A stretch of 39,358 nucleotides of DNA from a virus, in the IMG/VR virus record IMGVR_UViG_3300017788_000003, positions 1 through 39,358 of that record. The stretch is one strand, 5' to 3'. The translations under genes and the position numbers were made by a program. This document shows positions 1 through 39,358 of the stretch, one piece after another. The notes below the pieces were generated by a model. That model had not been told where the DNA came from. It saw only the letters and a list, made by a program, of their open reading frames with translations, and made no database searches. Numbering within the stretch: position 1 is the first letter of the stretch; each line of letters begins with the position of its first letter.

Positions 1-49
1 CGTCATGGCCGAATACAAGCATGGAAAACCTCATGGACCGCTTCGCTGA
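1..49 (+). CDS. 3' end of the 80-residue gene at 39042-39284 (duplicate by circularity)
   Basis: The reading frame ending in TGA at 47-49 encodes the last residues of the protein that is complete at 39042-39284. It appears cut here only because the circle was opened inside the gene. It is not a second gene. See the full entry at 39042 for its description. Confidence 0.9.
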   Translation, partial: VMAEYKHGKPHGPLR

Positions 50-123
50 CTACGTCGCCTTGGCCGTTGCCATTCACGGCCTGGCTCTGGTGATCGTGAA
101 CATTACCCCGACCCCCAAGGACA
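1..123. repeat. Terminal redundancy of the assembly (left copy)
   Basis: Bases 1-123 are identical to 39236-39358, so the window is a circularised sequence cut at an arbitrary place. The repeat lies inside two overlapping coding genes, which argues for an assembler overlap or circular permutation and not for a natural T7-type direct terminal repeat, which usually lies in non-coding sequence. A true short terminal repeat cannot be excluded from sequence alone. Confidence 0.95.
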
Positions 124-218
124 ACCAACGCCTGAGCGAAATCGCCCGTGTGGTGGTGCGGGCCTATCGTGCCATTGAGATCCTGGCCGGCATTGTGAGC
201 CGTAAGGCCAAGCAGTAA
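21..218 (+). CDS. Small membrane protein, holin-like candidate
   Basis: A 65-residue protein with one clear hydrophobic segment (about residues 10-28, DYVALAVAIHGLALVIVNI) followed by a polar, lysine/arginine-rich tail ending SRKAKQ. Size, single membrane segment and charged C terminus fit a small holin or other lysis-associated membrane protein, and similar small membrane proteins occur in marine podoviruses. The endolysin is nearby on the other strand. It overlaps the preceding gene by 29 bases; an alternative Met at position 33 would give a 61-residue form with less overlap. The function is inferred, not demonstrated. The 5' part is repeated at 39256-39358. Confidence 0.75.
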   Translation: MENLMDRFADYVALAVAIHGLALVIVNITPTPKDNQRLSEIARVVVRAYRAIEILAGIVSRKAKQ

Positions 219-221
219 GCC

Positions 222-410
222 ATGTGCGTCCCAATGCCCGGTATGGATGGTGGAGCAATAGCCCAGGGCCTTGGGATCCCCCAGGGACCGGCTACGCCAG
301 TGCGGTACGACGAACACATGAAGCTGTTCGCACCTGTGCCGCCGCCCAGCACTCCTGTGAAGTACGACAAGCAGATGAACCTGATGGCACCACAGGTGCG
401 TCAGGCGTAG
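222..410 (+). CDS. Small proline-rich protein with an internal 14-residue repeat
   Basis: A 62-residue ORF starting 3 bases after the stop of the holin-like gene and ending 2 bases before the stop of the convergent minus-strand gene. Two copies of the pattern TPV-[RK]-YD-[EK]-[HQ]-M-[KN]-L-[FM]-AP are separated by a proline-rich linker, indicating an internal duplication. It starts MCVPMPG; two virion-region proteins in this genome also start with Met-Cys. I recognise no family. Position at the end of the plus-strand late block suggests a small virion or lysis-associated protein. The tight packing supports it as real. Confidence 0.6.
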   Translation: MCVPMPGMDGGAIAQGLGIPQGPATPVRYDEHMKLFAPVPPPSTPVKYDKQMNLMAPQVRQA

Positions 411-412
411 GT

Positions 413-568
413 CTACTTGCGTTTCTTGGCGGTCTTGGCCGAATCCTTGAAGGCCTTGGCGGTAGGGGCACCCTTATCGCCAGGCTTTCTCATGGTTTCG
501 CCTGAGCCGGCTTTGATGCGCTCACGCTTGGCGTTGATGTTGTCGTAGAGACCCTTCTTGCCAGCCAT
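413..568 (-). CDS. Small basic phage protein of unknown function
   Basis: A 51-residue ORF beginning MAGKKGLYDNINAKRERIK and ending in a lysine-rich tail. This pattern (Met-Ala-Gly-Lys-Lys-Gly-Leu-Tyr, then a basic helix and a motif close to RKPGDKGAPTAKAF) is familiar from many podoviruses and other marine tailed phages, where it remains uncharacterised. It is the last gene of the minus-strand terminase/lysis block, 9 bases after the endolysin stop, and converges on the 62-residue plus-strand gene with only 2 bases between the stop codons. Its strong positive charge would allow nucleic-acid binding, but that is inference. Confidence 0.85.
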   Translation of the reverse strand: MAGKKGLYDNINAKRERIKAGSGETMRKPGDKGAPTAKAFKDSAKTAKKRK

Positions 569-577
569 GTTGTTGCC

Positions 578-1567
578 TCAGTAATCCCAGCGTACCCGGG
601 GTTTGCCAGAGCGCATGCCGAGGTGAACAAAACCCTTAGGGGCGCCATAGCCAAGGCTGTAGGGCCAGTTCTTGTCGCAATAGGACTGCACGTCGTAGAC
701 GTCAGTGCCGATGATGTTGAAGTCAACGGCACCGGTGTCTTTGGCGCTGTACAGGTGCTCGCTGTTGGACGCCCCACCGACGCTGCGGTTGATCTCGGGA
801 GGCCTGTAGCCACTGGTAATGACTACCGGCTTGTTGCCAAAGGCTGTGCGCACCTTCTCTAGGAACTGCGCCAGGACCACGGCGGTGTCGCACTGGTGCT
901 GGTACTTAAAACGACGAGCCTCTTGCTGCAGCGCAAACTCGCCGTAGCTGATGTGGGGGGTGACCATCACCGCGAATGACGCAGCTGGCGTGAAGACCAG
1001 GTTGCGGGTGGTTTCGCCGCGCCGCGCAATGACGTTCAGCAGCTTCTGGCTGTACATGGGGTCAGTGGCGTACCCCTCTGTGACAAGCATCTTGGCCGCG
1101 GCAGCCAGGTTGGGAGCGTTGTTGATGCCCCGGAAGGTGCGGTAGTCCTTGTACCAGCGGTCAACCAGGTACGACACGCAGGTTTGCAGGTCAGGGAAGT
1201 TGATGAAGGAGTCAGTGATGTTGATCCATTGGCCGTTGATGAACTCCTTGGTGGCCGCGGCAGTGCCTTGGCCCTTGAGACCGAAGTAGTTGTGCCTGCC
1301 GGAGATGGCTTTACCCCAGCCGGACTCGAGGGCCCACTGGGCTGCAACCAGCTCTGGATACTTGGCCCCGGCGTTCTTGGCGGCAAGCACCACACCAGCC
1401 CAATCGTTAGAGGGCCCTGGAAGGGGCTGTAAGGCCGCTCTGTACAGCTCAGCAAAGTCAGACAGCTGAGCGGGGGTCAAGAGGCCTTGTAGGGCGTTCC
1501 AGGCGGCAATCTGATGCGGCAGCTCTTTGTAGTGCTTGGCGGCGTCAGTGAGCTTGATTTTTGCCAT
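578..1567 (-). CDS. Endolysin: glucosaminidase fused to M15 peptidase
   Basis: A 329-residue protein with two peptidoglycan-cutting domains. The N-terminal half (about residues 55-185) resembles the LytG/FlgJ-type glucosaminidase family, with a probable catalytic Glu81 in ALESGWGKA followed by HNYFGLKG. The C-terminal half (about 205-329) looks like an M15 (M15_3-type) zinc peptidase: SGYRPP at 252-257, probable zinc ligands His271 and Asp282 in SEH...AVDF, and His315 in FVHLGMR. No signal peptide is seen, so export would need a holin. The ATG at 1567 overlaps the preceding small ORF by 23 bases. T7 uses an amidase for lysis, so this module is a replacement. Cutting both glycan and peptide strands is inferred from the domains. 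Confidence 0.9.
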   Translation of the reverse strand: MAKIKLTDAAKHYKELPHQIAAWNALQGLLTPAQLSDFAELYRAALQPLPGPSNDWAGVVLAAKNAGAKYPELVAAQWALESGWGKAISGRHNYFGLKGQGTAAATKEFINGQWINITDSFINFPDLQTCVSYLVDRWYKDYRTFRGINNAPNLAAAAKMLVTEGYATDPMYSQKLLNVIARRGETTRNLVFTPAASFAVMVTPHISYGEFALQQEARRFKYQHQCDTAVVLAQFLEKVRTAFGNKPVVITSGYRPPEINRSVGGASNSEHLYSAKDTGAVDFNIIGTDVYDVQSYCDKNWPYSLGYGAPKGFVHLGMRSGKPRVRWDY

Positions 1568-1808
1568 GGGTCACCACATCTGGGTCCTTGGGAAAAATCT
1601 GGACGTTCTTGACCATGAAGGGAAGGGGCTCCCAGACGTCTTGCTGAATAGCGACGTCCCAGGCGTAGTCAGCGGTGGGGGCGATGACGATGGTCTGGAA
1701 GGAACCTTTCTGCCGTGTGCCGTTGTAGCCAATGAACACGCCCGGCAAGCGGATCACCCAGGCGCGAGGACGCAGGGGGTCAGGTGCGAGTTGGGATCCA
1801 GGAGCCAT
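1545..1808 (-). CDS. Small unknown protein between terL and endolysin
   Basis: An 87-residue ORF read from the ATG at 1808; a longer version would need a TTG at 1847, deeper inside terL, so the ATG is preferred. It overlaps the end of terL by 29 bases and the start of the endolysin gene by 23 bases, typical of translational coupling. The sequence has a beta-rich look (aromatic and alternating hydrophobic residues, for example WVIRLPGVFIGYNGT) without a membrane segment or a catalytic motif I recognise. The location would suit a lysis accessory gene, but no Rz-like features are seen, so no function is assigned. Confidence 0.65.
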   Translation of the reverse strand: MAPGSQLAPDPLRPRAWVIRLPGVFIGYNGTRQKGSFQTIVIAPTADYAWDVAIQQDVWEPLPFMVKNVQIFPKDPDVVTHGKNQAH

Positions 1809-3513
1809 TCGCAGGAGCTTTCGGAAGGTCTGCCAAAGAAATGCCAAGAAGTTGCGCGTCCAGTGCGCCTTCTATGTTGCCCATGTACGCCTCAAGTTCC
1901 AGGTCCCATAGCTCGGCCTTGCGTTCCTTGATGGCGCGGTCTTCGTCAATGGCCAGGGATTCGTTCCAGTACTCGATGGCACCGGCCAGGGCATCAAGGC
2001 GGTCGTCGTGCTGGAGGCAGTTCTTGTCGACAGTGATGTGAGTGAGCTGGTGGAACAGCTGATAGGCCAGCTGCTTCTCGATGGCTTCGTCATCCCGACC
2101 ACGAGAATCATTCTCAACCACCGACCGGTTGACGACGAGTCGGTGCTGGTTCAGGACAGGCTCAAGGGCGTTGATGATCCGGCGTTCCTTCTGGATGTTG
2201 GAGCGACGGGGCTCGATGGTGCAGGGGTGATGCAGCTGCAGGTAGGGCTTCAGCAGGTTCTCGAGCATCCCTTGGCCGAATTGGTCCTCGAGGAGGATCA
2301 GGTTGACCTTGCGGCGTTTGGCGGCCTGGGCCATGGCGTCAAGGACGTCATCGGAATAACCATCACGGAAGGCACCGACCTCAAGGACGTAGAGGGTGCC
2401 GTTGAGGTGAGCGACGATGGCGTAGGCGGTTTCGTCAGCACCGCGGCCAGAGGGGTCAATGAACATGACGCAGCCCTGAAAAGGCAGCCAATCGCCGTGG
2501 ATGTAGGCCGGACGGTGGTAGAAGTCCCCTGTGAAGCCGACTGCGGGCAGGTCGGTGATGCGGTATTCGGCGCCAGCGGACCAGATCAGCTTCTCGGGGC
2601 CGTGATCAGCGACCTCGAGGACCATGAGATCAGCCAGCCGTAGCGGGAACCGTTCCAGATCCGACAGGGTGGTGTCGAGTTGGAACTGCAGGGCGAATTG
2701 AGAGCGGCCATAGGACGCCTCACGTTCCATCAGGTCGATTTCAGAGAAGCGACCGGGGTCTATGGGCTTACCGATGAGGCCTGATTCGATGTCCCGCAGG
2801 ACGGGTGCCAGGGCATCGCCGTATTTCTCGGGCTTGTCGGGGTAACGAGCGGGCCAGATGCGGCACTCATAACCCTTGGTGCGCAGCTTGTTGTAGATGG
2901 ATTCCTCGGTTTGGGGTGTACCGAGGAACATCACCTCGCCACCGGGCTTGAGGATGGCGTTGAACTCACCGACGGAGGTCAGCAGCTTCTCCCGCATGCC
3001 AACCGACCAGGAGGTGTTGGGTACTTCGACGTCATCCGGGAGGATCAGGTCAGCCCGGGAGCCGGTGAGCTGACCAAAGACACCAACGGACTTGACTGAA
3101 GGGCTCTGGTCGGGGATGGCAGGCCGCACGTCAAAGCGGTTACTGGCTGCCCGTTGCTCCTCACGGTCTGGTTCCAGGCATTGCAGCAGGGGCATCTCCC
3201 GGATCAACCGGAGACAGAACTGCGCAAAGTCATCAGCCCGGGTCTTGGAGGCTGACACCACCATGATCTTCTTTTGGGGGTCGTTGCGCAGCAGCCAGAG
3301 CACATAGGCCGCGGCCATCCAGGACTTGCCGACCCCACGGAAGGCTTCCACGATCCGTCGCTTGGGACCGTGTTGCATGTACTCGGCAATGTCCAGCTGG
3401 ACGGGTGTGGGGTCCGGCAGGCTCAGGTGCCGCCATACGACCACCAGCCAGTAGCGGAAGTCTTCACTGAAGGGCTCCGGCAACGGATGCCAGTTGCCTT
3501 GGGCCTTGGCCAT
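1780..3513 (-). CDS. terL: Terminase large subunit (T7 gp19-like packaging ATPase/nuclease)
   Basis: A 577-residue protein very close in size to T7 gp19. The ATPase domain has a Walker A RGVGKS at about 59-64 and a Walker B ending in Asp160-Asp161 (LILPDD). A C-terminal RNase H-like nuclease domain begins with FIDPSGRGAD (about 351-360, metal-binding Asp353 and Asp360) and continues to HDDRLDAL. It would pump DNA into the prohead through the portal and cut the concatemer. It starts one base within the stop of terS (TGATG), so the two are coupled. Unlike T7, it lies on the strand opposite to the virion genes. Confidence 0.97.
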   Translation of the reverse strand: MAKAQGNWHPLPEPFSEDFRYWLVVVWRHLSLPDPTPVQLDIAEYMQHGPKRRIVEAFRGVGKSWMAAAYVLWLLRNDPQKKIMVVSASKTRADDFAQFCLRLIREMPLLQCLEPDREEQRAASNRFDVRPAIPDQSPSVKSVGVFGQLTGSRADLILPDDVEVPNTSWSVGMREKLLTSVGEFNAILKPGGEVMFLGTPQTEESIYNKLRTKGYECRIWPARYPDKPEKYGDALAPVLRDIESGLIGKPIDPGRFSEIDLMEREASYGRSQFALQFQLDTTLSDLERFPLRLADLMVLEVADHGPEKLIWSAGAEYRITDLPAVGFTGDFYHRPAYIHGDWLPFQGCVMFIDPSGRGADETAYAIVAHLNGTLYVLEVGAFRDGYSDDVLDAMAQAAKRRKVNLILLEDQFGQGMLENLLKPYLQLHHPCTIEPRRSNIQKERRIINALEPVLNQHRLVVNRSVVENDSRGRDDEAIEKQLAYQLFHQLTHITVDKNCLQHDDRLDALAGAIEYWNESLAIDEDRAIKERKAELWDLELEAYMGNIEGALDAQLLGISLADLPKAPANGSWIPTRT

Positions 3514-3752
3514 CAGATGGCTTTACGACGTGGGTGGAGCTTCACCACGTTCTCGATGTCCGGCAGTGCTCGGGCCAGCTCTCCGAACGGGGTGCCCTCC
3601 ACGGGCTTGGCCTGGATCTGGTTGTCCTTCAGAAACTGCCGAAGGATGTTCAGCTCAGCAGCTGAGATCGACCCATCGTCCAGTTTGTTCTTCAGGTGTG
3701 ACGCCAAGTCGTCATGCAGCTGTGACAGCAGCTCGTTGGTGTCGTTGGCCAT
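3513..3752 (-). CDS. terS: Terminase small subunit (T7 gp18-like)
   Basis: A 79-residue protein read from the ATG at 3752, preceded on the minus strand by the strong Shine-Dalgarno-like stretch AGGGGGG. Longer versions lack supporting start signals. The protein has two predicted helices with charged residues (ELLSQLHDDL and ISAAELNILRQFL) and a basic C terminus (HPRRKAI), consistent with the DNA-recognition subunit of T7-type terminases. Its stop codon overlaps the terL ATG. It is the first gene of the minus-strand operon, and its leader contains a long inverted repeat at 3825-3867. The short length makes the call depend on context as much as on sequence. Confidence 0.88.
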   Translation of the reverse strand: MANDTNELLSQLHDDLASHLKNKLDDGSISAAELNILRQFLKDNQIQAKPVEGTPFGELARALPDIENVVKLHPRRKAI

Positions 3753-3824
3753 TGGGCCCCCCTGTAGCCAAGTGAACTGACTGTACCGACGACCCAGGGT
3801 GATCACAGAGCCAGGGACAAAGGG

Positions 3825-3867
3825 AAGCGGGGAGCAGGCCACCCACCACGGCAACCCTTCCCCGCTT
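3825..3867 (-). promoter_or_regulatory. Long inverted repeat in the terS leader
   Basis: AAGCGGGGA at 3825-3833 is exactly complementary to TCCCCGCTT at 3859-3867; flanking GGGAC and GTCCC can extend the pairing. The 25-base loop contains a copy of CACCCACCAC (3840-3849, plus strand). Lying 73 bases upstream of the terS ATG in its likely transcript, it could be a processing site, attenuator or part of a packaging signal. No uracil tract follows on the minus strand. Confidence 0.5.
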
Positions 3868-3944
3868 GGTCCCCTTGGATCCGGTCTGGATCACTGGTTC
3901 ACCATAGCACCCACCCTCCTCCGACGACGTCGTGCCGCTAATGG

Positions 3945-3966
3945 AAAAAAAGGGGGGGATCCCCCC
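3945..3966 (-). terminator. Possible minus-strand terminator, GC palindrome with T-run
   Basis: GGGGGGATCCCCCC (3953-3966) is a perfect palindrome; read on the minus strand it is followed by a run of seven T residues (3945-3951). This has the form of an intrinsic terminator for transcription entering the terS leader from the right, although the loop would be only about four bases and the element sits upstream of terS. It could equally be a DNA-level site bordering the AT-rich array. Confidence 0.35.
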
Positions 3967-3976
3967 TATATATATA

Positions 3977-4112
3977 CTATATATATCCATATATAACTAT
4001 AGATAACTATAGATAACTGGCTGTTTAGCTAGAGGGCCGGCAGGCCCTTCTAAAATACCTGGATACCTATAGATAACTATAGTTAGCTATACTTAACCAT
4101 AGACACCCATAG
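3977..4112. repeat. 10-bp phased CYATAG repeat array (putative origin/regulatory region)
   Basis: An AT-rich island in a GC-rich genome. Copies of CTATAG or CCATAG and close variants begin at 3977, 3987, 3997, 4007, then 4067, 4077, 4087, 4097 and 4107: each is exactly 10 bp from the next, and the 60-bp gap between the two groups keeps the phase. The gap holds a hairpin, AGGGCC-GGCA-GGCCCT (4033-4048). CTATAG is self-complementary, so the array reads on both strands. One site per helical turn fits cooperative protein binding or bent DNA. It sits between the divergent terS and early operons. An origin, promoter cluster or packaging site are all possible. Confidence 0.75.
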
Positions 4113-4354
4113 TTCAATCAATAGGTGGGCCTAGCGGCCCAGCCAGCTAAATCCAACAGCCAGTCCCCCATAAACCCTCTCCTCCCCCTCCCTTCACCTA
4201 AGGACAAAGGGGTGGACCACTCAGGCCAAAAGGCGGTAAACCCTGGAGCCCTTTTTTGGTCCGAAATTGTGAGGGGCTTACGCATCCCCCCCAGCTGCGT
4301 CGTCACCCCCCATAGGGGGCCTGGGCGGGCCAATTAGGGGCCAGGGGGGGTGCC

Positions 4355-4576
4355 TTGCTGCAACAGCTGCGGCAACAGGCAGCCCGGGGCCCTGCCGTGG
4401 CCTGGGATCCCAAGGGACTGCGCATCCCCAGGGACAGCACCAAGGGGGAGGCGTGGGTCGCCATCGGTTGGGAGGGTTTGAGAATGGTTCTCATTCCCAT
4501 GCCTGCCGCCCTCGACCAACGGTTGAAACACGCCGAGCCAGGGGATGGCCAGGGGAACGCCCGGAGAGGGCCCTAG
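4355..4576 (+). CDS. Weak candidate ORF, 73 residues, TTG start
   Basis: An open frame with codon usage like its neighbours (C or G in most third positions) and a protein-like stretch around AWDPKGLRIPRDSTKGEAW, but its only plausible start is a TTG preceded by a run of G residues and it matches no family I know. It covers the dyad at 4479-4493. It may be a real early gene or a chance ORF in GC-rich leader sequence. Confidence 0.3.
   Translation: MLQQLRQQAARGPAVAWDPKGLRIPRDSTKGEAWVAIGWEGLRMVLIPMPAALDQRLKHAEPGDGQGNARRGP
4479..4493. promoter_or_regulatory. Operator-like dyad TGAGAA-TGG-TTCTCA
   Basis: A perfect 6+6 inverted repeat with a 3-base spacer. Its form resembles bacterial metal-regulator (Fur-type) boxes, but such short dyads also arise by chance, and it falls inside a weak ORF. 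It lies about 300 bases upstream of the first early gene. Confidence 0.25.
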
Positions 4577-4753
4577 GAAGGCCAGGAAGGGGCAACAGAG
4601 GTAAGCCAAGGGCAACGCCTGCGGCGGGTGGCTTGGGCGGCCTCTGGAGGGCATAGAGGGACCAGGGTGGTATGTAACGGATTGCGACGGGATGCAGCGG
4701 ATCTAGGGCGGGGTGCCTCCACCTGCTGTTGCCACCGGCTACAGTGGCATTGC

Positions 4754-4793
4754 CGGGCCCACCACGGCCCGCACCCACCACGCACCTAGACAC
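4754..4793 (+). promoter_or_regulatory. Leader of first early gene: hairpin plus CACCCACCAC
   Basis: Hairpin CGGGCC-CACCAC-GGCCCG (4754-4771) directly abuts CACCCACCAC (4772-4781), followed by 12 bases and the ATG at 4794. No Shine-Dalgarno sequence is present. The same order (hairpin, motif, ATG) recurs before the genes at 5061 and 5537, so it is probably a functional initiation or mRNA-stability element. Confidence 0.55.
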
Positions 4794-4970
4794 ATGCAGA
4801 CCTACAAAGTCGACCTCATCAACGAGGGCGCCGACCTGGCCGAACCTGGCCAGGTGATCGGCAGGGGCTTCTACATCGAAGCCCGGGGGCTGATCCATGC
4901 GGCCATGCTGGCCGCTCAACAGTGCCGCCAAGGCGAAGCTGTTGAACTGATCACGCCCTGGAATCGCTGA
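4794..4970 (+). CDS. Early small protein, unknown function
   Basis: A 58-residue acidic-to-neutral protein beginning MQTYKVDLINEGADL and ending ELITPWNR. The ATG at 4794 is chosen because the upstream extension is low-complexity and because it follows the hairpin/CACCCACCAC leader shared with other early genes. The order strand, acidic loop, strand, helix (GLIHAAMLAAQQCRQGEAVEL), strand suggests a small alpha/beta fold. It opens the early plus-strand cluster, where T7-like phages usually keep small host-takeover proteins. No family recognised. Confidence 0.7.
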   Translation: MQTYKVDLINEGADLAEPGQVIGRGFYIEARGLIHAAMLAAQQCRQGEAVELITPWNR

Positions 4971-5011
4971 CGACAGCCCGGAGGGGAGTTTGCTCCCTTC
5001 CCTGCTGTCCT

Positions 5012-5060
5012 CATCACTGAGGCGGCCAGGCCTGCGGGCCTGCACCCACCACACCGAACC
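5012..5060 (+). promoter_or_regulatory. Repeated early leader: CATCACTGAGG, UNCG hairpin, CACCCACCAC
   Basis: CATCACTGAGG (5012-5022) is followed by the hairpin CAGGCC-TGCG-GGCCTG (5027-5042, a C(UNCG)G tetraloop), then CACCCACCAC (5043-5052) and the ATG eight bases later at 5061. The 11-mer CATCACTGAGG also occurs at 5469-5479 in the leader of the gene at 5537, so the leader has been copied. Confidence 0.6.
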
Positions 5061-5327
5061 ATGACAACCAAAGAACAACGGCTTAGCGTCGCTGATGCCC
5101 TATACGCGGTCGAACAGCTGCGGGATTGGGCAGACAGCGAAGACGACCGCCAGCCGAGCACTTTCAGCAAGTTCCTCAGCTTGACCGGCAACCTTGAACA
5201 AGAGGGCGCCGTCTGGGCCGAGTTTTGCGGATACCTCGAGTGCTCAATGCTTGCCTCAGCCCTTGAAGCATGGGCCACCCATCCGAACGATGTTCGGAGC
5301 TGGCTGTATCAGCAAGGGGAGGCCTGA
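5061..5327 (+). CDS. Early small protein, unknown function
   Basis: An 88-residue, mostly helical protein (MTTKEQRLSVADALYAVEQL at the start), rich in Glu, Leu and Trp, acidic overall, with no membrane segment. It follows the shared hairpin/CACCCACCAC leader and has no Shine-Dalgarno sequence. Four bases separate its stop from the next ATG at 5331. It sits where T7-like phages encode small inhibitors or regulators of host enzymes, but no family is recognised and no role is claimed. Confidence 0.75.
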   Translation: MTTKEQRLSVADALYAVEQLRDWADSEDDRQPSTFSKFLSLTGNLEQEGAVWAEFCGYLECSMLASALEAWATHPNDVRSWLYQQGEA

Positions 5328-5330
5328 TCC

Positions 5331-5465
5331 ATGCTGAGCCGCTTCCTGATGCCCCTGGCTGTACTGCTGGGGTCGTCCTTCCTTTGGCTCCTGGCCATCC
5401 AGGAGCTAGCCCGCCAGCCGGTGACCAACACCGGCACCCAGGCCTACACCAGACCCGCCCACTGA
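5331..5465 (+). CDS. Tiny single-span membrane protein (44 residues)
   Basis: Starts at the ATG at 5331, preceded by a strong Shine-Dalgarno-like AGGGGAGG about 10 bases upstream. The protein has a short basic N terminus, a hydrophobic segment of about 20 residues (residues 6-23, LMPLAVLLGSSFLWLLAI) and a polar tail ending TRPAH. It could be a membrane-targeted early effector or a cryptic holin-like protein. Its SD-driven start contrasts with the CACCCACCAC leaders next to it. Coding status rests on the strong SD, tight packing and codon usage. Confidence 0.6.
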   Translation: MLSRFLMPLAVLLGSSFLWLLAIQELARQPVTNTGTQAYTRPAH

Positions 5466-5468
5466 TCC

Positions 5469-5536
5469 CATCACTGAGGGGCTACGGCCCCTCTCTGCTG
5501 GGTTCACCCTCAGCACCACACCCACCACACCAAGCC
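5469..5536 (+). promoter_or_regulatory. Repeated early leader with UACG hairpin and CACCCACCAC
   Basis: CATCACTGAGG (5469-5479) overlaps the hairpin GAGGGGC-TACG-GCCCCTC (5476-5493, a C(UACG)G tetraloop). A second hairpin (GCTGGG...CCTCAGC-type, 5497-5514) leads into CACCCACCAC (5519-5528), with the ATG eight bases later at 5537. The architecture matches the leader at 5012-5060. Confidence 0.6.
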
Positions 5537-5764
5537 ATGCCCCAATACACAGACAACACCGGCACGCTGCGCAAATACGCTCGGCCCTGCGGGATGCTGG
5601 TCGAAGACTGGTTGAACCTGGCCTACTGCGCCGAGCTACGGGCTGTCGACGGTGTACTCGTTGACGGGTCGCCGTACAACCCACGACACGAAACCACCAC
5701 ACGCAACGCAATGATTCGCCTTTGCGTGGGTCGACTGGATGAAATGCAAGGGCCCAACGCCTGA
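5537..5764 (+). CDS. Early small protein, unknown function
   Basis: A 75-residue protein starting MPQYTDNTGTLRKYARPCGM. The ATG at 5537 is chosen because it follows the repeated leader; a longer reading would run back through that leader and the end of the membrane-protein gene. The middle contains an acidic helix (LVEDWLNLAYCAELRAVDG) and the C terminus is basic then acidic. Two cysteines are too far apart to suggest a zinc knuckle. No family recognised. Confidence 0.7.
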   Translation: MPQYTDNTGTLRKYARPCGMLVEDWLNLAYCAELRAVDGVLVDGSPYNPRHETTTRNAMIRLCVGRLDEMQGPNA

Positions 5765-5774
5765 GCACCACCAA

Positions 5775-5792
5775 GGCCCCAACCATGGGGCC
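5775..5792 (+). promoter_or_regulatory. Hairpin before the early gene at 5805
   Basis: GGCCCC-AACCAT-GGGGCC forms a 6-bp GC stem 12 bases before the ATG at 5805, with CACCC and GTGG in between. It is a looser version of the hairpin plus C/A-rich leader seen at 4754, 5027 and 5476. Confidence 0.4.
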
Positions 5793-5804
5793 CACCCGTG
5801 GACC

Positions 5805-5975
5805 ATGAAACAACCCAACCGCCTTCTTCTAGAGGCATCCGCCCGTTTATATGCGGACGGTCACCCTGACCTGGCCTCCGACCTACGGCAGCTGGCCCGT
5901 CGCTGGACCCCGGCAGACGAGCAAGAGCTGTGTGGCCGCGGCCAACGCACTGCCAACCTTGATGAACCGGCTTAG
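5805..5975 (+). CDS. Early small protein, unknown function
   Basis: A 56-residue helical, charged protein beginning MKQPNRLLLEASARLY and containing a long amphipathic region (LASDLRQLARRWTPADEQEL). The ATG at 5805 follows a GC hairpin; longer readings start inside the preceding gene. Its end overlaps the small membrane-protein ORF at 5962 by 14 bases. No conserved family is recognised. Confidence 0.6.
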   Translation: MKQPNRLLLEASARLYADGHPDLASDLRQLARRWTPADEQELCGRGQRTANLDEPA

Positions 5976-6093
5976 CAATGTGTGCAGCTTCATCGTGTTG
6001 GCCTGGGCCTTAGCTGGTCTGGCTCACGAGATAAGCAGCACTCACACCACACCACCGTCGCCTTCTATCCATGACCACAGTCGAACCAACTGA
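5962..6093 (+). CDS. Tiny hydrophobic protein (43 residues), possible
   Basis: Reads from the ATG at 5962 and has a hydrophobic stretch (VCSFIVLAWALAGLA) followed by a Thr/Pro/His-rich tail. It overlaps the previous gene by 14 bases and the next by 23 bases, and fills what would otherwise be a 95-base gap. It is the second tiny single-span membrane-protein candidate in this cluster. Overlap on both sides and lack of a clear ribosome site keep confidence low. Confidence 0.4.
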   Translation: MNRLSNVCSFIVLAWALAGLAHEISSTHTTPPSPSIHDHSRTN

Positions 6094-6235
6094 CCTTCAA
6101 CTGATCCAGCTGTATCGGGATTGGTGGAAGGACAGCTACGGCCTTGAGCCGAACAACCAGAACGCCATCATTGCTGCGGCATGGGCACGGCACGTACTCA
6201 ACGTGTTGGCCGACGAGTCGCAAGCGGATGACTGA
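6071..6235 (+). CDS. Early small acidic protein (54 residues)
   Basis: ATG at 6071 is preceded by the C/A-rich stretch CACACCACACCACC, a relative of the CACCCACCAC leader. The protein begins MTTVEPTDLQLIQLYRDWW and ends DESQADD; it is helical, tryptophan-rich and acidic, without a membrane segment. It is followed by a strong hairpin at 6249-6264. No family recognised; the acidic, compact character suits a DNA-mimic or protein-binding inhibitor, but that is speculation. Confidence 0.65.
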   Translation: MTTVEPTDLQLIQLYRDWWKDSYGLEPNNQNAIIAAAWARHVLNVLADESQADD

Positions 6236-6248
6236 GTACAAAGTCACC

Positions 6249-6264
6249 GGCTGACGTGTCAGCC
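6249..6264. promoter_or_regulatory. Perfect palindrome/hairpin between early genes
   Basis: GGCTGA-CGTG-TCAGCC (the outer bases also extend symmetrically) lies in the 54-base gap between the genes at 6071 and 6290. It lacks a T-run, so it is more likely an operator or mRNA-processing hairpin than a terminator. Confidence 0.45.
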
Positions 6265-6289
6265 AACTGCACACCTAACAGTCCCTTGG

Positions 6290-6595
6290 ATGAACACCAC
6301 TGCCCGGGCGCACATCATGACCTTGATGCGCCACCACATCTTGGACCTGCTGCATCGGCGGTTCCCGCAGGCGTACTCAAGGCCCGCACTCCTCGCTGAA
6401 CTGCGTCCCTTGTTTCCAACTGAGAACCAGACCTGGCTCAATGACGCCGCGTCCGAACAGGTCCAGATCCTCAAGTACTCGGGTCTGGTGAGGCCAGCAG
6501 CTGGTGGGGTCACCCTCACTGAACGTGGCCGAGCTGATCGACAGCAAGCTCAACGGTTTCTTAACAAGCACGGCGACTCGCCCGAGGCCTCATGA
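6290..6595 (+). CDS. Winged-helix-like putative DNA-binding protein
   Basis: A 101-residue basic protein. Predicted helices at about 8-24 (IMTLMRHHILDLLHRRF), 30-40 and 50-65 are followed by a likely beta-wing (RPAAGGVTLTERGRADR), the order expected of a winged helix-turn-helix domain. It could regulate early transcription or act in the lysis/integration choice next to the integrase. The palindrome at 6249-6264 just upstream would suit autoregulation. The fold is inferred from the sequence pattern only. Its stop overlaps the next ATG (ATGA). Confidence 0.65.
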   Translation: MNTTARAHIMTLMRHHILDLLHRRFPQAYSRPALLAELRPLFPTENQTWLNDAASEQVQILKYSGLVRPAAGGVTLTERGRADRQQAQRFLNKHGDSPEAS

Positions 6596-6876
6596 AAACT
6601 GAAGATTTCCTGGATGAACGAGCCAAGACCCATGGTCTGTTCTTCACCCATGCCCAAGTGAGCATGGCACTCAAGCAAACAGTCCGGCATCACATCTATG
6701 AGCAGGACAAAAAGCTCGAGCCCGACCAGTGGGAAGCACTCGAGATGATCTGCCACAAGATTGGTCGGATCGTGAACGGTGACCACAACCACGTCGATCA
6801 CTGGGATGACATCCAGGGCTACGCCCGGCTTGTCGCCAACCGTCTCCGCAAGGACACTAACACCGCACCCTTCTGA
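6592..6876 (+). CDS. DUF6378-like phage protein
   Basis: A 94-residue protein with the pattern of a widespread phage family (DUF6378, named from memory): a start close to DERAKTHG, then a helix, then EALEMICHKIGRIVNGD and HWDDIQGYARLV near the C terminus. The conserved His/Asp/Glu residues could bind metal, and the family often sits near phage nucleotide or DNA metabolism genes, but its biochemical role is unknown. It is coupled to the preceding gene by an ATGA overlap. Confidence 0.8.
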   Translation: MKTEDFLDERAKTHGLFFTHAQVSMALKQTVRHHIYEQDKKLEPDQWEALEMICHKIGRIVNGDHNHVDHWDDIQGYARLVANRLRKDTNTAPF

Positions 6877-6880
6877 CCCA

Positions 6881-7030
6881 ATGACCTACGACCCCAAGTG
6901 GCGCATTGAAGATGAGCGCCGACAGAAATGGCTGGAACACTGCTATCAGAACGATGGCCGCCATAACCCCAAGCATCCGATGCACGCCCTGTACACGGGG
7001 CTAATTGAGAAGTGGGGTCAGCTGCCTTGA
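6881..7030 (+). CDS. Early small protein (49 residues)
   Basis: ATG at 6881 lies 4 bases after the preceding stop. The protein begins MTYDPKWRIEDERRQKWLEH and is rich in charged and aromatic residues, with several histidines and no membrane segment. An upstream in-frame extension would overlap the DUF6378-like gene almost completely and is rejected. No family recognised. Confidence 0.6.
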   Translation: MTYDPKWRIEDERRQKWLEHCYQNDGRHNPKHPMHALYTGLIEKWGQLP

Positions 7031-7038
7031 AACGTGCA

Positions 7039-7287
7039 ATGAACCGAGGCAAGGACATTGCGTTTGCCCTCCAGTGGGCAGATGAAGATGGCATGCCCAA
7101 CTTGGGTGAAGGCATCAGCCGCACTCAAGATCGAAAGGCCAGACTGTGGTCTGTCAGTGTTAGCTACAGCCACAACAGAGTTATGCACACCACAGTGCTA
7201 GCAATCTCTGCTAAAGAGGCAAAGAAGTTCAGCCTTAATCGTCACCCCCAAGCAACCGAGATCACCGTCAATGGAAAAGCTACCTGA
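7039..7287 (+). CDS. Early small protein, less GC-rich than neighbours
   Basis: An 82-residue protein from the ATG at 7039; a GTG at 7012 or a TTG at 7027 overlapping the previous stop are alternatives. The sequence alternates hydrophobic and polar residues (LWSVSVSYSHNRVMHTTVLAIS), suggesting beta strands, followed by a basic helix. Its codons use more A and T than the surrounding genes, hinting at a recent arrival. It overlaps the next gene by 17 bases. Confidence 0.65.
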   Translation: MNRGKDIAFALQWADEDGMPNLGEGISRTQDRKARLWSVSVSYSHNRVMHTTVLAISAKEAKKFSLNRHPQATEITVNGKAT

Positions 7288-7594
7288 GAACGTCTACAGC
7301 ATCATCGACAACCCGCCCACCCGGGAACAAGCAGACAACAAGGGCCGAGTTTTGTACTACTCAGCGTCTGCGGGCTGGTCGTCTGGTTATTACGCAGGCT
7401 CCTACATGAAGGACGTCACGCATTGGACGTTTTGCCCAGAAGCCCCGCCAGTAGTGGAGTCTCCATCGGAAAGGGTGGAACACAAGTTCAATGTCTGGAT
7501 GAAGGAAGCGCACCCAGATGCAGACCCAGCGTTACGTTCACTATTGCGCATGGGATTTTTTGCAGCATTTAAGTCCCTTGGGATTAACCTATAG
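7271..7594 (+). CDS. Early protein of unknown function, 107 residues
   Basis: ATG at 7271 inside the end of the previous gene. An aromatic-rich central stretch (VLYYSASAGWSSGYYAGSYM) is followed by a helical C terminus ending AAFKSLGINL. Base composition is closer to AT than most of the genome, like its upstream neighbour. It is the last gene of the early cluster before the integrase. I recognise no family. Confidence 0.7.
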   Translation: MEKLPENVYSIIDNPPTREQADNKGRVLYYSASAGWSSGYYAGSYMKDVTHWTFCPEAPPVVESPSERVEHKFNVWMKEAHPDADPALRSLLRMGFFAAFKSLGINL

Positions 7595-7616
7595 AAGCGG
7601 GGGGAATGTGGCACGT

Positions 7617-7629
7617 TTGTTGTCAACAA
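7617..7629. promoter_or_regulatory. Operator-like dyad upstream of integrase
   Basis: TTGTTG-T-CAACAA is a perfect 13-base dyad in the 106-base gap before the integrase gene. A TTGTCA at about 7642 resembles a sigma-70 -35 box, but I see no well-spaced -10 box. It could be a repressor site controlling integrase or an integrase-associated site. Confidence 0.3.
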
Positions 7630-7683
7630 CCCGCCATAGCCTTGTCACATTTCATACACACTCAGCCACCGGCTAATCATCAA

Positions 7684-7700
7684 CACCCACCACAAAGACC
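7684..7700 (+). promoter_or_regulatory. CACCCACCAC leader of the integrase gene
   Basis: CACCCACCAC (7684-7693) ends seven bases before the integrase ATG; there is no Shine-Dalgarno sequence. It is the fourth plus-strand gene start in this genome preceded by the exact 10-mer. Confidence 0.55.
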
Positions 7701-8792
7701 ATGACGAAACAAGGCATTAGGCAAAGAGGCAGCTCCTTCCTGGTCGACATCACCGTGAACGGCATGCGTCGCACCAGAACCTGCACCACCTACGACGAGG
7801 CAGTGGTCGAGCGGCTGAAGATGGAGGCCGAGCTACGGGAAGGTGTTGCAGCACAGCAAGCTGCAACCAGCTGGACCATGAGCAAGGCGCTGTCCGTCAC
7901 CACGGAGGTGCGGTGGTCTGATACCCGCAACGGGACCAAGGCCATTGCCTGTGCCACTGAGGCAGCCAAGTTCTTTGGGGCGGACACACCGCTCGAGAGC
8001 ATCACCGTCGAACGGATCGACGACTACGTGCGTCACCTGCGCACACGGGAGCGCAACGCACCGGCCACCATCAACCGCAAGCTGGCTGCACTGTCGGCCC
8101 TGCTGACTGATGCAATGGAGCGGGACGGCCTGGCCAAGAAGCCACGCATCATCCGCCAGCCGGAGCCCAACCACCGCATCCGTTACATCTCCGCCGAGGA
8201 GGAGATGATGCTGCTCTCCTTGTTCCAGCAATGGCAGCAGCCAGCTGTGCGCGAAGCGGTGATCACCCTGCTGGACAGCGGCATGCGGGTGGGGGAACTG
8301 CTTTCTGCGCAGACCCGTGACGTCGACGTGAAGGCCAACATCATCAGCATCTGGCAGAACAAGGGCGACCTGCCCCGCTCTGTTCCGATGACAGACCGTG
8401 TGCGGCAGATCGTTACGACACGGTGCGAACGCAGCCGCGGCCTGGTGTTCTTTGACCTGAGCCGTGAAACCCTGCGGTACTACTGGGACCGTGCCCGCTC
8501 AGCCATGGGGCTGGATGAGGACGACCAGTTTGTGCCGCACTGCTTGCGCCACACCTGTGCCACACGCCTGGTGCAGAACGGTGTGTCGATCTTTGTGGTG
8601 CAGAAGATCCTGGGACACCGGTCGATCACGGTGACCGAGCGTTACTCACACCTGTCGGACAACGAGCTGCGCAACGCCATCAACACCCTGCAGGGGACTG
8701 TCGTCCCCGGTGCGCAACCTGTTGCCGATGTTGCAGGGCTTGTTGCAGACACTGCATCAAGCAAGACGCAGGCCAGCCCTGCAACCCACTGA
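7701..8792 (+). CDS. int: Tyrosine recombinase (phage integrase)
   Basis: A 363-residue tyrosine recombinase. An N-terminal arm-binding-like region is followed by a core-binding SAM-like domain (about 60-150) and a catalytic domain with Arg196 (DSGMRVGEL), Lys221, His280 and Arg283 (HCLRHT), His306 (LGHRS) and the nucleophile Tyr315 (TERYSHL). All catalytic residues are present, so the enzyme should be active. A tail after about residue 330 is low-complexity and contains the TGTTGCAG repeats at DNA level. It precedes the attP core in tRNA-Leu-like sequence, as in P-SSP7. Confidence 0.96.
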   Translation: MTKQGIRQRGSSFLVDITVNGMRRTRTCTTYDEAVVERLKMEAELREGVAAQQAATSWTMSKALSVTTEVRWSDTRNGTKAIACATEAAKFFGADTPLESITVERIDDYVRHLRTRERNAPATINRKLAALSALLTDAMERDGLAKKPRIIRQPEPNHRIRYISAEEEMMLLSLFQQWQQPAVREAVITLLDSGMRVGELLSAQTRDVDVKANIISIWQNKGDLPRSVPMTDRVRQIVTTRCERSRGLVFFDLSRETLRYYWDRARSAMGLDEDDQFVPHCLRHTCATRLVQNGVSIFVVQKILGHRSITVTERYSHLSDNELRNAINTLQGTVVPGAQPVADVAGLVADTASSKTQASPATH

Positions 8793-8959
8793 TTTGCCTG
8801 GTGCCCGGAGCGGGAGTCGAACCCGCACGTCCTACGACGAAGGATTTTAAGTCGCCCTCCCGTCCCTCCCTGGCGCCCAGCCGTATCTCCATGAATCCAC
8901 AGACCAATGGATGCACTTAGTTCTCCTGTACTTCAGTCCCCACCTGCGTTGTGTTGCAG
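8729..8959. promoter_or_regulatory. TGTTGCAG repeats flanking attP (possible integrase arm sites)
   Basis: TGTTGCAG occurs at 8729-8736 and 8741-8748 on the left of the attP core and at 8952-8959 on the right. Repeats on both sides of a core are what arm-type integrase sites look like, but an 8-base repeat inside coding sequence is weak evidence. Confidence 0.3.
8799..8853 (-). other. attP: attP core: 3' half of a tRNA-Leu(UAA) gene
   Basis: Read on the minus strand, this stretch has the anticodon loop CTTAAAA with TAA anticodon, a variable arm, a complete T-arm (CGGG-TTCGACT-CCCG), the 3' acceptor strand TCCGGGC, a discriminator A and CCA. Upstream of it the 5' half of the tRNA is missing, so this is not a working tRNA gene but the identity block that restores the host tRNA after integration. 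P-SSP7 carries a comparable tRNA-Leu match next to int. Confidence 0.88.
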
Positions 8960-11336
8960 GACAGAGGCCGACGAATGGCTACTGGAACGAGAAATGTTTC
9001 AGCTTGGTAGTGATCGGGTCGAGCTGCTGACCAACCGCAGCCGGGCCTGTCGGATGGAGTCCCTGTCCAAGTACGGCACGATCCTGACCGTGCATGGTGT
9101 CGACGCCCTGGTGGGTGAGATCCGTCGCCACCGCAAAGCCATGAAGGAAGGCAAGGCAGGGATGAGCTACGCCCTGCTGGGCCCCATCGCTCAGCTGGCA
9201 CCGCAGAAGGTGGCAGCCACGGCCATGCGTGTGGTGCTGGATCAGATCACACATACCAACAAGCTGCACGCCCTTGGGATTGAGCTGGCCGAGAAGCTGT
9301 GGATGGAGACCATGCTGGCCCGGGCCAGTAACTGGGAGCTGAAGCTGCACAAACGGGTGCGGCCCCGTAACCACGGCAAGCGCAAGGACGTGTTGCGCAT
9401 GAGGAACACCCAGGTCTGGGAGCCCAAGGAACGGCTGGCTACGGGCGTCTTCCTGGTCACCCTGGTCGCCCAATGCACCGGGATGATCGAGGTGTACATG
9501 GAACGGGAGGGCATCCGCACCGTCCGCAAGGTCCGTGCCACCCAGGCCTGCCTGGACTGGATCAGCCAGGTGACTGCTGAGCAGCGGCTGATGTCACCGC
9601 TCAGCCTGCCGATGATCATCCAACCCAGGGCCTGGTCGTCGGTGATGGACGGCGGCTACTACCTGCCGGAGATGCCCAACAACACCCTGGTCAAGGAAGA
9701 CCCGGAGGCAGTGGCTGAACACACCACCGGCAATGAGGCGTTTGTCCTGGCTGCCAACCTGCAGCAGACGGTGGGCTGGACAATCAACGACTGGCTGCTG
9801 CAACAGTTGCGGTATGCCTGGGATCAGAACCTTGAGGTCGGCAAACTGATCCCTCGAGAGGGGTGGGAGGTGCCGCCGTACCCCAAGCACCTGCCGTCGG
9901 ATCATGCCGACATAACCCAGTGGAAGTTCAACGCCCGCCTGATTCATGAGGCCAATGACCGGGCCAAGCACAAGAAGATCGCCACGGCCAAGCAGCTGTG
10001 GTTGGCAGAGCGGTTCGTCAATGAACCAGCCATCTACTACCCGATGCAGCTGGACTTCCGTGGGCGCTACTACTACAAGCCGCCGTTCCTCAACCCACAG
10101 GCCAATGACATAGGCCGCGGCCTGCTGTTGTTCGCCCAGGGCGTACCGATTACCGAGCCATCCCAGGCGGACTGGTTGAAGATCCACGGGGCCAACGTCT
10201 ACGGGCACAGCAAGCTCACCTGGCGAGCCCGTATCGACTGGGTGGATGGCAACACACAGGCCATCAGGCAGGCCAGCCAAGACCCGTGGTCGTGCTCTGC
10301 GTTCTGGACCAAGGCCTCTGATCCTTGGCAGTTCCTGGCCTTCTGCCGGGAGTACGACGGCTGGCTGCAGCACGGCGTCGGCTACGTCTGCCACCTGCCT
10401 GTCGTCCTGGACTGCACCTGCTCTGGCATCCAGCACTACGCCGCCCTGCTGCGTGACGAAAGCATGGCCAGCTTGGTGAACCTGATGCCCAGCGAGAAAC
10501 CGCAGGACATTTACACCGCTGTGATGGAACGGGTGTTGCACCGCCTGCGCACCGACACCAACGTGGCGGCTAAGCACTGGCTCGAGCTGCAGCCTGACCG
10601 GTCGCTGGCCAAGCCGGTGGTGATGACCCTGCCTTACTCAGCTAGTCGACGTGCGGTGTTCGGCTTCTGTCAGGAGTGGGCCTTGGATCGAGCCCTTGAG
10701 CTTTACGGCCAAGACAGCTGGCCGTTCAAGCGTGGGGCTATTGCCGACATGCACTACATGACGTCGATCCTGCACCAGGAAACCAGCCGGATGATCGCTC
10801 CTGCCAAGAAGGCAATGGAGTGGTTCAAGAAGGTGGGCCGCCTGGCTGGTGAGAACAACATCGTTCTGTCGTGGCGTTCACCGTCAGGCCTATGGGTCCG
10901 GCAGAAGTACCTGGACTACAGGGAAAGCCGGATCAAGTTGCACCACTTGAGCACAGTGCCCATGGACCTGCGGTCGTACCACATGCCCAAAGGGTTGAAC
11001 CCCAAACGCATGGGCAACGGCCTTAGTCCCAACGTCATCCATTCCATGGACGCCAGTCACATGGCGTTCGCCACCATCCGTGCCTTTGACGCCGGAGTTC
11101 AGAACCTTGGAGGTATCCATGATTGCTTTGCCACGACCCCCGCCGAGATGAGTCTTGTGCGGGATGCAGTCCGCATGTCCTTTGCTGACCTGTACAGCTA
11201 CAACTGGCTGGCCGACATAACGTCGCAGCTGCTGGCACAGATCCCTGCGCCACTGCATGTCTACCTCCCAGAGCCTCCTACCCATGGGGATCTGGACATT
11301 CAACAAGTCCTGTCCGCTGACTACTTCATCTGCTAA
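8907..11336 (+). CDS. rpo: Single-subunit DNA-dependent RNA polymerase (T7 gp1-like)
   Basis: An 809-residue T7-family RNA polymerase, shorter than T7 (883) mainly at the N terminus. Palm motif A is LDCTCSGIQH with catalytic Asp502 (T7 has DGSCSGIQH); motif B has Lys569 and Tyr577 (KPVVMTLPY); motif C is GIHDCF with Asp739. The C terminus ends YFIC where T7 ends FAFA. The specificity-loop region (about residues 670-700) is quite unlike T7, so its promoter must differ. The ATG at 8907 has no clear Shine-Dalgarno sequence; an internal Met at residue 30 is an alternative. It should transcribe the replication and virion genes. Confidence 0.97.
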   Translation: MDALSSPVLQSPPALCCRTEADEWLLEREMFQLGSDRVELLTNRSRACRMESLSKYGTILTVHGVDALVGEIRRHRKAMKEGKAGMSYALLGPIAQLAPQKVAATAMRVVLDQITHTNKLHALGIELAEKLWMETMLARASNWELKLHKRVRPRNHGKRKDVLRMRNTQVWEPKERLATGVFLVTLVAQCTGMIEVYMEREGIRTVRKVRATQACLDWISQVTAEQRLMSPLSLPMIIQPRAWSSVMDGGYYLPEMPNNTLVKEDPEAVAEHTTGNEAFVLAANLQQTVGWTINDWLLQQLRYAWDQNLEVGKLIPREGWEVPPYPKHLPSDHADITQWKFNARLIHEANDRAKHKKIATAKQLWLAERFVNEPAIYYPMQLDFRGRYYYKPPFLNPQANDIGRGLLLFAQGVPITEPSQADWLKIHGANVYGHSKLTWRARIDWVDGNTQAIRQASQDPWSCSAFWTKASDPWQFLAFCREYDGWLQHGVGYVCHLPVVLDCTCSGIQHYAALLRDESMASLVNLMPSEKPQDIYTAVMERVLHRLRTDTNVAAKHWLELQPDRSLAKPVVMTLPYSASRRAVFGFCQEWALDRALELYGQDSWPFKRGAIADMHYMTSILHQETSRMIAPAKKAMEWFKKVGRLAGENNIVLSWRSPSGLWVRQKYLDYRESRIKLHHLSTVPMDLRSYHMPKGLNPKRMGNGLSPNVIHSMDASHMAFATIRAFDAGVQNLGGIHDCFATTPAEMSLVRDAVRMSFADLYSYNWLADITSQLLAQIPAPLHVYLPEPPTHGDLDIQQVLSADYFIC

Positions 11337-11971
11337 TGGCTTCCACATTTCAACTGATCGACAAGATCCGATTCACCACCCCGCTCTGCAAGTTCCAGTA
11401 CCCCAAGCTGATCGAACCTGAAACCAAGTTCAATCCGCAGGGTGACTACAAACTGACCTGCCTGATCGACGCACGGGATGCTGATGCCCTGGCCACCCAG
11501 CTCGATGAGCTGCTGACTAAGCACAAGGCATCACTCAAAACCCAGGCACCCGATCAGAAGTTCAAGCTGGCTGACCTGCCCTGGTCCTTTGAGGAGATCG
11601 ACGGCACGCCCTACTTGGTAGTCAAAACCAAGATGAAGGCCAGTGGTGTCGACCGTGATGGCCGCCGCTGGACGGCAGTGCCTGCACTGTTTGATGCCAA
11701 GGGTTTGCCGGTCAAAGACCGCGAGTCTCTGCGCAGTATGTGGTCCGGCACCGTCGGCAAGGCCTCTGTTGAAGCCTGCCCCTTCTACCAGCCCGCTATT
11801 GGCGCAGGCGTCACACTGCGTCTGCGTGCAGTCCAGGTGATCAGCCTGGTTCAGAGTGGTGGCAGTGCGGAGAGCTTCGGCTTCGAGGAATCGGACGGCT
11901 GGAGCGCAGACAACAAGGAGATCCCGTTCGACTCGACCGGCGTCGGTCCCGTCGACGATGGGGACTTCTAG
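11336..11971 (+). CDS. Single-stranded DNA-binding protein (T7 gp2.5-like)
   Basis: A 211-residue protein beginning one base inside the RNA polymerase stop (TAATG). The body has the OB-fold-like pattern of gp2.5 proteins (GDYKLTCLIDARDADAL, then a beta-rich half), and it ends in an acidic tail with a terminal aromatic residue (VDDGDF), the hallmark of gp2.5 used to contact polymerase and helicase. In T7 that tail contacts the phage DNA polymerase, which is absent here, so its partner may be a host protein. Confidence 0.88.
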   Translation: MASTFQLIDKIRFTTPLCKFQYPKLIEPETKFNPQGDYKLTCLIDARDADALATQLDELLTKHKASLKTQAPDQKFKLADLPWSFEEIDGTPYLVVKTKMKASGVDRDGRRWTAVPALFDAKGLPVKDRESLRSMWSGTVGKASVEACPFYQPAIGAGVTLRLRAVQVISLVQSGGSAESFGFEESDGWSADNKEIPFDSTGVGPVDDGDF

Positions 11972-12356
11972 GTTCCGCTCCAAGTTCGAGGCCCGTGTTG
12001 CAGCGGGCCTCCGCAACCAGGGGGTCAGCTTTGAGTACGAGGCACTGACCCTCCCCTACCAGCTTGAGCTTGAGTACAGGCCCGACTTCATCCTGCCCAA
12101 CGGGGTGATTGTTGAAACCAAGGGTGCGTTCCCGACTGAGGACCGTCGCAAGATGCTGGCCGTCAAACGCCAACACCCTGAGCTGGACATCCGCATCTGT
12201 TTCATGAAGGCCGACGTGAAGCTGTCCCGCGCTCCACGTTCCATCACCTACTGGCAGTGGGCGGAGAAGGCAGGGTTCCTCTGGTGCGAAGGAGCAATTC
12301 CCCATAGCTGGCTCACCGATGCCGTCCAAGTTTCTGAAGCACGAGCCCTGTCCTGA
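11958..12356 (+). CDS. Endonuclease I, Holliday-junction resolvase (T7 gp3-like)
   Basis: A 132-residue protein read from the ATG at 11958 (14 bases before the SSB stop); longer readings start inside the SSB gene. It aligns well by eye with T7 gp3: Glu11 in FEARV, FEYE at 25-28, PDFILPNG with Asp43, VETKG with Glu53 and Lys55, then HPELDIRI. These match the metal-binding and catalytic residues of the T7 enzyme. It resolves branched DNA before packaging and helps degrade host DNA. Confidence 0.95.
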   Translation: MGTSRFRSKFEARVAAGLRNQGVSFEYEALTLPYQLELEYRPDFILPNGVIVETKGAFPTEDRRKMLAVKRQHPELDIRICFMKADVKLSRAPRSITYWQWAEKAGFLWCEGAIPHSWLTDAVQVSEARALS

Positions 12357-13935
12357 GTGCGGGTCGAAGGACAACTTCGCCCGCTACGACGACGGCCACG
12401 GTCATTGCTTCGGCTGCAATTACCAAGATCAGCCCGTCAAGACCGAACGCGATCACCCACCACGCATGGCGCCCAAGCCACCACCCACCACAAAGCTGCT
12501 TGAGTTCATCAACGTCAAAGCCCTGGGCAAACGGGGCATTGCCGAGGACACCTGCAAGCTGTACCAGTACGGGGTCACCACGTACCAAGGACAGCCAGTC
12601 CAGGTCTCGAGCTATCGCAACCAGACCGGACAGGTCGTCGCCCAACACATCCGCTTCCCGGACAAGAAGTTCAAGTGGATTGGTGACACCAGCAACCTGC
12701 AGCTCTGGGGCCAGCACCTCTGGCGCCAGGGTATGGGAGGTGGCGGCGGCCTGTTTGTTGTGGTGACAGAAGGCGAGATCGACGCACTGTCGGTCAGTCA
12801 GGTCCAAGGCAACAAGTTCCCGGTCGTCTCCCTTCCTAATGGCGCCCAGTCAGCCAAGAAGTATTTGGCCGCAAATGCTGCATGGCTGGGGCAGTTCAAC
12901 CGCATCGTGCTGTGCTTCGACAGCGACGAGCCTGGGCGTCGTGCGGCTGAGGAGGCGCTGACTGTCCTGCCCCTCGGCAAGGCAGCCATCTGCAACCTGC
13001 CCCGCAAGGACGCCAATGAGATGCTGCAGGCCGGGGAAGGCGACCTGCTGCGTGACCTGTTGTGGAAGGCAACGCCCTCAAGGCCCGATGGCATCGTCAA
13101 TGCCAGCGAGCTATGGGATGAACTGATCAAGCCAGGGGCTACGGCGGTCTGCCGTTACCCCTGGCCCAACCTGGACCGGGTCACCCGTGGTTTCCGCAAG
13201 GGGGAGATGATCACCCTTGCCGCCGGCAGTGGCATCGGCAAGTCATCCATCTGCAGGGAATGGGCCCACCACTTCCTGCGTCAAGGCTTGCGCGTTGGCT
13301 ACATCGCCCTTGAGGAGTCCACCAAGCGGACCATGCAGGGCATCGTCGGCATTGAGCTGAACAAGCCGATCCACCTGGACCCTGCCCTGGCCACAGAGCA
13401 GGAGGTCCGCAGCGGATTCGACCGGGTGTTTGGCACTGGCCGCTGCTTTCTCTATGACCACTTCGGATCCATGGACCCGGAGCGGTTGATTGAGCAGATC
13501 CGATACTTGGCTGACGGGGAAGGCGCCGACGTGGTGGTGCTGGATCACCTGACCATCGTGATCAGCGGCCTATCGGATCTGGATGAACGCCGTGCCATCG
13601 ACGTCACCTGTACCAAGTTGCGGCAGGTGGTGGAGCAGACCGGCGTCGGCCTGGTCCTGGTGTCTCACCTCAAGCGGCCAGAAGGCCGCGGTCATGAGGA
13701 GGGGGCGCAGACGTCGCTTTCCCAGCTCAGAGGTAGCCATGCCATTGCCCAGCTGTCGGACATGGTGATTGGCGCTGAGCGCAACCAGCAGGGTGACAAC
13801 TGCGAACGCAACGAGCTGCAGATACGGGTGCTAAAAAACCGCTTTAGCGGTGAGACCGGCATCGTTGACAAGCTGGTGTACGACACACAGACCGGACGCC
13901 TGGTCGTCCCCCTATCCCATTACTTCGGAACCTGA
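12319..13935 (+). CDS. Primase-helicase (T7 gp4-like)
   Basis: A 538-residue bifunctional protein. The N-terminal zinc-binding primase domain has Cys11, Cys14, Cys30 and Cys33 (CPEC and CFGC). The TOPRIM catalytic centre has Glu151 (TEGEID) and Asp201/Asp203 (CFDSDEPG). The RecA-like helicase has Walker A GSGIGKS with Lys308 and a later LDHLTI motif. It overlaps endonuclease I by 38 bases. The C terminus ends SHYFGT, lacking the strongly acidic tail with which T7 gp4 contacts DNA polymerase. An internal ATG (Met50) is preceded by CACCCACCAC, see next entry. Confidence 0.97.
   Translation: MPSKFLKHEPCPECGSKDNFARYDDGHGHCFGCNYQDQPVKTERDHPPRMAPKPPPTTKLLEFINVKALGKRGIAEDTCKLYQYGVTTYQGQPVQVSSYRNQTGQVVAQHIRFPDKKFKWIGDTSNLQLWGQHLWRQGMGGGGGLFVVVTEGEIDALSVSQVQGNKFPVVSLPNGAQSAKKYLAANAAWLGQFNRIVLCFDSDEPGRRAAEEALTVLPLGKAAICNLPRKDANEMLQAGEGDLLRDLLWKATPSRPDGIVNASELWDELIKPGATAVCRYPWPNLDRVTRGFRKGEMITLAAGSGIGKSSICREWAHHFLRQGLRVGYIALEESTKRTMQGIVGIELNKPIHLDPALATEQEVRSGFDRVFGTGRCFLYDHFGSMDPERLIEQIRYLADGEGADVVVLDHLTIVISGLSDLDERRAIDVTCTKLRQVVEQTGVGLVLVSHLKRPEGRGHEEGAQTSLSQLRGSHAIAQLSDMVIGAERNQQGDNCERNELQIRVLKNRFSGETGIVDKLVYDTQTGRLVVPLSHYFGT
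12454..12468 (+). promoter_or_regulatory. Probable internal start for a helicase-only form (gp4B-like)
   Basis: CACCCACCAC (12454-12463) lies two bases before the in-frame ATG at 12466 (Met50), just after the zinc domain. T7 makes a short gp4B form that lacks the zinc domain from an internal start at a similar place. A second CACCCACCAC follows at 12482-12491, within a Pro/Thr-rich linker, so codon bias of the linker could also explain the match. Confidence 0.45.
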
Positions 13936-14156
13936 TGATCTGCCCTGAGTGCAACTCACCACTGCACCGCACCGTTTTCACGCGACAGACGGACAATGAC
14001 AAGGCCATGCGTCGCAAGAAGTGCAAGCTCTGCGGCCATGGCTGGTACACCGTGGAGGTGATCCTGCCGACTAATGCCGTCGTTCATCTCCGTGATGCAA
14101 GCGGCACCACCGGCATTGCCCTGGCCAAGTCACACCGCAACATCCTGTTCCAATGA
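13935..14156 (+). CDS. Small zinc-ribbon protein
   Basis: A 73-residue protein with CPEC at residues 3-6 and CKLC at about 30-33, basic residues between (AMRRKK) and a following beta stretch. The spacing resembles an NrdR-type zinc ribbon, without the rest of NrdR. Its ATG overlaps the primase-helicase stop (TGATG). It occupies, with the next gene, the slot where T7-like phages keep DNA polymerase. A role in nucleic-acid binding is likely from the fold; a replication role is inferred only from position. Confidence 0.75.
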   Translation: MICPECNSPLHRTVFTRQTDNDKAMRRKKCKLCGHGWYTVEVILPTNAVVHLRDASGTTGIALAKSHRNILFQ

Positions 14157-14509
14157 AACGCGACACCTTCACCGCTCCCGGCCTGCGCGTCGAGCGACAG
14201 TGGGACCGATGGAACGGAACCCTCTACCTGGCTTGGAGGCCCAACGTGTCCATGTGCTTCAGGGATCGCAAGTCCATGCTGAAGTTTGTGGCCTGGCCGG
14301 CCAAGACGCCGACGGGTGACCGCTTCCGCGAATGGCTTGATTCCTTTGAGCAGCAGGGCCACCCAAACGAAACGCAGCCTTTAACAAGCTCGCCCCTTGT
14401 TCAACGTAGTGAAGCCAGCCTTTCACAAGAGCTACTGGCCACTGGCTTTGGGCCTGAGTGCCACCTGGATGAATCGGACCCCAACCACCAAACCCGCACC
14501 GTTATCTGA
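14153..14509 (+). CDS. Unknown protein in the replication block, 118 residues
   Basis: Starts at 14153, overlapping the previous stop (ATGA). The first 70 residues are tryptophan- and arginine-rich (RVERQWDRWNGTLYLAW) and could form a small folded domain; the rest is polar and probably disordered, ending HQTRTVI. No polymerase motif is visible, so it is not a remnant of a DNA polymerase that I can recognise. It overlaps the exonuclease start by one base. Confidence 0.7.
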   Translation: MKRDTFTAPGLRVERQWDRWNGTLYLAWRPNVSMCFRDRKSMLKFVAWPAKTPTGDRFREWLDSFEQQGHPNETQPLTSSPLVQRSEASLSQELLATGFGPECHLDESDPNHQTRTVI

Positions 14510-15267
14510 TGACTCTCCTGATTGACGCTGACTGGCTGATCCATTCAGCCTGCGCTGCCTGCGAAACCGACGTGCAGTGGGACGAATGGATCCACACCCT
14601 GCACCTCGAGGAGGGGGATGCCAAAGAGTTCATCACCATGCGCGTGGACTACTGGCGTGATCTCACTGGTGACGACCAGCTGGTGATGTGCTTCTCTGAC
14701 TACCCCACCTTCCGGCATGAGATCCACCAGAACTACAAGGCCAACCGGGTGGGCAAGCGCAAGCCCCTTGGGCTGAAGTCCATCCGCCAATGGGTGTCGA
14801 ACAACTACGAGACCAGGACCCACCTGGGCCTTGAGGCGGACGACACCATGGGCCTGCTGTCAACCAGTGGGCTGTATCGCAACCCGGTGATTGTCTCCAT
14901 CGACAAGGACATGCGCACAGTCCCTGGTTCACTGCTGGCTACCGACACCGTAGAGACTGTGTCGCTGACTGACGCCAACCGGAACTGGATGAAGCAGGCG
15001 CTGACTGGCGACACGTCGGACAACTACCCAGGCCTCAAGGGTGTGGGTCCGGTCAAAGCTGAACAAATCCTTGGGGCAGCTATCTCATTGCCTGAGATGT
15101 GGGACAAGGTAGTGGCGGCCTATCAGAAGGCAGGCTTCACTTTGTCGGACGCACTGTTCAATGCCCGCATGTCCCGCATCTTGCGTGTGGGTGACTACGA
15201 CTTTGCAGCTGGTCGCGTCCAGCTGTGGGATCCAGATGCTGACGTCGCTATGACCGCCCATGTCTGA
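14509..15267 (+). CDS. 5'-3' exonuclease (T7 gp6-like, FEN family)
   Basis: A 252-residue protein of the flap/5'-3' exonuclease family. Metal-binding acidic residues are visible at Asp6 and Asp8 (LIDADW), Glu109/Asp111/Asp112 (LEADD), Asp132/Asp134 (SIDKDM) and Asp168/Asp171 (GDTSDN), followed by a helix-3-turn-helix segment PGLKGVGPVKAEQIL. It removes RNA primers and degrades host DNA in T7. The start TGATG overlaps the previous gene. Confidence 0.94.
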   Translation: MTLLIDADWLIHSACAACETDVQWDEWIHTLHLEEGDAKEFITMRVDYWRDLTGDDQLVMCFSDYPTFRHEIHQNYKANRVGKRKPLGLKSIRQWVSNNYETRTHLGLEADDTMGLLSTSGLYRNPVIVSIDKDMRTVPGSLLATDTVETVSLTDANRNWMKQALTGDTSDNYPGLKGVGPVKAEQILGAAISLPEMWDKVVAAYQKAGFTLSDALFNARMSRILRVGDYDFAAGRVQLWDPDADVAMTAHV

Positions 15268-15442
15268 AGACAACCTCTGGCCTCCGATTGATGAGGCCCT
15301 TCTGAAAAGGCTTGAGGAGCTGTACCCAGAGCGGTGCCCCTCGATCACTGATCGCAACCGCACCATTTGGATGGATGCTGGAGCACGATCAGTGGTTCGC
15401 ATGTTGCGCTCCGTTTATCTTGAGCAGCAAGAGGACTCTTGA
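15260..15442 (+). CDS. Small conserved phage protein, 60 residues
   Basis: ATG at 15260, overlapping the exonuclease end by 8 bases. The protein begins MSEDNLWPPIDEALLKRL and contains YPERCPSITDRNRTIWMDAG and VVRMLRSVYLEQ, a pattern I have seen in cyanopodoviruses and related marine phages between the exonuclease and portal genes. It is helical and acidic. Function unknown. Confidence 0.8.
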   Translation: MSEDNLWPPIDEALLKRLEELYPERCPSITDRNRTIWMDAGARSVVRMLRSVYLEQQEDS

Positions 15443-15445
15443 CCT

Positions 15446-16033
15446 ATGTGCACTGGAGGAAACGCGGCCAACAACGCCCGCGTCGAAGCCGAAAGATCAC
15501 AGGCACAGGCATCTGCCAGGGCTGAGCAAGCTGCACGGCAACAAGCCGCTGAGCAGCAGGCCGCCATGGAGCGGATGATGGCTGACCAACGGGCCGCCCA
15601 AGAGGCAGCCCGGGCTCAGTACGAGCAGGCCATGGCAGCACAGCAGGCCGCGCAACGGGCCGCTGCAGAGGAGTCCCAGCGCCGCTACGCCGAGCAGCTG
15701 GCGGCACAGCAATCTGCACAGCAGGCCGCCGCTCAGCAGCAGGCCCAGGCCATCGCCAGACAGCAGGCTGAGTTCCAAGCCCAGCAGGCTGCTGCTGCTG
15801 CTGCACAGCAGGCCGCCATGGAGCGGGCCCGCGCTGAAGCCGAGGCCCGTGCTGCAGAGCAGAAGCGGATTGCTGAGGCACCGCCTGCACCGGCCCCCAA
15901 CCCCAGCGTCACCGACATCAGGCCATCGTTGGAAATTGCACAGCAGCTTCGCGCTACTGGCCGTGGCCGCCGCAAGTACCGCAACGACATGGCAGGCGCC
16001 GCCGGCTCCAGCCTGTCCATCCCCGGCGTGTGA
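15446..16033 (+). CDS. Gln/Ala-rich coiled-coil protein, possible gp7.3-like virion protein
   Basis: A 195-residue protein starting MCTGGNAANN, with a central region (about 10-145) made almost wholly of Ala, Gln, Glu and Arg in a coiled-coil pattern. The C terminus (GRGRRKYRNDMAG...SSLSIPGV) recalls the end of T7 gp7.3, a tail-assembly/ejected protein encoded just before the portal. Position immediately before the portal matches. The low complexity makes sequence comparison unreliable; the assignment rests on position and C-terminal resemblance. Confidence 0.6.
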   Translation: MCTGGNAANNARVEAERSQAQASARAEQAARQQAAEQQAAMERMMADQRAAQEAARAQYEQAMAAQQAAQRAAAEESQRRYAEQLAAQQSAQQAAAQQQAQAIARQQAEFQAQQAAAAAAQQAAMERARAEAEARAAEQKRIAEAPPAPAPNPSVTDIRPSLEIAQQLRATGRGRRKYRNDMAGAAGSSLSIPGV

Positions 16034-16039
16034 TAGCCA

Positions 16040-17743
16040 GTGGAACTAAACCTTACGGCTAGCGTTGATCAGCAGAGCAAGCCCTACAACGACGAGGGCC
16101 GTCAGGGAAAGGCAGCCGCCCGATACGGACAGCTGTCGACAGACCGCAATGCGTTTCTGCAGCGGGCCCGTGACTGCAGCAAGGTCACCATTCCTGGGTT
16201 GATCCCTGACGAAGGTGGCACCGACCGGGGTGGCCTCAGGACGCCGTATCAATCACTGGGTGCCCGGGGTGTGAACTACCTGGCCAGCAAGCTGCTGATC
16301 ACCTTGTTCCCTCCCAACTCTGCGTTCTTCAAGCTCGAGACTGACGACCTGGCCCTGCGGGTTTCGGAGCAAGGGCCTGAGGTCAAGTCCGAACTGGATG
16401 CTGCCCTGGTCAAGGTCGAGCATGCAGTCATGTCGGTGCTCGAGACCGCCAATGGTCGGGCCTCTATGCACGAGGCTTTCAAGCACCTACTGGTCGGCGG
16501 CAATGCCCTGCTGTACGTGGACACCGATGGCATTAAGGTGATCCACTTCAACCGTTTCTGCTTGGTGCGCGACCCCATGGGGACCGTCGTGCAGATCCTG
16601 GTGGAGGAGGAGGTCTATCCCGAGGCGCTGCCCGAGGACTTCCTGTATCAGGTGGGGGTCGACCAGGGCGAGGAGTACAGCCCTGACCCTGGCAAGAAGT
16701 CAATCAAGATTTACACCTGCATCGAGTTTGAGCACGGCAAGTGCCACTGGTATCAAGAAGCCCTGGGCAAGGAGATCCCTGGCACCCATGGCCAGTGCGA
16801 TGCAGAGGTGTCGCCATGGATCCCGCTGCGCTTCAACCGCGTCGACGGTGAGGAGTACGGCAGGGGCTATGTCGAGGAGTACTACGGCGACCTGGTGGCC
16901 CTTGAGGGGCTGTACCGGGCCATGCTTGAGGGCTCTGCTGCTGCTGCCAAGATCCTGTTCCTGGTCAACCCCAACGGCACCACCCGTCCCCGCACCCTGC
17001 AGAACGCACCCAACGGGGCCATTGTTCAAGGCAATGCCAACGACGTCACGGTGATCCAGTCCCAGAAGGGGCAGGACTTCAACATCGTGATGCAGATGAT
17101 CCAGCGGATCGAGGAGCGCCTGCAGTTTGCCTTCCTGCTGAACACCGCCATCCAACGGCCAGGTGAGCGGGTGACTGCCCAAGAGATTCGCTACATGAGC
17201 CAGGAGCTGGAGGCCGGAATCGGCGGCCTGTATTCCATCCTGACCCAAGAGCTGCAACTGCCTCTGGTGCGCAGGCTGATGCACCTGATGCGCAAGCAAC
17301 GCAAGTTGGCACCCTTCCCCAAGGTGGATGGCAAGTCAGTGGTGAGCCCCAAGCCGGTTACAGGTCTCGAGGCCATTGGCCGCGGCGACGACCGCAACAA
17401 GCTGGTGGACTTCCTCACCACGGTGAACCAGTCCTTGGGCGCAGAGGCCATGGCTCGTTACATCAACGTGTCAGAAGCCCTGATGCGCCTGGCTGCGTCG
17501 GAATCCATCGACACCACCAACCTGGTGAAGTCGTCCGACGAGCTGGCGGCAGAGGACCAGGCCGCGAAGGAAGAACAGCAGAAGATGATGGAAATGCAGC
17601 AGCAGCAGGAAAGCCTGCAGGCTGGTATTAAGTCGCCAGCCCTAGCCAAACTGGCTGGCGGATACGTCCAACAGCAACTTGCACAAGGAGGAGCAGTCGA
17701 TGCCCCGATCAATCGCCCCGAAGGACAGCAGCCCCCAGCCTGA
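16040..17743 (+). CDS. Portal protein (T7 gp8-like)
   Basis: A 567-residue protein matching T7 gp8 along its length by eye: TPYQSLGARGVNYLASKL near 75-92, LNTAIQRPGERVTAQEIRY and the following SQELEAGIGGLYSILTQEL stretch, TGLEAIGRGDD, and a Gln-rich C terminus. The start is a GTG at 16040; no ATG lies near, and no clear Shine-Dalgarno sequence precedes it. It forms the dodecameric gateway for DNA packaging and tail attachment. It overlaps the next small gene by 44 bases. Confidence 0.97.
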   Translation: MELNLTASVDQQSKPYNDEGRQGKAAARYGQLSTDRNAFLQRARDCSKVTIPGLIPDEGGTDRGGLRTPYQSLGARGVNYLASKLLITLFPPNSAFFKLETDDLALRVSEQGPEVKSELDAALVKVEHAVMSVLETANGRASMHEAFKHLLVGGNALLYVDTDGIKVIHFNRFCLVRDPMGTVVQILVEEEVYPEALPEDFLYQVGVDQGEEYSPDPGKKSIKIYTCIEFEHGKCHWYQEALGKEIPGTHGQCDAEVSPWIPLRFNRVDGEEYGRGYVEEYYGDLVALEGLYRAMLEGSAAAAKILFLVNPNGTTRPRTLQNAPNGAIVQGNANDVTVIQSQKGQDFNIVMQMIQRIEERLQFAFLLNTAIQRPGERVTAQEIRYMSQELEAGIGGLYSILTQELQLPLVRRLMHLMRKQRKLAPFPKVDGKSVVSPKPVTGLEAIGRGDDRNKLVDFLTTVNQSLGAEAMARYINVSEALMRLAASESIDTTNLVKSSDELAAEDQAAKEEQQKMMEMQQQQESLQAGIKSPALAKLAGGYVQQQLAQGGAVDAPINRPEGQQPPA

Positions 17744-17897
17744 TCCGGTTTCTTTGATCAACAAGGAAAGCGGCGTGCCTGAAGCTGTCCCGTCCCAAGA
17801 CATTGTGATTGGCGAGGTGAAGCGCAAGGAACCCCCTGCGCCTGAACCAGAGCCAGTCGTGACCGTCGACAAGGACGGCACCATCACCATCAAGTAA
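17700..17897 (+). CDS. Small protein between portal and scaffold
   Basis: A 65-residue protein read from the ATG at 17700 with AAGGAGGA upstream; the longer TTG version is less likely. It is Pro-, Lys- and Glu-rich and probably disordered, ending in a short beta-like motif (VVTVDKDGTITIK). It overlaps the portal C terminus by 44 bases and ends 9 bases before the scaffold ATG. Small genes of this kind are common in this position in cyanopodoviruses. Function unknown. Confidence 0.75.
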   Translation: MPRSIAPKDSSPQPDPVSLINKESGVPEAVPSQDIVIGEVKRKEPPAPEPEPVVTVDKDGTITIK

Positions 17898-17906
17898 CCA
17901 CCCACC

Positions 17907-18743
17907 ATGCCTGAAGCCATCACCATCGTCGAAGAACAGACACCAGCGCTGTCACCCGAAAACCAGGAAATGCTCCAAGCCCTGGAGTCAGACGGCTCCG
18001 GGGACGACCAGCTGCTGGCTGGCAAGTACAAGTCAGTCGAGGAGCTTGAGAAGGCCTACAAAGAGCTGCAGTCCAAGCTGGGCCAAGGGGCCAAGCCAAC
18101 GCCTGCCGCAACAGAAGCTGATCCAGATGATCAGCAAGAGACAGAAGAATCCGACGACGAGGCGGAACCCCCTGCGGGCAATGCCAAGGAGATTTACGGG
18201 GACTTCATTGGCTCCCGCCTTGAGGAAGCCGACATTGACTTCTCCTCGATGTCTGACCGGTGGACTCAAACCGGGAAGCTCGATGATGGGGACTATAGCC
18301 AGCTTGAAGAAGCTGGATTCACCCGTGACATGGTCGACGCCTACCTGGCTGGCCTGAACTACAAGGCCAACCAGGACAGCCAGCTGACGGTCAAGGAGAT
18401 CACGGCGATCAAGGCTGAGTACGGGGGTGAGGCCCAGTACAGCGCCATGATCCAATGGGCTGCTGGCAACCTGCCCAAGGATGAGGTGGACGCTTTCAAC
18501 CAGGTGGTGAACACCCAGCCGTTGAATGTGGCCAAGCTCGCCATTGCTGGCCTCTATGCCAAGTTCACCGCAGCCGAGGGTCGTGAACCCCGGCTGATTG
18601 GCGGCAAGGCATCCAAGCAAACCAGTGAGCGGTTTGAGTCCACAGCTCAACTGGTGGCTGCCATGTCGGATCCCAAGTACAACGCTGACCCCGCTTACCG
18701 CCGCAAGGTGGAGGAGAAGCTACGCAATTCATCCATCATGTGA
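17907..18743 (+). CDS. Capsid assembly/scaffolding protein (T7 gp9-like)
   Basis: A 278-residue, strongly acidic protein between portal and capsid genes. It contains a charged coiled-coil-like segment (VEELEKAYKELQSKLG at about 45-60), a disordered acidic region, and a C-terminal helical part (about 225-278) with RRKVEEKLRNSSIM at the end, the part that usually binds capsid protein. CCACCCACC directly precedes the ATG, related to the early leader motif. Gene order and composition match T7 gp9. Confidence 0.92.
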   Translation: MPEAITIVEEQTPALSPENQEMLQALESDGSGDDQLLAGKYKSVEELEKAYKELQSKLGQGAKPTPAATEADPDDQQETEESDDEAEPPAGNAKEIYGDFIGSRLEEADIDFSSMSDRWTQTGKLDDGDYSQLEEAGFTRDMVDAYLAGLNYKANQDSQLTVKEITAIKAEYGGEAQYSAMIQWAAGNLPKDEVDAFNQVVNTQPLNVAKLAIAGLYAKFTAAEGREPRLIGGKASKQTSERFESTAQLVAAMSDPKYNADPAYRRKVEEKLRNSSIM

Positions 18744-18767
18744 TCACCCTGGTCGCCATGCTGGTTT

Positions 18768-18797
18768 GCCCCGGTCCCTTGGTCCGGGGCTTTTTTC
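18768..18797 (+). terminator. Intrinsic terminator after the scaffold gene
   Basis: Stem GCCCCGG...CCGGGGC (18768-18790) with an interrupted inner stem, followed by TTTTTT. It would reduce read-through from portal/scaffold and leave the capsid gene to its own promoter in the 130-base gap downstream. Confidence 0.85.
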
Positions 18798-18800
18798 TTT

Positions 18801-18926
18801 GTGTATTCAGTGTCTACACTCAGGACACCTAGACCTTCTCACAGAAGCGACGGCCCTCTGCGGAGGACACCCCCAGTGGAAGGAGGCGAGGTCGGGTAAC
18901 AACCCAACTTCTCTAGGAGTCAAACA
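18801..18926 (+). promoter_or_regulatory. Leader of the major capsid gene, likely with a promoter
   Basis: This gap after the terminator contains a hairpin CCTC-TGCG-GAGG (18855-18866, UNCG tetraloop), a purine-rich stretch around 18876-18895 and a Shine-Dalgarno AGGAG 9 bases before the ATG. A capsid-specific promoter is expected because a terminator precedes it, but I cannot identify the phage promoter sequence. Confidence 0.5.
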
Positions 18927-19910
18927 ATGGCTGCTCCCAATTTCGACGCTTCGCGTCTTGGCCTTGTCAACAACGCTGGCGGCGGTTCGTTCGCCGGTGA
19001 CAACGCCCTTTTCCTCAAGGTGTTCGGTGGCGAAGTTCTGACCGCCTTTCGTAAGGCGACCATCTTCGAGGCCCTACACACCGTTCGCACCATCAGCTCC
19101 GGCAAGTCGGCCCAGTTCCCGATCATCGGTTTGACCAGCACCGCGTACCACACCCCTGGCACGATGCTGACTGGCAACCAGATCAAGCACGCCGAGGCCG
19201 TCATCAACATTGATGACAAGCTGGTGAGCCAAGTGTTCCTGGCCGACATTGACGAGGCCAAGAACCACTACGACGTGCGCTCTCAGTATTCCGCTGAGAT
19301 GGGCAACAGCCTGGCCTATCGCTTCGACCAAAACATCGCAGCGACCATTGCCAAGGCTGCTCGCACCGCCACCAACTTCAACACCGACCTGCCCGGTGGC
19401 ACCCGCATCAAGATCGTTGCGGCCAACAAGGCTGCCATCACTGGCACCCAACTGGCCACCGCAATGTTCTCTGCGGCCCAGAAGATGGACGAGAACAACG
19501 TCTCCGAGAACGACCGCTACTGCGTGCTCGCTCCCGCTGAGTACTACAAGCTCGTCCAGACCACCGACGTCATCAACCGTGACTGGGGTGGCGCTGGCGC
19601 CTATGCCGACGGCAGCGTGCTGCGCGTTGCTGGCATCACCATCCTGAAGTCGAACCACCTCCCCACCACCAACCGCTCTGCGGCTGCCGGGGAGAACAAC
19701 GACTACAGCGGTAACTTCACCGACTGCGTGTCGCTTGTCTTCAACAAGCAGGCCGTGGGCACCGTGAAGTTGATGGACCTGAAGATGGAGCAAACCGGCT
19801 CCGACACCCATGCCCTGTGGCAGGGAACCTTCATGGTCGGTTCGATGGCCCTGGGTACAGGCATCCTGCGCCCCGATTGCGCCGTCGAGATTTACACCGC
19901 CACCAGCTGA
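18927..19910 (+). CDS. Major capsid protein (T7 gp10-like)
   Basis: A 327-residue protein between scaffold and tail-tube genes. The N-terminal arm, the stretch VLTAFRKATIFEALHTVRTI at about 37-56, the YHTPG motif and FDQNIA are characteristic of T7-type HK97-fold capsid proteins. Good Shine-Dalgarno AGGAG. I see no slippery sequence producing a longer gp10B-type form. It is the only gene in the window flanked by a terminator on each side, which fits very high independent expression. Confidence 0.97.
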   Translation: MAAPNFDASRLGLVNNAGGGSFAGDNALFLKVFGGEVLTAFRKATIFEALHTVRTISSGKSAQFPIIGLTSTAYHTPGTMLTGNQIKHAEAVINIDDKLVSQVFLADIDEAKNHYDVRSQYSAEMGNSLAYRFDQNIAATIAKAARTATNFNTDLPGGTRIKIVAANKAAITGTQLATAMFSAAQKMDENNVSENDRYCVLAPAEYYKLVQTTDVINRDWGGAGAYADGSVLRVAGITILKSNHLPTTNRSAAAGENNDYSGNFTDCVSLVFNKQAVGTVKLMDLKMEQTGSDTHALWQGTFMVGSMALGTGILRPDCAVEIYTATS

Positions 19911-19919
19911 CGGTTCAGT

Positions 19920-19947
19920 GGGGGCCTACGGGCCCCCTTTTCCTTTT
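19920..19947 (+). terminator. Intrinsic terminator after the capsid gene
   Basis: Stem GGGGGCC-TACG-GGCCCCC (19920-19937, C(UACG)G loop) followed by TTTTCCTTTTT. It corresponds to the T-phi terminator found just after gene 10 in T7. Confidence 0.88.
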
Positions 19948-19963
19948 TCCTCGGAGCTGACCC

Positions 19964-20572
19964 ATGGCATTGACTCGCACCACCTACCTCGAGGCCGTGA
20001 ACCTGGTGTTGCGGATGATGGGTGAAGCTCCAGTCAACAGCCTGGATGGAGAGTTTGGCCTGGCGCAACAGGCAGACGACGCACTCAAGGCTGTCAGCCG
20101 CAAGGTGATGACAGAGGGCTGGTCGTTCAACACCGACTACCAGCGCACCCTGCAGAAGGACACAACAACCGGGAAGATCAAGGTGCCGTTGAACGCCTTG
20201 CGCATTGAGGTCAGCCCGTTCAGCTACTCCGACATGGACGTCGTGCAGCGGGGCGAGCTGCTGTATGACCGCAAGGCAGGCACGTACACTTTCACCAAGG
20301 ACATCGTTGCTGACGTCACCTACGCCCTGGACTGGGAGGAATTGCCGGAGCACGCCCGTCGCCTGATTGCTGTGAGTGCTGGCCGTGAGCTGCAGCAGTC
20401 GGTGATCGGGTCCAAGGATCTGGACTCCATCAACTACGGCATGGAAGCTGAGGCCAAGTCCGCTTTCCTAGAGGTGGAGACAACCACCTCAAGCCACAAC
20501 ATGCTGCAGGGGAACCCCAACATCACAAGCCCCTACTTGAGCTACATCCCGTCGCAGGCCCTGCTTCGTTGA
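19964..20572 (+). CDS. Tail tubular protein A (T7 gp11-like adaptor)
   Basis: A 202-residue protein, close to T7 gp11 in size. The N-terminal helix pair (EAVNLVLRMMGEAPVNSLDG), the motif MTEGWSFNTDYQRTL and the centre YDRKAGTYTF match this family by eye. It connects the portal to the tail nozzle. The ATG follows GGAGCTGACCC, a usable ribosome site. Confidence 0.93.
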   Translation: MALTRTTYLEAVNLVLRMMGEAPVNSLDGEFGLAQQADDALKAVSRKVMTEGWSFNTDYQRTLQKDTTTGKIKVPLNALRIEVSPFSYSDMDVVQRGELLYDRKAGTYTFTKDIVADVTYALDWEELPEHARRLIAVSAGRELQQSVIGSKDLDSINYGMEAEAKSAFLEVETTTSSHNMLQGNPNITSPYLSYIPSQALLR

Positions 20573-20575
20573 TCC

Positions 20576-22984
20576 ATGCCACTTGTCAGCAGCACCATCC
20601 CGAACCTGATCAATGGGATCAGCCAGCAGCCCGCTGCCTTGCGCCTGGCATCCCAGGCGGAGGTAATGGTCAACTGCATGCCCAGCCCGGTTGAAGGGCT
20701 AAAGAAGCGGCCATCGTTCAACCACATCAAGAAGCTGTTTAACGGCACTGCCGGCATCGGTCGCCCGTTCTTCACCCTGGTGGATCGTGATGGCGCCAAC
20801 CGGTGGGGGATCCTGCTGCAGGACACCGCCATCAAGGTGTTCGACCTGGATGGCACGCTGCGCACGGTGAACACCCCCAATGGGGTCAACTACCTGGACG
20901 TCACCGGAGAGCCCAGTAAGCAGTTCCGGGTGGCTTCTGTGGCTGACTACACCTTCATCGTGAACCGCGAGAAGTCACCGGCCCTGCTGACGGGTGCTGG
21001 CGACAAGAGCCCGACCTGGGGCACCAAGTCGATGGTGTTCGTCAAATCCGCTCAATACAACACCACCTACAGCGTGACGGTGAACAACACTACCGTTTCG
21101 TACACCACCCCAGTCGTTGGTAGCGGCCAGCCCACCACGCCGACCATTGCCAGCCAGCTAGCTAGCAGTCTGTCGTCAGCCCTTGGGGGCGGTTATACGG
21201 TTACCGCCACCGATTACATCGTCAACATTGAAAAGAACGACGGAGCCGATTACACCCTCAAAGCAACGGATGGCTATGACGGCCTGTCGCTGAGGCCCAT
21301 CAAGGGCACGGTGTCAGCCGTCACCGACCTGCCCACCATCTCCACGCATGGCTTCATCGTGAAAGTGCAGGGCAGTACAGCAACAGAGCTTGACGATTGG
21401 TACTTGAGGTTTGAGGCCATTGCTGGCAGTGGGTTTGGTCCTGGCGTATGGAGGGAAACGGTTGCCCCGGGGATCAACTACAAGCTGGATCCAGCCACCA
21501 TGCCGCACGTCTTAGTGCGTGAGGCCAATGGCACGTTCACCTTCAAGCAATTCGACTGGACGCCACGGCCAGCTGGTGATGCAACCACCGCACCGGACCC
21601 CAGCTTTGTCGGCTCACCCATCAACAACATCACGGTCTTCCGCAACAGGCTGGCCCTGCTGACAGATGAGAACGTAGTGCTGTCAGCGTCAGATGAGTAT
21701 GGCCGTTTCTACCCAGAGACCGTCCAGACGCCGGTCGATGCAGACCCCATTGACCTGACTTGCGGCGGCACCCAGGTCAACATCCTCCTGGCTGCAGTGC
21801 CGTTTGCCAGCACGCTGCTGTTGTTCTCCCGCCATGGCCAGTTCCGCATGGACAGCGGCTCGTTGAGCGTGCAGCCTTTAACGCCCAAGAGCGCCAACAT
21901 CACGGCGATGACGGCCTTTGAGCTGTACGACGGGGTGGATCCAGTAGCAGCTGGTCGCACCATCTTCTTTGCCATTCCTCGAGGGGAGTACTGCGGCCTG
22001 CGGGAGTACTTCCTGCCAGACACCACCAGCCCAGTCCCAGCGTCGGATGAGGTGACGTCTGCCGTGCCGCGCTTCGTTCCCTATGACGTGGCGCAGATGA
22101 CGGCCTCCGTGTCGGAGGAATCCGTGGCCCTGCTGGCCAAGAGCCAGCCCACCCGGGTCTACCTGTACAAGTTCTTCTTTGAGGGGGACCGGAAACTGCA
22201 GAGCGCCTGGTCGTACTGGGAGGCATCAGGGGCTAAATCCATCCTGGGCATCCAGTTCATCGACAGCGACCTGTATGCCGTCGTCGAATACGCCGATGGG
22301 GTGTACCTCGAAAGGGTGACGGTGCGCCCAGAGGCTGTCGACACAGGTGCCCCCTACGAGCTGCTGGTGGACCGGAAGGCAATCGAGACCACCTGCACCG
22401 TGGCCCTGACAAACCCCTCTGGCCTGGACGTGCAGTCGACCATCACGCTGCCCTACCCCAGGAACACAACGGCTCAGATGGTGGTGGTGGGTCGCAAGGC
22501 TACCGGCAACACCATCGCCCCAGGCCAGGTGATCTACCCCATTGCGCAAACCAGTACCACGATCACGGTCCGCGGCGACCTGACAGCAGCCAAGTTCTTT
22601 GTGGGTGAGCTGTACGAGATGAGGTACGAGTTCAGCACCCCGTACCTCAAGGAACAGCCGCAGGGCGGTGGCATTGCGGTGATTGGTGGCCCCAGGCTGC
22701 AAATGCGGACGTGGACATTGATCCATGACAAGTCCGGGCACTTCGAGCTGTGGATCACACCCAGGGGGCGCAGCACCAAGAAGCACCCCTATAACGGTCT
22801 GGTGATGGGCGACCAGGGCGCCAAGCTGGGCGACGTGTCGCAACTGGTCGGCAAGTTCCGAGTGCCTGTTATGACGCAGAACATCGACACCAAGGTGGAG
22901 ATCAGGAGCAGCAGCCCTCTGCCATGTCGCATCCAGTCGGCAGAGTGGGAAGGCTTCTACTTCAGCAGGACCAGCCGCCTATGA
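20576..22984 (+). CDS. Tail tubular protein B, nozzle (T7 gp12-like)
   Basis: An 802-residue protein nearly equal in length to T7 gp12. It begins with NLINGISQQPAALRLASQAE and VNCMPSPVEGLKKRP, both signatures of this family, and continues as a beta-rich protein with VFRNRLALLTDENVVLS and HGQFRMDSG. It forms the tail nozzle that also carries the fibres. Three bases separate it from gp11 and its stop overlaps the next ATG. Confidence 0.96.
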   Translation: MPLVSSTIPNLINGISQQPAALRLASQAEVMVNCMPSPVEGLKKRPSFNHIKKLFNGTAGIGRPFFTLVDRDGANRWGILLQDTAIKVFDLDGTLRTVNTPNGVNYLDVTGEPSKQFRVASVADYTFIVNREKSPALLTGAGDKSPTWGTKSMVFVKSAQYNTTYSVTVNNTTVSYTTPVVGSGQPTTPTIASQLASSLSSALGGGYTVTATDYIVNIEKNDGADYTLKATDGYDGLSLRPIKGTVSAVTDLPTISTHGFIVKVQGSTATELDDWYLRFEAIAGSGFGPGVWRETVAPGINYKLDPATMPHVLVREANGTFTFKQFDWTPRPAGDATTAPDPSFVGSPINNITVFRNRLALLTDENVVLSASDEYGRFYPETVQTPVDADPIDLTCGGTQVNILLAAVPFASTLLLFSRHGQFRMDSGSLSVQPLTPKSANITAMTAFELYDGVDPVAAGRTIFFAIPRGEYCGLREYFLPDTTSPVPASDEVTSAVPRFVPYDVAQMTASVSEESVALLAKSQPTRVYLYKFFFEGDRKLQSAWSYWEASGAKSILGIQFIDSDLYAVVEYADGVYLERVTVRPEAVDTGAPYELLVDRKAIETTCTVALTNPSGLDVQSTITLPYPRNTTAQMVVVGRKATGNTIAPGQVIYPIAQTSTTITVRGDLTAAKFFVGELYEMRYEFSTPYLKEQPQGGGIAVIGGPRLQMRTWTLIHDKSGHFELWITPRGRSTKKHPYNGLVMGDQGAKLGDVSQLVGKFRVPVMTQNIDTKVEIRSSSPLPCRIQSAEWEGFYFSRTSRL

Positions 22985-23475
22985 CCGTGGTCGGTTACAC
23001 ACGCAAGACGGTGGCATCTGACATCCCAGCCGTTGCCCAAAACATGCGGGAAGAAGACGTGGCTGAGGTATTGGCTGCAGAAGGCCTGCCACCCAATCAG
23101 GCCCTACTGTTTTGCTTCATGGCTGGCAAGCCCTGCATGACCATTTGCAAGGCCGACGGCACCCCTATCGCCATGTGGGGCGTGACGCCTGACGCCGGGG
23201 AGGTGGGTCGGGTATGGATGCTGGGAACCGACGAGCTGGTGGCCAACAGGCAGATCCGCCTGCGGTTTCTGCGGGAAGTACGGGCTTATCTCCAAGAGCT
23301 ATTCAAGACCTACTCTGTGCTCTGGAACTGCGTTGATGCCCGCAACACGGTTCACGTCCGCTGGATTCAGTGGATGGGCTTTACCTTCGTCGCTGAGCAT
23401 CCAAACTATGGCGCAGAAGGTCGACTGTTTCTGGAGTTCTGCCAAGTAAGCCCATGTGCGCTCCAGCCGCTGTAG
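22981..23475 (+). CDS. gp13-like protein (acetyltransferase-like fold)
   Basis: A 164-residue protein starting at 22981 (ATGA overlap with gp12). It aligns by eye with T7 gp13: a central GVTPDAGEVGRVWMLGT stretch, LWNCVDARNTVHVRWIQWMGF and a C-terminal FLEFC. Such proteins resemble GNAT folds; gp13 is needed for virion internal assembly in T7 without proven catalysis. The ORF can be opened further upstream, but only inside gp12. Confidence 0.88.
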   Translation: MTVVGYTRKTVASDIPAVAQNMREEDVAEVLAAEGLPPNQALLFCFMAGKPCMTICKADGTPIAMWGVTPDAGEVGRVWMLGTDELVANRQIRLRFLREVRAYLQELFKTYSVLWNCVDARNTVHVRWIQWMGFTFVAEHPNYGAEGRLFLEFCQVSPCALQPL

Positions 23476-24551
23476 TCGTCCCAATCGTTGCCGCGGTCGC
23501 TTCGACCGGTCTTGGCATTTACAGCGCCGTCAGTGGCGCCCAGTCGGCCCAGGACCAGGCCAACTACACCTATCAGGTCCAGCAGCAGCAGGCTGCGTTC
23601 CAGGCGCAAGAGCAGCAGCGCCAGATGGACTATCAGTTTGCTGAAGCGCAACGCCAGCAGGAGTACGCCTTCCAGGAACAACAGCGGCAGATGGAGTACC
23701 GCTACCAGGAAGACCTGCGGATGGCTGAGCTGAACTATCAGAACCAGATACAGGCCCGGGAGTTTGAGTATCAGCAGTCCTACTTGCAGTACGACTACGC
23801 AGTGCGGGAGCAGCAGCGGCAGTACCAGTACGAGATGGCCGTACAGCAGCAGAACTACGAATACCAGCAGGCTCAGATCAACATGCAGCGCATGTTTGAG
23901 CAGCAGAAGGCAGACCAGCAGGCTTCCGTGATGGAACTGAACGCACAGCTGGCTGGCACCGCCTACGGCAACGACCTGCGTCAGCTGGACGTTCGCCTCA
24001 TGCAAGAGGAGGAGGCCGCGGCCCAGCAGAAGATAAAGGCTTCCAGGGAGATGGCCCAGGCCCGCGCCGAAGTCCGGGCCTCTGGCCGCACTGGGAACAC
24101 GGTTGACAACTTGATTGCCGACTACTACCGGCAGCAGGCGGCCTTTGATTACGCCACCAACCGCAACCTGGCCTTTGCTGGCGTCAACACCCAAGACCAG
24201 AAGCGCGGCGCCCAGAGCACGTATGCCGGTCGCTTGGCATCCCAGCAGCCATACATCAAGCAGCCTTATGTCGATGCGATCAAGGGCCAGGCCTATGCAC
24301 CGGGCCCTGGCGTCGCTCCGATCTACGGGCCCACACCGATCAAACAGCAAGTCACCCGCGGCACGGTCACCAGGGGCCAGGTGACCAAGGGCCAAGTGGT
24401 GCGAGCCCCTGTCTACAGGTCGTTTGTTGACGAGACCCCGTATGTAGTGCAAGGGGTCGGCAGTGCAATTACTGGCATTGCCAACACCGTGACCGCCGTC
24501 GACAACTACAACCACTACAAAGCGACCGGCAAGATGCCGGGCAGGAGCTGA
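23454..24551 (+). CDS. Internal virion protein (T7 gp14-like), Gln/Tyr-rich
   Basis: A 365-residue protein, nearly twice T7 gp14 (196). Like gp14 it starts Met-Cys followed by a hydrophobic helix (APAAVVVPIVAAVASTGLG). Residues 30-165 are a long Gln/Tyr/Glu coiled coil with repeating units such as QQEYAFQEQQRQMEYRYQ; a mid part resembles the gp14 segment (ASREMAQARAEVRASG, then NTVDNLIADYYRQQ). The C-terminal third contains short TRG/TKGQV repeats. In T7, gp14 is ejected and forms the outer-membrane pore. It overlaps gp13 by 22 bases. Confidence 0.87.
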   Translation: MCAPAAVVVPIVAAVASTGLGIYSAVSGAQSAQDQANYTYQVQQQQAAFQAQEQQRQMDYQFAEAQRQQEYAFQEQQRQMEYRYQEDLRMAELNYQNQIQAREFEYQQSYLQYDYAVREQQRQYQYEMAVQQQNYEYQQAQINMQRMFEQQKADQQASVMELNAQLAGTAYGNDLRQLDVRLMQEEEAAAQQKIKASREMAQARAEVRASGRTGNTVDNLIADYYRQQAAFDYATNRNLAFAGVNTQDQKRGAQSTYAGRLASQQPYIKQPYVDAIKGQAYAPGPGVAPIYGPTPIKQQVTRGTVTRGQVTKGQVVRAPVYRSFVDETPYVVQGVGSAITGIANTVTAVDNYNHYKATGKMPGRS

Positions 24552-24557
24552 CGACGC

Positions 24558-27470
24558 ATGGCACAACCCTTTCTTGGCAAAAACTACGGCGACACCAGCC
24601 GCACCACGCCGGCTCGCTTGCTGGGTGGAACACCGGAATCCAGCAGCCAGGCTCCTATCGGCACGTCATCGCTGGCTCAACCCGCCCTGCAGGTCGTCCA
24701 GCAAATTGCCGACACCTTCTCCAGGCCAGGCCAAGGGCCCACCGTGGGTGGCCCTGCAGTCCTGCCGACACCGCCTCAGGTCTTCCGGGGTCAGGCGCCA
24801 ATTCCAGCATCGTTGCCGCGGCCTGTGGAGGCCCCCTTCAGCCGCACACAGATGTCTGTGGTGGGCGAGCAGCGGGTCCTGCCGACCGTCGTCAACGAGC
24901 CCAAGTACGCGCCCTATGTCAACAACATGGCCGCCCTGGCCGGTGCCTTGTCGACCTTCAGCCCGTTCTTTGAGGCCCTGCAGCTAACGACCAACAACCG
25001 AGAGCGGGTCGTCAATGAGCGGGCCAAGATTGCCGGCGATGCCCTGGCTCAACAAGCCAGCCAGGTTGGCATGTTCTCAAGCCTGCAGGAGCTGCAGAAA
25101 GCCCTTGAGAAAGGCGCAGGCCAGGGCCTTGCGGGTTATGACCAACTGTTGCAGCGATTCCAAGCTGCTGACCCCAGGGCTCTGCGTTATGCCTCCATCG
25201 GCCTGCAGGACTCCTACATCAAGAGCAATGCAGCCACGCTGAAGGAACGGGTCAGCCAGACCAAGACATTGCTGGACGGTCGTCCACTTGAGTCGGTGCC
25301 GGCCAATGACCCTGAGTTTCAGCGGCTGACGACAGCCCTGATGTTCCCCAACGGGACCATGGGGATCATGCCAGAGGTGTTTGAGGCCAACCGGCAACAG
25401 CTGACTGCTATCTACGGCTCAGCGTCGTCCGACCAGGAGAAGCGGTACGCCGGCTACAAGACCCAGAAAGCAAAGCAAGGCCTGGCAGCTGTCCAGGACG
25501 GCAATGCCATGGCCCTGGTGAATGGTAGCCTGCCCCTTGAGCAGATTGCCGCCAACCTCACCAACGGCCTGCACGGCTTTTACAACGAAAGCGGCCAGAC
25601 CAGTGACGAATACCAAAAGGAGAAGGAAGGTTTCGCCAAGGGCTTTGTGAAGTCAGTCCTGGCTGCATCAGCTGGCGACTGGGGCAAGGCGAAGCTGGCC
25701 CTGGCTCGAGTCCCGGAAGTAATAGCTCAAGTGCAGGCCGGGCCGATGGATGCCAATGGCAAGGCCCCCCTGCTGCTTGACCAGATCGGCGGTATGGCCG
25801 GCCTGTACGAGATCACTAAGGAACTGCAGGAGCAGGTGATCAGCCAGCAGAACCTGAACGACAACCTGGATGGTCGTCAGGCCAAGGAGCAGGTCGAGGT
25901 CGACATCAAGAACGCCTTTACCCCAGAGGTGCTGGCGGACCCTGCAAAGATCGACATGGTTGAAAGGACCGTGCTGGCTCGCGGTCGGCAGCTGTACGGC
26001 AACAATCCAGAGATGGCGCTGGCCTACGAGGAGGCCGTCAAGAAGCACACCTCCGGGATCCGCACTGGTTACGTGCAGCCGGTGCAAGAGCAGAACGAAG
26101 TGAACCTATGGGCCCAGATGGCTCAGAACCCGTCGGTTGACTTCACCGGTCGCATCATGCAGCTGCAGCGGTCGCAACAGATCAGCTACAGCGCGGCCAA
26201 GAGCTTCCTGTCGACTCAGGCCAGCCGCAATCGTGAGGACAACAAGGCCAACTACCAGGTGCTGCGTGGCCTGCAGGATGACTTTAAGAAGCGCCTTGAG
26301 ACCCAGTACGCCCGGGGCGGTTCAAAAGGCGGTGCCAACCTGACACCCAACGAAGCCCGCCAGCTGTGGCAAACGCTGGGCGAGTTGTACAAGTCCGGCG
26401 ATGACCTGATCCGCAAGGCTCCTGGCCAGGACGTCACCAAGCAACTGGGCGACCTGTACGGCAATGCACTGAGCAAGTCGATGCCCCAGCAAACACAGCA
26501 GGCCCCAGCTGGTGCGACGCCAGAGGGAATTGCTAAGGGCCTGGCTCCTGGTGCTCGCGGCAACCCGTCACAGAACAACCAGCTGCGTCGTCAGATTGAA
26601 ACCCAGCCGCTTTACGCCAAGGAGCGGATGGGGCAACAGCTAGACGGGATCCTGCAGGGCAGGCCGCTGGATAACGCCACCCGGCAGATCATCCGTCGTA
26701 GCGGCCTGAAGCCCAGCGAGTTCTTCTCCCGGCAAATGCAGCTTCATGGCGTCCCCCTGGACAGTGATACCCAGAAGCGTCTGCAGGAGCTGGATGGCGG
26801 CGACCTGGTGTCGCAGGTTCCCGCTGCCCCCAACCCCTATGCCACGGTGGCTTCTCGGATGGGGATGCAGTTTGCCAATTCCATCCTCAATGCCATTGCG
26901 CCACCTGCTGCTGCAGCAGAGAGGGGTGTCGCCCCTTTTACGGCTAACCCCGTAGCGGTCACAGGTGGCTTTGGCGGCTTGCTGGGCGTGCTCCGCAGTG
27001 GGGAAGGCGGGTGGAACTCGGTCAACCGTGGCCGCACTGGCGACAGCTCCCCAATGCAAAACCTGACGTCTACAGCCATCGGCGTAATTGAAGACATGCA
27101 GCGCCGTGGCCGAGTGTTTGCTGTGGGCGCTTATCAGTTCACGCCAGGTGTGCTGGCCAGGGCACGCCGAGAGGCCGGGTTGTCACCCAACGCGCTAATG
27201 ACACCGACAAACCAAAACGCAATGGCAACGGCATTGATTCTTGGCAGCAAGCGACCGGCACTGGCTGATTACATTCGCGGCAAGAGCAATGACTTGAACG
27301 CTGCGCATCTGGACATTGCCAGTGAGTGGGCGTCGTTGCAGGCGCCAAACGGTCGTGGGGTGTACGACGGAGACAGCGCAGGCAACATGGCCAGTGTCTC
27401 TGCCGCCACCGTGCGTGCAGCCTTGAAAGAGGCAAGACGCGCCTATCTATTACGTCAACGCCGGAGCTGA
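24558..27470 (+). CDS. Internal core protein (gp15-like) with C-terminal lysozyme-like domain
   Basis: A 970-residue ejection-apparatus protein in the T7 gp15 position. The first 700 residues are mainly helical. The C terminus (about 805-965) has a lysozyme/transglycosylase-like pattern: LRSGEGGWNSVNRG with a likely catalytic Glu816, then VFAVGAYQFTPGVLARARREAG and TPTNQNAMATALIL. In T7 the murein-cutting transglycosylase lies in the N terminus of gp16, so the activity appears to have moved to the neighbouring protein here. It should open the cell wall for genome entry. Confidence 0.88.
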   Translation: MAQPFLGKNYGDTSRTTPARLLGGTPESSSQAPIGTSSLAQPALQVVQQIADTFSRPGQGPTVGGPAVLPTPPQVFRGQAPIPASLPRPVEAPFSRTQMSVVGEQRVLPTVVNEPKYAPYVNNMAALAGALSTFSPFFEALQLTTNNRERVVNERAKIAGDALAQQASQVGMFSSLQELQKALEKGAGQGLAGYDQLLQRFQAADPRALRYASIGLQDSYIKSNAATLKERVSQTKTLLDGRPLESVPANDPEFQRLTTALMFPNGTMGIMPEVFEANRQQLTAIYGSASSDQEKRYAGYKTQKAKQGLAAVQDGNAMALVNGSLPLEQIAANLTNGLHGFYNESGQTSDEYQKEKEGFAKGFVKSVLAASAGDWGKAKLALARVPEVIAQVQAGPMDANGKAPLLLDQIGGMAGLYEITKELQEQVISQQNLNDNLDGRQAKEQVEVDIKNAFTPEVLADPAKIDMVERTVLARGRQLYGNNPEMALAYEEAVKKHTSGIRTGYVQPVQEQNEVNLWAQMAQNPSVDFTGRIMQLQRSQQISYSAAKSFLSTQASRNREDNKANYQVLRGLQDDFKKRLETQYARGGSKGGANLTPNEARQLWQTLGELYKSGDDLIRKAPGQDVTKQLGDLYGNALSKSMPQQTQQAPAGATPEGIAKGLAPGARGNPSQNNQLRRQIETQPLYAKERMGQQLDGILQGRPLDNATRQIIRRSGLKPSEFFSRQMQLHGVPLDSDTQKRLQELDGGDLVSQVPAAPNPYATVASRMGMQFANSILNAIAPPAAAAERGVAPFTANPVAVTGGFGGLLGVLRSGEGGWNSVNRGRTGDSSPMQNLTSTAIGVIEDMQRRGRVFAVGAYQFTPGVLARARREAGLSPNALMTPTNQNAMATALILGSKRPALADYIRGKSNDLNAAHLDIASEWASLQAPNGRGVYDGDSAGNMASVSAATVRAALKEARRAYLLRQRRS

Positions 27471-27473
27471 GCA

Positions 27474-30400
27474 ATGCCCTTCCAGACCATTAAGGATCCG
27501 CAGACCGGCGAACAGCGCCAGGTCTATGTGGCCCCACAAGGTATGGGCAACCAATCCAGCCCTGCTCCTAAGCGTGCTGCACAACCTGCTGGAGATAGCG
27601 GCAACAGCAATCCACTCGCGGCCATCGTTAATGCCGTCCCTGGGCTGCAGCAGGCGCTGGGCAATGCAGTGATGACGTCGCCCCTTGGGTTGGCCTTCTC
27701 GGGCATGCAAAGCGGCGCACAGGCGATTGGTGCAGGCGCTCAGGAGTATGTCCGCACCGGTGACCTAGGTAAAGCAGGAGCCAAGGTTCAGCAAACAGTT
27801 ACCAAGAGCCTAAAGGCACCGACCCCTGGGGCCACCATTGCGCGGATTGGGTACAACGCTGGCCGCAATGCTCTGCAGGAATTGAGCGATGTGGCGACGG
27901 CGGATGTCCCTGCCGCCCTGGGCTTCAAGGTCAAGCCCACCAGCGCAGCAATGCCAGATGCTCCGTTCCTTGGCATTGCACCGGCCCTGCCCAAGCTGAA
28001 AAGCACAGGCCCCGCTGAAGACCTGGCCACCGGGATTGCACAAACAGCTCTGGAATGGATCCCCGCCGCTAGGGCCGTGGGACTGGTCGGCAAAGGGCTC
28101 AGCATGGTGCCTGGCGCTGCCCGGGTAGCCCAAGCCGCTGTGGGCGCCACAGGGGCCTACAAGACCGCCAAAGCCGCGCAGATCGCCAAGCTGGCCCCAT
28201 CCCTCCAAAAGCCCGCAGCTATCGCCACAAGGGCCGCTGAGGCCGTTGCAGGCAACGTGCTGGGCAAGAACGCTGCCACCGGTATGACGGTGGACCTTGT
28301 TGGTTTTGATCAGCACGGCGGTCGCCTGTACGACCTGGTCGACAATCTGACAGAACAGGTGACTGGCACACCCCTCGAGGTGCCCGTCCTTAATTACTTG
28401 AAGTCCAACCCGGGTGACGTCGGCATGCAGGGCCGACTGAAGAACGCCGTGGAGGGCCTCTTTGTTGGCTCCACCGTCGACTTCCTGATGCGGGCGTTCC
28501 GCGCAGGCAAGTACGTCAGCCGACTGCGCACAGCAACACCGGAGGAAGTACCGGCAGCAGCAGCTGCAGCCAAGTCCGCCACTGAGGACTTGCAGCGGGA
28601 AGTGGTCAAGCAGGCCAACACGGTGCCGGAGCGACCTGTCACTGCTCCCGCCGCGGCCCCTGCACAGCCCATCCCGGACATGCAGGCGCCGGCCTACCGG
28701 GAAGTGGCCGAGGTGGATCCCAAGACCATCATCGCTGACCCGCAACGGTTTCAATTCAAGGAGGCAGGTCGCCTCACCAAGACCGGTGCCAGCGGCTCAC
28801 TGGCTGAATCCAGCGGCTACAACCCAGAGCTGGCCGGGATCATCAGCGTGTGGCGTGATCCAGCCAATGGCGTCAGCTATGTGGTGAACGGCCACAACCG
28901 GCTGCGCCTGGCCAAGAACGACGGCACCAGCAAGGTGTTGGTCCGCTACCTACAGGCCAACACACCAGAAGAAGCACGGGCCATCGGCGCCCTGCAAAAC
29001 ATCGCTGAAGGCCAAGGCACACCAGTCGATGCTGCCAAGTTCATGCGCGACACCGGCAAGAACGCCGAGGACATGGCAGCTCAAGGCATCAACATGAGCG
29101 GCCCGGTGATCGCCAAGGCGGTTCCGCTCACCAACCTGCCGCAAAACCTATTTGACCGGGCCACTACTGGCCAGCTGGAGCTGAGCAAGGCCGTTGCCCT
29201 GGGTAGCGAAAAGCTGGATCCGCAGATCATCAACGACGTTGCTGCAGAAGCAGGTAAGCGGAAGTGGTCTGCTGACAAAATCACCCAGGCCATGCAGGAG
29301 GCCAAGTTTGCCCAGACCGAATCCAAGGGCGATGACCTGCTGAGCCTGCTGGGCGCGGAATGGGCCAGCAAGACCAGCAACTTCAACCAGCTGCTGGACG
29401 TGCGCACTGAGGCCTTCCGCGCTTTGCGGGAGGAGATGGTGGCCCTGACGTCGGCTGCCCGTGAAGGCCGCAAGGGGATCCTCGAGGCCGCCGGCAACCA
29501 GATCGACGTGGCTGCCAGCCAGGCAGCTCGCAACCAGGCAGCGCAAGGAGTGGAGGTGTTCAACCGGGTGACTGGATACAAGGGCCCGGTGCGTGACCTG
29601 CTGAATGAACTGGCGAGCCAGGTCGGCGGCAAGCAAACGGCCAAGACCCTGGTCGCTGAAAACCTGGACCGCCTGCGGGCTGCCATTGATGCAGAGATCA
29701 ACGGCCCGGCCCTGCCGCTGGAGCAGGCCCCAGTGGCTCAGGCGGCACCCGCCCCCACAACTGCTGCAGCAGCGCCCGTCCCGGCCACCGCTGTTGACAA
29801 TGGTGTTGACAATGCAGCGCCTGTTGCTGGCCCATCGGCTGCAGAGATTGCTGATTTGGACCGCACGCTGGCTCAGGCCCGTGCAGACCTGACACCCGAG
29901 CAGCGTGTCGTCCTGCGCGACCAGGTGCTGGCTGACCGGTACGGCGCACCAGCTGCAGCGGCAACACCGGAACGCCCGCTAGTCAAGGCCGGAGTGGAGC
30001 TGAGCCACGGCACATCAGAAGCTGGGCGGAAAGGGATCCTGACCGAAGGGTTCCGCACCTCGGAATACGAGAAATCTGGCACCGTCGCTGGCGAAGGCGT
30101 CTACATGACACCCAGCGGAAGGTACGCAAAAGAGTATGGACAGAAGACGGTATCAGGCTCTCTCCCAGAGGACGCCAGAGTCCTGGACTGGACTGGCGGC
30201 AACCAAACCCTTGCGGATCTTGCCGATGAAATCGGCATCCCGGGCCCGCGCAAACTGAACAAGCCTGCTGGCGAGATTGAGCTTGACCGGGCTGAACAGC
30301 AGGCGCTGAAGCAGTGGGCCCTGGATAACGGATACGACGGTATCCAGTACCGCACAAACTTCACGCCAGGCGGCAAGGCAACGGAAATTGTCATTTACAA

Positions 30401-33400
30401 CGCCGACCTTGCCAATCGCATTGTCGGGTCCAAAGCCGCCCCTGCCCCTGCCCCTGCCGCCGTTGCCGCAGAGCCTGCTCCCGTCCCTGCCCCTGCCGCT
30501 GTCGCGGCCCAGGTGGAGATCCCCGTCGACGTGCAGACCCCTGTACCCGACCAGGCCTGGGCTGAGCAGTTTGCCAATCAGATCGCCGTCAACCGGGCGC
30601 AGCTGGCCTCAGGTGATCTGACCATGGACGACCTGCTGGTGAACAACGTCCAGAAGCTCGAGTCGCCCTCTGGCCGTCAGTACCAGCCCATCCAGCCCCA
30701 GGCGATGGTGGAGGCCTACAGGGCCCACAGCGACCTGGTGAGTCGTCCTGATGCCACTGGTATCCCCGTGATGTCGGACGAGCAAATCACCGCCGACACA
30801 GCTGAGTGGCTGGGCAAGAACAACTACAGCAGCCAGGCCGTTCTTGAGAACCTGAAGCGCCTGAGCGGGCCCCTGTCGGCCTACCGGGAAAACCTGGTGG
30901 CCCTTCGCTCTGCTGCCCTGTACCTGGATCACACCAACCTGCAGGCAGGTGTTGCAGCCAACCGCTGGTTGAACGGCCAGATGGATGAAGTTGCCGACAT
31001 GGGCAAGCTCACCGCAGAACTGGTGACTGCAGCTGCTCAGCAAGACCGGGCCAATCGTGCCTTTGAGTCCGTCACCCGCCCCCTGGGTCAACTGCTGCGC
31101 AGCACCCAGGTGCCGCGGCCTGAGCCCGGCTCTATTCCTTTTGACGACGCTGCTCCGGTCAAGAACATCGCCAGCGACTTTGAGAAGGAACTGGTGAAGG
31201 ATCAGGACGCCCTGGTGGCTGAAACCATTGGCGAGCGGATCAGCCCTGATGCCAAAGAGGCCATCGTCACCGGCAACTACAACAACCCGAAGGTGATCGA
31301 GGAGTTCAACGCTTTGGCTCTGAACATGGCCCAGAGCGCCGTGACCCCTGGCTTCTCGCAAGGCTTCTGGAGGAAGTTCAACGAGTCGATAAACCTTGGC
31401 ACCCAAGGCTTGATGATGTACCGCTCCAGCCAGCTGCTGTCGTCTGGCATCACCTTCTGGGGCAACGTCATCAACAGCGCCCTGCGCACCGTGGAGATGC
31501 CGTTCACCCAGGCCATGGGAGCCCTGGTGACTGGCAACCCGGCTCGAGCCAGCCGGTCGCTGATGATCTACGGCCAGTACGTGAGCAACCTGGCCAACGC
31601 CTTCCGCATGGGTGTGGAGTCGTTCAAGGTGGGCCGTGGTCTATTCGATCTAGACCGCTCCCAAGTGGACTTCCTGGACCGCCTGGCTGCTCAAGACGCC
31701 CAGGGTGAGCTGCTGGCCACTGCCCAGAAAGGCGAATGGAGCATGAACACCGTCCCCTGGCTTGCAGTGCAGGACAAGAGCAACTGGGCCATGGCGCAAA
31801 AGCGCCTGTGGCAGGGCCTCAACCTCTCCAGCCGCCTGCAGGTATCAGCTGACTCTGCCTTCAAGACCTTGGTCGGCCAGTCGTTTGAGTACGTGCGCAA
31901 CCTGCAGCCTGGCCTTGATAACGCCGTGCGCCTGGGGATGGACGGCAACAGCAAGGAAGCCTGGAAGTTTGCTACGGACTACGCCCAGGCTGCTGTCGAC
32001 CGTCGCCTCAAGGACGTCGTGATTGACGGCAAAAACATCCTCGATGCAGTGATGGATAGCCCCTACGCGCTAACGGCCACCCGTTGGGCCACGTTCACCG
32101 ACGACTTGTGGGCTTCGATGGAGACCAGGACCATGCAGCGCGGCATGGAGATGGCTGAGGCCAAAGGGCTCAAGGGCGATGAGGCCAAGACCTTTGCCCA
32201 GGACTACGTGGACAAAGGCACCAATGTGATGGGCATGCGAATGGACGACATTCCGTTCTTCGCACGTACCTTCAGCCTGATGCCACGCATCTGGCAGATG
32301 GGCCTGGATTCACCCCTGGGTCCCTTGTTTGCCCTGGTGCAGCCCTTTAACCGCACCCCTGGCGACATCGTGAAGTCAGTGGCTCGCAAGACCCCTCTGG
32401 CTCCCCTGGTTGATACCTGGTGGCGGGATGTGTTCTCTGAGGACGCTATGACCCGTGACCGGGCTTTTGGTGACATTGCGACGGGGGCCGCGGCGATCAG
32501 CCTGGCCAGCATTGCCATGACCCACGGCAACATCGAGTTCACCGGTGGTGGCCCACAGAACCCTGATGCCCGTCGCAAATGGGTGGATCAGGAAGGCAAG
32601 CAGCCCTACTCCATGCGGTTCAAGGTCGGCACCGACGAAAACGGCAACCCGGTGTACACCGACTGGATCAGTATGCGGGCCCTGGACCCCTATGCGTCGC
32701 TGTTTGGCGGGCTGGCTGACTACCACGAGCTGGCCAACAAGGTCAGTGTGGAAGCCCGGGAACGCCTGGGTTCCGCCCTGGTGCTTGACCTGGTGACAGC
32801 AGTAGCCACCGGCCAGCTGCAGAAGTCCTACTACCAGGGCTTCACCGAGCTGTATGACATGGCCATGGGGCTGGGTGAGACCGACATTGGCCCCAACCGC
32901 CGTCACCCCACTGCTCGCTACATCGAACGACTGGTGGCCAGCTTCCTGCCGTACAGCAGCGCACTGCGGGCCGGTCGTCGTATTGATGACCGCACTGCCC
33001 GGGAGGTGCCTGCCAGCAACAACCCCAACCTGGCCATGCGTTTGTTTGAGGAAACCGCGGGTGAGATCAAGAACATGATCCCGGGGTGGTCGACGTCCCT
33101 GCCTCCCAAGCGCAACTGGATCACCGGTGACCCCGTTACTCTCTCCGGTGTCTGGGGTGATCAGTTCCTACCGCCTGAGTCGCCATGGTTGTCGACCTTG
33201 ATGCAGTTCAACCCTGCCGCGCCGTTCCAGCTGAAGGGTGAACCGGGTGAGATGGTACTGCGTGAAATGGGGCAACTGACTGGCCGCGGCGCTGGCTTTG
33301 TCGGCCCTCGCGCTACGGACTTCACCGACGGCGGCAAGATCAAGGACAATCGCTTGAGCGCCTACGAGTACGAGCAGTACGTGCTGGCGATCAGCCGCAC

Positions 33401-33701
33401 CCCTGATCAATTTGGCCGCACCCTTCTGCAAGCCCTCGAGGAGGAGATCAACAGCGATCTGTACCAGCAGAACCCGCAGGAGCAACCCAGCGAGCAGGTC
33501 GTCAGCCTGCGAGCTGCAGCGTTGAACCAGGTGATTGTCAAGTACTTGCAGCTGGGTCGTGAAACCTTCCTGGCCAGCCCGTCTGGCAAGCGCCTGACAG
33601 ACAACAAGGACTGGGCCGAGGGTGCTAACCGTGACGTGCAGTTCCGGCTTAAATACGGCCAGGCGATTGATCCCAAGGCCTTCATTGAGAGCTTGCGCTG
33701 A
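27474..33701 (+). CDS. Giant internal core protein (gp16-like) with ParB-like and ADP-ribosyltransferase-like domains
   Basis: A 2,075-residue protein in the gp16 position (T7: 1,318), 3 bases after gp15. Residues 407 to about 610 look like a ParB/sulfiredoxin-type domain (YVVNGHNRLRLAK at about 469-481, then ENTPEEA-like and helical regions). After an Ala/Pro linker, residues 838-985 resemble an ADP-ribosyltransferase-like domain of polyvalent proteins: SHGTS (His845), GEGVYMTP (Tyr877) and TEIVIYN (Glu971), i.e. an H-Y-E-type triad, with GYDGIQY before the Glu. Another Ala/Pro linker follows, then a long helical C terminus (about 1,020-2,075). Such proteins enter the cell with the DNA, so the domains may act on host proteins at the onset of infection. 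Domain names are by eye. Confidence 0.85.
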   Translation: MPFQTIKDPQTGEQRQVYVAPQGMGNQSSPAPKRAAQPAGDSGNSNPLAAIVNAVPGLQQALGNAVMTSPLGLAFSGMQSGAQAIGAGAQEYVRTGDLGKAGAKVQQTVTKSLKAPTPGATIARIGYNAGRNALQELSDVATADVPAALGFKVKPTSAAMPDAPFLGIAPALPKLKSTGPAEDLATGIAQTALEWIPAARAVGLVGKGLSMVPGAARVAQAAVGATGAYKTAKAAQIAKLAPSLQKPAAIATRAAEAVAGNVLGKNAATGMTVDLVGFDQHGGRLYDLVDNLTEQVTGTPLEVPVLNYLKSNPGDVGMQGRLKNAVEGLFVGSTVDFLMRAFRAGKYVSRLRTATPEEVPAAAAAAKSATEDLQREVVKQANTVPERPVTAPAAAPAQPIPDMQAPAYREVAEVDPKTIIADPQRFQFKEAGRLTKTGASGSLAESSGYNPELAGIISVWRDPANGVSYVVNGHNRLRLAKNDGTSKVLVRYLQANTPEEARAIGALQNIAEGQGTPVDAAKFMRDTGKNAEDMAAQGINMSGPVIAKAVPLTNLPQNLFDRATTGQLELSKAVALGSEKLDPQIINDVAAEAGKRKWSADKITQAMQEAKFAQTESKGDDLLSLLGAEWASKTSNFNQLLDVRTEAFRALREEMVALTSAAREGRKGILEAAGNQIDVAASQAARNQAAQGVEVFNRVTGYKGPVRDLLNELASQVGGKQTAKTLVAENLDRLRAAIDAEINGPALPLEQAPVAQAAPAPTTAAAAPVPATAVDNGVDNAAPVAGPSAAEIADLDRTLAQARADLTPEQRVVLRDQVLADRYGAPAAAATPERPLVKAGVELSHGTSEAGRKGILTEGFRTSEYEKSGTVAGEGVYMTPSGRYAKEYGQKTVSGSLPEDARVLDWTGGNQTLADLADEIGIPGPRKLNKPAGEIELDRAEQQALKQWALDNGYDGIQYRTNFTPGGKATEIVIYNADLANRIVGSKAAPAPAPAAVAAEPAPVPAPAAVAAQVEIPVDVQTPVPDQAWAEQFANQIAVNRAQLASGDLTMDDLLVNNVQKLESPSGRQYQPIQPQAMVEAYRAHSDLVSRPDATGIPVMSDEQITADTAEWLGKNNYSSQAVLENLKRLSGPLSAYRENLVALRSAALYLDHTNLQAGVAANRWLNGQMDEVADMGKLTAELVTAAAQQDRANRAFESVTRPLGQLLRSTQVPRPEPGSIPFDDAAPVKNIASDFEKELVKDQDALVAETIGERISPDAKEAIVTGNYNNPKVIEEFNALALNMAQSAVTPGFSQGFWRKFNESINLGTQGLMMYRSSQLLSSGITFWGNVINSALRTVEMPFTQAMGALVTGNPARASRSLMIYGQYVSNLANAFRMGVESFKVGRGLFDLDRSQVDFLDRLAAQDAQGELLATAQKGEWSMNTVPWLAVQDKSNWAMAQKRLWQGLNLSSRLQVSADSAFKTLVGQSFEYVRNLQPGLDNAVRLGMDGNSKEAWKFATDYAQAAVDRRLKDVVIDGKNILDAVMDSPYALTATRWATFTDDLWASMETRTMQRGMEMAEAKGLKGDEAKTFAQDYVDKGTNVMGMRMDDIPFFARTFSLMPRIWQMGLDSPLGPLFALVQPFNRTPGDIVKSVARKTPLAPLVDTWWRDVFSEDAMTRDRAFGDIATGAAAISLASIAMTHGNIEFTGGGPQNPDARRKWVDQEGKQPYSMRFKVGTDENGNPVYTDWISMRALDPYASLFGGLADYHELANKVSVEARERLGSALVLDLVTAVATGQLQKSYYQGFTELYDMAMGLGETDIGPNRRHPTARYIERLVASFLPYSSALRAGRRIDDRTAREVPASNNPNLAMRLFEETAGEIKNMIPGWSTSLPPKRNWITGDPVTLSGVWGDQFLPPESPWLSTLMQFNPAAPFQLKGEPGEMVLREMGQLTGRGAGFVGPRATDFTDGGKIKDNRLSAYEYEQYVLAISRTPDQFGRTLLQALEEEINSDLYQQNPQEQPSEQVVSLRAAALNQVIVKYLQLGRETFLASPSGKRLTDNKDWAEGANRDVQFRLKYGQAIDPKAFIESLR

Positions 33702-35833
33702 TGGCTTACTCCTTTGTCACTTACACCGGTAACGGCGCCACGACGCAGTTCGCGGTGCCGTTCGGGTACATCCGAAGGGAGCACATCCAGGTCTCTTTGA
33801 ACGGGACGGTCACCACGGCCTTCACCTGGGTCAACGACGGCACCATCCAGATGAACACCGCCCCCGCCAATGCGGTGGTGGTAAAAGTTCTGCGGATCAC
33901 TCCGGTCAGTGCGTCGCTGGTTGATTTCACCGATGGCAGCACACCGGTTGCCAAGGATTTCGATACGGCCAACACGCAGAACCTGTACACCAACCAGGAA
34001 CTGCGGGACATCTCGGACAGCACTGACGCCCTGTCGACTCAGGCGCTGACGACCGCCAACACTGCGCTCAGCAACTCAAGCACAGCCATCAGTACCGCCA
34101 ATGGCGCGGTGACCACGGCAAACGCGGCCTCCACTGCGGCCAGCAACGCCGTCAGCACGGCCAATACGGCCAATGCCAACGCATCAGCTGCAGTCAGTAC
34201 GGCCAATGCTGCATCGACAGCAGCTGGCAATGCGGTGACAACAGCCAACACTGCATCTGCCGCGGCAATCAATGCCGTCAACGCATCCAGCGCGGCCACG
34301 ACTACAGCCAACGCTGCAGCCAGTGATGCAGCAACTGCAATCAGCACCGCCAATACGGCGCTGACAACGGCCAATAGCGCCACCGCCACGGCAAACTCGG
34401 CTTCCACTGCCGCCAGCAATGCCGTCAGCACGGCCAACACTGCTGCCTCAAACGCTTCCGCTGCAGTTACAACTGCAAATACGGCGGCAACCAACGCTTC
34501 CGCTGCTGTCAGTACTGCAAATACAGCAAGCACCAACGCATCGGCTGCTGTTACCACGGCCAACGCCGCACAGGCTGATGCCACCAATGCAGTCAACACA
34601 GCTAACACCGCGGCCAGTAACGCCTCTACGGCCCTCAGTACTGCCAATGCGGCCACGGCTACAGCCAATACCGCCGCTAGCAACGCATCGACAGCACTGA
34701 GCACGGCCAATACGGCAGCCACTAACGCATCAGCCGCGGTCACGACGGCCAACACCGCAAACACCAAGGCGGACCAGGCGATTGCAGCGGTTGGCAGCTC
34801 CGTGCTGTATGAGCTGGTGGCCAATGTGGCTGCTATCCCGGGCTCGCCAGCCAACAACAAGGCGATTGAGGTCTACGACTCCACCGGGATTGAGGGCTTC
34901 ACCCCCCTAGCGGGACTGCCGGTCGGTTTTACCGGCAGCTCGGGCCTGTCAGCACGGATCATCTACAGCAGTGCTGGCAGCACCTGGAACTGGGTGCAGT
35001 ACTTCCCCAATGATCCAGAGACCCGCTACCTGAAGATCGCGGCAGCATCGAGCACTTACCTAACGACTGCCAATGCCAGCAGCACGTATGCACCGCTTGT
35101 TCACGGACATCCCTATGCCCCGCTCGCTAGCCCCACCTTTACGGGGACGCCTGCTGTGCCGACAGCAGCTGTTGACACCGACACCACTCAGGCCGCCAGC
35201 ACGGCCTATGTGATTGGGCAGGGCTATCTCAAGTCGGCGTCAGCGGCTTCGACCTATCAAACCATTGCTGGCATGTCGTCGTATTTGACGACGGCCAACG
35301 CTGCATCGACCTACGCGCCCATCAACAACCCGACATTCACCGGCGCCGCCACCACCCCTTCCGTCGTCTTGGATGCAGGCAGTGGCGTTTTGGGCCGCAT
35401 CGCCAGTGCCGGCCTGGTTGATTCGGTCACCAACGACGGCGTCGGCATCCGTGCGCAAGCCGACAGCGCACCGGTTCTGATTGGAACCATGGTCAGCAGT
35501 GCGGCCCATCCAATCGCAGGGTTCTTTACCACTGGCCTGATTCTGCGGAACTCAAAAGAGATCCGCTTCCTGGACGCCGATGCAAGCCACTACGTCGGAT
35601 TCAAGCCGCCTGCAGTGGTTACCACCAGCCAGGTGTGGCAGCTGCCTGCTGCGGACGGCACGAACGGCCAGGCGCTGACCACCGACGGCAGTGGGGTCCT
35701 TTCCTGGACAACCACGACCCCGGCAGATGGTTCCATCACCACAAGCAAGTTGGCAAATGGCGCTGTTACACCTGCCAAGCTAGACAGGGCCTACGCATCC
35801 GAAGCGTTCGCTTTCTTCTGCAGTGCCTTCTAA
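33701..35833 (+). CDS. Tail fibre protein (T7 gp17-like N terminus)
   Basis: A 710-residue protein. Residues 1-105 match the T7 gp17 N-terminal attachment domain (TGNGATTQFAVPFGYI, LYTNQELRDISD). Residues about 115-365 are a coiled coil of 14-residue repeats of the type AVSTANTAASNASA, almost only Ala, Thr, Ser, Asn and Val. After that come collar-like repeats (SPTFTGTP, NPTFTGAA, ANASSTYAP) and a beta-rich receptor-binding end. The start overlaps the gp16 stop by one base. Receptor specificity cannot be read from the sequence. Confidence 0.93.
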   Translation: MAYSFVTYTGNGATTQFAVPFGYIRREHIQVSLNGTVTTAFTWVNDGTIQMNTAPANAVVVKVLRITPVSASLVDFTDGSTPVAKDFDTANTQNLYTNQELRDISDSTDALSTQALTTANTALSNSSTAISTANGAVTTANAASTAASNAVSTANTANANASAAVSTANAASTAAGNAVTTANTASAAAINAVNASSAATTTANAAASDAATAISTANTALTTANSATATANSASTAASNAVSTANTAASNASAAVTTANTAATNASAAVSTANTASTNASAAVTTANAAQADATNAVNTANTAASNASTALSTANAATATANTAASNASTALSTANTAATNASAAVTTANTANTKADQAIAAVGSSVLYELVANVAAIPGSPANNKAIEVYDSTGIEGFTPLAGLPVGFTGSSGLSARIIYSSAGSTWNWVQYFPNDPETRYLKIAAASSTYLTTANASSTYAPLVHGHPYAPLASPTFTGTPAVPTAAVDTDTTQAASTAYVIGQGYLKSASAASTYQTIAGMSSYLTTANAASTYAPINNPTFTGAATTPSVVLDAGSGVLGRIASAGLVDSVTNDGVGIRAQADSAPVLIGTMVSSAAHPIAGFFTTGLILRNSKEIRFLDADASHYVGFKPPAVVTTSQVWQLPAADGTNGQALTTDGSGVLSWTTTTPADGSITTSKLANGAVTPAKLDRAYASEAFAFFCSAF
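34045..34790 (+). repeat. 42-bp imperfect tandem repeats in the tail-fibre gene
   Basis: Variants of the 14-codon unit AVSTANTAASNASA are repeated through this stretch, with single units degenerate or missing. Repeat-number change by recombination could lengthen or shorten the fibre shaft. The antisense strand is open over the whole stretch, an artefact of the repeat's codon bias. Confidence 0.9.
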
Positions 35834-35849
35834 CCACTGAAAACAAACC

Positions 35850-36161
35850 ATGGCAAGCGGCATCCTGGGGCAATCGGCCCCATCAGCAACCACCAACACT
35901 ACGGTCTACACCGTCCCGGCAGGCAAGACCGCTACCTTCACGGTAAGCATCTTGAACACTGGGTCCTCTGACATCACTGCACGGCTAGCGGTTGCTTCCA
36001 CGGGTTCGCCATCGCAAAGCGAATACCTGGAATACGAAGCAAGCATCCCGGCCAAGGGTGTACTTGAGCGGACAGGCATTGTTGCCGAAGCTGCCAGACT
36101 GGTTGTGGTGTACGTCAGTGCTGCCACGGCAGCTGTTTCTGTCTTTGGTTTTGAGGCCTGA
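35850..36161 (+). CDS. Small beta-rich tail-associated protein
   Basis: A 103-residue protein starting MASGILGQSAPSATTNTTVY, with alternating hydrophobic residues typical of a beta-sandwich (ATFTVSILNTGSSDI, RLVVVYVSAATAAVSVFGFE). Proteins of this type lie next to fibre genes in many cyanophages and are thought to be structural. It is 16 bases after the fibre stop and 2 bases before the next ATG, so it belongs to the tail-tip cassette. Confidence 0.8.
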   Translation: MASGILGQSAPSATTNTTVYTVPAGKTATFTVSILNTGSSDITARLAVASTGSPSQSEYLEYEASIPAKGVLERTGIVAEAARLVVVYVSAATAAVSVFGFEA

Positions 36162-36163
36162 TC

Positions 36164-37234
36164 ATGGGACGTTCTCTTTCTGCTGCTGCTGCATCCGGTG
36201 GTTCAAGCTCCAGCGGTATTCCTTATAGGTTTGACCGCAGGATTTACGTCAAGCCTGGCTCCTATACATTCACTGTTCCAACAGGTGTCACCAGCATTTT
36301 TGCCTTTGTCATGGGAGGTGGCGGCGCTGGCGCCACCTATTACTACGGCATGGGGGGTGGCGGCGGCGGTTATGCCCATGGGTACATCGCTGTTACGCCT
36401 GGGCAAACGATCGCTGTGACTATTGGCTCAGGTGGCGCCAGTCAAAGTAGCTCCGGCTCGGTTGCGCCTTCTGGCAGCACCAGCAGCCTTGGATCTTATT
36501 TAACTGCCACGGGCGGTAATGGGGGTCCTGGCGCCGGCTCTGGTGTTCCGGCCACAGGCGGCAGCGGCAGCACTTCAGGGGTGACGGGTGCATTTACGTC
36601 AACCGGCGGAAGCGGTGGGGGCGAAGGCATGGCCTATAGCAGTTCTGGTGGCGGTTCATCTGGCACTCCATTTGGCAATGGAAGTGCTGGCGGCACTGGT
36701 GCGGCCAGCGGTTCTTGCGGAGGTGGCGGCGGCTGGGGCGCAAGTCAAACAACTCTGTCTTCAGCAAGAGGCCAGAGCGGTGGGGGAGTAAAATCTCGTG
36801 GCAATTCAACAAGTACTGGATCGCCCACAAACGCTCCAGGCGGTGCGGGCTTTTTAGTTGATGGTGGCACGTCTAGCAGCCCCAACGGCAACACCTCTAA
36901 CTGGGCAACGGCCACTGTTGCCTGGTGGTTTCCCTGGGAAGGCGACGGCTCTGGCGGCCTGGGCCATGGCGGGCAGCTTCCCGCGCAAGGTGGCAATGGT
37001 GGCTTTGGTAGTGGCGGTGGCAGTGGCGTGAGTACAGGTAGTGGCGATGCCGGATTTGGCGGTGATGGTGGTTTTGGCGGCGGCGGCGGCGGCGTTGGGA
37101 ATAATGCCGCCATCTTCATTGGCGGTGATGTTGAGAAGGGGGGCAAGGGCGGAATTGGCGGCGGCGGTGGCGGCGCTTATCCATTTTCAAGGACAACCTC
37201 TGGCGGTCCTGGCTGTGTCTTTATCTACTGGTGA
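36164..37234 (+). CDS. Glycine-rich tail-tip protein, adhesin-like
   Basis: A 356-residue protein. Residues 25-60 form a beta stretch (FDRRIYVKPGSYTFTVPTGV) typical of glycine-rich tail domains; residues from about 50 to the end are dominated by Gly and Ser with runs such as GGGGAGATYYYGMGGGGGG; it finishes GCVFIYW. The pattern recalls the polyglycine-II sandwich of the T-even gp38 adhesin and related glycine-rich phage tail proteins. It is probably a receptor-recognition tip or fibre cap. Glycine-rich sequence is fast-evolving, so detailed homology is uncertain. Confidence 0.82.
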   Translation: MGRSLSAAAASGGSSSSGIPYRFDRRIYVKPGSYTFTVPTGVTSIFAFVMGGGGAGATYYYGMGGGGGGYAHGYIAVTPGQTIAVTIGSGGASQSSSGSVAPSGSTSSLGSYLTATGGNGGPGAGSGVPATGGSGSTSGVTGAFTSTGGSGGGEGMAYSSSGGGSSGTPFGNGSAGGTGAASGSCGGGGGWGASQTTLSSARGQSGGGVKSRGNSTSTGSPTNAPGGAGFLVDGGTSSSPNGNTSNWATATVAWWFPWEGDGSGGLGHGGQLPAQGGNGGFGSGGGSGVSTGSGDAGFGGDGGFGGGGGGVGNNAAIFIGGDVEKGGKGGIGGGGGGAYPFSRTTSGGPGCVFIYW

Positions 37235-37239
37235 TCACC

Positions 37240-37464
37240 ATGAAGTACGCACGCATCCAAGAAGCCCGGGTCATCGAGGTCTTCGTTGTTCCCCAGGGGT
37301 TCACCATCAACGACTGCTTTACCCCGGAGATCGTGGCTCAATTTGAGCCCTGCCCTGATGAGGTGGAGCAGAACTGGATCAAGCAAGAGGACGGCACGTT
37401 TGTTACTCCTCCTCCCCCGCCTGAGCCACCTGCTCCTCCTGCTCCTCCTGCTCCTGAGGGCTGA
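37240..37464 (+). CDS. Small tail-associated protein with proline tail
   Basis: A 74-residue protein from the ATG at 37240 (a GTG at 37231 is possible). It begins MKYARIQEARVIEVF and contains FTPEIVAQFEPCPDEVEQNW, a pattern found in many phage proteins encoded near tail fibres, and ends in a Pro/Ala-rich tail (PPPPPEPPAPPAPPAPEG). Its role is unknown; fibre assembly is possible from position. Its stop overlaps the next ATG. Confidence 0.78.
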   Translation: MKYARIQEARVIEVFVVPQGFTINDCFTPEIVAQFEPCPDEVEQNWIKQEDGTFVTPPPPPEPPAPPAPPAPEG

Positions 37465-37604
37465 TGGCAGTCAAGGCAAAGACTGGAGCCCTTGGGCGGA
37501 TCCAGCACAAGCCTGGGCCGCCCAAGAAGACCCGCCAAGGGCAAGGGCAGCACAGTTATGCGTCCCACGGACGCAAGAAACGGCGCGGCCAGGGCAAGGG
37601 CTAG
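37464..37604 (+). CDS. Small basic phage protein, cyanophage-type
   Basis: A 46-residue lysine/arginine-rich protein beginning MAVKAKTGALGRIQHKPGPP and ending KKRRGQGKG. The start MAVKAKTGALGRI...KPGPPKKTRQG is familiar from cyanophage genomes. It overlaps the previous stop by one base (TGATG). Charge suggests nucleic-acid binding or a virion DNA-associated role. Function unknown. Confidence 0.8.
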   Translation: MAVKAKTGALGRIQHKPGPPKKTRQGQGQHSYASHGRKKRRGQGKG

Positions 37605-37617
37605 TCACCATCGTTAC

Positions 37618-37644
37618 AGTCTGCGTGATGCCACCACGCAGACT
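37618..37644 (+). promoter_or_regulatory. Strong hairpin at the start of the metallophosphoesterase gene
   Basis: AGTCTGCGTG (37618-37627) pairs perfectly with CACGCAGACT (37635-37644) around a 7-base loop. The stem ends on the T of the TTG start codon chosen for the next gene. No T-run follows, so it is not a terminator; it could be an RNase processing site, as in T7 late mRNAs, or restrain translation. Confidence 0.55.
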
Positions 37645-38792
37645 TGGACTCACCCGAGCGGCTATTTACCTGCCGGCGGTTGCGGAACTGCAGGGCCAAG
37701 CTGTCGCTGCTGGATTTGGAGCGCGACAAAGACAGCGGGAGCCTGGTGTGCAAACCAGGCCGTTGCCCTAGCGCCAGGAACCACGACAGCGCCAGCCTGA
37801 TCAACTTGCAGGTCGAGCTGCGCAAGACACGGCAGGAAGTACGTGACCTGCAGTTGGAGAAGGAGCGGCTGCTGGGTCATGTCACCGGCCTGCAAGAACA
37901 GCTGACAACGGCGCTTGAGATCCGGGACATTGAGCCACGGGCCGAGATTGCCCACACAACAGCAGGGGGCCGCAGTGAAGCGGTGCCGATCTTGCTATGT
38001 ACGGACTGGCATTGCGGCGCTGTGGTGAAGCCAGAGACCGTTAACCACCTGAACGAATACAACGTCGACATCTTCCACGAACGGGCCGAAGCATTGTTCC
38101 GCAATGCCCTACGGGTGGTGAACATGCTCCGGTCTACCTGTGACGTGCGGCAAATGGTGGTGTTTCTTGGCGGTGATCTGATTGATAACTGGCTTCATCC
38201 TGAACAGATACAACTGCAGGAATTGAGCCCGACACAGCAGCTGATCGAATGTGAAAAGGCCGTAGTACAGGGCCTTGACTACCTGGTGCGCCATGGCGAC
38301 CTGGAGCGGATTGTTGTGCCGTGCTGCTATGGCAACCATGGCCGCACAACACTAAAGATGCAGGCCGATAACGCCCATGCAACCAGCTACGAATGGTTGA
38401 TGTACCAGAGCCTGCGTCGCCATTTCAGGCATCAGGACTCCATTGAATGGAGCATCAGCGACGGGAACGTGCTGTACCTGGACGTGTTGGGGCGGAAGCT
38501 GCGGTTCACTCATGGCGATGCCATCCGCTATGGCGGCGGCGTGGGGGGCATCTCAGTGCCGCTGCAGAAGTGGTTGTACCGCCAGGACGTAGGTATTCGT
38601 GCTGATCACACCTTCATGGGGCACTTCCACGCCTTGACTCACGGCCCAAATTGGACGGTCAACGGCTCCTTGATTGGCCCAACGGCCTATGGGTTAAAGC
38701 TGGGCTTTGCGCCGGAGAGGCCACAGCAGGGCATGCGGGTGATCGACAGCGAGCGTGGGTTCACCATCAACGCCCCGATACTGACGGATTGA
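37644..38792 (+). CDS. Calcineurin-like metallophosphoesterase with N-terminal coiled coil
   Basis: A 382-residue protein. The start is a TTG at 37644 (no ATG in the frame; an in-frame stop lies at 37626). Residues 1-50 contain a Cys-rich stretch (CRRLRNC, CKPGRC), and about 50-95 form a coiled coil. The phosphoesterase core is complete: DWH (Asp121, His123), GGDLID (Asp178, Asp181), GNHG (Asn241, His242), THGD (His300) and GHFH (His337, His339). It could be a nuclease or phosphatase acting on DNA or RNA. It lies in the late region where such genes occur in other cyanophages. Substrate unknown. Confidence 0.88.
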   Translation: MDSPERLFTCRRLRNCRAKLSLLDLERDKDSGSLVCKPGRCPSARNHDSASLINLQVELRKTRQEVRDLQLEKERLLGHVTGLQEQLTTALEIRDIEPRAEIAHTTAGGRSEAVPILLCTDWHCGAVVKPETVNHLNEYNVDIFHERAEALFRNALRVVNMLRSTCDVRQMVVFLGGDLIDNWLHPEQIQLQELSPTQQLIECEKAVVQGLDYLVRHGDLERIVVPCCYGNHGRTTLKMQADNAHATSYEWLMYQSLRRHFRHQDSIEWSISDGNVLYLDVLGRKLRFTHGDAIRYGGGVGGISVPLQKWLYRQDVGIRADHTFMGHFHALTHGPNWTVNGSLIGPTAYGLKLGFAPERPQQGMRVIDSERGFTINAPILTD

Positions 38793-38817
38793 CAATTTGA
38801 CCGTTACGCTGCCAGCG

Positions 38818-39045
38818 ATGAGCGTCCCATTGGTCGTGCTGGAAATCGGAGCAGTCATAGGTGTTGCCGGTGTCGGCGCTTTATGGAAGATGGCCGTTGA
38901 GCACGGCTCGATGAAGGAGCGGATGGACGCCATCCTGACTGAGGTGAGGTTGTTAAGAGAAGACCTGCAGAAGGACATACAGATCCTTGAGTCAGACCTA
39001 AGGGATCACGAGATACGCCTTAGGAGACTGGAAGGCAGATCGTGA
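38818..39045 (+). CDS. Membrane-anchored coiled-coil protein, possible lysis protein
   Basis: A 75-residue protein from the ATG at 38818; a TTG at 38797 is possible. The N-terminal hydrophobic segment (about 5-23, LVVLEIGAVIGVAGVGALW) is followed by a highly charged coiled coil (EVRLLREDLQKDIQILESDL) and a basic end. This layout fits an inner-membrane spanin-like or holin-accessory protein. A holin-like gene follows two genes downstream across the circle junction. It is separated from the phosphoesterase by 25 bases. Confidence 0.75.
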   Translation: MSVPLVVLEIGAVIGVAGVGALWKMAVEHGSMKERMDAILTEVRLLREDLQKDIQILESDLRDHEIRLRRLEGRS

Positions 39046-39284
39046 ATCCCGTCGAGTTGCCACTAGAGCTAAGCCTGAGGAAGGAGGCGCGGCACCGTGA
39101 GCTGCTGGACATGCACTCCAACAAAGACTGGGACAGCCTGCTGGCCGCAGCAGAGTTGTTAAACGAGGCCCTTTTTACTCAGCAGGTGACAGCAAGGTGG
39201 CTTGCCAAGGAAGCTGCTGACAATCTGGAGCAGGCCGTCATGGCCGAATACAAGCATGGAAAACCTCATGGACCGCTTCGCTGA
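39042..39284 (+). CDS. Small helical protein before the holin-like gene
   Basis: An 80-residue protein starting with GTG at 39042 that overlaps the preceding stop (GTGA). It is helical and acidic in its first half (LRKEARHRELLDMHSNKDW) and ends KHGKPHGPLR. It overlaps the holin-like gene by 29 bases. No family recognised. Its 3' end is duplicated at 1-49 because of circularity. Confidence 0.65.
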   Translation: MNPVELPLELSLRKEARHRELLDMHSNKDWDSLLAAAELLNEALFTQQVTARWLAKEAADNLEQAVMAEYKHGKPHGPLR

Positions 39285-39358
39285 CTACGTCGCCTTGGCC
39301 GTTGCCATTCACGGCCTGGCTCTGGTGATCGTGAACATTACCCCGACCCCCAAGGACA
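39236..39358. repeat. Terminal redundancy of the assembly (right copy)
   Basis: Identical to 1-123; see the left copy. It includes the end of the 80-residue gene and the first part of the holin-like gene. Confidence 0.95.
39256..39358 (+). CDS. 5' part of the holin-like gene (duplicate by circularity)
   Basis: The reading frame is the same as 21-218 and is cut by the window end. It is not a second gene. See the entry at 21. Confidence 0.9.
   Translation, partial: MENLMDRFADYVALAVAIHGLALVIVNITPTPKD

Follow-up and report, generated by a model that had tools for sequence, protein, structure and literature searches.

The window analyzed in this study, the whole 39,358-nt stretch of DNA from a metagenome assembly, is a complete T7-like cyanopodovirus genome of the polymerase-less MPP-C type and belongs to a GC-rich branch of that type. 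We found that the entire clade lacks gene 5, which encodes the T7-type DNA polymerase, and that the primase-helicase gp4 has lost its docking tail throughout the clade, as a natural equivalent of the T7 truncation gp4-ΔC17. This loss is the new point here. We consider it likely that gene 5 and the gp4 docking tail were lost in the ancestor of the clade and that replication was handed to a host polymerase.

The replication genes of the window lie on the + strand. A T7-type single-subunit RNA polymerase (gp1, 8907-11336; PF00940, E 1e-82; nearest P-SCSP1, 49%) is followed by a gp2.5-type ssDNA-binding protein (11336-11971; phrog_112, E 5e-25) with the acidic tail PVDDGDF and a terminal Phe, and by a gp3-type endonuclease I whose start codon is uncertain (11856-12356; phrog_945, E 4e-39). 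The gp4-type primase-helicase (12319-13935; phrog_239, E 1e-182) has a complete core in which the zinc Cys residues, TOPRIM, and Walker A and B are all present. Its naturally truncated C terminus, TGRLVVPLSHYFGT, ends at about T7 position 552. Between gp4 and the gp6-type 5'-3' exonuclease (14509-15267; PF02739/PF01367, phrog_107) are two optional cargo genes, a 73-aa NrdR-like zinc ribbon (13935-14156; PF22811, E 8e-8) and a 118-aa protein that matches no Pfam family (14153-14509; phrog_37139, annotated as function unknown). These four genes are packed with overlaps of 1-4 nt (TGATG, ATGA, and TGATG). A preliminary description of this DNA gave the coordinates and contents of the slot correctly, and its statement that the gp2.5-, gp3-, gp4-, and gp6-like proteins are intact is right; these proteins and the RNA polymerase all have their motifs.

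The same description reported that a DNA polymerase is missing from the T7-like genome, and this was confirmed by profile searches. PF00476 (pol A), PF00136 (pol B), and PF07733 (pol III alpha) found nothing in the record but did match in the control genomes. A profile built from 96 distinct phage gene-5 proteins (related loci and T7) was then run with all filters off, and nothing was found at E <= 10 when every ORF of 20 aa or longer in the six frames of the window was searched. With this profile, the 133/133 polymerase-bearing control loci scored 68-938 bits, and polymerase-less loci reached 7.8 bits at best. The family A gene-5 polymerase of a T7-type replisome is thus absent from the window. 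The preliminary description knew of no described autographivirus without this gene, and on this point it was wrong. A clade of such podoviruses, MPP-C, with 18 isolates from Prochlorococcus, was reported by Cai et al. (2022); these phages plaque on Prochlorococcus MED4 and have a latent period of 12-15 h compared to 6-8 h in polymerase-bearing phages on the same host (PMC9860041). Polymerase-less T7-like phages made up nearly half of the cyanopodovirus reads in surface oceans, and host Pol I, host Pol III, or an unrecognised polymerase were proposed as the replicase (PMC9860041). The window is therefore a GC-rich addition to a polymerase-less clade of a kind already described in 2022.

The placement of the window was examined using gene content and a gp4 tree. 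As in Autographiviridae, the window has a single-subunit RNA polymerase and a T7-like virion gene order, with a T7-type terminase, gp13, and gp14. As in MPP-C, its genes follow the T7-like class II order and include none for a DNA polymerase. The nearest sequenced phages by tblastn were P-SCSP1 (TerL 76%, MCP 72%, gp4 58%, RNA polymerase 49%). In the gp4 tree of 84 representatives, the window grouped with P-SCSP1 and P-SCSP2 to the exclusion of polymerase-bearing cyanopodoviruses (support 100), and its GC-rich branch is sister to the MPP-C isolates. The GC content of the window is 60.6%, and that of its branch is 56-63% in the relatives checked, compared to 34-39% in the isolates. The window ends share a real 123-bp overlap, so that the genome closes on itself as noted before. 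The unique length of 39.2 kb is slightly larger than the 37.3-37.9 kb of MPP-C, a range that describes the 18 isolates and does not define the clade.

P-SCSP1a-u (OM416763-79; PMC9860041) share with the window the order RNAP-gp2.5-gp3-gp4-gp6 without gene 5, a terminase on the opposite strand, a truncated gp4 tail, and a retained gp2.5 tail. MPP-C phages are described as having no auxiliary metabolic genes (psbA, hli, mazG, rnr, talC, and thyX); the window was searched with psbA, hli, mazG, rnr, and thyX of relatives, which gave no tblastn match at E 0.1. P-SCSP1a-u differ from the window in having 39% GC, gp4 abutting gp6 with no cargo, Prochlorococcus MED4 as the host, and no annotated integrase. 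P-SCSP2 (OM416780, MPP-C) also lacks gene 5 and, like the window, has an integrase before the RNA polymerase and a truncated gp4 tail (YENVFGD in P-SCSP2). However, it is more distant (TerL 52%, MCP 51%, gp4 53%), has 34% GC and a terminase on the same strand, and no endonuclease was reported for it (PMC9860041). Compared to the T7 replisome (gp2.5, gp4, gp5, and host thioredoxin), the window has homologues of gp1, gp2.5, gp3, gp4, and gp6 in the same order but no gp5, and its gp4 ends about where gp4-ΔC17 ends. MPP-A and MPP-B phages (S-CBP2, P-SSP7) have the same genome plan, and the 118-aa protein has a homologue in S-CBP2, but they carry their own gene 5, a Phe-ending gp4 tail, and nrd, psbA, hli, or mazG. 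Two members of Autographiviridae, Roseobacter phage CRP-125 and Pelagibacter phage HTVC041P, have an integrase, the same operon order, and a gp4 48-50% identical to that of the window, but with gene 5 between gp4 and gp6.

The host of the window phage is probably a picocyanobacterium. The GC content of 60.6% and the presence of a homologue of the 118-aa protein (67%) in Synechococcus phage S-CBS3 make Synechococcus/Cyanobium the probable host. A search for the host through prophage relatives gave no cyanobacterial match in GTDB contigs. Directly after the integrase (7701-8792), a tRNA-Leu(UAA)-like 3' half ending in CCA was observed at 8799-8853 on the - strand, matching tRNA-Leu genes at about 80-85%. 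This partial tRNA-Leu is likely an attachment site, and the phage may therefore be temperate or integrate transiently. Several other features were observed elsewhere. A calcineurin-type metallophosphoesterase (37644-38792, +; phrog_284, annotated as exonuclease) lies near the end of the late genes. A tail-fibre-like ORF (33701-35833) contains an Ala-Asn-Thr-rich repeat array at 34049-34759 with units in multiples of 21 nt. A terminator-like GC hairpin followed by a T run is found 3' of the scaffold gene (18732-18798, +). Near this hairpin lay the single match of an Rfam scan of the window, which was below threshold (anti-hemB) and probably due to chance.

We then surveyed the gp4-gp6 slot in relatives. 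Presence of gp4, gp6, and gene 5 was scored in 355 sequences, comprising the loci and the window. Gene 5 was absent in all 176 scorable loci related to the window (73), P-SCSP1 (24), or P-SCSP2 (79), with 14 further loci of these types ending too early for scoring. It was present in 133/133 scorable CRP-125- and S-CBP2-like loci, with 31 others ending too early. A whole-length PF00476 search found no match in 18 near-complete polymerase-less contigs and both isolates, and a match in 4 polymerase-bearing controls. In the gp4 tree, calculated with the tail removed, the 32 polymerase-less representatives were on one side of one branch with a support of 100. A scan that used a diverse gp4 alignment as the query and added about 77 further loci, of which a few end before any polymerase would be visible, revealed no polymerase-less locus outside the clade; the two that it contained, L405 (same contig as L007) and L429, belong to the clade. 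Since the polymerase-less loci form a single clade and none was found elsewhere, one ancestral loss of gene 5 explains the whole clade. One polymerase-less locus (L011) lies on a contig of 60,395 bases (G003), compared to 35-43 kb in other relatives; this contig may be a concatemer, a chimera, or a larger genome.

The slot left by the polymerase varies in size and content. In the window branch, it ranged from -3 to 1342 nt and differed between close relatives (e.g. L014, L012, and L044). It was 64 nt or shorter in 13/73 loci and often held the zinc ribbon, sometimes the 118-aa protein, and sometimes nothing. In P-SCSP-type loci, the slot had at most a few nt except in one locus near a contig end; gp4 overlaps the exonuclease start in P-SCSP1a, and only a few nt separate the two genes in P-SCSP2. 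The zinc ribbon was present in 70 polymerase-less loci and in 0 polymerase-bearing loci. Replacement of the polymerase by the zinc ribbon and the 118-aa protein was considered and rejected, because the slot is empty or differently filled in close relatives. The vacated slot acts as a gene-cargo site, and the two proteins are dispensable cargo and no substitute. The predicted structure of the 118-aa protein consists of a small b4-a2 domain and a disordered conserved tail. The best match of the predicted fold in the PDB, a Pur-alpha repeat, was not significant (E 0.066). Its end (TGFGPECH..TRTVI), which is probably disordered, is near-invariant among the window (14153-14509), L083 (5944-6264), and L084 (6001-6327). 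Homologues are found in siphovirus S-CBS3 (67%) and MPP-A podovirus S-CBP2 (37%), and the gene thus appears to be a mobile cyanophage gene.

Basic patches on gp5 are what the gp4 tail binds in T7 (PMC12593628), and with the 17 C-terminal residues removed (gp4-ΔC17), processivity falls to about 5 kb, compared to 17 kb with the full-length protein (PMC12593628; PMC5997990). T7 gp4 has 566 residues, which places the end of gp4-ΔC17 at 549. When 86 gp4s were aligned, only approximately for the short tails, 32/32 polymerase-less gp4s ended at T7 positions 549-556 and 54/54 polymerase-bearing gp4s at 566. Among 154 non-redundant gp4s, a terminal Phe was found in 0/32 polymerase-less and 100/122 polymerase-bearing proteins; in a first, smaller polymerase-bearing set the trait had been near-absolute (49/52). 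Polymerase-bearing and polymerase-less gp4s of this set differed in the mean net negative charge after the conserved TGR motif (4.1 vs 0.7), the median tail length (17 vs 11), and the median number of acidic residues (5 vs 0). The exceptions were 22/122 polymerase-bearing gp4s without a terminal Phe, among the polymerase-bearing loci one (L411) with an equally short, weakly acidic tail, and the P-SCSP2-like polymerase-less tails, which retain two acidic residues. The observation that the window gp4 ends in LSHYFGT without an acidic tail was therefore right, and it applies to all 32 polymerase-less representatives. In contrast to gp4, gp2.5 retained its acidic Phe-ending tail in the window and in 77/77 distinct polymerase-less tails, compared to 30/33 polymerase-bearing ones, so that of the two proteins only gp4 has lost its tail. 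The counts are of sequences that share the pattern by descent within one clade; as no independent gene-5 loss was found, the link between tail and polymerase comes from a single evolutionary event. The searched text of PMC9860041 has no mention of the gp4 C terminus.

The lost tail has been replaced by another. In the window branch this tail reads VVPMSxYFGT, and the isolates carry other aromatic tails ending near FG. Its pN/pS was 0.19, compared to 0.17 in the preceding 50 codons, and P, Y, F, and G were invariant in 56 distinct sequences despite synonymous changes. The substitute tail is thus under purifying selection. Being as conserved as the rest of the protein, it would have some role, perhaps in packing only.

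The following replication scheme can be proposed. Gene 5 was lost once in the clade ancestor, as the single clade on the gp4 tree shows, and gp4, as its sequence pattern shows, lost the acidic Phe-ending tail that docks the polymerase in T7. Judging from the protein families, primers would be made by the phage RNA polymerase and the intact primase domain, DNA would be unwound by gp4, single strands would be coated by gp2.5, which keeps its tail, and primers would be removed by gp6. DNA synthesis itself would be carried out by a host DNA polymerase, and the loss of the gp4 tail together with the absence of gene 5 fits copying by a host enzyme. The main enzyme may be Pol III with its clamp, which we somewhat favour because of its processivity, with Pol I possibly initiating or filling in. 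The replication proteins were searched for clamp-binding motifs, and neither a convincing motif nor any other direct contact was found. The new gp4 tail (PMSxYFGT in the window) and the retained gp2.5 tail might even bring a T7-type helicase into physical contact with the cyanobacterial replicase and recruit it, a rewiring that we put forward only tentatively. A helicase-primase of the phage working with a polymerase of the host might, with the same reserve, be a hybrid not described before.

Because the window is a metagenome assembly, a polymerase segment could have been missed or collapsed. However, the same gap was found in 176 loci of separate assemblies (73 relatives of the window and 103 P-SCSP1/P-SCSP2-like loci) and in sequenced isolates, the genes abut with overlaps of 1-4 nt, and the slots vary in length from -3 to 1342 nt. 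A collapsed deletion is thereby refuted in practice, and an assembly gap is hardly credible. A phage-encoded polymerase too diverged for recognition, the third hypothesis of PMC9860041, could be missed by profiles, and several window ORFs have no assigned function (e.g. 24558-27470). We regard it as very improbable, since the unfiltered profile of relatives gave no match even at E 10, the large ORFs occupy T7 structural positions, and a diverged gene 5 would be expected to preserve the gp4 docking tail, which is gone in 32/32 representatives.

Host Pol I alone, used by gp4 in place of gene 5, would also account for the absence of gene 5. It belongs to the same polymerase family (family A), and an enzyme of low processivity would fit the slow infection. 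One of the two gp4-binding patches, however, lies in the thioredoxin-binding insertion, which is missing from Pol I. With the gp4 tail also gone and with its low processivity for a 39-kb genome, Pol I as the only replicase is rather unlikely, even though it is among the three hypotheses of PMC9860041. The preliminary description read the missing tail as consistent with adaptation to a host polymerase. This fits the tail loss and is plausible, but relaxation after loss of the partner is equally possible. The tail loss could be a by-product, the tail having been cut off with the 3' end of gp4 when gene 5 was deleted or having decayed, and would then be uninformative on host coupling. The tail and gene 5 adjoin, gp4 runs directly into gp6 in P-SCSP1 and P-SCSP2, and a contact of the gp4 tail with the host would be hypothetical. 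Against this, conservation of the new tail matches that of the remainder of gp4 (pN/pS and invariant residues as given above), and we place the by-product explanation at somewhat less than an even chance.

Since 2022, it has been asked by what enzyme T7-like phages without a polymerase replicate their DNA. The loss of exactly the gp5-docking segment of gp4, while gp2.5 keeps its tail, speaks against a hidden polymerase of the T7 type and is consistent with the handover of replication to a host enzyme. Short peptides and a helicase are now available as candidates for binding to host Pol I or Pol III. These results also indicate that the polymerase-less state reaches a diverse GC-rich branch, so that surveys using DNA polymerase as a marker miss these phages too.
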